Below, piece by piece: positions 1 through 64,000 of a stretch of DNA of 64,000 bases. How positions within the stretch are numbered: the first letter of the stretch is position 1; the number at the start of each line of letters is the position of its first letter. The DNA is from Anaeramoeba flamelloides (Eukaryota > Metamonada > Anaeramoebidae). The stretch spans positions 3,467,501 through 3,531,500 of the forward strand of contig JANTQA010000036.1 in NCBI GenBank assembly GCA_027625915.1. The letters run 5' to 3'. Below the pieces are notes generated by a model. That model was not told the DNA's origin, did not search any database, and saw nothing but the letters and a program-made list of their open reading frames with translations. A program made the position numbers and the translations under genes.

Positions 1-928
1 AAGTAAGGAAAGTAAAATAATTTCTCGTTTAAAATTCAAAGACCAATATCTTTCAAATCATCAAATTTTGGTCTGCTATATTATTCATTTAATTAGTTAA
101 GTATCTTACTCTTTTGTAAATCTACCCAATGTTGAATTTGGTTATCGTTGAAAGTTTTAAAATTTCATGGATTGTAAACCTTAAACAATAGCAATAAACA
201 AAAAGGGTAAAAATAAAACATTTTATCGATCCTGTTTTTGATTTATTTTCCACGAAATTGATAATAAAATAAAATATTTCATCCGATAAATCGGAGTCTG
301 CAAAGATCCTTAACTGTTAGTTATTGGGTTTCATAAGGTATTTCACATTATTAGATCTATTGAAAATTTTAATCAAGAAAAAGACATTTCAAACATGCAG
401 ATTAAATTTGACGATTTAAAATTTAAAATTTCAGAAGCTTCAGTCCTGAATAGTTTTGTTAAGGTTTGTATCTTAAAAATATCTTATATTTTGATCAAAG
501 TAATTTTACATTAAAAAATTCGGATTATTTTAGATATATAATCTAATCTAATTAAATCAAAACAGAGTATGTACTTTTATCATAAACCAAATGTATTTTT
601 TAAATTTATTGAAACTCAAGTATTTGGAATCACTTATAACCTTTGAAATACTGATACACAAAACAGAAAAGTGACTGTCGGTCCTTAAGGATAGAAGTAG
701 AAATAAAAAGATTCTAATCAATATCTATACTTTTTTGGTCACACTTTTCTTTTTGAAAATCAATAATTCTCAACACAACGAAATATAATTTTCATTTTTA
801 TAATTTTCAAAGGCTGAAGACAATGATATTAATCTTTTGAGTAAATTTAAATAATCTTCATACCAAAAAAATCAAATCATTTTTTAACAAAAATCTTATT
901 TAATTTTCTTTAATTGACCAATTAAGAA
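1..928. other. AT-rich flank, no assignable gene
   Basis: Very AT-rich sequence. One short reading frame begins with ATG at 395 and could be a first exon of about 23 codons ending before a GT at about 464, but the donor is not a good GTAAGT type and I found no convincing next exon. Nothing else here can be called. Confidence 0.4.
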
Positions 929-1402
929 ATGTCTGAAAAGTCTGTTTTTTATTTAGTTCGTCCCCAATTTCAAAAGATTCATCAGGTCTGTGGAACAAAC
1001 TTAAAACTCAAAGCTACAAAAAAAGCAACACAAGAAGCCTTAGGTAATTTGAATTATACTTTTCGTTAGAGAATTTAGCATCTTTTTTTTCTTCTTTTTC
1101 CCTCTCACATCAAATTTTTTCTTTTTTTTACAATACAATAGATTTAATTGATCAAATTAATAAGTAAGTTTTCTTCTGTTCGTTGTAAATTTTTTGATAA
1201 ACAACTTATTGAAAAGCATGAAACTTTTTTTTTTTCTTTTTCATTTCTTCTTCAATAACAAAATAATCTTTTTTATGAAAATAGAAAGAAAACTTTTAAT
1301 AATGAAGAAATAACATTAACGATCTATAAGCCATTAAAAAATTCCTTACTATCTGGTGAATTCTCGTTGATACACCCCGCACTCACAATACTTAAGGTAT
1401 AA
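929..1402 (+). CDS. small three-exon protein, possibly histone-fold (H2B-like)
   Basis: I splice this as 929-1043, 1142-1163 and 1285-1402, which gives 84 residues and a TAA stop. The phases agree: exon 1 leaves one base, the 22-base exon 2 leaves two, and exon 3 completes the frame. Donors are GTAATT and GTAAGT, and both acceptors are AATAG. The protein starts MSEKSVFYLVRPQFQKIHQV and has an amphipathic helix around ATKKATQEALDLIDQI. The stretch from QKIHQ to LIDQI lines up in spacing with the histone H2B alpha1-loop-alpha2 region (H after a hydrophobic residue, then G, then KA), and EEITLTIY with SGEF vaguely recalls the H2B C-terminal helices. The loop between helices is much shorter than in real H2B, so the assignment is tentative and it may be an unrelated small protein. 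Confidence 0.4.
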
Positions 1403-2095
1403 CTTTTATTTTTTAGTTAGCGAGAGATCTTCTTTTTTTTTTGATCTTTCTTTTTTTTTGTTCTTTACTTTTTACAAGTTCGTTATTTAATTTTCATAAG
1501 CTCCTTAATTATTGAGATTTTACAACAACAAAAATAGTTTCTAATAACTATAATACGTTCATTTGGATTTATTATTTTAAGACTCTTTATCAATGAATTT
1601 TGAAACACATCAATTTCGTTTTCTTAAATTGGAGAGTTTTGTGTGACTGTACCTGTTTTTGTTAATTTCGGAACAATCTTGATTCAATTTGAAAAATTTG
1701 AATTTATTTCCAAAAATGTCAAATTTAAAAGACACCTTTTTAGAACTAAAATGTTGTTTGGTTGTTTTGTCTTTTCTTTTTTTCTTTTTTCCTTCAAAAA
1801 AATCGAACTTGCTGTTATTTTCCAATTAATAAATGAAAATTTTTTATTTCAATTACCATAATCAACAGTTATTTATTACTGTTACAATCAAATTAGCAGA
1901 GTAAAAATTTAATCTTAGAGTTCAATAAGGAAGTTTCGTTTATTGTCTAAAAAAATCATTTCTAAACGATATTGTAAAGATCTTTGGATTTTCTTCCAAC
2001 TTTTAAATTAGAAAAATATTTTGGGATGTGAACCAAAAATTTTCATTTATTAATTGGAAAATAATAGTAATAAAAACACAAAACAAAATCTTTAA
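1403..2095. other. AT-rich intergenic sequence
   Basis: Open frames exist on both strands at about 1610-1861, but they are complementary to each other, are Phe/Lys-rich and show no domain. I read them as chance frames in biased sequence. No RNA gene was seen. Confidence 0.5.
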
Positions 2096-2097
2096 TA

Positions 2098-2264
2098 CTG
2101 GTATTTGAATTCTAAATAGGGTTAAAAATTTTCACTTGATTTTGCATATTTTTCTTTTATCAATAGGGTTTTCAAATAAGTAGGTTGTAGTTTAAAAACT
2201 CTTTTTGAAAAAGGAAATCGAAAGTGAAGTGAAATTTTTTCCCTATTTAAAATTCAAATACCAG
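2098..2264. mobile_element. MITE family A, copy 1 (TA-flanked)
   Basis: This is a 167-bp foldback element. The left end reads CTGGTATTTGAATTCTAAAT and the right end is its inverted match with one difference; the similarity of the arms runs about 40 bp, through TAGGG and a TTTCACTT motif. TA lies directly outside both ends, as expected for a Tc1/mariner-type target. A second, more diverged copy lies at 57886. It has no coding capacity. Confidence 0.7.
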
Positions 2265-2453
2265 TAACATCAAAATGAAATATTGCATCTTGTATGGCAA
2301 GATCAAAGTGATTTCTGATTGAAAATTATTATGTACAGCTGTTCCAAGGCTACCATAAAATTTTAAATAAAACACAACTGAATTTTCTATTCTTATTTTC
2401 CATTTTCAAAAAATTTGGAAATAAGAGTTATTATTCATAAAAAATTTTTAATA

Positions 2454-2663
2454 AATGAGCTATTATCCAAATTTTTGGAAAATCAAAAAAAAAAATTCAA
2501 GATCCCATGAAACTTAAAAATTATCGGTCCAAAACAGCTCAAAAAAAACACCAATATCTACTAATCTTTAAAAATTTACCTTTTTTGAACTATATTTTCA
2601 GTACTTTAAGAATTTTCAAATTTTTTTTTTTTAATGTTTCAAAAATTTGAATAATAGCTCATT
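2454..2663. mobile_element. small foldback element inside the transposon's left arm
   Basis: The sequence AATGAGCTATTATCCAAATT at the left is matched on the opposite strand by the right end near 2638-2663, about 25 bp with two or three mismatches, enclosing about 160 bp with no coding potential. It resembles the adjoining 115-bp ends in part (an AAATTTTTGGAAAA core), so the two families may be related. A clean target duplication is not seen. Confidence 0.45.
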
Positions 2664-2890
2664 AGAGATTTTACGTAATACAGGTGTGTAAAATGTATTA
2701 CATAAAAACTATTTCATAATAGACATTCTGGAATATATATTCCAGATTTTGAATTCCAAAACCTGTATTCCAAAATATATATTACGGAACAGGAGTTCCA
2801 TAAAAAATGAAAAAAAAAATTAAAAGAAATTATCCTGTGAAAGCTTTTTTATTTTAACTTTTGTTATTTTGGAAGAAGCAGATCAAATTT

Positions 2891-3773
2891 AAAAAAAAAA
2901 GAATTAATTATTTTCAGGTTCAATTTCAATTTCATTATGTGGTCTTCTTAGTGGACGTAAACTAATATCATAATTAGTTAGAGCACAGCAAATCTTAAAT
3001 ATTTTTGAGTAGTCCCCTAAATCCCCCCTATATCGAAAGGATAGAATTTTAAATTTGTTTTTTAATCGACCATATTAATTTTCAATGATAATTCTATCCT
3101 TCGATACCTTTTGGTTATAGAGTTTTTGTTCTTCACTGAGGGGTCGGTTTCTTGCCTTTTTAATGGGTAGTATGGCTAGACAATCATGTTGAATACCAAC
3201 ATAGCCTTTATCACCCATAACTGGATGTATTTGGAATTGTTCAATCATGTTAGACTCTCTCCAAAGAGTAATATCATGGTCTTTTCCAATTTTCCCACAG
3301 TAGACATGCATAACTCTCCCATCAGGGCAGTTGATTATCTGTGATTGTATTACATTGCATCCATGTTTTCCAGAAAACCAATACTTCTGGTTTCTCAAGG
3401 GTCTTTCAATTGGCTGTACTGTAGCATCCACAACAGCCAAGGCATTGGGAAAGTTCGAGAACATAATGTTATTTTCTTCAAGTTGGTCTTTACTATACCA
3501 CTTGATAAAATGTTGTATTAGAGGTTCATAACAATCCTCTAGTGCAATATTGATTAAATTAAAAACTTTTCTCTTGGTAAGGTTATAAGAAATACCAAGT
3601 TCTTCGTAAGTGTGGTATTTTCTGAGCCACACCAACAAAATGTAAAATCTCTCCTTTATTGGGGTCTTGATTTGTCTACCCTTTCTAATTCGACCCAAAG
3701 ATGCTTGACAAATTTCAAAAAGATTATTAAATTCCTCCTCCGAAAAGCCAATAATTTTCTGAGAAAAATTCAT
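2891..3773 (-). pseudogene. IS5/PIF-Harbinger-type DDE transposase with one in-frame stop
   Basis: The first 232 codons (3773 down to 3075, ATG start) encode a DDE_Tnp_4-type transposase. An N-terminal helix-turn-helix includes YHTYEELGISYNLTKRKVFN. The first catalytic Asp lies in AVVDATVQPIERP, the second in GKIGKDHDITLWRESN, followed by the family motif MGDKGYVG. The expected Glu is in RIIIEN. A TAA follows at 3072-3074, and the same frame then continues with YGRLKNKFKILSFRYRGDLG and IFKICCALTNYDISLRPLRR to a final TAA near 2917, which is the normal C-terminus of this family. Thus only a single in-frame stop separates it from a full-length frame of about 285 codons. It lies inside the inverted-repeat element described separately and is probably inactive, but young compared with the LINEs nearby. 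Confidence 0.8.
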
Positions 3774-4232
3774 TAGGTTAAAAAATAAAATTTTTTTGAG
3801 ATAAAAATTTTATGATCATTTTTTTTTACTCTAAATTTTGTTCAATCTAAAGAACCAGAAATTTCGTAATTTATGTTTCGTAATATAATTTACGAAAAAA
3901 GTGTAACAAAACATAAATTACAAAATTGATATAACGGAACACCAATTACGGAATACAAGTTCCGTATTATAAATAACTAAACAAAAAATAAAAGAGAAAA
4001 AACTTTTCAATTTCTAAACAACCTTTTTCAAAACCAGAGGGCAAATAATTAGAATCCAACCCTAAAAAAATTTTCCAAAAAAACTTATTCCGTAATACAT
4101 ATTACGGAATATCTCTATTTATTAAAAATTTTTTTTGAATAATAACTCTTATTTCCAAATTTTTTGAAAATTTAAAATAAGAATAGAAAACTCAGTTGTG
4201 TTTTATTTAAAATTTTATGGTAGACTTGGAAA

Positions 4233-5231
4233 GACTGTAATTGTCAAGATAATACAAAAAACTTTTACTGTTAATTTTCATTTAATAAATGAACAATTTT
4301 GAATTCAAGTTCTTAAAATATTGTTTCATCAATGTACTGAAATAAACAGAAATAAAACAAAACACCTTCAAGAAACAAAAATTATCACATCTTAATTTGG
4401 TTCTTTCTGGTTGAACTTTGAGAGAAAATTTAAACTTTCTTTTCTAAGAGAATCTCACAGAATAAAAAGAAAAGAGATATCTTTCTGAGAAAAAAATATT
4501 CTGTTTGTTAAATGTCTTCAATTTCAAAATCGAATTTTAGAGCCAAAATATTTTTTTAATATGAATAACCCAACTAATTTTTTGAGATTCTCTTTTGATC
4601 TAAGCTTGGTAACAAACACAAAAATATTGATTATTTTTTTCTTTTATAATTATTGCTGTTAAAATTTATTTAAATAAAATTGAAAAAAAGAAAAGTAAAT
4701 TATTATTTGTAATTGAAAATGAACTATAAATTCATCAAAAATGTTCAAAAAAAATAAATTTTTGCTTTTTTTATATATTCCATTTAAAAGATCTCTTTGA
4801 ATTTTAGATCAAAGAGTCACAAATTTAAAAAAACTTTACACAAACATTTTTCCAATTTCGTAAAAAACGTTAAATCTGGAAAAGCTAATTGTAATTTTCT
4901 CTTATTTAATTTTACAAGTATAAGAAAGTAAAAAACAAAATCTTGACAAATCTCTTTAATACATTCAAATTTGTATTTATAACTAGAAATAGAGAAAATA
5001 TTTGGACAAAGTGCATAAATTGTACTGAATGAAAATTTTGTGGAAAAAAAAACTAGACTTGGAAAAAATTAAATTTAATTATGAGTTATAACCAAAAAAA
5101 TTAAAAGGTTGTTAGAGCCAAAAACACAATTTTAAAACCATTAAATATTGAAAAAAAAGTTAAGCTTCTCAATTTTTTCTTAAAAATACTCAAAAATAGA
5201 ATTTTACTTTTTTCTTTAAAATTTTCTATTT
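4233..5231. other. AT-rich stretch without gene
   Basis: Low-complexity A/T sequence with short oligo-A and oligo-T runs. No coding frame, RNA gene or clear inverted repeat was recognised. Confidence 0.5.
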
Positions 5232-8200
5232 TTTTTTCTCTATTATTGAAGAAGTGCAAATTACACTCAAAATACCCTTATACTTTAATTTCCATTTCAG
5301 AAATTTAAGAGTGGAATCATAGATTTCACGATTATTAATTAATGAAAATAATTTCAAATAATCACAGTTTAAAATTATTTCATTAAGATTTATAACTTTT
5401 TAATTTATTTTGAAATATTAATCTATCTTTTTCATAGGAAGGGTATACCCATAAAAAATGATCAATATTTTCTATAACTTCTTTTTGTTCACTCTTTAAA
5501 CATAAAGGACAAAATTTATTAGAATTTTTATTGGTTACTTCGTATTATCTATTTAAGAAATTAGTAAATATTCTGAATTTTAGAATTGTTGAGCTTGATG
5601 AATAACTTAAGTATTTTTGAGTTTTAAATAAATATTTTTGATTTTAATTATTTTGAAATATTTTAGTGGAGTGTCAGGTCAAGTTCCGTCAAGAATCGTA
5701 GAGTGTCATAGAGTGCCCCCAAGTGCCTAGGTTTTTTTTAATTTGAGAAATAAAAAAAACTAACGATAAGTGTCATCAAGTATTGTCAAGTTCCGAGGTT
5801 TTCTTGAGGTTTTCTGTTTTATTTGTGAAGTGTTCTAGTTTTTTTTGAGTTTTCTATTTATTTGGAAAATCAAAAGATTTTCGTTAGGCTTTTTTGAGTT
5901 TTCTATTTATTTCAAAAAGTAAAAAAAACCTAGAACACTTCACAAATAAAATAGAAAACCTCAAAAAAACCTAGAACACTTTACAAATAAATAGAAAACC
6001 TTGAGAAAACCTAACAATATTCGATTGATTTTCCAAATAAATAGAAAACTCAAAAAAACCGAACGAAAATCCTCTTGATTGTACAAATAATCAGAAACCC
6101 CAAGAAAACCTAACAACATTTCACAAATAAATAGAAAACTCAAAAAAACCTAACGAAAACCCTCTTGATTGTAAAAAAAAAAAAAAAAAAAAAAAACAAC
6201 GACACTTCCAACTAGTAGAATTCAACAACTCTTTATATGCATACTTATATATTTCTTTTTTTAGTTCGATTAAATCTTTAGAATTCCAATTGATTTTATT
6301 ATTTATTCTTTGGTTAAATTTTATTAATTTTTCTAAATTAGGAAGAGATAAATTTCCTAATTTATTTTTGAATTTGTATTTTTTTTTATTTACTAAAATT
6401 AATTTATTTTCAATTTTAAAACAGGTTTTGGAAATAAGAATTGGTGTATTTCTGTTTATTTTACATATTCCAGTAATACACGAATTCATCCAAGAATTTA
6501 AATAATTTTATTGTTTTTATTTCATAATTATATATTTCTAATCCATATGTCAATTGGTTTGTTATAAAAGATTTAAATAATCTAATTTTTAAACTATTGT
6601 TCAGAGGGTTGTTATTGAATAATTGCTTACAGTTGTTATATGTTTCTTTAGATTTTTTTAAATTATAAACTATATGTAGAATTTTATCTAAATATATACC
6701 TAAATATTTAATCTTTTTTAAAACTTTTTATATAAATGTTTTATCTTTATTATGTTTTGATACAAATTGAATAATAATTTCATATATTGAATTTAATTTC
6801 TTTGATTTATTCGCTTTATATTTCATTTTATAATTAAAATTAAATCATCTGCAAACGTTTGACAATGATTTGTTAATGGCATTATTTTTAATAAAATAAA
6901 ATGTGAAATAAGAGCAAATAAAATAGGAGATAATGAATCTCCTTGAAATATACCAAGTCCTTTACCTTGATAATATTTTGATAAAAAATTTTTAATAATT
7001 TCATTTCAAATAAATTTTTTTATTGTTTTTCTTATTATTTTAAAATTGATTGAATCAAAACATTTTGCTATATCATATATCATAATATATGTTTTATCAT
7101 TTTCATTTTCTTTTTTGATTTTATCTTATTATAAATATTTTTGAAATTTAAGAATACAATTCGAGTATCATATTTTTTTCGAACCCCAAATTGGAATTTA
7201 TGAATATATTCACAATAAGGTTCGATTATTTTATATAACATTTTCAGAAATAATCTTCGCAAATCTTAATATAATTGAAATTTTCCTATAATTCAAAAAT
7301 ATACCCCTTCATTTCATTTTTTATGAATAAATAAAAATTGACTTTTTTTAATATATTCAATATTATTCTTATCAGTAGGAGTTAATTAACCAATTTTTAA
7401 ATATATTTTGAATTGTAATAAGATAATTTTTATAATTTATATTTTCATTTTGGTCAAGATTTGGAATGAAGTCATGATAAATAATATATTTTAAATTTTC
7501 AATTTTTTGAAATCCTTTAACAGAGTTATTTTTTTTGAATTTTTAATAGTGTTTTTAATATTTTTCAATAGGAAAAAAATATATCAATTTTAAACTCTTT
7601 TATATTTTTTTTTTTTTGAGATTTTTGATAAAATCTAAAATATTTTGATGCTTGGTTCAATTGAATTTTTTTTTAATATAACCAAAATATTCATCAATCG
7701 TATTTTTATTATTTAAAATCATTTTCATTTTTTTAGACCTTATTAAGTTTATTTTTTTCCAAAAATTTTTGTTTTTAACAAATTCTAAGTTTATTTCATC
7801 TATGAATTTATTCCAAGCTTCTTTATTTATTTTTTTTTGATACGATGACTTAAGTTAGGACTACTTAAAATCTTTTTAATTAATGGTTCGGTTTTATGGC
7901 CATTTTTATTTTCTTTATAAATTATATGTGTATATTTGATAAATTTATTTTTAATATTTTTCATAGAATTAGATATTCAACATAAATTTTTTTTCACAGA
8001 AATAATTAATAAATTCTTTTTTGATAAATATTATAATTATTAATCTTATATATTTATTTTAAATATTCCAGTCTGTTTTTAACATTAATATTATTAATTA
8101 TCATTTTGTGGTCTGATAAATTGTTTTTTATTGATTTTGAAAGATTTTTTTTATTTTTAATATTAATTAAAATATTGTCAATATTATTTGTTCTACTATT

Positions 8201-9560
8201 TGAAGAATTTGGTAAAATTTTATAATTAGCAATATTTTTTTTATAATATTAATAAAATTAAAATCTCCCAAAATAATAGTTTTAAAATTATGATATTGAT
8301 CAATTATTTTTTGTATGATTTTTATTAATTTTTTTTTTTCTATCTTCTCATAAATATAAGATAATAAAAATTATATCCATGAAACGAATTATTTGGATAT
8401 CTTGGTCTGGATAATGAATTTCTGAAATAAAGTTCAAATAAATTTTTTTAAATAATATTTGTAAACCGCCTTTGGCCTTTTTTTTCAATCATAACTATTT
8501 TTAATTATTGTCTCAAAAAAAATAAGATTTGGTTTATTTTTGGTTTTTATTTCTTGAAGAAAACAAATATCTATATCATTATTGACTAAAAAATGATTCC
8601 AAATTTTTTTTTTATCAAAATTATTTAATCTTCTAATATTAAAAGAGGAAAAAATTAATATTAAATTTATTGTTTTATAATTTTTATATTTTCCTTGATT
8701 TCAATTAAATTTTGTAATTAATTTTTATTTTTATTATTTGTATAAATTGTCATATCTTTTGGAATGATTTTAAACTGATTTCTTATTTTTTTAATAATTT
8801 TTAAAATATTTTCATATTTATACGATATTATTATTTTATTAACACCTCTTTTCATTCATTGTAATATAGGATATTTATTGATTAATTTAAAAACTTGTAG
8901 AATTTTTATCAATTTTTCTTTCAAAATTATTTGATTTAAAAATCCCACTTTTTGTAATTTTTTATCAATTTTACAATTATTTTTATGTGGATAATAATTG
9001 TATATTTTATCATCCATTTGAACATCTTTTTGTTTATTTCTAAAAAATAATTTGAAAAAAAAATTTTCAAAAACAATTATTTTGTTTTTATTGATATAAT
9101 AAGAATCATTAATTGAGTTTTGATAAGTGTAATTAAATGAATTTTTGAACCAATAAATAAATTGTATAAAATTAATATTTGATAATTACCAATTTATAAA
9201 TTCATTAAAGTATTATTATTATTATTTTTAAAATTATGTAGTTGGTTTGAAATTCTTTATTTTTGATTGGAATTTATAAATTAAGAATAATTGGGATTTT
9301 TGAAAAATATTTGGGGATACTTTAAAAAATCATTTTGATTCTTATTTTTGTGGGAAAAATTTCTTATATTAATCAAGTAAATATTTATATTATCCTCTAT
9401 AATTGGGTGATTATTCAAATTCAATTCTTTCACTAATTTAACTAAATGATCAATATTGAATTGATCATTTAGTGAAAATTTCCTAATTTTGAAAACTATT
9501 TTTGAACAATCGGAAATTTCAAAGTTTTAAACATGTCCGATAAGGTTCTAACTATTGATA
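5232..9560 (-). mobile_element. LINE-A, long decayed non-LTR retrotransposon (APE type)
   Basis: The element reads on the minus strand. Around 8700-8510 is the start of an APE-type endonuclease, readable as FNIRRLNNFDKKKIW and then DIDICFLQEIKTKNKP. A reverse-transcriptase fragment lies at 7262-7080 (EYIHKFQFGVRKKYDTR). A post-RT segment at 6490-6200 (RINNKINWNSKDLIELKKEI, ELLNSTSWKC) continues after an insertion at 5668-6200. The 3' end at 5232-5270 has the motif GTGCAAATTACACTC next to an A-run (T-run on the plus strand). Sequence from 8720 to 9560 could be an ORF1-like or upstream region. Many stops and shifts show it is dead. Partial 3' copies lie at 22.3, 23.3-24.0, 28.6, 39.8, 46.3-46.9 and 49.2-49.8 kb. 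Confidence 0.75.
5668..6200 (+). mobile_element. palindrome-array element inserted in LINE-A
   Basis: This roughly 530-bp insert splits LINE-A between the codons for STSWKC and the following segment, as shown by comparison with the uninterrupted copy near 49.6 kb. It begins with linker sequence of the type GTGCCCCCAAGTGCCTAGG, contains several palindromic modules (TTTTCTATTTATTTGGAAAA type) separated by CTAACG or CTAGAACACTT linkers, and ends in an A-run at about 6173-6196. The A-run at the right suggests plus-strand retroposition. See the other arrays at 18.2, 23.5, 25.9, 33.1, 43.9, 51.5 and 59.0 kb. Confidence 0.65.
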
Positions 9561-9996
9561 AATTAATTTAATTTTCAAGTTAAATATAAATCCTGTAAAA
9601 TAATTTATTAAAAAAAAAGTATACTAATTGCCTAAAACGAGATTTATTTAAATAAAAATGGTAATAAAAAAAAGAATGATGAATAAATAAATAAAAAAGA
9701 AAAAGAATAATATTCACAAAATAACAAAATTTCAAATCTGAAAAATAATGTATGATATTATTTTCTTTCAATTTTTTTAATGATCTTTCTTTTAAACTCC
9801 TTTCAGGAAATTATTTTGATTTTTTTTTTTTGTTTTTGTTGTTATTTTTTTGTTTTTGTTGTTATTTTTTTCTTTTATTGAAATGAATTCTGTAATCTTT
9901 TACCAAAACTTGTCATTGTGTTATTGAACCTTAAGGACAAATCATATTTTATGATCTTTAAATATTACTTTTATAACTATCAACATATCATAACTC
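9561..9996. other. AT-rich stretch without gene
   Basis: Includes an imperfect direct repeat around 9826-9870 of the type TTTTTTTGTTTTTGTTGTTA. No gene or RNA was recognised. Confidence 0.4.
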
Positions 9997-10702
9997 GTAA
10001 AAATTTTTTCAAAAAAAAAAAATATCTAAATTTTGTATTTTTGAAATACACTCATATAATAAACATTATTATACATAACAATTTTGAAAAAGGTTTACAA
10101 CTTTATTTGATATTAATGGGAATTGAAAAAAAAATGGAAGTTTTTAGTAATATTTTTTTTCATTTTTAATTGTAAAATTTTTGAAATTTTTTATTTGACT
10201 TAGTGGAGAGATTATTTAGATCTATTTTTTTTATAGTCTAAAAAGAATCATATTTTTTCAATTTTCAAATAAAATATTTATTTCAAAAGGTATCGTTAAA
10301 TTAAATTGAAAAAGTCATTTTTTTTATATTTTTGGAATATTTTTTATCATTCTATTTTTTTCTACATGTTTGAGTTTTTATATACATTCCTTGTTTTTTT
10401 CTTCAAATTTTTTTAACATTCATTCTTTTTTCAAGCTTTATGTTCAATCTAAAGTTCGTTCATTTCAACTAATTTCAATAAAAAAATACCCCAAAAATAG
10501 GTTTTTTTTTCAAAAGTTGGTAATTTTAAAAAAGGTGATATTTCGAATCTTAATGAGTATAATAGCTATCTTTTCTTAATTACCTAAAATTATCATAACT
10601 TTTGAAAAAATAATTTATAAAAGATGTATAACTGAAATCCATTATTTAGTTTTGGCTATCTTTAATTTTCAGAATTTATTTTTTCCTTGTAGTGATTTAT
10701 TG
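9997..10702 (+). repeat. dispersed repeat R1, copy 1
   Basis: About 700 bp is shared in the same orientation with 51766-52462, starting at the shared words CTAAATTTTGTATTTTTGAA and ATACACTCATATAATAAACA and ending near CCTTGTAGTG. The copies differ by many substitutions and small gaps. No inverted ends were seen and no preserved protein frame is common to both copies, so the element type is unknown. Confidence 0.65.
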
Positions 10703-10852
10703 GCTTAAAAGAATGTTAAGTCAAGAGTTATCTTGTTAAAATTTATATTTTGTATTTTTTTTTCAAAAATTTTTGTTGTTGGATAAAAACAGAGATTAAT
10801 AGCCAAATTCGAAATTTACCTTGAAAAATAAAAATTTTCCTGTTGCTAGTTC

Positions 10853-10924
10853 TATCCAAATTATTTTTCAATGACAATAAAGTATACTTCAGGCATATTA
10901 GTATACTTGGAAATAATTTGGATA
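10853..10924. repeat. perfect 14-bp inverted repeat with inner palindromes
   Basis: TATCCAAATTATTT at 10853-10866 is the exact reverse complement of 10911-10924. Inside, two copies of AGTATACT (itself palindromic) flank a short centre, so a longer cruciform is possible. It lies about 400 bp upstream of the first recognisable exon of the BIG-type gene. Function unknown. Confidence 0.65.
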
Positions 10925-11331
10925 AACTCAACAGAAATACCATAAAAAAAAAAAAATAGATTTTAAATTTGCCTTTTGTTTTGTACGAAAATACATTCAA
11001 TTTTTTGGATCAAGAAATGTTTTCATTCAAATTCCTAAAAATGAAGCTATATTTTTACTTTTCTTTGACTTGCGTTTAATTGAAATTCTTTTGAATCATT
11101 TTTATTGGTTAATATATTGCATTTAAATTCCTACAGAGCATTAAATATGAATAATCCTTAACAAATAGAAAAAAAAAAAAAACAGTTAAACAACTTTTCA
11201 AAAATTGAAATAAAATATACTTTGTGTCAATTTCTAAAATAATTATCATTTTGTACCTATTTTTTAAACATTCTAATAATTAAATTTTTTTTTTTTTTTT
11301 TTCTTTTCTCAATAATATTTTTATAAAATAG

Positions 11332-14253
11332 AAAATTATTGGAAGTAAACAATTTAATATCAAAATCAAAATCAAAGATGAAATATTACTTGATATTCTT
11401 TTAGATGAAATAATTTCTTGTTTAAGATTTTCAAATAATCAAATTGAATTATTAATAACACAAACCTTACTTGAGATAAGTTTATTAAAATCACAAGTAA
11501 TCCATGAAGGAATATTATTAAAAATAACCAATAAGATTTTTCATTTATATTCAGAGTCTGATGATGAATTGGTATCAAAATCATGTAAAATTTCATTGTC
11601 AAAAATTATCACAAACATATCCACGAAAATAAAAGAAGGAAAAAAAAAGCAAATTGAAAAAAACCAACAAGAAAAAAACGATATAAGCAAGATCGAAAAA
11701 GAATTAAATGAAAATTTTAAAGAATTAAAAATTAAAGTATATAAAAATGACATTGAAAATGAAAATGAAAATGAAAAGGAAAATGAAAAGGAAAAGGAAA
11801 AGGAAAAGGAAAAGGAAAAGGAAAATCTCGATGAAGAGGAGAAGATGGATAATAAAAATCAAAATAATAATAAAGATAAACAAAAAACAAAAATAAAACT
11901 TGACATTAAATTTGATCCAAAAATTAAAATAAATCTAAAGTTTTTAGATGATAAAGAAGAAAAGAAAAATGAAAAGGAAATAAAAAAGCAATTCAATCAA
12001 AATAAATTCATTTTTAATAATTTATATGAAAAAGATTTATTTATGATTTTTAAATCACTTTGCCAAGAGGCAATGAAAAAATTAACAAAAAAAAGCCAAT
12101 ATAATGATTCAGTTACTGATGAATTAAAAAAAAAACTATTTTGTTTTGATTTAATTTTAGAAATTTTGAATCAAAATGATGGAATTGTAAATAATGATAA
12201 TAATAAAAATGATCAATTTTTAAAAATAATTAAAGAAAAATTATTTAAAGCAATTAATAAATGTGCTTCTTCAAAAAATTTAAGCTTATTAAAAGTTTCT
12301 CATCAAATTTTTTTAAAAATTTTTCAAAAATATAGAAGATATTTAAAATCAGAGATTTTTTTTTTCATTCAATTCAACATTTTGACCTTTTTAGAAGATC
12401 CACAAAGAAACTTTGTTGAAAAAATAAAAGTATTTAAATTATTATTTGAAATCTTTCAAGAACCACAAAATATTGTTGAAATTTATTTTAATTGTGATTA
12501 TTTATCAAGAAAAATTAACAATAAAAATGAAGATGGTAAAGAAATAGAAGGAAAAGAAGGAAAAGAAGAAGAAGAAGAAGAAGAAGAAGAAGAAGAAGAA
12601 AAAGAAGAAAAAAAAGAAAAAGAAGAAGAAGAAGAAGAAGAAAACGATAACAACAACAAAAATGATACCGGAAATGATGGAAAAAATGAACTGTTTCGTT
12701 TAATGATTCAAAGAATCTCGCAAATAGTTCTTGGAAATGATCTTGAAAAACAAATTAATAGCAGAGCACGATATTTCACCTTAATAGATTTTACAAAACT
12801 AAGAAATTTAGGTTTTAAAATTCTAATAATTTGTATTAGATCAATGTATTTATGGTGTGAAAATTTATTTCTTCAACAAGAACAAAATTATCTACTTTAT
12901 AGCAAATATTCAACTAATCAATTAAAACAAAATGAACAAAAAGAAATAAAGAAGAAAAAACAATTAAACGTGATTTATGAAAAGAAAATTAATAAGGAGA
13001 TTGAAGATACAATTATTGCTAAGGGCTGTATTATTTTTAATAAAAATACAAAAAAAGGAATTAATTATTTAATAAATAAAAAAAAAATTAAAAAAGAACC
13101 ATTATCTATCTTAAACTTTATAAAAAAATATAAAAATTATTTGTTAAAAAAAAAAATTGGAGAATTTTTTGGAAGTTCAAAAAATCTTAATTCCATTGTT
13201 TTTGATAAATATATTCAAAAATATGATTTTACAAATTTGAATTTAATAAATTCTTTAATTATGTTATTTAAAAATTTTTCACTTCCAGATAGTAAGAAAA
13301 AAATTGACAAAATACTGGAAAAATTTTCTGAACAATATTATTTGTCTCATAAATCAATATTCAAATCCGCAAATAGTACTTTTCTTCTTTGTTATCAAGT
13401 TTTAAAATTATTTTTTTATTTAAAAAATAAAGATATAAAAGAAAAAATTTCAAAAACAATTTTCATAAAACAAAATGAAAAATTGGATTCTAGAAAATTT
13501 ATTTCTAATGAATATTTATCTGAATTATTTGATTCGATCAATAATATTATTCAAAACAATAGTAATAACATTAGTAGTGGTATTGATGATGATGACAATG
13601 ATGATGATGATGATTATAATTATGAAATTAAATTAAACAAAAAAACAATTTCTTTTAACTTTTCAAAAAAAGTTGAAGAACATTTTTTATTCAGGTATAA
13701 TTATTTAATTTTTAAAACAAAAAGTAAAGAAAAAATTTTAAATTTGAACCAAAATATAATGAATAATAATGAAAAATTACCAAAAGAGGATTATTTTTAT
13801 CCAGTAACTCTCCATTATTATGCAAAACCAATGGTTAAAGTAATTTGGAAAGAATTAATAAATTGTACATCAATGATCTTAAATAAAACTCAAGATTTAA
13901 ATATAATAAAATATGGAGTCTCTGGTTTTAAATTTTTAATAAAATTGACAAGTGTTTTTTCTTTAGATTATATCAAAGAAAAAGCTATTATAAATTTATT
14001 AGAATATATTAATATTACAAATAGACAAGATATGACAAAAAAAATCCATTTTATTTTGGAAGAAATTATTAATTTTCTGATTAATGGTGGTGATTATATA
14101 GGAACAAGTTGGCATCATTTTTTTGAGATATTTTTACAATTATTTGAATTAAATATTTGTCATTTTTTACTTTCCACAAAATTTAAAAATTTTAATAATT
14201 CAATGAAAAAAGAGAAAAATAATAGGGATGATGATGAAGACGACGACGACGAC

Positions 14254-14307
<54 letters not shown>

Positions 14308-16926
14308 AATTACGAAGAAGATGATGAAGAAGAAAATGATTTGGAAGATTTAGAAGAAATATATTATAATAAAAAGCAAAATGAAACTGATTTATCAGTT
14401 TTACAAGGTACTTTATTAAAAGGCGATAAAGTTGAAGAATATGAAAAAATTGAAAGTATAAATATTGAAGAAATATTTCTGAATACAAAAAAATTAAATG
14501 AAATCTCAATTATTATATTTCTAAAGCATTATTTACATACTCTTTCAATTGAAGTATTAAATAAGAACATTAATTTTAAAATTTTTTTAGAAAAGATCTT
14601 TAATATTGCTTTATATAATCTTAACAGACCGAAAAATATTCATTTACAAATCTTTAATTTAATTAATAATTATTTGGTACAATTTCAAAATTCAAATGAA
14701 ATTAATTTATTAATTATAGTGAATTATTTACGAAGAATTATAATTTATTTTTTAAATAAAAAAAAGGAATTATTAAATTATGAATTCCAATATCAATTAT
14801 TTTTGCCATACAATTTCTTTATCCAAAATATTCAAAATAATAAAATAATAACTTATATATTACAAACAATCAATTATATTATTAACAAGGAAAATGAAAA
14901 CTTAAAATCTGGTTGGGAAATTATTTTTAACATTTTATTATCGTCTTCCAATTTAAGTAATGAATTAGTATTAAAAGAATCCTTTCAAATTTTACAAAAC
15001 ATTTCCAATAATCATTTCGATAAAATTCAAAAGGGGCATTTAATCCTTTGTATTACTACTTTTTTTAATTTTGTAGAAAATGGAATCAATCCAACAATAA
15101 ATTTCCAAGCATTGGAACAACTTTCTAAATTTTATCAATGGATTGAAAATAATCAACAAGTATTGTTAAAAGATAATATTAATATAAATAAAATCAAGAA
15201 TGAAAATGAAGTTATAATGTTTAATGATGAAAAAGGAAAGGGAGAAGAAAATGAAAATGGAAAAAAAAAAGAAAAAGAAATAGAAATAGATAATGAAAAT
15301 GAAAATGAAAAAGAAATAGAAATAGAAATAGAACTGGAAAAAAAAAAAGAAAAGGGGAAAGAGATCGAGATCGGTGAAAAGGAAAAATACAAAAATGAAA
15401 GTTCAAAAAAAATTCTTCATGATAATAATTTACAAGATTTAATTTTTACTTATTATTTTCCCTTTTATACAGGATTATCAAAAATTTCATCTTCAACTTC
15501 AACCTTAATCTCAAATGACGTAAAAATAAATGCAAACAAACTATTATTTAATATCCTGATAAAAACAGGAGACAAAATTAATAAATCAACTTGGATATTA
15601 ATATTTAAATCCGTGATTTTACCAATTTTTGATGACCTTTTTATTCATAATACCAATAATAATAATAATGAAACAGATTTTAATAACAACTCAACAAATA
15701 ATAAAAATTATTGGTTGAAATCGATTTATTTTGATTTTTTCAATCAGGTTATTCAATTATTTATTGTATTATATGATAAGATTAATTTTTTAATTCAAGA
15801 TTTTATAATGTTTTTTGATAAAATATTTAAAGAAAATGTAGTTTTTGCTTCAGTGGTTGTGAATTCATTTGGGAAATTAATTGAAGATCAAAAAAATAAT
15901 TTTTCAAAACCAATAAGCAAACTATTTATTACTTATTTTTGCAAATTATTAGAATTAACAAAATCGGAAATATTAATACAAAATATCATCAAAAATAATA
16001 AAGAAAAATTTTTTAACATTGATGATGAAGATGAAAATAATGAAGTCATTTCTTCAAATACTTTTTCAATAAATGAAACACAAGAACTTAAGAATAAGAA
16101 TAATGATAACAATGATAACAATGATGAGGATGATGATGATGAGGATGAGGATGACGAAAAAGATGATGATGATGATGATAATACTAATTCTTTAATAGAT
16201 AAAAAGGATCAATTTTCAGAATTAAATAATTTAGTTGAAAAAATAATTGAATTAGCGCCAACAATCCATTCATACTCAATAATTCATTTAAAATTATTAA
16301 AAATGTTAATAGATTCATTTTCTTATCTTTTTGAAAAAATTGATAAAAATGAAATTTTCTTATGTTTAAAATCAATTAAAAATTCTTTTATCTTTGCACA
16401 ACTTTTCGAAAAAAATTTAAATTTAAGAATACTGTTATTCCAAAGAAATTTTACAACAACACAAATCCCCAATTTATTGAAACATGAATATTATGCTAAA
16501 AAGGCTTATTTATCTTGTTTACATTGCCTATTCCAATCAAATAATAAAGATTTAAAATTAATTGCAGAAAAAAGGAATTATTTCAAAATTATGCTATTGT
16601 TTTTAAAGAAGTATAACAATAAAATAATACAAATCACTGAAAAAAATATTCCAATGCTTCCTCAAGAATTTTTCAATTTTGGTTATCAAAAAAAATTATT
16701 ATTAGAATTAGAATGCACTTTGATTGAATCAGAAAAGGTAATAGTATATATACTTCAATCTTTAAACCAATTAAATCAAAGCTCTTTCAAAAACTTTTTA
16801 TTTAATGGAGGTTACGATCAGTTGCCGCAATTATTATTTTCTCAAAATCAAATTATTAAAACAGAATTATCAAAAGTTTTTGAAAGAATTGGTACAGTAT
16901 ATAAAATATTAGAAATAAAAAATTAA
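11332..16926 (+). CDS. BIG/ARFGEF-type large Sec7 protein with altered Sec7 active site (5' exon missing)
   Basis: The open exon begins after an AAATAG acceptor at 11331 and encodes 1,864 residues to TAA; no in-frame ATG occurs near its start, so an upstream first exon must exist but was not found. Domains follow the BIG order. Residues 1-85 are the DCB domain (LLEISLLKSQVIHEGILLKI). Residues 350-395 form the HUS box (FQEPQNIVEIYFNCDY). Residues about 566-745 are a Sec7 domain (FNKNTKKGINYLIN, KKKIGEFFGSSKNLN, KKKIDKILEKFSEQYY). HDS1 starts near 820 (KPMVKVIWKELINCTSM) and an HDS4-like end is KTELSKVFERIG. BIG proteins activate Arf GTPases at the trans-Golgi. Here the catalytic-glutamate motif PGEAQKID reads PDSKKKID and the motif LNTDLHN reads LFFYLKN, so exchange activity is doubtful. 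Long Glu, Asp and Glu-Asn tracts interrupt the linkers between domains. Confidence 0.8.
12553..12645 (+). repeat. GAA-rich trinucleotide tract in the BIG-type gene
   Basis: Mostly GAA codons with some AAA, encoding a Glu/Lys run between the HUS box and the next conserved segment. It keeps frame and probably forms a flexible acidic linker. Confidence 0.75.
14227..14310 (+). repeat. GAT/GAC trinucleotide tract in the BIG-type gene
   Basis: A nearly uninterrupted run of Asp codons (GAC first, then a long pure GAT run) encodes about 25 Asp residues downstream of HDS1. The pure GAT part is expected to be length-variable between strains. The frames open on the opposite strand (His-rich) are shadows of it. 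Confidence 0.85.
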
Positions 16927-18080
16927 TTATAATCATTTTAATTATTATTGATAATAAAAATGTTTTGGTTTTGCTTTATTATCACCATTATAGATAAAAA
17001 AAAAAAAATAAAGAAATATTTTTTTTTATTTAGAGTTTTTATTTTTTCGATTAAAAAAATGTAGAGATTTCCTGATTAAATTAGTTAAGAATAATTTTAA
17101 TTAAAAAAAAATAATTTAAAGTTATTACATTGAGGGAACTATCTTTTCAATAGGATTCTTAGCTATTTCAAAATATTATTTATGCTTTGATATGTTTTTT
17201 TAATTTTCGAAATTTGTCCTCTTAAAATAATAGTGACAAAATCAATTATTTTGTAGTGTCCTTTAAAATATCAGAAAAAGATTAAAAATAATTTTTTTTG
17301 CAATTTGTAAAAATTCAAACAAATTAACTTTTTTATTTATTATTCTTTTTACCTTTTCTAAATTTACCTTTTAAAGTTGTTTTGGTTTTTGGGTTCCTCC
17401 TCTTTTTGTTTTTTAAGGTGTTTGGGATGGGAGTGAACAAAAGGAATATAAAAATAATTATAAGAAAGGTGGACTTGGTCCTGACTAACCTAACCAAACT
17501 TGTTAATGATCATATCTTAAAAGAATCAAACTCGAATTATGCAAATGTAGAGAACTGAATCCAACAAATGTGATCTGAAAAAGAACCAAAGTTAACTGAA
17601 TTGAACTTTCCTTACAATCTGTCAAGTCTGTTACTTGGATTGGGTTTTTGCCAAAACAGATTTGGAAAACTTGCAATAAAAAAAAATAATCATAAAATCA
17701 AACAAATGAAAAAAAAAAAACGTTAAGAAACTAAAAAGAAAATTTCTAAATTTCGAATTTTTATTCTTGAAAACTCTACACTTTCTAGATTTAACCCATT
17801 TATAAAGTTCTACATTAAAACTTAATAAAGTAAATTATTTCGTTTGATCTATTGTTGTTCAAATATTTAGATCTCTTTATTATAACAAATTATGGTGGCG
17901 ATCCAAAAATTTTCTACATATAAGGAAATACCACCAGCCCATTCAACACTTGTACTGACAAAAAAAAACTTTATAATGAAATTTTTACTTTTTTTCGAAT
18001 ATTTTGTTACTTCTCTTTCATTTCGTGATTTTCTTTCTCGTATTCTTGTCTTTTTTGAAATAAAATTTTTACTTTTCATT
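16927..18080. other. intergenic region with a candidate small ORF
   Basis: Mostly AT-rich. From about 17380 to 17660 the base composition is visibly less AT-rich than its surroundings and contains an ATG frame described separately. A complementary pair of open frames at about 17867-18187 has no recognisable domain and I do not call it. Confidence 0.4.
17427..17558 (+). CDS. candidate 43-residue small protein
   Basis: The frame starts with ATG, ends in TGA and encodes 43 residues beginning MGVNKRNIKIIIRKVDLVLT. It lies in a less AT-rich island and uses codons such as CTG, GTC and GTG that are rare in the surrounding noise. No family is recognised and there is no evidence of expression; it may be one exon of a longer gene or chance. 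Confidence 0.2.
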   Translation: MGVNKRNIKIIIRKVDLVLTNLTKLVNDHILKESNSNYANVEN

Positions 18081-18169
18081 TTTTGAAGAAAAGATATACG
18101 ATGAGTTATAAACTTACCTAAATTATAGCTAGGATAAAAAAACTCTAAAACCAAGTTTAGAGTTTCTGA

Positions 18170-18422
18170 AAGTGTAGTGTTTTCCAAAAATCAAAAGAAT
18201 AGAGTAAAATCAAATATTTTACTTAATTCTTTTGAATTCTGGAAAACCTAACGTGAAGTGCCGGAGAGTTCCATCAAGTGCCTAGTTTTTTCAAAATTTA
18301 AAATAATTAAGTAAAATCTTTGATTTTACTCTATTCTTTTTAAATTCTGGAAAAAATAACTCCAAATAGGATGTATTTTTGTTGAGCCACCTCTTTTCAA
18401 TAATAAAAAAAAAAAAAAAATA
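18170..18422 (+). mobile_element. palindrome-array element with A-rich tail
   Basis: Two palindromic modules of the CAAAAGAATAGAGTAAAATC type (about 18185-18250 and 18290-18355) are joined by a linker with GAAGTGCCGGAGAGTTCC and AAGTGCCTAG. The element ends with CTTTTCAATAATA followed by a long A-run (18403-18420), similar to the LINE-B tail, which sets the orientation as plus. Confidence 0.6.
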
Positions 18423-18999
18423 ACTTTTGTTTTGAATTTTTTATTTTATAATAGGTGAAATTTATTCTTTAAGTAACTATTAACTCTTATTTATTTTATT
18501 TGCCTAGGTTATAGAGTTAATTATTTACAAAAGGGTACAAATAAAAGTACTAAAAAAACTAATTTATCAACTTGTGACAGATGAATTATTATTTTTAAAA
18601 GAAGTTCATTTTTATAAATAATTTTCATTAATAAGATCTGATCCTTTTTGTTCAATTTTTATATCTAAATTAGTAAAAGAAAATTAAAAAACCTTTTTTT
18701 TTTGAAGAAATCGCATTTTTAGTAATTTCAGAGAGAATTTATGAGTAAAAAAGAATTTCAAATTTAATCTTATTTAAAAAATACAATAAAAATAAATTAA
18801 ATATTGATTAAAATGAAAATTCAAAAAGAGTTAACATTTATTTAATCATCAATAATTTATCAAATTGGATTGAAATGTAAAAAGACTAAGTAATATTTTT
18901 TTTTCAAGTATAAAGAGGATAAATATTAGATTTGAATTTTTTCTTATTAAATAAGATATTTGAGAATATTTATTATTTTTTTATTATTAGAAACCTTAA

Positions 19000-19935
19000 G
19001 GGACTAGTCTATATTAATTTTTTTTTTTTGACCAATAACTAAATAAGGAATCCTTATCTTGAAATATGTTTAAAATTAAAAATAGATAGGTTTTTTCAAT
19101 GTTAGAACTTTTAGTTCTTGTTTTTTTAAAATTTTACAATTCTGTTAAAAAAAGTGACTTTTAAAAAATTTTTTTTTGAAAAAAGATCTTTATTCGATAA
19201 GAATTTTTTGATTAATTTTGGATTTAATTATTTTCTCAAAAATAATATTTATTCTCATTTTTAAAAACGAAAAAATAATTTAAAACTGGTGAGTGTTTTC
19301 TCCTTCACTTCTTTTCATCCAACTTGACTCTATAAAGAACTCAATTTGTTTTATCAATAAATACTTTTTAAAAAAATGGTTCTTATTCTTTTCTTTGATT
19401 TTTTTTGACTCTGACAAAAACTTTTGGAATGATAATTTGGGAACACTTAAAAAAACTTCAAATTCAACAAAAACAAAAGTGTGTAAACTGAAAAAGTAGA
19501 TTCATGAAAAAAAAGAATGGTAAAATATAAAAAAAGAAAATCTTTTATTAAGAGTAAAGCATATATTGTATATTTTTTTCGAATCAAACTCTGTTTTCAT
19601 GCAAATCCAAAAAAACCCTTTCAGGTTTATTTTTCAAACTATTTTTTCTACGTCTTCCACAAACCTAACAAGGTTTTGCTTTCTTGCTCATATTTTTTTT
19701 TATTTTTTGTTTTTTTGCGAAAAGTTGAAAAAAAGCAATTTTCAAAAAAGTGAAAAAATGTAAAAATTTTTTATTTCTATAAAAACAATAATTAAATTTA
19801 ATGAATGTGATTTAGCAAGATTTCATTAATATACAAAAGAAGTTTTTCGCTTTTATTTCAAATCTAAGTAATTGGCAAAAAAAATTCTAAATCTCTATTA
19901 AATTTACCTAAAAAAATTTAATATAGACTAGTCCC
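19000..19935. mobile_element. TTAA-flanked inverted-repeat element, copy 1
   Basis: Both ends carry GGGACTAGTCTATATTAA, inverted with respect to each other, and TTAA lies directly outside each (18996-18999 and 19936-19939). The duplicated TTAA target is typical of piggyBac-type transposition, although the terminal GGG rather than CCC is unusual. Open frames inside (19293-19763) are Phe/Lys-rich without DDE motifs, so this is a non-autonomous element. A diverged right end of a relative is at about 20955-20977. Confidence 0.7.
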
Positions 19936-20330
19936 TTAATCAGAATACTCATTATCTGTAAAAATATTTAAAAAATTAAAAAAAATAATAATTAATGTTA
20001 CTGGTACTTTTAATCTTTATAACTATTATTATCTTACTGAAATAATTAAGATGGGAGTTTTAATTATTTACTTAAAAATAATCAAATTAAAAAGTATTTC
20101 TTTAGATTATAAAGTAGTTTTTTCCAGTTTTAAAAAAATAATTTGGAAGAATTTCTTAATTTAATGGTTTGGATTTTTTCTCTGATTTTTTTGTTCAACA
20201 AAAAGAAAAAATTGTTTCAAGCAGTTTATCTCTTTTGGTATTTATTTTTTAACCAGTTCAAAATAATTGCTGTAATTTTTTTGTAATTAAAGTGGTAGTT
20301 ACTTACCCTGAATTTACTTGATAAACAAGT

Positions 20331-20908
20331 ATTGTGAAATTGCCCTTCTTTTGATTGACAAAATTCAGATAATAAAAAAAAAATTTCTAAGATGATCTCA
20401 TTCGTAAAAAAAAATTCAATTGAAAAAAAAAGTTTAAAAAGAAATCTCAATTTCAAAAAATCAAAATTTAAAAAAAAAAAAATTACTTTTTTAATTTTAA
20501 ATGTCCAAAGGGCTAAATTTCTTCAATCTATAACATATTGTTTTCTTAAATTTCTAAAAGATATACAAAATCAATTTAATTTGACCAAAAATAATTTATT
20601 GTAATATTATAACTCCATATTGGATAAAGTAAAGATTTTTTAATATTCTTGATAAAGAAATGACTTATTTGAGAAAATTAAAAATGAAAAAAAAAATTGT
20701 TGAAATCTCACAAAGTTCCAAAGAGAGACACTTCAAAACAAACACAGTTATTTTCAAAATTATATTTTCATAATCATTCAAATTGGGAATTATTAGTCTT
20801 TCTTTGGCGCTTTTTTCTAAAAATATATTCATTTTTTAATTATTGATTTTGGGAGAAAGTTAGCACTTCACATATTGGTTAGTTTTTGATTGGTGTTAGG
20901 TACTCAAT
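20331..20908 (+). repeat. dispersed repeat R2, copy 1
   Basis: About 580 bp is shared in the same orientation with 54520-55066, anchored by TTGTGAAAT, ATTTCAAAAAATCAAAATT and the word TTGGTTAGTTTTTGATT near the end. It ends close to a degenerate TTAA-type terminus at about 20977 (ATTAGTCGCTTAA), so R2 may be the inside of an older member of the TTAA family. No protein motif was seen. Confidence 0.55.
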
Positions 20909-21469
20909 AAAAAGACAAAAATTTTCTCAACCTCTATAAAATTTAGGTAAAACAATTTAATCGAGATTAGTCGCTTAAGTAGATTGTTGATTCTTAGTTA
21001 ACCCTAAACTCTGTCTTTTTATTTTTAAATTGTATTTTAAAAACTTCCTTCTCTGACAATAACATTAATAAGTAAGTTCAATTGTGTTGTAATCAGACTT
21101 TTAATTATAGTTTTTCAATTTGATATTAGATTTAATAGGAAGTTTTTTTTTAGTTCACTCGTCTGTTTAGAGCTGAGAAATATTTTATTCTTCGATTATC
21201 AACAAACACTCTGAAATTATCTTGAAAAGTTCTTTAACTTATGTTTACGAATTATTAATCACACTAATTTTTATTATTTTTGTAAACAGTTTATAATCTA
21301 TGTAAATAAAACTTTGGAAATACATTTCAAATCAAATAAAAGTCGATCACAAGGATATTTCCAAATTAAATTTGTCCCTTTTTTGCTTTTTATCCAAAAA
21401 AATAAAACATTTTTTCAATTTTTTTGTCACATACAAAAAATAAACAAATTCAAACAACCCGCAATTCAA
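20909..21469. other. 5' flank of the histidine-phosphatase gene
   Basis: AT-rich sequence with a degenerate TTAA element end near 20977. The frame upstream of ATG 21470 stays open back to about 21314, but it is Phe/Lys-rich and unlike the family, so I treat it as 5' UTR or intron. Confidence 0.4.
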
Positions 21470-22207
21470 ATGCAAAAAATTGTTCTTGTACGTCATGGAG
21501 AAAGACTTGATAATGTCGATCCAATGTTTTATAAAAAAAACAACCAAAAGCACCTTAAATGGAATCCACCATTAACAGAGGATGGAATTTTGATGGCCGA
21601 GCAAACAGCAGAATCGCTCGTTGAACAATTAAAAGAGACTCCAATCAAAGCGATCTATTGTTCACCTTATCTTCGTTGTTTGCAAACAGCCAAGCCACTT
21701 TCAGAACTGACAGGTTTGCCAATCAAAATTGAGTATGGTTTGATTGAATGGGGGCTAGATTCCTGGATTGGCCCTAACGGTTTTCAATTTTTATCTGGGG
21801 GGGAATTGGAGACCGAGATCGAGCGCCGTTATGAATCAAAAACAAACAACAATTCTGAAAAAGCAAAGTTATTATTTGACGGCGACTATGAAATGTGTTT
21901 AAAAAAAGTCGAACATAATGAAGACTATCCAAAATGTTACCGGAGGATGAGGAAATTTTGGGACGCTTTTCAAGAAAAAGAAATTAACAAAAGACAAGTA
22001 TTGCAAGGAAAGGGGGCTATTGTTTTCGTTTCTCATTATGGAACAGCAGAGTGTCTATATGAAAACATGAAGGGGAAACCGGAAGAATCAGTATATTCTG
22101 GAATTTTGGATATTCCTTATTGTGGCACGGCAATGTTCCAGAGGGAAAGTGATAACACAAAATGGAAGAAGGTTCATAAATTTAAAAAGTTATGGAATTT
22201 AGACTAA
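21470..22207 (+). CDS. histidine phosphatase superfamily protein (UBASH3/PGAM-like)
   Basis: A single exon encodes 245 residues. It is a branch-1 histidine phosphatase, which transfers phosphate to an active-site His before hydrolysis. The motif VLVRHGERLDN lies at residues 5-15 with the phospho-acceptor His9 between Arg8 and Gly10; Arg12 matches the RHGER form typical of UBASH3/Sts and related phosphatases rather than glycolytic mutases. Further conserved sites are Arg69 in CSPYLRCLQTAKPL, Glu93 in LIEWGLD and the second His, His189, in VFVSHYGTAE, so all catalytic residues are present. I chose ATG 21470 because the family motif follows at once; upstream open frame is compositionally unlike the domain. 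The segment 118-175 is charged and longer than in bacterial relatives. No signal peptide, hence probably cytosolic. The substrate cannot be inferred. Confidence 0.85.
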   Translation: MQKIVLVRHGERLDNVDPMFYKKNNQKHLKWNPPLTEDGILMAEQTAESLVEQLKETPIKAIYCSPYLRCLQTAKPLSELTGLPIKIEYGLIEWGLDSWIGPNGFQFLSGGELETEIERRYESKTNNNSEKAKLLFDGDYEMCLKKVEHNEDYPKCYRRMRKFWDAFQEKEINKRQVLQGKGAIVFVSHYGTAECLYENMKGKPEESVYSGILDIPYCGTAMFQRESDNTKWKKVHKFKKLWNLD

Positions 22208-22317
22208 CAAAACAAACTTTTGTTTTTTTATTTTTTGTTTTATTCGATCTTTTGGTTTCTGGGAATTAAAACCACATTATTTTAAGAAACAAATAATTTG
22301 AAAATAAATATTTTTGC

Positions 22318-22660
22318 TTTTTTTTTTTTTTTTATTGTTGAAGAAGTGTAAATTACACTCTAGTTGCACTTTTACTTAAATTCCCTTTCAGAAATTTAAG
22401 CTAAAAATCATAATTTCACCATTATTAATTTACAAAAATCATTTTAAACTATCTCAGCTTAAAATAATTTTGTTAAAATTTAATTCTTTTAATAATCCGA
22501 GAAAAATTAATCTATATTTTTCAGATGAAGTACATGCCCATAAAAAATGATCATTATTTTCTATTATTTTTTGTTTGTTCTTATTTTAAATATAAATTAC
22601 AAAATTATTTTGAATTTTAAATTTATTGCATATAGTCGTATTTATTTAAGGTTTACAATC
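22318..22660 (-). mobile_element. LINE-A 3' fragment
   Basis: On the minus strand this is the last 340 bp of LINE-A: the 3' palindrome AGTGTAAATTACACT next to a T-run on the plus strand at about 22318-22334, and the conserved block matching 5430-5560 (CCCATAAAAAATGATCA). At about 22655 it passes into the arm of a large inverted repeat. Confidence 0.7.
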
Positions 22661-23317
22661 CCTGAAATTTGAAAAAACATTGTCTTGTGTAGGGTGTGGT
22701 GATTTGTTAATTTGGATTCTTATCTGATCGATCTTGTGCTTGGTATGGGTTTTAAGAGTGGTTCAAAATGACAATTTTTTACAATTTATTTTTTTTTTTC
22801 CAGAAATCCGAAATGAAGAGTGTAAGTCAGATATAGGAAGTTAAGTTATAAAAAACTGTGATTTGTGGGTTGTTGATTGAAATTTTTAATTCGGTTTATT
22901 TTTATTGGGATCTTTTAGAAAAAAAATTTTTTTTCATTAGTTTAATTGACTAAAAAATAAAATCGAATTTTTCTTCTATCACTCAAAATTCAAAAGTTAT
23001 TCTTAGACACCCATCAATCTATTAATTTTACACTCTTCAATTCAGATTTCTGGAAAAAAAAAAATAAATTGTAAAAAATTGTCATTTTGAACCACTCTTA
23101 AAACCCATACCAAGCACAAGATCGATCAGATAAGAATCCAAATTAACAAATCACCACACCCTACACAAGACAATGTTTTTTCATATTTCAGGGATTGTAA
23201 ACCTTAAATAAATACGACTATATGCAATAAATTTAAAATTCAAAATAATTTTGTAATTTATATTTAAAATAAGAACAAACAAAAAATAATAGAAAATAAT
23301 GATCATTTTTTAAGTAC
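22541..23317. repeat. large inverted repeat, about 290-bp arms
   Basis: The left arm (about 22541-22825) and right arm (about 23028-23317) are nearly identical reverse complements, including TTAAGGTTTACAATCCCTGA and GATCGATCTTGTGCTTGGTA, separated by about 200 bp. Only one or two mismatches were noted by eye. The outer parts of both arms are LINE-A sequence and the inner parts are unique. The near identity suggests a recent event or ongoing conversion between arms. Confidence 0.85.
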
Positions 23318-23990
23318 ATTACTTCCTCTATTAAAATATAGATTAATTTTTCGAAACAAATTGAAAAGAATTAAACATTTTTTTTTTTATTATTTAACAT
23401 GAGAGTTGAAAATTCCTCTTATTTATCTGTTAGGTTTTCCAGAATTTAAAAGAATTGAGTAAAATCTATGATTTTTTTCTCTATTCTTTGAAGTTTGAAA
23501 ACCACAGTTAGCTTGTTTTTTATTCTAAGAAATAAAGAAAATTTATTTAATTTTTTTTACCTTACAAAAATTAAAAAAAACCTAGGCACTCGACGGCACT
23601 TGACTGTACTTCTCAAATTCCCAAATTGTGATTTAGAAATTTTTTTAAAGACTCAAAAATAAGTTTATTACCCACTAAGGCTAATAAATATGATGAATCT
23701 CTTTTTCTAATAATATATAAATTATTAAAAATATTATTTTTTAATATACCAGAAATATTAAATTTTTTTAATTTAGATATCAAGATTTTACAATTATTTT
23801 CATAGGCTAGGCGATTCCAGAGAAAAGAATTAAACACTAATGAATTAATTTTAAATCAAAACGTCCTTTGAAATTTTTTTCTTTCATTAATAATCCTCAC
23901 ATCTATTATTTTGTTCTGTTACATTTCAGGAAAATTAAGATAAAGGGTATCTAAAGTGTAATCTACACTTCTTGAAAAACAATAGTGAAC
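23218..23990 (+). mobile_element. LINE-A 3' fragment, opposite orientation, split by LINE-B
   Basis: LINE-A sequence on the plus strand continues outward from the right arm to about 23375, is interrupted by a minus-strand LINE-B piece, and resumes to a 3' end at about 23950-23985 with AAGTGTAATCTACACTTCTT. Together with the fragment at 22318 it forms two LINE-A 3' ends facing away from each other. Confidence 0.6.
23385..23850 (-). mobile_element. LINE-B 3' end: C-terminal frame, palindrome array and tail
   Basis: On the minus strand, 23837-23613 encodes 74 residues including NNIFNNLYIIRKRDSSYLLA and LVGNKLIFESLKKFLNHN. The same protein segment recurs on the plus strand at about 58700-58830, in a second LINE-B. 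Directly after the stop comes the linker CAGTCAAGTGCCGTCGAGTG, then two palindromic modules, then GATAAATAAGAGGAATTTTC and a tail TAAATAATA plus A-run at about 23387. This copy shows that the palindrome array lies in the LINE-B 3' untranslated region. Confidence 0.65.
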
Positions 23991-24125
23991 TTTTTTTATT
24001 ATGGACTTAATATTTAAATGAACTCAACTGTAAACCAATATCAATTGTTGGAAAAAAAATTCTAATTGAATAAAAAAGATTAGGTATTCGAAAAATAAAA
24101 ACAAAAATTAAAAAATAATTTAAAT
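23985..24125. repeat. fragment related to the Tc1-like MITE family C
   Basis: The sequence around ATATCAATTGTTGGAAAAAA resembles the interior of the family C copies at 28.4 and 53.7 kb. Ends are not recognisable, so it is only a remnant. Confidence 0.35.
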
Positions 24126-24146
24126 TTTATATTTATTATTTCAGAA

Positions 24147-27100
24147 TTATTTTTGTGAATTTTTCAATTTATCGGATAATTCGATTTTTTCTAGCTTATC
24201 TAATTTTTTTTGTACAACTACTTTATCAAGATTTGAACGAAGTTCTTTTGGAAGATCAATTAAAATCTGTTCCATTAATTGAACATATTTATCAAATAAT
24301 TCCCAATCGTCATACTGCTTGGCAACATCAACTCGTTTACCTAACCTCATAAAAAGATTAATTTTTTCTGGATCACCACCTTGTTTAAAAAGTTCATAGG
24401 CTTCCAAATGAAGAACTGCCTTTCTCCAATATTTCCAAAACACATGTGCACATAAATTCCTTTTATTTTGGTACCATACTTTAAAAGTCTGTGTATGGAT
24501 AAATTTACGATATAAAAATTCGCAGTCAGTAACTTCATGCTTTTGAAATGGCAAAGATGATTTACCATTCGTCAATTGTTGAATAAATTCATTTTCATCA
24601 AACCCCTTCAATACCATCCGAGTGTAAAATGGCTCTAAACTGCCCATGTCAGGTATAAGCGTATTAAAATAGACTTCAAATGGGTTCATAAAATCATTGG
24701 TGAATGAAAAAAAGTAATCACGGATTGCTGTTGTTTTTTGAGAGGACTCTTGCGCATAACTCACATTTTTTTGTACCTGGGTTAACCATTTTAACATTTG
24801 CTTATGAACTAGAACAATCGACTGTTTGTCCATAAATAATCCTTGTTTCACCCGATCTTTCTTCTTCTTCTTTTTTTCACTATATAGAGAATAATTTTAA
24901 AATGAATCAAAAAAAAAAAAAAAAAAAAAGAGAAAGAAATAGTTTGAATCTTTTTTTTGTTTGGAAAAAATGAAAATAAAAATGAAAATTTTTTATAAAA
25001 AATCTAGAAAAAGCCAGAAATAATTTTTCCAGATCTGTATATAAGCTATTTCCAAAAAAAAACGGGGAAAATTTATTTTAATTTATCTTTATTAAACCCA
25101 ATCCTCAAGAAATTATTTAAATATAGAAAAATATTAAGAACCATTTATTGATTCTTTATAATAATTGGATTTTGTTTTTTAATATGGCAATTACACAAAG
25201 AAAAGATAATAAATTTTCTGATCATTATTTTATATTACATTTTTTTATGGTGAAAATTGGTGTTCATTATTTATGATCGAAAAAATCGTTTTACTCAGCG
25301 AAATAATCTTGTCAAAATTTCCAATAGAATGGAAATATTATAATTTAATTTCATTGTTTAAAAAATCTTTTGTATCCTTATCATATTGCCCGTTTTTTTA
25401 TTGAAATTGGTCGAAAATTTTTTTTCTCCCCAAAAAAGTACACTTTTTTTCATTTTTTGGAAATATTTCAACAAACATGTTTTGAAATAAATACAATGGT
25501 GCTGATTCAATCGGTATTAATATTTCACTTAATTTGGTATTACCAATTTACGAATTGATCTGCTAACAAAGAGAATTTTTGATGAAATCCAAAAAAAAAG
25601 CCCCACTTTTTTGGAAATACCTTATATACATATCTTGTCATTAGTTAATGATAAAGGAAAATTATTATTCTTTATTAAAATTTCAAAACAAAAATTTCGA
25701 AATTAATGAATAGCCTCAAGTTTCGTGGAGTGCCTAGGTTTTTTTTTAATTTAAGAAATAAACCGAAAATTGAATATATTTTTGTTTATTTCAAAAAGTA
25801 AAAAAAATCTAACGAAAACCTATTGATTTTCCGAATAAATAAAAAACTCAAGAAAACCTAACAGCTCTGAGTTTTTAATTTGAGAAATAAAATAAAAAAC
25901 AAAAAATTTTTTTTGTTTCTCAAATTTTAAAAAAAATCTAACGGCGATTTTCAATAATTCAAAAGAATTGAGAAAAATATTTGATTTTACTCTATTCTTT
26001 TAAATCCTGAAAAAGCTGATGGCGTTTTTTTTTAATTCTTGTTTTGTTTCTAAAATCTATCGATTTTCCAATCAAAACAAATTTCAAAAAAAACTAACAA
26101 CAAGTGCCGTCAAGTCCCTAAGTTTTTTATAATTTTAGAAATAAAAAGAAAATTTTTGAAATTTTCGGTTTAATTTCTAAAATTAAAAAAAACTTTTCGG
26201 CTGTTAAAGGAAATTAATTACCCCCCTTCAAAATAAAAAAAATAAAATAAAATCAATTTAATAATTTTATTTTGATAAAAATATGGAAAAAAAATTTGAT
26301 CTCATTGAAACAATTTTCTTTTCTGGGTTTTTGAGTAGATAATATTTTTTTGGTGCTTGTATTAAAAAAAATAATAAATTAATTAAATATTACAAATAAG
26401 ACATTTTGATATTTTGGAACTTTCACAAAATTTATACCAAAAAATAAAAAAGCAAAAAATATCGAAAAATACTTACATATCTCTATCTGGAAGTCCAATG
26501 AATAAATGGTTAGGCCAATGATAAAATGTTGACACGCCAAGAGAATAATCTGTTGTGCCAACAATGATTGATTTTCTGGATTCAACTTCTTCTGTAGTTA
26601 ATTTCTCTTTTGGTGTAAAATCTATCGAACGGATAAAATTCCAATTTTGATCATATTTGGTGCAATAGGGTATTACATAACCTTGATACTCAAAAGGGTA
26701 TATTAAACTGCATAACGCCCGTACCACTTGTGAGCATATTTCAGGCTGAGGAGCAAAGACAACTATTGACTCGCCGGTAATTAAAAGTTGCCACAAGTTC
26801 CACAAATCATCGAAAGCGGGCCATAAAAGCTCACAAATATCCAAATCTAACCCGAAATATCTCTCATAGCAAGACACTTCGCCACTATGTTCAAAGATTG
26901 ACTGCGGCTCTCCGGGGATGAACACACGGAGCCTTTGTTCTGGGGTTAATGGAAACTCTTCATAGCAGTAATTTCTTTTTAATTCTGTGGGCCAGTTTTC
27001 AACAATAAAATCAAACCAGGCCTCTAATCTTCCAGGATCGTCCATAATGTCTGGTCCCAATTCCTCTAAGAGACACGTAAACAAAGATTCCCATGGGTGC

Positions 27101-27853
27101 TCAGATAATATGACCACAGATCTTCCTCCTTTTAAGAGAAGTTCTGTACCGCATAAAAAATCTGGATCAGGATCGGTGTTTGGATCAAATTTTGTACGTT
27201 TTAATGTTAATGTTTGTTTTTCTTTTTCATTTTGATTTTCTTTTTCTTTTTCTTTTTCTTTTTCTTTTTCTTTTTTATTCTTTTCTTTATTTTTACCTAT
27301 TTCTTTTTCGTTTTCGTTTTCATTTTCTTTTTTTATTTCATATTCTTCTGAATTTTTACTGTTTTCTTGATTTGTTTTCTTTTTCTTTTTCTTATTCTTA
27401 TTCTCTTTCTTGTTTTTTTCGTTTTCGTTTTCATTATCACTACTGCTTACAGAAGAAGACGAAGACCACTTATCACCTGTTAGTGGTGGGAAGCTGGTGA
27501 TAGATGGATCATAGAAAGTATAACCATGAAGAACATGGTTCTCTCTTCGGAGAATAAAAGAATAAAATTGTGCTTTAGGCTCATTTATTGTTCGAGGAAA
27601 TGAAAGAGAAAAACTTTAGGAAAGTAGTTAGAATTGTTTTTTTGATTTTGTTTTAATTTTTTCTTTGTTTGTTGGTTTGAATTGTAAAAAAAAAATTTGT
27701 TAAAATTGGGTAAAAAAAATTTTCAAGTGTTTACATGCTTTTAAGTTCATTTTGAGTAAAATCAATTGTTGGGTATATGTGAATCAATTGATTATGAAAC
27801 GAAGAACTGTATTCAAAATAACACACACATTTGATCCATTCCTTAATTTCCAT
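24147..27853 (-). CDS. DENND6: DENND6 (FAM116) homologue, three exons
   Basis: Exons on the minus strand are 27853-27735, 27613-26477 and 24879-24147. Phases match at both junctions and give 662 residues and a TAA stop. DENND6 is a DENN-domain exchange factor for Rab GTPases (Rab14 in animals) in endosomal traffic. Exon 1 carries the N-terminal uDENN start (EWIKCVCYFEY, IHIYPTIDFTQNELKS), joined to FSLSFPRTINEPKAQFYSFI as in the family. Exon 2 holds a Lys/Glu/Asn-rich insertion (about residues 90-175), then VVILSEHPWESLFTCLLEEL, the cDENN core LWNLWQLLITGESIVVFAPQ and the dDENN start STFYHWPNHLFIGLPDRD. Exon 3 gives the C-terminal helical part (KVWYQNKRNLCAHVFW, LMEQILIDLPKELR). Intron 2 is 1.6 kb and contains two mobile elements; intron 1 is 121 bp. 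Donors are GTAAAC and GTAAGT. The order of motifs over the whole length makes the assignment firm. Confidence 0.88.
25040..25626. mobile_element. MITE family D, copy 1, in DENND6 intron 2
   Basis: The ends ATAAGCTATTTCC (about 25041) and GGAAATACCTTAT (about 25613-25625) are inverted and flanked by TATA-type sequence. The body resembles 42345-42915, for example the block TCTTTATTAAAC and the TATTTCACTTAATTTGGTA region. No coding potential. It lies entirely in the intron, so it is removed by splicing. Confidence 0.6.
25715..26245 (+). mobile_element. palindrome-array element in DENND6 intron 2
   Basis: Begins with TCGTGGAGTGCCTAGG and contains at least four palindromic modules separated by CTAACG- and CTAACAG-type linkers (for example 25960-26020 built on AAAGAATTGAG and its inverse). 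It ends with TTAAAGGAAATTAATTACCC and an A-rich tail near 26230-26250, closely matching the tail at 33260-33315. Orientation is opposite to DENND6. Confidence 0.6.
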
Positions 27854-28602
27854 CTTAAAAATAAATTTGTTTTCACGAATGGTTTTTTTGTAAAAAATGA
27901 TATTTTGAGAATTTAACTTTTTAAGGGTAATACAGAATTTGAAAAAATGTGAAAGGTTAAACTTAAGCTTTGTATTTTGGTTCTTAGTTGATTGTTTAGC
28001 ATCATTACATGAATTTTATTTGGTTGTTAAAATTTTGATTAGTTTATTATTAACACAAATTAAAATTTTTTAATACACTAAAATTCAATTATTGAAAAAA
28101 AAAAACTTATTTAATCAATTCAAGAAGATTTACCAAATTAGAACCATTCAATAATTGAAATTTTAACACTTATATATAAATTACAATACTCATAAAAGAA
28201 AAAATAAATAATTATCAATACAAATAAATCAAGAGTGTGTCAAAAAGTTTTAATATGGGAGAGCAAAACAAAAAAATACCTTGGCAAATTTGTTTGAAAT
28301 TCTTTAAGGATTATTGATCAATCAAAATTTTCGATACTACCAACTAATTTTATTTGATTTCTTCTATTTGGAACAACTCAACCTTAACATAATATCAATT
28401 GTTGAAAAAAAATTTGATCGAACGAAACAAGTTAAGTAATTCAAACATTAAATGAAAACAAAAAACCTAAAAATGGAAAAATGATATCCATTTTTACAAA
28501 AATCAAAATTATTAGCAATTTAAATGAAATTGTATTATTCTGATTATTTGGAACGTTTTAGCTGTGTGGAAAATTTTGAATTTTATTTTAAATTTATTTA
28601 TT
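27854..28602. mobile_element. DENND6 upstream flank with a Tc1-like MITE family C relative
   Basis: The first 370 bp upstream of the DENND6 start is AT-rich and would hold its promoter, but no motif is recognised. About 28233-28585 resembles the minus-orientation interior of the TA-flanked family C element (GTGTGTCAAAAAGTTTTAAT at one side, GCTGTGTGGAAAATTTTG at the other). Confidence 0.4.
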
Positions 28603-28710
28603 GATAGAAGAAGTGTAAATTACACTCAAAATATCATTTTATTTTTATTTCATTAAAGGTAATTTAAGCGTAAAACCATTGATTTTACGATTTTTCAAGG
28701 AAAAGACAAA
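28603..28710 (-). mobile_element. LINE-A 3' end fragment
   Basis: Contains the 3' palindrome AGTGTAAATTACACT (about 28611-28626) and the adjacent CATTTTATTTTTATTTCATT block with TTTAAGCGTAAAACCAT, in the same order as the other minus-strand LINE-A 3' ends. Only about 100 bp remain. Confidence 0.65.
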
Positions 28711-29340
28711 CCCAATTTTTTTTATATTTAGAAATATAAAGCAAAAAATTGAAAAAGAAAAAAAAAAAAAAAGAAAGAAATTAAAAAAGTGTTTATAACA
28801 ATTGGTAAAAAATCAAAAATAAAAATCAATACTATCATTAATTAATGACTCTCCACATCATAGTAACAATACTTTTGGTTGATTTAATAATTTGATAATT
28901 GATCATGAATTTTTACTTGGGGATCGTTTTTTAAGTTGTTGTAATTTCTTTACTTTTTTTTTTTTTTGATCTTATTTACTTTTGAACCTTTGGACATTTT
29001 TAGGATTTTGCTTTTTCGTTTTTATTATCAAGTTACCCATACTTTCGTGTTCCAGTGTCACAGTATTAGTAATTAACCACTTGATTTTTTTTTTTTTATA
29101 TATCTTCTTCTAAATATAAAGATTATTCAGCGAGGGGAAAAATGGAAAAAAATAAAATTTTTAATTTGTTAATCCTATATTGATATTATAACTTTAAAAA
29201 TTGCAAAAAGAGAAAGTATTTTTCTAAAATAAATAATAATGGATTAAACGATAAACTTTTCAATTCAAGATGAACATTCAATAATTAAAGTGAAAGAGGG
29301 TTTAAAATTTCAATATGATTTTTAAATTATTAATCTTACT
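28711..29340. other. AT-rich stretch without gene
   Basis: No coding frame or RNA gene is recognised. Short A and T runs only. Confidence 0.4.
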
Positions 29341-29970
29341 AAATTCAAGAAAACCTGAAAATGAAAAGTAAAATCAATTAATAGAAGAAACAAATTAACT
29401 TTAAAGAAAATTCGACATATTATTTTCTATCAAACCAACAAACACAATTTGAATTTATTTTTTATTCAAAATTATTTGAGTAGTTTTGGAGATCTCAAAA
29501 ATTTTCAATTTTTCTACAAATTTTAATTTTTGATCAATCAAAGACAAACCCCATACCAAAAAATTTGGATATTTAATCAACAATAGAAAAACCTTGAATT
29601 AAATATAAGCATAATTTTAAAAACAGTGGAAAACTTTATTATTATTATTTTTTTCATTTTTTCATTTGTCTAGCAAAAAATTCAAATGATTGCACTATAT
29701 TTTTATTTATTAATCTATATAGGTTATTATCTCTAAATGCTTTTGTAAAATACCTTATTATTCAAAAAACAAAAAAAACAATTAAAACTATTTTTTTTCT
29801 GATGAAAAATCTGACCCTATTTTTGAAATTTAGATAATATTAAAAAAACTCTTATTGTGTTTAATTCCCGTTTTTATCTTTAATCATTTATTTTTTCTTT
29901 TATTAAGATATTACCTTTTTTCAATTTCTATTAAGGTTTCCAATTAAAAGCCACCTTTAGCTTTTTTCTC
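29340..29970. repeat. dispersed repeat R3, copy 1
   Basis: The first 150 bp (GAAAACCTGAAAATGAAAAG onward) matches 55234-55385, and parts from 29520 on (TTGATCAATCAAAGA; then TTCTATTAAGGTTTCC near 29930) match 56665-56830 in the same order. The second locus is therefore split by another repeat. No protein motif. Confidence 0.5.
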
Positions 29971-31740
29971 CCTTTTAACATTTTTTTCCCAAAAGGTAAA
30001 GTTTAACATTTTGAGATAATCGACATAAAACAGAGATTAGCTTAAATATGTAAAAATCAATAATAGTATGATGTATACAAAACTTGGTATTCAATAAAAC
30101 CTCAAAAATCAACATTATCTTGATAAAATATAAAGATATTGTGAAAAATTCAAATTTATTATTTTGTAATCACCTTAAAAAAAGCCTAAAATTTTCCAAA
30201 GCCTTGAGACTTTTACAACACTTTTTGTCTGTAAAAATCTAGAAAGTGTTTTTAAGTGCTGTGAATTGTCTCCAAGTGTTTGAAAGTTATTAAAGACCGA
30301 AAACGTTTATAAAAGAATGGGTTTGTTTGTTGGAAATGCAAAATTTTTTTCTTTTCATTTTTTTTTTTAACAAAACATAAAATTTCAAATTAATTTTATG
30401 AAATTCAAACAATAAATACCTTATTTTAACAAGATACTTGAATATAAAATAGATGTGTTTTTTTTTTTAAATAGAGTTATTACCCCAACAAGTTAAATAA
30501 TCAAAAAGTATATTAATGAATTTTTCTTCTTATTACTAACGTGTTAAAAAAATGATTGAACTCTAAGAATGATTTCAAAAATATTGGCAGATTTTTCATA
30601 AGAAAAAATTTGTTTAATTATTTTTTTTTTTTGAATAATAATGTATTTTACAAAATTTTGTAGAGATAATAATCAATATAGATTAATAAATAAAAATATA
30701 GTGTAATTATTTTTATTTTTTAAAAGACAAATGAAAAAAAAATTAAATAATAAAAAAAATGTTTTCCCCTAACTTTGAAATTTGGCATAGTTGATTTTTT
30801 ATATACAATGTATTATAAGAGAAGAAGAGGAAGAAGAAAAGGGCTTTCCAAAAAATCTTAATAATCGGCGATCATCTGGCAAGGATGTTGTGAAAGCTTT
30901 GGAAAAGTTTACCTTAACTCCTTTTAGCTTTCTGAGAATATTGAAAATGATTTTTACCCAAAAACTATTTTTTAAAGAACACTAAAATGTTGGTTGATTT
31001 ATTGGCTAATTTGATTCAATATAATTTAGAACACCAGTATTGACTGAGAAAATATTTATTTATCTTTAGTTATTATTGTAGTTAATGTAAAGGATCAATA
31101 GGTTTGTCAACCAAACAAAAAGAAAAATACAATAAAACTCTTTGATCTTATCCTTGATTGAATCATATCTTTTTTGTTGTTTTTTAAAAGAATAACTTTT
31201 TTTCAACAAGGATCTGATTTTAGATCAAGAAATATTTTTCTTTTTAAAATAATTGTTGAGTTATCCCTAAAGTCATCAACTAATATATCATAATTCATTC
31301 TTTATCACGAAATTTTGGCATTTATTCTGATTTTATAGAATTATCACCATTTGGATATTATCACGATTTTATTGAATATCGCAATTTTAAAAAAATAATA
31401 GCCTTTTTGAAACTTTATCTTGAATTGAAAAAGATATCATCAAATCGTCTAAAGACATGAAAATGAAAAAAAAAATCAAGAAATAAAAAAGAGTAAAAAA
31501 AAATAATCAAAAAAAGTAAAAACTTGATTTTTTTAAAAAAATCATCTTGAAAACAATCAAAATATGAAATAAACTATCTTTTATAATAATTGGCCCATTA
31601 AAAATCAAATTTTAAATAAAAATATTTTTAATAATTAAAGTTATTTATTATAATATAAAAATTTAGATTTTAATATTCAATACTATACTCAAGAGATATT
31701 TATTTTTTGTCAAAAAATAAAAAAAAAAAAAAAAAAAAAA
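29971..31740. other. AT-rich stretch with a small coding-like island
   Basis: Most is low-complexity. About 30815-30960 is less AT-rich and open on both strands: on the plus strand it encodes REEEEEEKGFPKNLNNRRSS and KALEKFTLTPFSFLRIL; on the minus strand the frame is also open for about 50 codons. I recognise no family. It could be an isolated exon, a gene remnant or a repeat fragment. Confidence 0.35.
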
Positions 31741-31763
31741 CTGTTAAAAAAAAATTGTGCCAT

Positions 31764-31946
31764 TTATTTTGAAAGAAGCATTACATGAAAAATAGACAAT
31801 TTAAAAAAGTAAAAAAACCCATTTATCGATTCCCCTTCCATTTGAATAACTAAATCTAATCTCTTTTTCATATTTGAAACCAAATTTTTCATTAATTCAT
31901 CTGTTACTTCTTTCCAATTTTTCATTTTCATTTTCCATTTTAACAA
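31764..31946 (-). CDS. candidate uncharacterised exon
   Basis: After a possible TTTTCAACAG acceptor (near 31955 on the minus strand) a frame encodes KWKMKMKNWKEVTDELMKNL, then VSNMKKRLDLVIQMEGESIN, then a Phe-rich end that looks like read-through into intron or UTR. The Lys/Met-rich helix is more protein-like than the surroundings. It has no ATG clearly in place and no family match. It may be an exon of an unknown gene downstream of CK2-beta. Confidence 0.25.
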   Translation of the reverse strand: MLKWKMKMKNWKEVTDELMKNLVSNMKKRLDLVIQMEGESINGFFYFFKLSIFHVMLLSK

Positions 31947-32448
31947 AACACTGTTGAAAAAATAAAAAAGAGAAAAAATGATTTATTTGCAAACTTTTCA
32001 TTGTGAGAGGAAAAACTTCAAAACGATATAAAAGCAATTCATTATTCAAATGTAAGGTGGGCCATTTATTATGAAATTTAGTTTAGATCAATATATTGAA
32101 CTCTTTTTAAAATCATTTAAATTCACTTTTTTAAAATGGTTTTATCAAGATTTGTACTGATAAAAATGTAAAAATAAAAAACAATAATAAAAATTTTAAG
32201 ATCTTATTATTAGCTTTATTAAATTCATTGAAAAGAATTTCAAAAAATCTATTCAATGAGAAAAATCAATTAAATTTAGATTAGAATATAAATTTAATAT
32301 CTTGATTAATAATAAACAAAATCTGATTAAGAATTAAATTTATTAATTTATTTATTTATTCATTCATTCATCAAATTGCTAATATCATTCAAAAGATAGA
32401 ATTTGGAAGATTGAAAAATAAAAATAAAAAAAAAATGTTGAATTATTA

Positions 32449-34150
32449 TTATTTTTTACTTCTTTTAAAATCTTGATATCGAGAAACAGTATTATGCACT
32501 CTAAATCCAAAGATCTTTGGAACATATTTTCTTGGTGGGGATTCTGGTTTTAAATTTTCATTCCATTGTAATAATAAATTGGCAAAGGTTGTACCAAAAT
32601 ATGCTCCGTCAAGATTAGCATATTTTGAATCTGGAAAATATATATCTTGACATCGAGGACAATAATATTTAACAGTATCCTATTAAAAAAAATAAAAAGT
32701 ATTTAAAAAAAAATAAAAAGATTTTAATGAAATTATTTTTATAATTTACAAAGAAAATTTTTAAATTTGGAAAATTATTTGATGAAATTCTTTGTAATTG
32801 ATTTTTTATAATTTGTTTTTTTTACTTGACCAAGCCAGAATATCAATCAAAAAAAGAAGATATAAACTCAAAAAAAAATTAGAAATACTTGGGTATGATC
32901 ACATTTCACAACAATTAAAATTTTCCAAGAAAAAGGATGAAAATATTAATTGGGAAATAGGAAATTTAAAATTATTAAATGTAGACAAAAGTTAATTATA
33001 AATAGTTCTGGGTGGAAGGGACAGAAATATTTAAAAATTATTAGGTATAATAATAATATCAACAAATAGTCATGTCGTTAAGTGCCTAGCTTTTCCAGAA
33101 TTTAAAAGAATTGAAGAAATACAAAGATTACACTTAATTATTTCAAAAAGTATAAAAACTTAGGCACTCTACGGCACTTTTCGTACGTTTTCCAGAATTT
33201 AAAAGAATTGAGTTAAATTTTTGATTTAATTCGATTCTTTTGAATTCTGGAAAACCTAACGGCTGTAAGAGGAAATTAATTCCCTCCCTTCAAAATAATA
33301 AAAAAAAAAAATAATTGCAAAATTTAATCAATTATGAGATTAGGTTTTGACAAAGCAAATAAGAGTAAAGTTATTCAAAAAAGTGTTGTAAAAAAAATTT
33401 ACAAATGGATCTTGTAAACAGATTAAAACCTTCTATAGATCTATTTTTGGAACTTTCGAAAAAACTTTTTAGTTACACTTTTTCCAAATGGCTTTACTTT
33501 ATGAAAAATTTGACACAGCTAAGAGTAAATATTTAAGTTTGCAATTCCAAGTATTTAAACAATTTTGATAAAGTTCCACACTAAAAATGAATCAAAATAT
33601 TCGAAAAAAAAAATAAATAAAAAAAAAAGAAAAGAATTTACTTTTCTTGGCAAGTCAGATCTTCCAACAGGAAGGCAGGGTTGTTTTTGGCAAAAAACAT
33701 TGGGACAACGACCAAAAATACCTTTTTGGTATTTTTTAGCCATTTTTCTCATTCCTTCGTCAGTTAAAATATAACGTGCATGTATTAGCCCATATAAAAT
33801 TTCAGCAGAAGACTCGATTGTTTCTTCTTGTTCTTCGGTGAGTGATTCTTTTTTTTTTTTTTTTTTGAAAAAAAAACAAATAAATGAAAAATCAATAAAA
33901 AGAAAAAGTAAAAAAGGAAGAAGATCAAAAAGAAAAAGATGATCGAAATGAATAGATTACCCAATTCTTCACATTCTTCGTCTCTAATTGTTTTGAGAGC
34001 AATTTTGTAATAAGGAACGTTGTTTCTCAGGCTAATAAAATTGAAATTTGATTCGATATAGTCACTATCGACTTCACAAAAAAATTCGTTCCCTTTTAAG
34101 GAGCAGAATTTCGAGACCCACGAGTACTCTTCATCTGAATTGTCGGACAT
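32449..34150 (-). CDS. CSNK2B: casein kinase II regulatory (beta) subunit, three exons
   Basis: Minus-strand exons 34150-33961, 33847-33642 and 32679-32449 join in phase to 208 residues ending in TAA; the animal protein has 215. CK2-beta dimerises through a zinc site and docks two catalytic alpha subunits. Residues 10-35 read [20 protein letters not shown], a hallmark of the family, followed by [19 protein letters not shown]. Residues 78-94 are [17 protein letters not shown]. The zinc Cys residues are C111, C116, C139 and C142 ([10 protein letters not shown] and [10 protein letters not shown]). [15 protein letters not shown] and [12 protein letters not shown] close the fold. The acidic N-terminus MSDNSDEE may serve as autophosphorylation sites, as in other species. 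Intron 1 (113 bp) has an unusually A-rich 3' end; intron 2 (962 bp) holds a LINE-B fragment and a palindrome array. Confidence 0.93.
32798..33320 (+). mobile_element. LINE-B fragment with palindrome array in CK2-beta intron 2
   Basis: From about 32820 to 33060 the plus strand keeps traces of a post-RT LINE segment ([15 protein letters not shown] in one frame; [17 protein letters not shown] in another; then [14 protein letters not shown]), matching the segments in LINE-A and at 57.4 kb. From 33070 follow a GTTAAGTGCCTAGC linker, one degenerate module, a CACTCTACGGCACTT linker and a clear palindrome at 33188-33254, then GTAAGAGGAAATTAATTCCC and an A-rich tail to about 33315. It lies antisense to the host gene. 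Confidence 0.6.
33188..33254. repeat. palindromic module A, well-preserved example
   Basis: TTTTCCAGAATTTAAAAGAA at the left is matched by TTCTTTTGAATTCTGGAAAA at the right, enclosing about 27 bp that continue the pairing imperfectly (TTGAGTTAAAT and ATTTAATTCGA). Module A recurs at about 18185, 18300, 23440, 25950, 43620, 44002, 44185, 51399, 58390 and 59020. Confidence 0.75.
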
Positions 34151-34905
34151 CAATATTTTAAAAAATTCTTCAAAATAGGTTGATAAAAGGAGAAACTTTG
34201 GAACAAATTGAAAAAAATGAAGAAATTCCATTAATATTCACAACAAAAATGGCTCCAAAATTGTAGTCACTTTTTTTCCTTTGCAACACACTTGTTTTTT
34301 TGAAATTGTTCCAAATTTTGATAGGAATTATAAGATCACAATAAAAAAACTCTTAATTTAAAAGTTTTTACAAGACAAACTATTAAACACATGTTATTTA
34401 AGTAACTTTCCACTTTTTGGTTTTCCTAAAAAGAGTTTCAGATTATTGAAAGTTAACAAATATTTTTCTTTGGAAAACTCTCAAAAATTTCATTTAAATT
34501 CAAAATGTTATCTTTTGTGAATTATTTTTTACACTTTTTTATATTTTAAAAGTTTGTATTGAATATTTGAAATTTTTAAAAAATATGAAAGAATATCAGA
34601 GATTGAAATCTTGCAGACTGTTAGTCTCAAAGTTCGAAAAAGTCTTGAAAGTATTGTTCGTGGATTGTGCTATTCTTGATATGTTTGAAAATTAACTAAT
34701 TGTTCTCAGGTAGGTGGATTATATGTTAAGGTTTAAGAAATAAGTTCTCCACTTTGATAAAAAACATTTTTAATTCTTCAATTTCAGTTTTTAGGATTGA
34801 GATAATATAACCAGTTCCACTTTTAAGATATAGACTTTCAATGAAATTTAATGTATAAAAAAACCTTAAATTAAAGAACATTTTTTGGGAGATCCTTTAT
34901 TTCTA
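34151..34905. other. CK2-beta upstream flank, no gene seen
   Basis: AT-rich; presumably contains the CK2-beta promoter and 5' UTR. No specific element is recognisable and no coding frame is convincing. Confidence 0.4.
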
Positions 34906-35203
34906 CAGTCAGGTCCATTTTTAAGACATTAACTTTTAACCAAATTTTTGCACAAGAAAAATCGGAAATTATGGTACAAGATTCAGATGCTAGGAAAATA
35001 ATTTGTTTAAAAAAAAACTTCCAAATTTTGGGCCTCAATTTGAGATTTTTGTGTGCCTTAAATTTCGTTCAAAGTTTGTGTATTAAATTTGAAACTGATT
35101 GTAAATTATTTTGCTAAAATTTGAATTTTGTTCCTGATTTTGGAATTTTTATTTGAATGTTAAATTTTGTTGAAAGTTTCTGCCTGAACAGTGGAACTGT
35201 CTG
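34906..35203. mobile_element. MITE family B, long copy
   Basis: Starts with CAGTCAGGTCCATTTTTAAG just after TA (34904-34905) and ends with GTGGAACTGTCTG just before TA. The interior has GGCACAA-type motifs on both arms (GTGTGCCTTAAATTTCGTTC). It is longer than the other copies because the right arm is partly duplicated. Confidence 0.65.
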
Positions 35204-35945
35204 TATAATTTTGACTAATAGTTCAAAAATAATTATCAAAATTCGATCTTTACAGAACTCCTTTTATATTGGTTTTACAATAGTTTTGTTTTTACTCAAC
35301 AAACAAGAAAACAATTATTAAGGAATTTATTGAAAATTTTCATTTGATCCTTTTTAAATAATAGTAACATTAAACAGTTCTGTAAATTTTTAATAATATG
35401 TAGGTTTCATCACTCAGTCGAAAAAAGGGTCGTCTCAAAATATCGGAAAATAAAGATTATTCAAAGTACAGTCTGGTTGTTGTAAAAATTACTTAATATT
35501 TTAAAAGATTAATTCCTCAATCTTGAACAACATATCGATTGTACTTTAAGAAAAAGTTTAATTGGTTGGTTAATATTTCTTCTTATGAAAAAAAAAAACC
35601 TTTGTCATCACGATAATGTCACCTCTTTTATACGATAATTACAGTATAATGTATTAAATAGTCCTACTTGACGGAAGTTCATCCAATTTTAATCGATTTA
35701 AAGTTAAGAAGAGAGTAAAATTCTAACCTCATTTCTCTCATTTCCTACTTTACCCATCCAAATTCGAACAATATTATTAATAGATTTTACTCTCAATTTT
35801 TGAATTGGATATATAGATTTAAATATCAACTTCATTTCATTCAAAAATGCCCAGCCAAAAAAAAAAAAAAAATTCAGGTTTTTTTTTAAAAACAGCCAAC
35901 TAATGATTGTTTGTAAATAAGAGAAATAATAAACTTTAGATTATA
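35204..35945. other. AT-rich stretch without gene
   Basis: No gene, RNA or clear inverted repeat was seen. Confidence 0.4.
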
Positions 35946-36477
35946 AACTAGATTCCAAAAATTTGGACACAGTTTAAATAATTGAAAGAACATCATTACT
36001 GTACTTTAAATTCAAATTGGAAAGAATTTTGATTTTACAAACAATTTCATTTTTTGTCTTTTTTTGTTTTGTTTTCATTTCTTTTTTTTGCAGTTACGTA
36101 ATCTGTTTGGTTAGATCTCGAAATTTTTTTCAATGGTTGATAGAAGGTTAGTGTTGAGTTTGTTAAATTGGGAAATAACATACAATTGGTAGATGGTATC
36201 TTATCATTTGATCGATCAACAATTGTTGGTGAAATTTCAACAAATTTACCAATACATTTTTTGTTCCGCTCGTTTCATTATTTTGGACACACCTGTTTTT
36301 ATTTTTGAGTTTTAAATTTTTTTCTTTTATTTGGATCAAAATGATTACTTATAAAAAACATTAATACCTTTTAACTTAAATGTAGTTTTATATTAGGTTT
36401 GGGAAAATACAATAAATTGGGTTTTTTTTTTTGCCTATTTTTGATTTTGGGTGTGTCCAAATTTTTGAAACGGGGTT
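35946..36477. mobile_element. MITE family C (Tc1/mariner-like), copy 1
   Basis: The left end AACTAGATTCCAAAAATTTG and GACACA, and the right end TGTGTCCAAATTTTTGAAAC followed by GGGGTT, are inverted repeats; TA lies outside each end. GGACACA termini with a TA target are common in Tc1/mariner elements. The 530-bp interior has no transposase. Related copies are at 45.5, 53.7 and (decayed) 28.2 kb. Confidence 0.7.
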
Positions 36478-37167
36478 TAGTTAATAATCATAAAAGAAAT
36501 ACATAAAAAAACTGGAAAATTCATGAAAAAAATAAATTTTAAAAAAAAATTGAGTAACATTCCTTTGGAACTTCTTGTGTAAAATTTCTCAATTATTTTA
36601 TAAAAATAATATTTTTGACAATAAGATTTTCAAATGCAAAATATATTGAATTCTATAAAAAATTTCAAAACCTCAATTTTCTTGAAGATAATTTAGATTT
36701 TAAAAATCTTTTTTTTTTTCGAATTTACTTTTAAAAAAAAGAAAAAAAAAATAATAATAATACTAGATTCACACTCAAAATACTCGATATCACAACGCCA
36801 CCCCTTTATTTTACAATGTAATGTTTATTGTTTCAAATTATTGTTAATGATCGTCCTAAAGATATTTGTTTAGTAACTTCCATTTTGTTCTTATTGATCA
36901 AGTTTTTTGATTTATTTTGATAGTTTTTCTTTTTGATTTTTATTTTTACAATTCAGATTTCACTTACTTTCATATTTTTGTCCTATCTGTTAAAAATTAA
37001 ACACTTGAGTATTTTTTACTTCAGAACTCTTTTTCACTAATAAAAAGGAAATTAACTAGAAAAAAATTAGAAAAATTAAAAAAAATATTATTAATTCCCT
37101 ATATTTGTAAAAAATAATCAAGAAGAGAGGAACAAATAAAGGAAGTATTTATTTTTTTAAATTATAC
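36478..37167. other. AT-rich stretch without gene
   Basis: No gene recognised. A short less AT-rich patch lies at about 36770-36830 (CACAACGCCACCCC) without a coding frame. Confidence 0.4.
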
Positions 37168-38088
37168 TATATATTAGTTCACTTTGTATAATATATTTTT
37201 ATTTGATCTTCTTATTCAAAAGATACCAAATAATTGGTAAATTAGATAAAAATAATGAAAAGTATTCCAATATTTTGATATAACAAAAGTTCTTATTGTG
37301 CATAATTATCAAATTTATTTCTTCTTCATTCTTTACAAAATTTCTAAAGATAAAACTTTAAAAAATGTAAATTATAATTTAGAATTAACAAAAGGAGATA
37401 TAAATTTTTTTAAAATGGAAAAATAATTTTCAACTTGTTTTGGGAAAGATGTTGGTGGAAAATATATGATCATATAATGAAATAAAATTAGAAAAAAATA
37501 GTTTAATTTCAAGGGATATATTGGATAATTTATTCTTTTAGATGTTTGTTTTAATATTGGGTTGATCTTGTCTGGATTTTTATAGATGGAACAAAATGAT
37601 TAATTAAAAATTATAGTTGAAAAATAAAATATTTATTTTATTGAAAAGAAAATTGTATTAAAGAAAGTCGAATATATAGAACGTAGAGATTATGAGTTAT
37701 TTAGTTTGTTAGTTATGTAAATAATATAATATTTGGAAGATATTATTATTTTGGGAATGATCAATTAAAATAGATATAAATAGCTATCAATTGTCTTGGA
37801 GAAAAAAACTTGTAAAATTGCTTTTTTTTGTCAAAAATCTCTTAAAGATTACATTCTAATATCTTAAAAAAGTAACTTTTTTGACAGTTCCATAGCTCAG
37901 TCGGCAGAGCGCTGTGCTAATAACGCAGATGTCCAGAGTTCGAGCCTCTGTGGAACTATTTTTTTACTTTTTTTTAAATCTAAGATATTGAAAATGTTAA
38001 TGAGCTGACAAACTATTGATTTCTTTTTTTGGAAATTGCAAGATCTTTTTCTTTTTTATTTTTTTGATCTCATTTTAAAAGTTTAATT
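37168..38088 (+). repeat. segmental duplication containing tRNA-Ile, copy 1
   Basis: About 920 bp is repeated in the same orientation at 40933-41852 with few differences; both copies contain one intact tRNA-Ile(AAU). The shared block starts near TATATTAGTTC and ends near TTTAAAAGTTTA. Confidence 0.85.
37886..37958 (+). tRNA. tRNA-Ile(AAU), copy 1
   Basis: The 73-base gene folds as a standard cloverleaf. The acceptor stem AGTTCCA pairs with TGGAACT and the discriminator base is A. The D stem is GCTC/GAGC. The anticodon stem CTGTG/CGCAG (one G-T pair) holds the loop CTAATAA, so the anticodon is AAT, read as Ile after A-to-I editing. The T arm is CAGAG-TTCGAGC-CTCTG. There is no intron. A T-run of seven starts 2 bases after the gene and serves as the pol III terminator. 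Identical in sequence to the second copy at 41653. Confidence 0.97.
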
Positions 38089-38834
38089 TTTCAAATAGTT
38101 TCTAATTTTCTCTAAAAATATTCAACATTTTTTTCCTTTTTCTTAAAATTCTATTATTGACTTTTTCATTATTCAAACTTTTTTTTTCCCTCATCCATTT
38201 ATTCCTTTTTTTTCACATTGTGTAACAATCTTTCAAATAATTTATTTAATTCCTCTCTATTTTTGAATCTTCAACATTTTTACAAATTAATTCATTTTTT
38301 GCAAAATTTTTCATCAAAATCGATCAATTATCAAAATTATATTATTATTTTTTTTAACTGTTTTTATCCACAAATATAATCTTGAATCTTAAATTAGATA
38401 CAAAATCTAAAATTTAAAACCTTTGTTAATATATTTTTTTTTCAATATTCATAATCAATTTTTCGATAAAAAAAAGTGAAAATGAGACATTATTATACAA
38501 AAATCTAAAAATATTTTATTTCTTCATCCTTTTACCATTTCAAAAATTCTAAAATAATTTAGGGATAAATTCCAACAAATATAAAATCATTTTGGTTAAA
38601 TTTCGTTTTTTAAATTTAATAACTCAAGAATCAAAGACTTTAATTAAAAGTAAATTTACCAAAATAACAACTTTTTTGGAAACTTTCTTTATATCAAAAT
38701 AAAATAATCTTTAATCAAAATAGATCAAAAAAAAATTTATAAATAAATATGAATAATAATTAATTATTATTTATTTCATTTTTCAGTATTGAAATCCCTA
38801 AAATAAAATCTAATATAAATAATAATAATAATAA
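38089..38834. other. AT-rich stretch without gene
   Basis: Follows the tRNA block; only A/T-rich sequence with ATT and TAA runs near 38750-38830. Confidence 0.4.
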
Positions 38835-39041
38835 GGTTAGTTACACTTATAAGGCACAAACTTTGAACAAATAATAACGTACAGAAAAAAATTTTCAAAT
38901 TAAAGCTCAAAAATTTGGATTTTTATAAAATTATTAGGTTTTAAAAAAAACTCCAAAAAAATGTTCCTTAATTTGTGTTTTTTTTTATTCCTTATTTTGT
39001 TGGAAAGTTTGAAAACTTGAAAAATTAATTAAGCTGATTGT
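38835..39041. mobile_element. MITE family B, decayed copy
   Basis: Contains TTATAAGGCACAAACTTTGA near the left end and TTCCTTAATTTGTG to the right, as in the other family B copies; the terminal bases have diverged, so limits are approximate. Confidence 0.45.
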
Positions 39042-39769
39042 CACAATATATACTTCTTTTTGGGAACAGGCCAAAAATTAAATAAAAAATAAATTAAATT
39101 AAAAAAAAAAAAATTAATAATAAACTTAGATAAATCAAAATTCAATAATTATAGTCAAAATAAAAAATTATGTTGTATATATCAAGAATTCTATTATTCT
39201 GTATATATTACTAAAAATATAATGTAATTTTTTTTTTAAGTATCAATTTTCATATTATGGATATCTATTTTCTGATTCTATTTTAAAAACAAATCTAAAT
39301 CTGAAGGATCATTAATTAAAAATTTTATTTTTTTCCATTTTTCCTCTGGCTGAATTTTCTTTAAAATTGGAAGAATATTTCCAAAGGATAAAGATCAAGT
39401 GACTACTTGTTAATACTGTTGTATCGAAACATGAAAGTATGAGTAACTTGAAAATAAAAATTAAAAAACAAAAAGCTAAAAATGACCAAAGGTTGAAAAC
39501 AAATAAGATCAAAAAAAAAAAGTAAAGAAATTACAACAATTAAACAAGGTTCCCCAAGTGAACATTCATGGTCAATTACCAGATTATTAATTCAATCAAA
39601 AGTATTGTGGCTGTGATTTTGAGAGTCCTTAATTAAAGATAGCATTTTTTTTTTCTTGTTTTTTTTTTTGATTTTTTACCAATTGTTACTTATAATCTGT
39701 TTTTTAAATTTCTTGTTTTTTTTTTTCCTTTTCCCTTTTTTAGGTACAATTTTTAGATTGCCCTTGATT
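39042..39769. other. AT-rich stretch without gene
   Basis: Open frames at 39312-39512 and 39656-39862 are Phe/Ile-rich and look like chance; the second overlaps LINE-A sequence. Confidence 0.4.
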
Positions 39770-39896
39770 TTTAAACATAAAAAAATTGGATATGTCTTTC
39801 CCTTGAACAATTATGAAATTTATGATTTTACACTTAAATTAACTTTAATGGAATTTAAGTAAAAGGACATCTAAGTGTAATTTATATTTCTTCTAT
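39770..39896 (+). mobile_element. LINE-A 3' end fragment
   Basis: TTATGATTTTACACTTAAAT is followed by TTTAAGTAAAAGGACATCTA and AGTGTAATTTATATTTCTTC, the order found at other plus-strand LINE-A 3' ends. The 3' palindrome has decayed. Confidence 0.6.
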
Positions 39897-40405
39897 CATT
39901 AATAATTAATTAAAAATTATAATATTGCATTAGAATGGTTGTAATTTTGGTTTCTATAGTTTTACAATAATTGAGTTATTTTTTAAATTTTTAACAATTT
40001 CAATTCTTATTGTTTTTTTTCAACAAAAAAAAATATAAAATAACTCATTTAGGAAAATATTCCATATTAATAATTTTAATTATCATGAAAAAAAAAGAAT
40101 TGAATAACATTTTAATATATTTTTTATATCAGACTGTAATATTGTGAAATTATAAAGAAAATTCTGAACAAAATTTTCTATCAAATTACCAAAAAACAAT
40201 CAAAATCTCAAGTAATAAAATAAATTATAAATATTTGTATTTAGAAAGAAAAATAATCAAATAAACATGTTTGAAAATATTAGAGGGTTCAAATTTTACT
40301 TTTATCTGTGAAAAAACTTTTGTAAAGTCGAAATGAAATTTTGAGAATTTCGTTTTCAAGATTAACTTTTTTAAAAATTGTACAAAAAATTTAAAAACTT
40401 CAATA

Positions 40406-40603
40406 CAGTCAGATTCTACTTTAAAGTCATAAACTTTGAACAAAAATTAAGGCAGAGAAAATTTTCAAATTATAATATAAAATTCGGAATTTCTTAAAAT
40501 AATTTATCATTTAAAAAAAATACAAAAAATATTCTTTAATTTGAAAATTTTTTTGTGCCTTTATTTTTGTTCAAAGTTTATGACTTTAAAGTAGAAATGA
40601 ATG
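40406..40603. mobile_element. MITE family B copy
   Basis: Left end CAGTCAGATTCTACTTTAAA after TA, right end TTTAAAGTAGAAATGA in inverted orientation. The two halves form one long imperfect palindrome of about 200 bp, including TTTGAACAAAAATTAAGGCA and its inverse. Confidence 0.65.
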
Positions 40604-40932
40604 AGACTCTTAAAATAAAAGTAATTGTAGTCAAATGCTAGATTTATGAAGGGTGGTTGTTTGTCTCCAGAATTAAATTCCTTTTTAATTTATTTTTGAA
40701 ACATTATTTATCAATTAATTTGAATAATCAATTACTTTTAAAGATATGGTTCGGTCAAAATCATTTCAAAAAGAACCAAAATTATTTTCTAAAAATTATT
40801 TAATAAATGGTTTTAGAATTTGATAGCATGGAAAAAAAAATAAAAATATTGGGTTAATTTATTCTTTTTTTTTGTTAAAGTAATCACAAAGAGATTATTG
40901 AAAAATCAAAATTTATTTTTTTAAATGAAAAT

Positions 40933-41852
40933 TTATATATTAGTTCTCTTTGTATAATATATTTTGATTTGATCTTATTATTCTAAAGGAACCAAATAAT
41001 TGGTAAATTAGATAAAGATAATGAAAAGTATTCCAATATTTTGATATGTGAATATTCTTATTGTGCTTAATTATCAAATTTATTTCTTCTTCATTCTTTA
41101 CAAAATTTCTAAATATACAACTTTAAAAAATATAAAATATAATTTAGAATTAACAAAAGAATATATAAATTTTTTAAAATGGAAAAATAATTTTCAACTT
41201 GTTTTGGGAAAGATGTTGGTGGAAAATATATGATCATATAATGAAATAAAATTAGAAAAAAATAGTTTAATTTCAAGGGATATATTGAATAATTTATTCT
41301 TTTAGATGTTTGTTTTAATATTAGGTTGATCTTGTCTGGATTTTTATAGATGGAACAAAATGATTAATTAAAAATTATAGTTGAAAAATAAAATTTTTAT
41401 TCTATTTATATGGAATTTGTTTTAAAGAAAGTCGAATATATAGAACATAGAGATTATGAGTTATTTAGTTTGTTAGTTATGTAAATAATTAAATATTTGG
41501 AAGATATTATTATTTTGGTTATGATCAATTAAAATAGATATAAATAGTTATCAATTTTCGTCGATAACAAAACTTGGAAAAATGTTTTTTTTTTGTCAAA
41601 ACTTGTAGTTCAGGATTACATTCTAATATATTAAAAAAATGACTTTTTTGACAGTTCCATAGCTCAGTCGGCAGAGCGCTGTGCTAATAACGCAGATGTC
41701 CAGAGTTCGAGCCTCTGTGGAACTATTTTTTTACTTTTTTTAAAATCAAAGATATAGAAAATGTTAATGAGCTGACAAACTATTGATTTCTTTTTTTGGA
41801 AATTGCAAGATCTTTTTCTTTTTTCTTTTTTTGATCTAATTTAAAAGTTTAT
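40933..41852 (+). repeat. segmental duplication containing tRNA-Ile, copy 2
   Basis: Second copy of the block at 37168-38088, same orientation, 3.77 kb downstream. Differences are mostly in A/T runs and short stretches next to the tRNA. Confidence 0.85.
41653..41725 (+). tRNA. tRNA-Ile(AAU), copy 2
   Basis: All 73 bases are the same as in copy 1, with the same cloverleaf, AAT anticodon and A discriminator. A T-run of seven follows. The bases just 5' of the gene (TTTTTTGAC) are also conserved between copies. Confidence 0.97.
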
Positions 41853-42042
41853 TTTTTCTTGAGTTTTTCTTTTTTTTTTTCATAAGATCAAGTGGAAAAA
41901 CAAAAAAAGATCTTCGAAAATGAGAAATAATCATAAAGAAAATTTAGACTATCTAATGTCTTTAAAAATGAGATTTAATTATAAGTAAAAAATTCCTGTT
42001 CAGCTTTTATTCAGTAAAAGTTAAGTAATAAAAAATCAGTAA

Positions 42043-42241
42043 TACTCATTTCAAAAATTGTAATTCACTTTTTTTTAGTTTTTTTTTAATTGTTAAAATA
42101 TCAGATTTATATAAGTTTTGAATGCTTTAAAAGTGAACTACAAATCAGATTTAGTTATTTGTTGTTCTTGAATACTATAAGGATATATTTTTGTTTTCAA
42201 TTTATGATAACAGGTGAGTCATAATTTTTGAAATGGTGTTT
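42043..42241. mobile_element. MITE family E, copy 1
   Basis: TCATTTCAAAAATTGTAATT at the left is inverted at the right (AGTCATAATTTTTGAAATGG). The roughly 200-bp interior, including TTTTGAATGCTTTAAAAGTG, recurs in opposite orientation at 50410-50619. No coding potential. Confidence 0.6.
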
Positions 42242-42344
42242 AGAAGGTCTCTTTATCTTTAAGTTTCCATTTTATCATGTTAATCGAATAGTATAAACTT
42301 GAAATTTAGTTTCGACTTGATAAATATCAATTGATTAGTTTTTT

Positions 42345-42915
42345 AAAGCCTTTTCTAAAAAAAGTGGCACACATTTATTTGAATATATCTTTATTAAACT
42401 CAATTTACCATTAAAACTATTTAAATATCCAAAATCCTTCACAGCCATTTCATGATACTTATAATAAGACAATTTTGTTTGTTAGTATGGTATTAGATAA
42501 ATTAGTGAATTAAAATTTTTGATCTTGATTTTATCTGATCTTTTTTAATGGTGAAAATTGCTGTTATAGTTTTTTAATCAGAAAATTTTTTTGAAAAGAG
42601 GGTTTAATTGTAAAAAAAATTTTTAATAGTATTTTTATTTTTTAAAAACAAATTTGTATCTTTTCCATATTTCCAGTATGTTATTGAAATTGATCTGCCT
42701 TGTTTTCACCAAAATAAGTGAATTGTTTTTTTTTTTTCATTTTTTGGAAATATTTTAAATATACATTTTTGAAATAAATAGCATTGGTATTGATTCAATT
42801 TAATCAGTATAAATATTTCACCTAATTTGATAGTGTCAATTAATGAATAACTCCTCTAACAAAGATGATTTTTCATGAAATTTTTGGAAAAAATATATTT
42901 CAATTTTTAGGAAAT
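42345..42915. mobile_element. MITE family D, copy 2
   Basis: Resembles the element in DENND6 intron 2 over most of its length (ATATCTTTATTAAACTCAAT near the left; AAATATTTCACCTAATTTGA near the right). The ends are decayed, so limits are approximate. Confidence 0.5.
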
Positions 42916-43584
42916 AAACTCCATTTCACTTAAAGTTGCCTAGCTAAAAATGAAAAATTCACTTTTTTTTCAAAATCAACCATACTAAGATTCTGAGGAA
43001 TAAGAGAAATAAAAAACTCGGATTCGAGTCAATAATCATAAACAAAATACCCGAAAAATCTATAAATTCAAAAAAAAAAAAAAGATAAAAAAACTTCTTT
43101 TTCGTCAGTTTTATTGGAATGTTTCGTGCAAAAATTCTCAATTACTTTTCTAAACTTAAAATTTTTTTCAATAAGATTTTATTATATGAAATGTTTGAAT
43201 TCTACAATAAAATACAAAGTCTAATTTTTTTTAATGTTAATTTGGACTTTATATAAAAATTTTTTTTTCAAATTTATATTTTGAAAAAATAACAAAAAAA
43301 GAAAAAAACGGGTGTAAAAACAATCAATAGAAGAGAAAAAAAAATGACAAAATGAGAAAAAATGATTTTGATTTTTAAAATTGAAAAAAATATTTTGAGA
43401 AGAATAATGAATTAAACTCAAAAAATATGTTCTATTTCTTTAAAAAAAACTGCGATCCTTAGACTGAAAAAGAGTTTACCTTACAAAAATAAAAAATATA
43501 AAATACCTTTTTGTCAATTTATTTCTCAAATTTTGTTGAATCTTTATTTATTACTGGTAATATTTATTTAGGTTTTTAACCACT
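42916..43584. other. AT-rich stretch without gene
   Basis: No gene recognised. The short frames at 42959-43421 on the minus strand are Phe-rich shadows of A-runs. Confidence 0.4.
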
Positions 43585-44455
43585 CCTGTTTCAGGGGACG
43601 TGTCATCAAGTTCCTAGGTTTTCCATAATTCAAAAGAATAGAGTAAAATCAAAGATTTAACTCTATTCTTTTTAATTATGGAAAACCAAACGGCAGTTTT
43701 CTTGAGTTTTTCTGTTTTATTTGTAAAATCTATCGATTTTCGTTAGGTTTATTTGAGTTTTCTATTTTATTTGAAAATCAATAGATTTTCGTTGGGCTTT
43801 TTTTTTTGCTTTTTAAAATAAACCGAAAATTTATTAAAATTTTCTGTTTATTTCAAAAATTCAAAAAAAAACCTAGAACACTTCACAAAAAAATAGAAAA
43901 CTTCAGAAAAACTAATGGCGTTTTTCATTTAATTTCAGAAATTAAAACAAAATTTAGGAATTTTTTTTTTAATATCTCATTTTAAAAAAAAACTAAGGGC
44001 GGTTTTCCAGAATTCAAAAGAATGGAGTAAAATCAAAGATTAAACTCAATTATTTTAAATTTTGGAAAACCTAACGAAAAGTGCCGTAGAGTACCTTGGT
44101 TTTCTTGAGATTTTCTGTTTTATTTATAAAATCTATCGATTTTCCAAATAAACAGAAAACTGAAGAAAACCTAATGGCACTTTTCCAGAATTCCAAAGAA
44201 TAGAGAAAAATATTTGATTTTGCTCAATTCTTTTAAATTTTGGAAAAGCGAAATTGGGTTATTTTTTACTTTTTGAAATAAAACAAAAATTTAACAAAAT
44301 TTTTGGTTTATTTCTCAAATTAAAAAAAAACTCAGGCCAAACAAGAAGAATTCTAAACTCCTCCATTAAATTACAATAAAAAAAAATAAATAAAATCAAG
44401 GTTTTTACTCAATTCTTTCAAATCCAGAAAAACCGAACCACAGTGGCTAATTTTT
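43585..44455 (+). mobile_element. longest palindrome-array element
   Basis: Starts with GGGGACGTGTCATCAAGTTC and contains about seven palindromic modules of at least three sequence types: the AGAATAGAGTAAAATC type (43618-43688, 44002-44070, 44185-44250), the TTTATTTCAAAAA/TTTCTCAAATT type, and the TTTTCTTGAG type (44097-44170). Linkers are CTAACG, AGTGCCGTAGAGTACC and similar. It ends with TAAACTCCTCCATTAAATTA and an A-rich tail (44370-44395), matching the LINE-B tail at about 58855; a half module follows. Confidence 0.65.
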
Positions 44456-45520
44456 AATTTATTCATGTAAATGATATTATATTTTTGTACTTTCATATTT
44501 TAATTATTTTTCTTCTTCTCTTTTTTATTTAGTAAATTTTCTTTTATTACTCCTTTCTCACAATAAATAAATAAATAAAAACTACCTTTTCCTTTCAATT
44601 ACTATAAAATCTTTTTCAAACAAAAGGATACACCATCTCAAATAATCAATACCATCTAATTTGATTATTAATTAGATAATTTCTTTTTGGTGATTTGCAT
44701 TTTAATTATTCATTTTTCATTTTTTTTTATTTATGGATATTGAACAGTTGGAAAATGAAAAAGCAAGATAAGAAGAAACACATTTGGAAATAATCTACCA
44801 TTGTACAAATGAAACAATTTAAGTTTGGTTTCGAATGAGTTAGATGTAGGAATTAAGAAAGATCATTATTGGATTGGTGCCTCGAACAAAGAAAAAAAGA
44901 TAAATAAAGAAAAAACATTCCAACAAAATATCCAATGAATTACGGCTTTATCTTGAAAATGAGATATTAAAGAACAAAAGTTTGACTTTTCAAGAATTAC
45001 AAATAAAATGTAGAGAAATTTTTCTCAATTCACCATGTTCAAAGGTTTTTAGTGATTTTATTATTTTTTTTCTTTACCATTTACAAAACGAGATTTCTCA
45101 TTTCAAATAAAATCACACACCAATTTTTAAAATATTGAATTTTAATTTTTATTTTATAGTTTATTTTTTAATGAGTTTTAAAGATTCAGTTGAGTGTTTT
45201 TTTATGTTTTTAAGCATCTCAGATATTTTAGAATGATACTACAATTAATTTGTTTCAATTATGAATAATTCTTGAAATTTTTTGTACCCTTTTTTTGATT
45301 TAGAGTTTATAATTTATTTTTATTTAAAAAAATAATGATAATAATAATTTGAAAATTAAAGATAAAAAAATAAAATAAAATATAGAGAATAATTATAACA
45401 TTATAAATTATAGAGGCAATAGTAAAAATAATTTGTATAAAAAAAAAACAAAAAAATACAAAATATACTTGTAGTGTATCAAAAACTAACACCCTGTCAA
45501 AAATTTTCAAAATTAAAGTA
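44456..45520. other. AT-rich flank with a decayed helix-turn-helix coding remnant
   Basis: The gene-like part is reported separately at 44732-45055. The remaining sequence is A/T runs; an open frame at 45307-45510 on the minus strand is Ile/Phe-rich and not convincing. Confidence 0.35.
44732..45055 (+). pseudogene. possible DNA-binding (HTH) transposase remnant
   Basis: One frame from the ATG near 44732 keeps protein-like content for about 105 codons but with five stops: MDIEQLENEKAR, EETHLEIIYHCTNETI, VWFRMS, ELRKIIIGLVPRTKKKR, then HSNKISNELRLYLENEILKN and KSLTFQELQIKCREIFLN. The last part has the spacing of the second helix-turn-helix of Tc1/IS630 transposases; VWF recalls a homeodomain-like recognition helix. 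No DDE domain follows. It is either a transposase N-terminus or an unknown pseudogene. Confidence 0.35.
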
Positions 45521-46322
45521 AACTAAATTCCAAAAATTTGGGCACACTTTTAGACAGCTGAAAGAATAGCAATACTCCACTTTATGTCCAATTTTGAAAT
45601 AATTGTGATTTTACAAACTATTTTATTTTTTTTCTTTCTTGTTTTGTTTTTTTTTTCATTTTTTCCGGATACGTAATCTGTTTCGTTAGATCTGGAAATT
45701 TTTTTTTGATGATTGATCAAAAGATAGTGTTGATTTTGTTAAATTGGAAAATCATATATAATTTTTTGATGCTATTCGATCATTTGATTGATCAAAAATT
45801 ATTGATAAAATTTCAAAAAATTTGCTAATATTTTTTTTTTTTATTTTGATTCTTTATTTTAAAAACACTGATTTTTATTTTTTGAGTTTAATATTTTTTT
45901 CTTTTATTTGGTTATCATTCTTTCTTTTTTTATTTTTTTTTATTATTATAGAAAACTAAATTAAGATTCAAATACTGCTAATGACTGTATCAATTAGATA
46001 CTTTTTGAATTAAAAGTCTCAAATTTAGTTAATTCAAAATTCTCTCTTTAACAGATTAGATGAGGTTTCGTTTAACCCTAAACAATAAATCCTATATAAA
46101 TTTTTTTTCTGCTGGTTTCATTATTTTGGACATACCAATTTTTTTTTTTTGGTTTTATATTATTTTCTTTGATTTGGATGAAAATGATTCCTTATAAAAA
46201 CATTTATACTGGATGGAATTTTAATGTTTTTTTTTTATAAAGTTTGGAAAAATATAATAAATTGAGTTTTATTTTTTGGCTATTGTTGATTTTCGGTGTG
46301 TTAATATTATTTAAATGAGGTT
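45521..46322. mobile_element. MITE family C, copy 2, with extra interior sequence
   Basis: The left end AACTAAATTCCAAAAATTTG follows TA, with GGGCACAC in place of GGACACA. Interior blocks (TACGTAATCTGTTTCGTTAG; TCGATCATTTGATTGATCAA) match copy 1, but about 250 bp near 45900-46100 are absent from copy 1. The right end near 46296-46322 (GGTGTGTTAATATTATTTAA) is decayed. Confidence 0.55.
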
Positions 46323-46872
46323 GATTATGTTTCTAAACTATATATGGAAAGGATTAATAAAAGATATCTGAAAAACTTGGAGTGGGGGCTTGAGAATAAA
46401 CAATGGATAATTTGTTGGAAAGTACAAGAAAATTACAAATAATTCAAAATACCCAAAAAAAAATTATTTATAAATCAAAAATAATTGAGTTATCCTTTAA
46501 ACTCAACAATTCTAAAATTATGAACATTTAGAAACTGCTTAAATAGATATTACTATGGAATGAATAAAAATTCAAACAAATTTTGCCCTTTATGTTTAAA
46601 ATATGAACATAAAGTGATAATAGAAAATATTGATCACTTTTTACGGGTGTGTTCTTTTTATGAAAATGATAGATTGATATTTTTAAATAGTTTAAATAAT
46701 TAAATTTTAATGAATTAATTTTAAACTATGATTGCTTAAAATTCTTTTCATTAATTAAGAATCATAGAATTTATGATTTTACGCTTATTTTTCGGAAAAG
46801 ATATTGTAAGTAAAAGGACACTCGGGGTGTAATTTAGACTTACTCATCAATAAAAAAAAAAAAAAAAAAATG
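46323..46872 (+). mobile_element. LINE-A 3' fragment with zinc-finger-like C-terminus
   Basis: The plus strand reads RNCLNRYYYGMNKNSNKF, CPLCLKYEHK and IIENIDHFLRVCSFYENDR in one frame near 46530-46670: the CxxC...H...C motif typical of LINE ORF2 C-termini. It continues with the LINE-A 3' block (AGTAAAAGGACACTCGGGG) and ends in an A-run at 46852-46870. The 3' palindrome is decayed. Confidence 0.7.
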
Positions 46873-47483
46873 GATAATTTCATTTTTTTTTTTTCTAAAA
46901 AGTTTGTTTCGAAAAACCGATATTTCTCATCAATCTAAATAAATAATGTTTCCTAGAGACTGAAAACTGAAATTATTTAAGATCAAAAATTCAAATCGTA
47001 AGCCAAACTCATAACAAGTGGCTTTCTAACAACATCTTCAGATACATCACAAATTATCTCCTTTGATTTTTTAGTAAAGATAAATCGGATCTTTTATCAA
47101 TTCCTTTCAATAAAATTATATCAAAAAATAGTAGTTTTTGTGAATTTTTTATTTTTTGTTTGATAAAAAAAACCCACTTGACTGAAAGATACATTGAAGA
47201 ACAGTATTAGTCCATGGGAGATATTATTTAATTATTCAGTGTTATTACTAGTATTTTCAGAATAAATGCGAAAAAATTTTCTTTTCAGTTATCTATTTTT
47301 TTATCTTTTCTTCTCCAAAAAGATTTTACAAAAATATATTGTAATTTGTGATGTATCTATTTATATTTTTGATACTTTTTTATTCTAAATATTTAGATTA
47401 AATTATTAACCAGGCAAAAGTCGTTTTTGTGAATAGATAAAATGATAATCAGTTGAAATTTTATCACCTTTGTTCTACAAATA
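46873..47483. other. AT-rich stretch without gene
   Basis: No gene or RNA recognised. Confidence 0.4.
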
Positions 47484-47683
47484 CAGTACGTTCCACTTTA
47501 AAGGTACATACTTTGAATACAATTTCAGGCACAAGAAAAATCTCAAATTAAGGCACAAAATTGAGTTTCTAGTAATATAATTTGTAACAAAAAAAAATTT
47601 CAAAAAATGTTCTTTAATTTGTAAAGATTTTTTTGTGCCTTAATTTTCGTTCAAAGTTTGTGCCTTAAAACTTGAAATTACTG
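47484..47683. mobile_element. MITE family B copy
   Basis: TA-flanked, left end CAGTACGTTCCACTTTAAAG, right end AAACTTGAAATTACTG. The inner palindrome includes AATTAAGGCACAAA and TTTGTGCCTTAA. Confidence 0.7.
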
Positions 47684-47946
47684 TATCTGTAGAAACTAAA
47701 TTAATAATAATGATCCTAAATGAAAAAATAATTCACAAAATATCTTCTAAGGTGTGTTGTTAAGAGTTTGGTACTTGAATTTTCCTTGATAAAAAAAAAT
47801 ATATCTTAAAAAAATATTTTGGAAAAATGAATTGATAAAAAGATTAAATTCATCTTTACTAAAAAATCAAACAAGATAATTTGTGATGTATCTGAAGACT
47901 TTGTTTGTTACACATACACCTTGGTGAATAAAATATAAGAAAAAAA

Positions 47947-48028
47947 CGACGAAGGCAGGATTCGAACCTACGCTCCACAAGGGAAACTGATTAGCAGTCA
48001 ACCGCCTTAACCACTCGGCCACTTCGTC
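47947..48028 (-). tRNA. tRNA-Ser(GCU)
   Basis: On the minus strand the 82-base gene has acceptor GACGAAG pairing with CTTCGTC, discriminator G (the eukaryotic serine identity base), a D arm GCC-GAGTGGTTAA-GGC, anticodon stem GTTGA/TCAGT (G-T pairs allowed) with loop CTGCTAA, anticodon GCT, a long variable arm and a T arm GTAGG-TTCGAAT-CCTGC. A T-run follows three bases after the end. No intron. Confidence 0.95.
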
Positions 48029-49159
48029 TTTTACGTAAGCAGTCTCGAAAATAAATATTCGAATTAATATTATCACAATTACAACCAACAATATTTTTTT
48101 AAAAACATATAAAAAGCGATCCTATAACTTTTCAAGATAATAATTTATCCTTTATTTCATTTATTATATTATCAGATATACAATGATAAAGCAATGAAAA
48201 ATTTCATTTCAAAATATCTTCAAAAGATATTCACTTTATTCTCTCATCGTAATCATATCTTTGTATCAAACAATAATAATATTTAAAATTTTCTCAAAAT
48301 ATTTTAAGGATTATTCGAATTTTATGGTTAGTGAATACTATTTTTCCACCTAGTAACATATTTAGTAACTTAAAAGAAAATATGATCTCAGCAATCTTGC
48401 TAACTTGTACAATTTAGGTTTTTTTGGAAAATTTTGTATTGGGAAAAAAACAATTTTCCTCATTCAAATCCAAATTATTCTCATCAAATTTTGAAGAAAA
48501 AAATTTCAGGAGGGAAATATCACTCCACTTTCTTTTCAAGTGTGTTAGAGTATAGCGAGAGAGTATAAATATACTTGAAAAGAAAGTGGAGTGGCATTTT
48601 CTGAATATCAAAAAAAATGGCTTTTTAGTTTTGCCTTGTTTTGTTCGTGAAATTCAACAAGTTTTTAGTCAAAAAATGATTTACAAGCAAAATCTAAAAA
48701 ATCCCAAAAATTGCAATATTTTGACTTTTCCTCAATTCATTGTCTTTTAAAGCTTTTTTTATGTTTATAGTATTTTATTTCAATCTTCACTGAGTATAAA
48801 ATTCGAATAGTCCTAAAGATTTAAGGGGATTCAATAAAAAATTAAAATTTTTGACCACAAAACAAAAACAATTCAACTGAACTCTTGTATTATCTCAACA
48901 AGATTTCATTTTATTTTTAAAAAAAATATCGTTGCCTTAAAAAAATTTAATTGTTAAAATTCTGAAATATATTTTGGGTCATGAAAATAGAAATGAATTT
49001 TCAAATAATTTTCAATTGATAAAATATTTATTTGATAAGTAAAAAAATATTTGAACAAGAAAGAAGAAAAACGAAAAACAAAAAATAATGATTTTAAAAA
49101 GAAAAAACATAAAATTTCGACTCAAACTTACTCAATTTAATAAAAAAAAAAAACAGAAC
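48029..49159. other. AT-rich stretch with a strong hairpin
   Basis: No gene recognised. Holds the 21-bp perfect inverted repeat listed at 48521-48593. Confidence 0.45.
48521..48593. repeat. perfect 21-bp inverted repeat, 31-base spacer
   Basis: CACTCCACTTTCTTTTCAAG plus T (48521-48541) is exactly inverted at 48573-48593. Pairing can extend outward with mismatches. The spacer GTGTTAGAGTATAGCGAGAG and following is not T-rich like its surroundings. It may be a small foldback element or a hairpin RNA; no second copy was seen in the window. Confidence 0.75.
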
Positions 49160-49800
49160 TTTCTTTTTTTATTATTAAAGAAGTGTAAATTACACTCTAG
49201 TTGCCCTTAGACTTAAATTCCCTTTCATAAATTTAAGCGGAAAATCATAAATTTCATGATTATTAATTAATGAAAATAATTTAAAACTATCACAGTTTAA
49301 AATCAATTCATCAAGATTCATTTGTTTCAATTTATTGTGAAAAATCAATCTATCTTTTTCATAGAAAGGACATATCCATAAAAAGTGATCAATATTTTCT
49401 ATAATTTCCTTTTGTTTATATTTTAAACATAAAGGACAAAATTTATTTGAATTTTTATTAATTACATCGTACTATCTATTTAAACAGTTAGTCAATGTAC
49501 CGAATTTTAGAATTGTTGAGCTTGAGGGATAACTTAAATATTTTTGAGTTTTAAATAAATAATTTTGTTTTTTTATTATTGTGAGATATTTTTGGACCTT
49601 CCGACTTGTTGAATTCAACAACTCGTTATATGTGTATTTGTATATTTTTTTTTTTAGTTCAATAATATCTTTTGAATTCCAATTAATTTTATTATTTATT
49701 CTTTGATCAAACTTTATTAATTTTTATAAATAAGGAAGAGATAAATTTCCTAATTTCTTTTTCAATTTAAATTTCTTATTATTGATAGAAATTATCAATA
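49160..49800 (-). mobile_element. LINE-A 3' fragment without insertion
   Basis: On the minus strand it carries ELLNSTSRKVQKYLTII, then NYLFKTQKYLSYPS, then NKFCPLCLKYKQKEIIE and NIDHFLWICPFYEKDR, with few stops, and the 3' palindrome AGTGTAAATTACACT at about 49184-49199 beside a T-run. This is the best preserved LINE-A C-terminus in the window and shows the sequence that is interrupted at 5668-6200. Confidence 0.75.
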
Positions 49801-50409
49801 AAAAACAATACTTTCCCTGAATCTTTTAATATACGTTTATTGAAATCAAATACACATTTGAAAAAAAAAAAATTTAAAAGATTCTGAATTAAAGATAATT
49901 CATTATATGGGAAATTTTAAGGATTCAAATAGCTATAAAAATAATTATTTATTGATCTAAAAACTTGAGAAAATTTAGAACAAAATTTTAATAGATAATA
50001 AAAAATGAATTTTGTTTGCTCAAGGTACTCATTAAAGACTTCATTTTCTAGTATATTTAAGGATAGCTGTTCTCAATAAATTCTGAAGAAACCTCACTGA
50101 ATCTCTTTTTTTATTTTGGTTTATGTTCTTCAAATCCTTTATCCAAAAGATTAAAATAAATTATTATTGAAAAAAATATTTTTGATTTTTTGGTGTTTTT
50201 TTTTTCCTACCTTTGGTTTTTTGGTTCTATTCTAAATATCCAAATACTACAGAGTCATAATTTATAGTAGTGTTGATTTATGGTGTAATTAATCAATTTT
50301 TCTGAGTTATTATTATTTATGTATGAATAACTGGTCCAAATTACAAACCAATGGGATAAAACTCTTCTTAGGTATATTTATAAGTCCTTGTTTAGTGAAC
50401 ATTTAAACT
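49801..50409. other. AT-rich stretch without gene
   Basis: No gene recognised. Confidence 0.4.
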
Positions 50410-50619
50410 ATATACCATTTCAAAAATTATAACTCACCTGAAATAATAAATTGAAAAAAAAAAATATTCTTTAGTATTGAAGAGCAACTAATAATTAAAT
50501 CTGATTAATAATTCACTTTTAAATCATTCTAAAGATATAAAAACCTGATATATTAAAAATTAAGAAAAATAAAACCAAAAACTGGAAAAAAAAAAGAGTC
50601 ACAATTTTTTAAATGAACA
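50410..50619. mobile_element. MITE family E, copy 2 (inverted)
   Basis: Left end ACCATTTCAAAAATTATAAC and right end GAGTCACAATTTTTTAAATG are inverted repeats; the interior matches copy 1 at 42043 in reverse orientation. Confidence 0.55.
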
Positions 50620-51390
50620 TTACCGATTTTTGATTATGAAATTTCCACTAAAAAAAAGTTAAAAAGAAGATTTCTTATGAATAATTAAATTCATTTATAA
50701 AAGAGATTACAGAGTCTCAATTTTCTTAATGTTTATTTGTATTTTCGAAGATCTTTTATTTTTCCATATTATCTTGCAAAAAAAAAATTATCAAAAAAAA
50801 AAAAAGAAGAAGTGAAAAAAAATAATGAAAAACAAAAGAAAAACAAAAATTTGAAAAAGCAAAACAAAAATTACAAAAAATTAGAAAAAATGATTCTAAT
50901 CCTTAAAATTTGAAAATATTTTTTTGATAAGAATACGGGAATAAACCCTCAGAACAACTTCCATAAATATCATAAACTGAGTCAAAATTTTTGAACTCTA
51001 GCTTAAATTGAAATATATATATATATCCTGTACCCTACACGATCATGAAAAAATTTTTTTCTAAAAAAAATCAAACATTTGCTAATTTTTCCCTTTTTGA
51101 TAACTTCACTTATAATTAACACTATTGGTTTATAAAAGATCTTTGATCGAAAATTATTTTTAAAGTATTCAACCATTTAAAGTTGTAAAATCCAATTTTC
51201 CAGGTTCTATTAAGATTTTTTTTAATTTAATAGTAAAAAATTTGATTAATTTTTTCTTCACACGAAGGGGTTATTTTCATATATTTTAAAGTCATCTAAA
51301 TATGATGAATACATTTCAAATAGGGAATCAATTATTTTGACTATTAAAGAATTATTTTTTAAAATGGAAAAAATATTTGTTTTTGATTTT
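50620..51390. other. AT-rich stretch without gene
   Basis: No gene recognised; long A-runs and a short (AT) run near 51017. Confidence 0.4.
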
Positions 51391-51705
51391 CCGTTCAGTT
51401 TTCCAGAATTCAAAAAAATAGAGTAAAATCAATAGATTTTACTGAATTTTTTGAATTCTGGAATACCGCCGTTAGCGTTTCTTGAGTTTTCTGTTTATTT
51501 GTGAAGTGTTCTAGGTTTTTTTTACTTTAGAACTAAACCGAAAATTTATTAATATTTTCTGTTTATTTCTAAAGTAAAAAAAACCTAACGAAAATCGATA
51601 GATTTAACAAATAAGACAAATAACCCAAAAAAACCTAACGAAAATCTAATGATTTACCAAATAAATAGAAAAATCAAAAAAACCTAACGAAAATTTATTA
51701 ATTTT
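51391..51705. mobile_element. palindrome-array element without tail
   Basis: Three types of palindromic module in sequence: 51399-51462 (module A), about 51520-51590 (AAACCGAAAATTTATTAATA between inverted arms) and half-modules of the AAATAAATAGAAAAATC type to 51705. Linkers are CCGTTAGCG and CCTAACGAAAAT. No A-rich tail at the right, so its orientation is uncertain. Confidence 0.55.
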
Positions 51706-51765
51706 CGAAATTTGATCAACTTTTTGCAAATTCAATCCAATAAAATGAACATGATTACAAGACAA

Positions 51766-52462
51766 GGAAAATTTTTTAAAAAAAAAATCTCTAAATTTTG
51801 TATTTTTGAAATACACTCATATAATAAACATTATTATACACAACAATTTTGAAAAAGAATTACAACTTTAATAGATATTAATCGGAATTGAAAAAAAAAT
51901 GAAATTTTTCAGTAATATTTTTTTCCATTTTTAATTGTAAAATTTTTGAATTTTTTTTTTTGACTTATTGGAGATAATTTTCAAGTATTTTTTTAATAGT
52001 ATAAAAAGTAACATATTTTTCAATTTGAAAAGAGCACAAAATATTTCAATCAAAAGGTATCGCTAAATTAAATTAAAAATCTGATTTTTTATCTGTTTTT
52101 GGAATATTTTTTATCATTTTATTTTTTTTCCATGTACGAGTTTTTATATACATTCACGATTGTTTTCTGCAAATTGCTTTAACATTTATTCTTTTTTCAA
52201 TCTTAATGTTAAATCAAAAATTAATTCATTTCAACTTTTTTCATTAAAAAAATACCCCCAAAAAATAGGTGTTTTTTTCAAAAGTCGGTATTTTTGAAAA
52301 GGGTGGTATTCGGATTTTCATGAGTTTAACAGCTATCCTTTTTTTTTTAAATAAAATTATGATAACTATGAAAAAATAATTTATAAAAGAAATATTACTG
52401 AAATCCAAGGTATAGTTTTGGCTAACTTTAATTTTCGATGTTTAAATTTTCCTTGTAGTGTA
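51766..52462 (+). repeat. dispersed repeat R1, copy 2
   Basis: Diverged copy of 9997-10702 in the same orientation (see that entry). Confidence 0.65.
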
Positions 52463-52516
52463 TCATTATATTCAAACAAGACCTTGATATTTCTTGGTTC
52501 TGGATTTAAAAAGGAA

Positions 52517-52726
52517 ACTCATTAATCTCTTATCGACCACTTGTGGATATTAAGAATTACAAAATCAGTTAGCTAATTCTATCAGATAGTGGGAAATCTA
52601 TAAAAAAAGATTTTTATTTGTTTGGGAAGAACCCATTAACAGTTAAAAGATTACACCTTGAAAGAGAAAAGGAAAATATGAAATTAATGGACACCCTTAA
52701 CTTAAAGTATCATTATTAATAAATAA
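52517..52726 (+). pseudogene. unidentified coding-like remnant
   Basis: A frame of about 69 codons with one TAG reads NSLISYRPLVDIKNYKIS, then LILSDSGKSIKKDFYLFGKN, PLTVKRLHLEREKENMKL and MDTLNLKYHY before TAA. The mixed composition is unlike chance AT-rich frames. No family is recognised; it may be an old gene piece or exon. Confidence 0.25.
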
Positions 52727-52933
52727 ATATTAAATCTTATGGGATAATGAAAATTTTTTTCAATTGTAGATCATTTGATTTTTTTTTATTAGAATTTTTT
52801 TGAAATAAAAAAAGGGTTATTTCACAATTGATATCCTTTTTAGCTTTCAAGTCACTAATGAAAATGGAAAATTTCAATGGAAAGGACAGTTCCCTTAATA
52901 GTTGATTTATTGTCAACAGAAAAAAATTAAATA

Positions 52934-53016
52934 GGACAAAGGCAGGAATCGAACCTACGCTCTTTTTAAGAAATTTCAAATTTTAGAAATCGCCTTCACC
53001 ACTCGGCCACTTTGTC
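52934..53016 (-). tRNA. tRNA-Ser-like gene with aberrant anticodon arm
   Basis: On the minus strand the acceptor GACAAAG pairs with CTTTGTC; compared with the tRNA-Ser(GCU) gene at 48.0 kb, the fourth pair changed from G-C to A-T on both strands. The D arm (GCC-GAGTGGTGAA-GGC), variable arm (TCTT-AAA-AAGA) and T arm (GTAGG-TTCGATT-CCTGC) are intact, and a T-run follows. The anticodon arm is replaced: the best stem ATTTC/GAAAT leaves an eight-base loop TAAAATTT without a serine anticodon, and the discriminator is C rather than G. It may be a pseudogene or a tRNA-like RNA. Confidence 0.6.
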
Positions 53017-53093
53017 TTAGAATCATTGTAATTAAAACAATGATTAATTCACAATACAGTAAGAATTTGAAGTTTTAGGGTCTAGTCATTTAA

Positions 53094-54465
53094 GGGAGTA
53101 GCCACGGTAAAGAAAAATTTTTCACTTTTGTGCAATTCTGAAGAGGATCAGAAAATAACATTTTTTACTCTGGTTGTACCTCATTGGTTTTTATTATTTA
53201 AAGTACTTCACTCATTAGATTTTTTAAATTTTTTTTTCAAAGTCTCAAAGAAATTGCCACAATAGAATGTTGAGTTGAATTACTTAAAATAGTGTTTTGA
53301 ATGTTGAATGACTTATCTTTTATTCTTCTCTCAACATTCTATTGTGACATTTAATTTTTTCATTTTTTATTTTTTCATCATTTTTGAGATTTTTTTAATC
53401 CTGAAAAAAAAAAGCAATTAGAAATATTTTTTTATTTCTGGCATTTAGGATTAATGGATTTTGTTTAAAAAGAACAACAATATTACAATTGAGAGAATCA
53501 TAAAAGGAAACATAAATGGGACTTAAATAGCTAGAAGAATTCCAAAATTAGAATAATTAAGTAGAATTATTACTTGTTAGGATTGTAAAACGTTGGGTTT
53601 AGTGGAATATGAGAAGTGAATATGATTATATGTTATCAAAGTTTAAACCACAAAATAGATACACTTTTTATTCAAAGAATCTGAAATTATCTTCTCCCAG
53701 AAAAAAAAACTAAACCCCATTCCAAAAATTTGGACACATCTAAAATCAAAAATAGTGAAACAAAAACTCAATTTACTATATTCTCCCAAACCTAAAATAA
53801 AACCAGATTTAAGTAACATAGTATTAATGGTTTTTTAAGTAATAATTTTCATCCAAATATAAGAAAACAATATAAAACAAAAAATCAAAACAAGTGTGTC
53901 CAAAAAAAATGAAACGAGCTGAAATGAAAGAGTTTGAACAAAAAATATATTGGTAGACTTGTTAAAATTACACCAACAATGGTTGATCGATCAAATGATA
54001 AGATACCATCAACAAATCGCATGTGGTTTTTCACTTGAAGAAACTCAACTGTAACAATCTAGTAACCTTCTATAAAAAATTTTCAGATCTAACTAAACCG
54101 ATTAAGTACCTGAAAAAAAGAAAATGAAAACAAAAACAAAAAACACAAAAAATGATATAGTTTGTTGAATTAAAATTAATTTCCAAATTGATGTAAATCA
54201 TGTTTTTGTTATTCTTCTAACTGTTTAAACTGTGTCCAAATTAATCGAATTAAGTTTATTTTAATAATAAAATAATAATAATAATAAAACTATTGTATTA
54301 ATATAATCTCTTTTTTTTTATTGTTGAACATTACCAAAAAAAAAAATATCAAATAATTTTTTTAAAAAAATTTTTAGAGAATCTACGATCACACGCCACT
54401 AAAATAAAACGTTCTTATCTCATCTCTCTCAAATTTTTATCATGTCTTATGTTGTAGCTACTCCC
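53094..54465. mobile_element. TTAA-flanked element with a nested Tc1-like MITE
   Basis: TTAA at 53090-53093 is followed by GGGAGTAGCCAC, and the right end GTAGCTACTCCC is followed by TTAA at 54466-54469. The termini resemble the GGGACTAG ends at 19.0 kb (shared GGGA, then TAG). A complete family C MITE sits inside (53713-54250), so the outer element is the older of the two. An internal inverted pair ATTGCCACAATAGAATGTTG / CAACATTCTATTGTGACATT lies at about 53252-53350. Confidence 0.55.
53713..54250. mobile_element. MITE family C, copy 3 (nested)
   Basis: TA outside both ends; left AACCCCATTCCAAAAATTTG with GACACA, right TGTGTCCAAATTAATCGAAT. The interior is in the opposite orientation to copy 1 (GTGTGTCCAAAAAAAATGAA; TGATCGATCAAATGATAAGA). 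Confidence 0.65.
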
Positions 54466-54519
54466 TTAACATGACTTTGCCATACTCAAACAGTAACTTG
54501 AAACCTCAAAAGAATATCA

Positions 54520-55066
54520 ATTGTGAAATAACTTTTCTTTTGTTTGACAAAATTCAAATAAACAAACAAAAAAATCGACAATAGATTTTCAATTTCTAAA
54601 AAATTCAATTAAAAAAACGAAGTTTAAAAAATTCTCAATTTCAAAAAATCAAAATTCAAAAAAAAAATATCTTGTTTCTTTTTTTAAATTTCACAAGGGT
54701 TAAATTTCTTCAATTTGAAACAAATTGCTTTCTTAAAGTATACAACTAATTTAATTTGACTTAAATTTAATATCTGGTTTGATTGTAACTCTCTATATTT
54801 GACAAAGTAATAATTTATGATCTTTTTTCGAAAAAATGACTCATTTGAGAAATTAAAAAAAATCAGAAAAAAAATCTTTGAAATCTCAAAAAGCGCCTAA
54901 GACCTACAACTTCAAAACTAAACATAGTTGTTTTTAAAATGAAAATTCATAACCATTCTAATTGGAAATTGAGTGTTCACTCTTTTCGAAAAATTTCATC
55001 TTCTTTAGTTGTTGAAATTTGGAGATAGATCGTACATCATAAGTTGGTTGGTTTTTAATTTCTAAT
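54520..55066 (+). repeat. dispersed repeat R2, copy 2
   Basis: Diverged copy of 20331-20908, same orientation. Confidence 0.55.
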
Positions 55067-55224
55067 AAGCACTCATAAATTTTTCGAAATTTTTTTTCTT
55101 TATTTTATAAAATTATTTTTAACTTTAATAACTTGACCCTTAGTTTAAAAGAAATTTTGTTTATTGTAACCATCATGGAAAAAAACGAAACAGGGAAAAA
55201 AAAGTTCAAAACGTTTTTTAATTG

Positions 55225-57080
55225 GGAACAAGCCTGAAAACGAAAAGTAAAATCAATAAAAAGAAGAAACCAATTAACTTCAAAAAATACTCCATTATAT
55301 TATTTTCAATCAATCCAACAAACACAAATTAAATCTACTTTCATATATAAATTGCTTATGTGGTTTTTGAGATCTCAAAGATACTATTAATTGTATAATA
55401 AAAAGATCAAAATATTCATTCAACCTTCCAAAAAAATGATACCAACAATTAATCTAAATCATCAAACTTGCCAATTCTAAAAGGCAAATTAACAATTTAA
55501 GGAGGTTTAATGAATTATAATTTCGAAATGTTGTAATGGTTTCTAAGATCTTTTTTTGGAAATCTAAATGAAAATTTTATTTTATTTATTGGAGACAAAT
55601 AGTACAGTTGTTTCAATAGCTTGTGTTGTCTTTAATAAATATTTTTTTTCGGATTTTAACTGTTGTTTTCCAAATTTTGTGTTTTGAGTGTTGTTAAGAG
55701 AATTTTTAAACAGTGAGTTGATGGTTTTTAATTGTTGTTGAAATAATTAAATTTTCAAGAGTGTGTCTTTATTTTTATCAAGGAAATCTACCTTGACAAT
55801 AATATTTTCATTCTCGAAGTTATAATTGAAATTATTTTTTAAAGATCCTTTCAAAAACATTTTTTCTTTTAATAAATTGAAAGATCTTGATATGGTCAAT
55901 GAAAATTGATCTTTTTTATAAGATTTAATTTGCTCTCATTCTGAAAATTGTAAAAATTGAATTGATTTTTAAATAATTTGGAAATTGAGCATGTTCTTGT
56001 CTAATTTTAATCAGATAAAATATTGTAAATTAACTTTTCATTCGATATGAAATATTCTTTCATTCTGGATTCGAATTTCATCCAATAGAGGAAAAAAAAG
56101 AATCAAAACAAATAAATAAAGTTAGTCAATTACAAGATATGATTTGAAGACATTAGACTAAAGCCTAAATGGAAAATGAACTGAATTTTTTTTTCATTTC
56201 AATTTCCAAAGAAAGTTTGAAAAATTAATGTCTCATTTTTTGCTATTGTGGAAATACCACCAAAATAGTTTTTAAGAAACTTTTTTAATCCTTTTTATGG
56301 TTTTGTTTTTTGTATTTATTCAAATTGATAGATTTATTGATTGTGGATTTTGGTGTTGGTTTGTTTAAATTTGGTTGAATTAGATCTATTTTATGAGGAG
56401 ATTGGTGTTGAAGGTTGTAGAAAAACACGATAATCATATGATCTATTGTACACATTGGATGATTTGAAAGTATAGTTATACTAAATTGTATTTTTTATTA
56501 AACAACAAATTACAAACAGAAAACCATAGCTAAGAAAAAAGAGAAACTCATTAAAAAAAAAAAAAAACCGTTATTTACAAAAACAGCACTAATAATTTTG
56601 AAAAACACAAAGAAAGACGTCAACATGAGTTATTGAAACAACTGTCGTCAATTTTTTGAACAAATTTTTAATAATTGATCAATCAAAGAAAAATCTCATA
56701 CCAAAAAGATTATCTTAAAAAAACTGTTATTGTGGAGAATACTTCATTGTGTCTTTATTTATTTATTTCTTTTATTAATAGATCTTTCTTTGAATTTTCA
56801 GGTTCCATTAAGGTTCCTAATTGAAAACAGTATTTCACTTTTTTTCCACAATTATAAACGATAAAGATCAAAATATTTATTCTGCTTTCCCAAAAAAAAT
56901 GCCAACAATTAATATAAATCATCAAAGTTCCCAATTCTAAAAGGCAAATTAACAATTTAAGGAGGTTTAATGAATTATAATTTCGAAATGTTGTAATGGT
57001 TTCTAAGACCTTTTTTTGGAAATCTAAATGAAAATTTTATTTCATTTATTGGAGACAAATAATAAATAGTAAAAACTGTT
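55225..57080. repeat. repeat-rich block: R3 copy 2 and duplicated R4
   Basis: About 55234-55385 matches R3 at 29346. A unit of about 210 bp (TTCTAAAAGGCAAATTAACA, ATTTAAGGAGGTTTAATGAA) occurs at 55400-55612 and again at 56863-57072, same orientation, with few differences. Between them 56650-56860 matches the second half of R3. No gene was recognised in the 55612-56640 interval. Confidence 0.5.
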
Positions 57081-57342
57081 TTAAGGAATAGAAATTTATC
57101 GAACTTATTGAATTACAAAACTTTAAAGAACACCAAACTTTTAGGAATTTGTCCATCACAAAATTAAAATTCTCACAAAAATCTAAATATTTATCCATAA
57201 TTTTCCCTTTTTACTAATTTTACTTATTTTTACAATTATTTCCCCAACCCTTTAATGTTCTTATCAAGATTTTGTTTTCACCAAAAAAAACAAAAAATAT
57301 AAAAAAAGGAAAAGCTTTTCAAATTTTAATACCGTCAGTTCC

Positions 57343-57366
57343 ACTTAAAAAAGACAACTTTCTGGC
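57343..57366 (+). repeat. isolated end of MITE family B
   Basis: Only the left terminus CGTCAGTTCCACTTAAAA is visible; no matching right end follows, so it is probably a truncated copy. Confidence 0.3.
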
Positions 57367-57399
57367 TTATTTATAAAACTGAAGCAAAAATTGATCCTG

Positions 57400-58880
57400 T
57401 TCGAATAACAAAAAATAAAAGAAGATTTAAGTTAATTCAAAAATTAAAGACCCTTGGTTTTGGTTTATTAATAATCGTCTTCCTTTTTGAGAAAAAGAAT
57501 TTGAAAATATTAACTGGCAATCAAATAACTTAAAAGAATGAGAAATTGAACTGGATAAATATCGAATTAATCAATTAGAAAATAGCTCAAGTTGGAAATG
57601 TCGTTAGGTTTTTTTTAATTTATAAAATAAACTGAAAATTTTTGAAATTTTCTTTTTAAACTCTGTTTCAGTCAAAGGGGCCCAACGTTTTTTTCAAATA
57701 TCAATTATTTTATATAATTGACCTTTGAAGAACAAATAAGAAATAAACAGAATAATACACCTCAAAGAAATGTTGATACGTGTCTGAAAGAATATTAATA
57801 AATCAATAGCTTTTCTTAAAAATTTCAAAACTCAAATTCTTAGGGCCCTATTGAGAAAAACAACGATGTTTGTTTTGAACTTCTACTGGTATTTGAATAA
57901 TAAATATCAAACATTTTTCACTTCATTTTGCATACTTTTCTTTTAGAAATTAAGCCCTCAAACAAAGTTTGTTGGTATTTGTGGTCTCTATTTGAAAAAG
58001 GAAATGAAAATGACGTGAATATTTTTCACATTTATTAAACAAATATCAAGATCAAAGATCGAATTGAATTCCAATAGAAATCAATATCATTTCTCAACAA
58101 TCTTTACATGGTTTCAATGACCTTAGAATAACAAGTTTTGACCAAGTGACAATTGATCTTGCAATAAAAAATTTTTTGCAAATGAATGACGTTTTTAAAA
58201 AAAAATCGAAAAAAAAAACAAAAATGTGTAGAAATGTGAAAAAATGATTTCAATTTTAAAAATTTCCAAAATAAAATTTTTCTTCTAATATCTATGCAAA
58301 CCCTTTAAACACCATGTATTATACCATTACAACTGGCCCCTTTGACTGAAAAATAGTTTATTTCTCAAATTAAAAAAAAAAGCTAACTGCAGTTTTCCTG
58401 AATTCAAAAGAATATAGAAAAAAAATCTATGATTTTACTCTATTCTTTTAATTTTGGAAAACCTAATGACAAAGGATATTTAAAATGGAAGGGTTCAACT
58501 TCAATTTTAAAACTTCGAAATTTTAGAAATTATTTAAATAGATACTCTTATGTTATGAATAAAAATAAATTAAACTATAGTTAGATATGTAAAAAAAAAT
58601 AAATAATTTAGATATCATTGAAGTTATGGACCATTATCTATGGAATGGCTCAACCCATGAAAATAATCGTAAAATCGGGATATATCTCTTATTTTGTTTA
58701 ATAATAATATTTTCAATATTTTTGATATTATTACAAAAAAATATTCATCAAGTTTATTAATTTTAGTAGATAATAAACTTATCTTTGAGTCTTAAACAAG
58801 ATTCCTAAATAAAAATTTAGGAATTCGGTCACACAAGAGGGGCTAATAACTCCTCCCTTAAATAATAATAATAAAAAAAA
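57400..58880 (+). mobile_element. LINE-B fragment interrupted by other elements
   Basis: 57400-57612 keeps traces of a post-RT segment (ENINWQSNNLKE in one frame, then NSSSWKC). A break filled by palindromic modules and a family A MITE follows. From about 58490 the LINE resumes (WKGSTSILKLRNFRNYLNR; then MDHYLWNGSTHENNR, NNNIFNIFDIITKKYSSSLL, LVDNKLIFES) to a 3' tail AACTCCTCCCTTAAATAATA with A-run near 58878. The frame has several stops. It is related to LINE-A but has a different 3' end. Confidence 0.6.
57886..58047. mobile_element. MITE family A, copy 2
   Basis: Left end CTGGTATTTGAATAATAAAT after TA; right end TTTATTAAACAAATATC in inverted orientation. The order of internal blocks matches copy 1 at 2098. 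It lies within the interruption of LINE-B. Confidence 0.6.
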
Positions 58881-58884
58881 GGGC

Positions 58885-59135
58885 AAATTTTTTTGTTTTA
58901 TTGTGTAAGTGAGGTTTTTTTCGTTCCTCTTGTTTGCCGTTAGTTTTTTTTAATTTGAGAAATAAACCGAAAATATATTTAATTTTCTGTTTATTTCTCA
59001 AATTAAAAAAAAACCACCGTTAGTTTTCCAGAATTCAAAAGAATTGAGAAAAAACCGAGATTTTACTAAATTCTTTTAAATTCGTGAAAAGCTAGGCTCT
59101 CTTCAGCACTTGACTGCACTCTATGGCACTCACTA
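58885..59135 (-). mobile_element. palindrome-array element, minus orientation
   Basis: Read on the minus strand it starts with GAGTGCCATAGAGTGCAGTC and AAGTGCTGAAGAGAGCC linkers, then module A (about 59020-59095), then a near-perfect palindrome at 58944-59013 whose arms pair for 23 bp (AATTTGAGAAATAAAC and its inverse). It abuts the LINE-B tail, giving two elements tail to tail. Confidence 0.55.
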
Positions 59136-59165
59136 ATTCTTAAAATTTCAATTAAAATTTTTTTT

Positions 59166-59368
59166 AAAGATTTCGATATACTTGAAAAAAGACAAATTTT
59201 TCACAAGATTTGAGACACAATAAAAAATCCCAAATTAAGAATTATCTTTTGGACTTTTTTTTCACAAATTATTTATTTGAATTTGCATTTTGTATTTTTA
59301 ATTTGAAATTCAATTTTTGTGCCCTAAATTTTGTTGAACACTTGTGACTTAGTGGTCGAACGGACTGT
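59166..59368. mobile_element. possible decayed MITE family B copy
   Basis: Right end GTCGAACGGACTG before TTA and internal TTTTGTGCCCTAAATTTTGT resemble family B; the left end is not clear. Confidence 0.3.
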
Positions 59369-59585
59369 TAGAAAAAAAAAAAAGAAAAATAAATATATTA
59401 ACTGTCAAAAGAATCAAAACCCCGTTTCAGTCAAAGTGACCTATCCAAAAATGGAAAAATCACTTTATTTTTAGGAATCAACAATACCAAAAGTAGATTG
59501 TTTAGAAATACAGGAAATAATTAACATTATATTAGAGTCGATAATCAAAAAAGAAAACACGAACGAAATATAAATTTCCAAAATA

Positions 59586-59781
59586 CAGTCATTTCCACTT
59601 TTAAGGCACAAACTTACAACGAAATTTAAGTCACAATAAAAATCTCAAATTATGGCACAAAATTCAGATTCTAGTAAAATAAATTGTAAAAAAAAAAATT
59701 CTAAAAATTGTGCCTTAATTTGAGATTTTTTTGTACCTTAAATTTCGTTGTAAGTTTGTGACTTAAAAGTGGAACTGACTG
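59586..59781. mobile_element. MITE family B, best preserved copy
   Basis: TA outside both ends; left CAGTCATTTCCACTTTTAAG, right CTTAAAAGTGGAACTGACTG. The two halves pair over nearly the full 196 bp (GGCACAAACTT / AAGTTTGTGAC; AAATCTCAAATTATGGCACA / TGTGCCTTAATTTGAGATTT). Confidence 0.8.
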
Positions 59782-60390
59782 TAAAAAAAAAATTTAAATT
59801 ATTTTGGTCCCCATTCATTGGAATGTCTTGTGCAAAATATCTCAATTTCTTTAGAAAATTAAAATTGTTGACAATTATATTTTTGAATTGTTAATTTAAT
59901 CATTCTTAAAAGAAAATACAAAGTGTCTTCAATTTTCTGTATGTTAATTAATTTTTAATTGTAATATTTTTTTTTTTAATCAGGAATTGATATTAAAAAA
60001 TTTGAATAATAAATAAAAAAATTGAAATAAAAAAAAAAAATTACCAAAAAAAAGAAAAAGTAAAAAAATTTTACTCATTTAGAAAAAACAATCAAACTTA
60101 ATAAATATCGTAATTTAATTTTGAGTAGAATAATGAATTAATCTCATGGAATATATTCTATTTCTTTAATAAAACTGGGACCCCCTTTGACTGAAAAATA
60201 GTTTATTTTGAAAAAACAAAATAAAAAAAAAATCATAAAACAATATGAAAAATTTTTATTGTATAAAATCATTTGTTTCAAAAAAAAAAAATAAAAATAA
60301 AATAAAATAAAAGAAATATTAAAAGAGACAAAAAAAAAAAAAAAAAAGGGTTTTGATAAAACCAAAAAAAATTAAATTTCTTTAATTTCT
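59782..60390. other. 3' flank of the kinase/beta-helix gene
   Basis: AT-rich, with A-runs. No gene recognised. Confidence 0.4.
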
Positions 60391-63300
60391 TTAATCTGAT
60401 TCTACAACATTTTCATTAATAATCCCACCATTTGGTATTATATTTTCATCCATTTGTGGAAAGCAACCCTTTTTAATTAAGAATTGTATTCTTTCGTTTT
60501 CGTTTACTTTATTTTTTGTAAAAGATCCCGCGCCATTTTTGTAAACGAAAATCCCGCCGCCTTTATTTTCTGTTACTTTATTGTTATTGACCACTGGCGA
60601 AGATCCTGATTCGACGTCTATACCTCTTAATTGGTTTAAATAAATTTCATTATTGGTAATTTTACCTTTTGTATTTTGATAAGCAAAAATACCAGATCCT
60701 GTATTGTGATGGATTTTATTTTTTTCGACTACCGGGCTTGAGTTAATTTTGGCTTGGAAGCCGCTTAATGTGTTTCTAAAAATATTGTTTTTTTTATATA
60801 CGCCTGTGGATTGGTTGTATACAAATATTCCAGATTCCTCATTCCGGAAAATTTGGTTATTGAGCACCCTTGGGTTTGAGTTGTCCTTGCAGGCGATCCC
60901 TGTTTTACCATTTAAAAAGATTTCGTTGGACGAAATTTCCCCTTTGCCGTTTTCAAAAATGAAGCATCCCGCTTGTTGGTTATGGTGGATTTTACAGTTT
61001 TGGATTTGGGGGTCGGCGCTTGAGCGTATGGTCACCCCTGAGAGCTTATTAAAGGAAATGTCGCATTTGTGCAAGAGGCACGTGGATCCGTTCATCACAA
61101 CGACCCCGCCTTCTCCGTTTTTCGAAACCTTGGTTGTCAGGATATTAGACTGCGAATGGTTTGTAATAGCTATTCCTTGATAGCTGCACTCGATGACCTC
61201 ACAAGATTTCAAAGTACCCTTGGCCTTTTGGTGGAACACAACACCCACTCTGCCGTTATGAATTCGGCAATTTGTTATGACGGGATCTGCGCCTTTGCGA
61301 ATGGATAACGCGGCATTGCCGTTTCCTGCGATGTTGCATTTTTCCATCTCCAATTTCCCAGAAACGATATCAACAGCATAAAATTTTAGGCCCTTTTGCC
61401 TGAAAAAGATATTGGAAACTTTCCCGCTCGTGGTTCTAAAAGTAAAGGTGCTCTTTTGAGAGTTTTGAATAATCACATGTTTCTCATCCTTCGTTATACC
61501 CACAAACTCCAAATTTGGCTTTCTCACGGTGATCGATTCTGTATACGTGCCAGGTTGAATTTCGATGATGTCTCTGTTAATGGCACACTCTAGGGCTGAT
61601 CTTATTGTTGTAAATCTTGTTTCATGTCCCTTGGCATCAACAATAATCTTTCGGTTGCCATCAGTTAAAACAATAATTCCATTTTCATTAATTGGCGGAA
61701 AGTTTTTTGTGACATGCTCTCCTTTTTTGGTGAGCGGTGTTTTTAAATCCATGTCTAGTATTGACGGTTTTGAACTTTCCTTTGGCGTGGTGATAATATT
61801 TTTTATAATATCATTAATTGGAATTTCTTTTTTTTTTTTTATATATTTTTTGTCACTGCTTTTATTCTGCTCCTTATTATTCTTTATTCCATTACCCGTT
61901 TCGGTCTCCCCCCCTCCTTCTTCACCAATCTCATTCTCATTGTCTTTGTCTTTATCCATAAAGCTGATTTTTTCAATAAGAATTATTTTGTTATTTGATT
62001 GGGTAACATTATTTTGATCTTCGTTGGTGTCAAATTTGATTGTTCTTTCCTTAATTGTAACAATTTTATTATCAATAATTTTACCCCTGCCGCCTTCTGC
62101 CACATGGATTCCACCATAATTTTTTTCGATTATATTTAGTTGGATATTTGGACTAGATCTGGAACCTATTAAGATCCCAAATCCTCTATTCGACAGAATT
62201 TTATTTTTAATTAAATCACCATTTGTTTCGTTCATAATTTCAATCCCAGAGCTTCTATTCTTGGTAATTTGGTTATTTTTTAAAATAACCTTTGAAGCAA
62301 TTGATTTTAATCCGCAAATTTTATTTTCAGATATTTGATTTTCAATTATATGGACATCTGGTGATGTTGTTATTAAAATACCATGCTGTTGATTTTGTAA
62401 AATTTCATTTTGCTTGATCATCGCATGCTTGGCGTCTTCAAAAAAGATTCCACTTAAATGGTTTTTATAAATTAAATTTTCTTCAACAAAAAGCTTCCCC
62501 TGGTTCCTAATAGCTATACCATGACTACAGCCCGTTAATTCATTTCTTCGGATAATGGGTATCGACTTTGGCCCCTTTGATAAAATACATGCAAATGGAG
62601 GATTGGGACTAGTGCTTTGAATGTAACACCCTTCAATTCTTGTGTTTCCCTTAATAATTTCAACAATCCCAAAGTTAGATCTGACTTTATTGGTGTTATT
62701 TTCCAAGGTTAAATTGAACAATCCACAATTGTCTGCCTGGAATCGAAAAATGGGCCTTGCAGATGACGAGGAAATAATGATTGATTCTGCAGAAATGCTT
62801 TTTTTACCTTGAATTCTTAACCTTGGTATGGTGATATCTAGCCCATCAGTGTAATAAATCCCAGAAGATAACTCAATAATGTCTTCAGTTTGTGCCAAAT
62901 AAAGCGCTTCAGTTAAAGTTGTAACATTTTCACCTTCAGTCCCCACAGTGATAACAGTTCCGATCCTTCTATGCCCATATGAAAAGGATCCAAAGCTATT
63001 ATTAGAAAAATTTCCCTTAATTTCGTTACCATACTTTTGTTCATACCCCTTTTGTGATTTGGAGCGATTTTCTTTTTCTTCCATTTCTTGCTTTTGCTCT
63101 TGCTTTTGCTCTTGCCCTTGCTCTCGCTCTTGCTCTTGCTCTTGCTCTTGCTTTTGCTTTTGCTTGCTTTTTTCATCAATCTTTGGATCATCAACAAATA
63201 ATATTTTTGTTAATAAATTTAATTCCTCTTTTTTGGTTTTTCCATTCTGTTGCTCCTCTTGGATTTCTAATCTTTCAATAATTTCATCAAGTTGATTATA

Positions 63301-63552
63301 TACTTCTTCAAATGTTAACCTTCGATCAGGTTCTTCACTCCAACACGTTTCAATTAAAGTTTTAATTTCGGGATCAATTTGCTCGCTAATTTTCGGCCGT
63401 TTGGGGTTATTGTTTGTATTTTTAAAATGAAATGCAAAGATTTGATTCTCTGTTAAATCAAGGAATGGCCTTTCTTTGGAAATCATTTCTAATAAAATAA
63501 GTGAAAATGAATATACATCACATTGATAACTATAACTTTCTGCTCTTGCAAC
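60391..63552 (-). CDS. protein kinase (TKL-like) fused to two parallel beta-helix domains, 5' part outside window
   Basis: The last exon runs from an acceptor (AAAAAG, next to 63552) to TAA and encodes 1,053 residues. Residues 1-95 are the end of a protein kinase C-lobe: VARAESYSYQCDVYSFSLIL follows the place of the APE motif, then EMISKERPF and TLIETCWSEEPDRRLTFEEV, typical of TKL kinases. The HRD and DFG motifs must lie in exons beyond 64000. A Gln/Glu/Lys-rich linker (residues about 125-160) follows. Two right-handed beta-helix domains (CASH/NosD type, as in FBXO11) follow: residues about 198-500 and 620-1035, made of about 23-residue rungs such as SGIFVYNQSTGVYKKNNIF and GGIFVYKNGAGSFTKNKV, each introduced by a cap segment with TLTEALYLAQTEDIIEL or FTTIRSALECAINRDIIEI. 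The beta-helix may bind carbohydrate or protein. No signal peptide can be judged. Base composition is clearly less AT-rich than the flanks. Confidence 0.85.
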   Translation of the reverse strand, partial: VARAESYSYQCDVYSFSLILLEMISKERPFLDLTENQIFAFHFKNTNNNPKRPKISEQIDPEIKTLIETCWSEEPDRRLTFEEVYNQLDEIIERLEIQEEQQNGKTKKEELNLLTKILFVDDPKIDEKSKQKQKQEQEQEQEREQGQEQKQEQKQEMEEKENRSKSQKGYEQKYGNEIKGNFSNNSFGSFSYGHRRIGTVITVGTEGENVTTLTEALYLAQTEDIIELSSGIYYTDGLDITIPRLRIQGKKSISAESIIISSSSARPIFRFQADNCGLFNLTLENNTNKVRSNFGIVEIIKGNTRIEGCYIQSTSPNPPFACILSKGPKSIPIIRRNELTGCSHGIAIRNQGKLFVEENLIYKNHLSGIFFEDAKHAMIKQNEILQNQQHGILITTSPDVHIIENQISENKICGLKSIASKVILKNNQITKNRSSGIEIMNETNGDLIKNKILSNRGFGILIGSRSSPNIQLNIIEKNYGGIHVAEGGRGKIIDNKIVTIKERTIKFDTNEDQNNVTQSNNKIILIEKISFMDKDKDNENEIGEEGGGETETGNGIKNNKEQNKSSDKKYIKKKKEIPINDIIKNIITTPKESSKPSILDMDLKTPLTKKGEHVTKNFPPINENGIIVLTDGNRKIIVDAKGHETRFTTIRSALECAINRDIIEIQPGTYTESITVRKPNLEFVGITKDEKHVIIQNSQKSTFTFRTTSGKVSNIFFRQKGLKFYAVDIVSGKLEMEKCNIAGNGNAALSIRKGADPVITNCRIHNGRVGVVFHQKAKGTLKSCEVIECSYQGIAITNHSQSNILTTKVSKNGEGGVVVMNGSTCLLHKCDISFNKLSGVTIRSSADPQIQNCKIHHNQQAGCFIFENGKGEISSNEIFLNGKTGIACKDNSNPRVLNNQIFRNEESGIFVYNQSTGVYKKNNIFRNTLSGFQAKINSSPVVEKNKIHHNTGSGIFAYQNTKGKITNNEIYLNQLRGIDVESGSSPVVNNNKVTENKGGGIFVYKNGAGSFTKNKVNENERIQFLIKKGCFPQMDENIIPNGGIINENVVESD
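63075..63171 (-). repeat. Gln/Glu codon repeat in the kinase/beta-helix gene
   Basis: Hexanucleotide CAAGAG/CAAAAG-type repeats encode an alternating Gln-Glu/Lys linker. The plus-strand frames over it (Cys/Ser or Ala/Leu) are shadows. Confidence 0.8.
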
Positions 63553-64000
63553 CTTTTTGGGTTTTTTTATTTATTTTATTTTGATTTAATATTGATTTAT
63601 TTTTTATTTATTAGATATTTATTTTTTTTATTATATTGTTTGTATTTATTTTTTATTTAATAGAAATTTATTTTTTTTATAATAAATTTTTTAGTTATTT
63701 TTTTTTCCATAATTTTTTTTTTTTTTTTTTTTATTCAAAAATACGTAAAAATAAATTTATTGATTTTTAAAGATTTATTTTTTATATTTTATTTTTATTG
63801 TTTTATGTTTTTTTTTTTTTCTAGAAAATGTCAAAATTTCAGACAACTACTATTCACCAAAGATTTTTTAATTTTTTGAAAAATAAAGCTGAACGAAGAA
63901 AATTAAAATGGAAAAAGAATAAAATTGTAATGTATTTTTATATAAACTCAAACTTTTTCTTTGTAAAAATTAAAAGTATATAATTCTTGATAACTACTAA
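63553..64000 (-). other. intron of the kinase/beta-helix gene (partial)
   Basis: Upstream of the last exon the minus strand is extremely AT-rich with TTTATT repeats and no kinase sequence, so the preceding exon lies beyond the window end; the intron is at least about 450 bp. Confidence 0.5.

Follow-up and report, generated by a model that had tools for sequence, protein, structure and literature searches.

The stretch shown raises the question of what a string of different short palindromes is, and how such a string comes to be assembled. It lies in a window of 64 kb (the whole stretch of Anaeramoeba flamelloides DNA analysed here), in which the sequence-only reading had described at least nine such loci, with at least three different palindromes joined by conserved linkers such as CTAACG. 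Iterated profiles bear this out and define the modules. Palindrome A is 71 nt long and palindrome B 76 nt, each with a perfectly palindromic consensus. Unit C is directional and 52 nt long; its halves either overlap to give a palindrome (44098-44174) or flank B on the left and right as a stem. The joints between modules are made of TAACGRC linkers and ~10-bp AAGTGCCGTM repeats (D). The string shown is composed as follows.

43600-43616, plus strand: D end (GTGTCATCAAGTTCCTA), the left boundary of the string (sequence)
43617-43687: palindrome A, copy 1, arm complementarity 94% (palindrome scan, profile, folding)
43696-43747, minus strand: C unit, stem half (profile scan)
43745-43796, minus strand: C unit, stem half (profile scan)
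43800-43869: palindrome B, flanked by left and right C halves (palindrome scan, profile)
43882-43915, plus strand: partial C unit, right stem half
43927-43993: palindrome B, decayed (profile scan)
44001-44071: palindrome A, copy 2 (profile scan)
44070-44097, plus strand: CCTAACG end followed by a new D run, the joint of two head-to-tail units (sequence)
44098-44174: palindrome C, left and right halves overlapping centrally (profile scan)
44181-44249: palindrome A, copy 3 (profile scan)
44258-44331: palindrome B (palindrome scan, profile)
44382-44434: palindrome A, partial, with the string end directly after it (CCGAACCAC) (sequence, profile)

Profile scans gave 39 module matches in the window, and all nine loci named in the sequence-only reading are represented among them. 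A palindrome scan of the same 64 kb (arms of at least ~22 nt, loops of at most 14) found eight non-overlapping palindromes, and none in each of five order-1 Markov resamplings; the eight map to six of the nine loci (18.2, 25.9, 33.1, 43.9, 51.5 and 59.0 kb). Modules are also present at 5.7, 23.5 and 58.4 kb, none of them passing the long-arm scan, and the 5.7-kb locus consists of C units and partial B pieces only. Single copies fold strongly because the modules are palindromes (z of -4.6 to -12.7 in eight folds of seven module copies). Among 348 module ends, 122 are of the TAACG type and 72 of the TAG type; at least 21 of these 72 mark where a C variant starts. Profile E, built separately for the TAGAACACTT variant of C, had one match, its own seed. 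The linker context GGAAAACCTAACGGCGGTTTTC has 1,349 matches in the genome at up to two mismatches, and its reversed control none. The variable order that had been claimed for the modules holds only in part, since several loci in a sample chosen by similarity to the query share the order D A C C B C B A .... One string elsewhere in the genome (L027, 2477-3020) begins and ends with D, its modules running D A C C B C C C C A D in a mirror-symmetric order.

The strings have defined boundaries. A unit has D on one side and CCTAACG(RC) on the other, the two element ends being TCGTGTCGTCAAGTGCC and CCTAACGRC. The D end sometimes starts with a TCGTGTCGTC head, followed by a variable number of the ~10-bp AAGTGCCGTM repeats and then TAGG, and the internal linkers TAACG-GC, TAACG-AC and TAACG-GT share the unit-end sequence. 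Outside these boundaries we repeatedly found a LINE with an RVT_1 domain and an A-rich 3' end. In many copies of this LINE the protein match runs continuously through sites that in other copies hold a string. Breakpoints recur near reference positions 1160 (S2), 1341 (S3) and 1536 (S4), as seen with 20 S4-occupied and 20 S4-empty copies, chosen for matching the pattern exactly from 100 listed occupied sites (of 1,030) and 100 listed empty sites (of 412); the continuous copies are those reading through S2 and S3. A further site, S1, is also string-bearing, and the host region is the C-terminal LINE coding sequence. Comparison of the locus at 5.1-6.3 kb and four loci elsewhere (L009, L011, L013 and L017) with an empty LINE copy in the same window (49.1-49.8 kb) shows the string to be an insertion in the LINE ORF. 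One LINE copy (L030, 6873-9207) carries strings at S1-S2, S3 and S4; LINE residues 225-245 and 247-312 lie either side of S3 and are nearly contiguous, and ~17 residues between S1 and S2 were not found. From the recurrent LINE points and the D-end and CCTAACG-end boundaries it follows that the strings are insertions, most of them inside LINE coding sequence, a point that the sequence-only reading had missed. The other strings of the window, and the empty LINE copy, are these.

5673-6206: string inside a LINE ORF, site S1 (LINE matches at 5230-5633 and 6199-7125, minus strand)
18179-18354: string with two A palindromes, LINE flank not confirmed (profile scan)
23433-23611: string A-B-D adjoining the end of a LINE ORF (match at 23598-23831)
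25733-26201: string B-C-B-A-C-B at LINE site S4, with a weak flank match of 71% DNA identity
33070-33263: string bridging LINE sites S2 (left) and S4 (right)
49102-50298, minus strand: X-type LINE copy with S1 empty near 49594, the reference for the empty state
51398-51711: string A-C-B-C-C, no LINE flank found
57600-58472: string between LINE sites S1 and S2, with a B palindrome interrupted by a separate element that carries terminal inverted repeats
58938-59130: string B-A-D at an S4-type site, with a weak flank match of 65% DNA identity

By tblastn and blastn, six of the nine window strings have LINE flanks (5.7, 23.4, 25.7, 33.1, 57.6-58.5 and 58.9 kb), the assignments at 25.7 and 58.9 kb coming from weak DNA matches. 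The same searches found no LINE flank for the three at 18.2, 43.6 and 51.4 kb. The string at 43.6 kb, shown here, is instead flanked by a recurrent context of ~220 bp, Y (43516-43600 and 44435-44575), which is also present at L026 and resembles flanks in L012, L022 and L030; patterns made from the Y flanks gave no match in the empty form and two in the occupied form. The ~690-bp element at 57663-58351 has terminal inverted repeats TTTCAGTCAAAGGGGCC and separates the halves of one B palindrome (57605-57658 and 58356-58379). Elsewhere in the window, a DDE_Tnp_4 transposase fragment (3075-3809) lies ~1.9 kb from the 5.7-kb string, and in a long ORF (60391-63570) right-handed beta-helix repeats are joined to the end of a protein kinase domain.

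Between occupied and empty copies at S2 to S4 any target duplication amounts to no more than ~2 bp (0-2 bp); at S1 the joint is ambiguous in this respect. We considered and rejected a 2-bp RC target duplication. It predicts a GC filler at the left joint, and this was present in only one of 100 listed S4 left joints. In addition, internal linkers carry RC after TAACG irrespective of the target, and RC may thus be part of the element. A GG|RC motif is likewise not a sufficient target. The LINE reference contains five GGRC motifs (772, 1111, 1178, 1338 and 1535), two of which coincide with S3 and S4 while that at 1111 lies beside S1; the remaining two show no use among the copies compared, and S2 has no motif. 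Nor do the strings behave as spliceosomal introns: their right border, CCTAACGRC, lacks AG, and the S1 strings of the X family are inserted in the opposite orientation.

How one insertion may come to hold several different palindromes can be seen at S1. In L011 and L017, CCTAACG or CCTAACA stands directly at the target, whereas in L009 and L013 the sequence goes on after CCTAACG with AAAAGTGTC, a D head, more palindromes and another CTAACG, and only then reaches the same target. Here an entire extra D-headed unit has been gained at an unchanged point, which shows that head-to-tail growth of strings is possible. The sequences examined contain 12 internal joints of the form CCTAA[CT]G-3 nt-AGTG[CT]C, all with exactly 3 nt between the motifs, and the reversed control gave none. 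A string thus appears to consist of units that entered one after another at a single landing point, with later reshuffling through recombination between sites, of which the string bridging S2 and S4 at 33.1 kb is an example.

It had been claimed that the arms of each palindrome change together so that pairing is kept, which was taken to point to selection or conversion acting on hairpin structure. We aligned 95 A and 95 B copies, keeping those that covered nearly the full profile and dropping shorter ones. For A, the two arms of a copy are no more alike (identity 0.821) than arms from different copies (0.826-0.837), and the claim fails; there were 23 compensatory pairs, compared with 14.6 in shuffles (sd 3.4, maximum 24, 200 shuffles). 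The arms of B are somewhat closer within copies (0.847 vs 0.810-0.821), with 112 compensatory pairs compared with 70.4 in shuffles (sd 6.6, maximum 93). This excess falls mostly at columns 13, 17, 18 and 27, which look like subfamily marks, and it is better read as inherited subfamilies. Independent variation of the arms, named beforehand as the outcome that would count against pairing being kept, therefore describes A and applies only partly to B. With copies oriented by their TAACG side, mismatches of the G.T and A.C kinds are about equally frequent, at 51 and 61 in 57 A copies and 26 and 29 in 52 B copies. Given that the A arms vary independently and G.T is close to A.C, the strings decay much like inserted DNA, and selection or conversion on hairpin structure is unsupported. 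Conservation as RNA or DNA structures, such as small-RNA precursors or cruciform sites, is accordingly highly improbable in our view. Module copies do fold strongly, B has its compensatory excess, and an Rfam E-value search with the focal string gave matches mostly to miRNA-precursor hairpin models. However, all of these matches are far below gathering scores, A has no arm co-change, and neither A nor B shows an excess of G.T. The strings look like hitchhiking parasites and not like hairpins under selection. At gathering scores, Rfam matched four tRNAs in the window and none within a string; two tRNA-Ile(AAT) genes of equal score lie on the same strand at 37886-37958 and 41653-41725.

We regard it as probable that the strings are copies of a target-specific, non-autonomous mobile element able to enter its own target again. 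Its unit would run from a D end through at least one palindrome to a CCTAACG(RC) end, and units would enter a few fixed points, mainly in the C-terminal LINE coding region, with insertion at S2 to S4 leaving no duplication longer than ~2 bp. Because the right side of the target would survive insertion, later units could enter the same point and head-to-tail strings of different palindromes would build up, their arms presumably decaying independently afterwards. Each gain would be a new insertion and not a gene conversion, the last palindrome before CCTAACG may serve as a recognition or stop signal, and an enzyme would act in trans. No coding partner was found in the single search for one, with Helitron_like_N (PF14214), which was empty for this genome and for the control genomes alike.

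The main rival to repeated insertion is one or a few ancient insertions into the LINE, spread by retrotransposition and ectopic gene conversion, with string content altered by recombination between arrays. Some copies have indeed spread with their LINE, as strings and LINE of the S1 family align jointly over ~920 bp. Most left joints at S3 are the same (25 of 37), as a single founder would also give; strings that bridge two sites have lost the intervening LINE; and A palindromes adjoining S4 (identity 0.885) are slightly more alike than random sets, 3 of 1,000 permutations reaching this value in the exact-match sample. Against a founder stands the scatter of occupied copies. Genome-wide, patterns allowing up to three mismatches counted 1,030 occupied and 412 empty S4 sites (controls 1 and 11) and 84 occupied and 393 empty S3 sites (controls 0), the ratios being rough since pattern length and the required string ends vary between them. 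In a tree of 43 LINE S3-S4 segments (of 46 matches, three without an assigned state were dropped), the 17 occupied copies are intermingled with the 26 empty ones, with 11 state changes compared with a shuffled mean of 13.6 (46 of 500 shuffles as low); this tree is weakly resolved, with 4 of 39 inner branches well supported and only two changes forced. One empty copy (L040) and one occupied copy (L061) have identical S3-S4 segments. The S4 left joint also falls into several classes: the filler between ATTAGG and AAGTGCCG, in 100 listed of 121 found, is G in 42, AA in 18, GA in 14, A in 12, GC in 1 and other in 13. The make-up of the S4 strings varies across the 20 copies compared, the simplest being one A and the longest, in L058, having nine modules. 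The same unit type occurs at four or more LINE sites and in either orientation, and is also present in flanks without LINE matches. We read the occupancy pattern as repeated insertion and consider the ancient-founder account unlikely.

If the strings do insert repeatedly, the chemistry might be that of known elements, and each comparison leaves a residue. R2 has a recurrent target in 28S genes, according to the part of one account that was available (PMC3414825). The strings resemble R2 and its non-autonomous derivatives in their recurrent target within a repeated gene and in a left joint at S4 that is variable beside a constant right joint, although the right joint is part of the pattern by which copies were selected. 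A SINE-like, target-primed retroposon in the style of R2, in which the 3' hairpin and CCUAACG of a structured RNA are reverse transcribed at a specific nick, would also account for the lack of a long duplication and for head-to-tail re-insertion; we think it a rather doubtful candidate. The mostly uniform S3 left joint does not fit it, the CCTAACG end has no poly-A, and most of 41 strings keep both ends (judged by eye). There is no tRNA, 7SL or 5S head in the window strings (ARAGORN and Rfam, the Rfam E-value search covering the focal string). Unlike R2, moreover, the strings target a LINE ORF at four or more sites and have a palindromic body.

Helitrons have a hairpin near the 3' end, make no target duplication, and have TC...CTRR ends inserted into A|T; the palindrome at the end of such rolling-circle elements functions in termination. 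Non-autonomous derivatives of Helitrons and Helentrons share with the strings a palindrome near one end, here directly before CCTAACG, the absence of a long duplication and the head-to-tail arrangement. A rolling-circle (HUH) mechanism, Helitron-like or REP/BIME-like with the last palindrome as terminator, nevertheless seems to us improbable: the strings end in CCTAACG(RC) and not CTRR, their target is neither A|T nor T|T, and they use several interchangeable palindrome classes. MITEs and Foldback elements have inverted repeats, modular arms and high copy number, Foldback combining long modular inverted repeats with a target duplication. The strings are alike in all three features, each A or B unit being a palindrome and thus carrying terminal inverted repeats, and some strings are mirror-symmetric. 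They differ in lacking a duplication of the fixed-length MITE type or of the Foldback type at S2 to S4, and in growing by whole units at the same target.

In bacterial BIMEs (bacterial interspersed mosaic elements, built of REP palindromes), conserved linkers lie between the units. BIMEs are composite repeats of short palindromes in alternating orientations and many copies, as the consulted portion of one paper describes them (PMC2817692). The strings are likewise mosaics of short palindromic units in many copies, and differ in being eukaryotic, in having palindromes of 71-76 nt and in having recurrent targets inside LINE genes. For each of the four comparisons, with MITEs, R2-like retroposons, Helitrons and BIMEs, at least one defining feature is either missing from the strings or only a possible match. 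The statement that no named family has this modular design agrees with our searches of Rfam and, as judged from titles and the beginnings of abstracts, of the literature. An account of A+T-rich Anaeramoeba genomes makes no mention of repeats of this type in the sections available (PMC11550330).

In five arbitrary 10-kb stretches we counted 24 modules (21, 3, 0, 0 and 0), covering 2.7% of bases. Together with the 39 in the 64-kb window, this gives something like a hundred thousand modules in the genome of 254 Mb, as a rough estimate. More tentatively, we suggest that the strings might be a eukaryotic counterpart of BIMEs: a hyperparasite made only of interchangeable palindromes and short repeats, with the last palindrome and CCTAACG as its end signal, lodged at fixed positions in LINE coding sequence by an undescribed chemistry that leaves no long target duplication, and filling most of the counted S4 sites and a few percent of the genome. 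If this is right, a non-coding palindrome element has spread by using the gene of another transposon as a fixed landing site. The hundreds of matched empty and occupied sites allow direct tests both of the insertion chemistry and of how mosaic palindromes arise.
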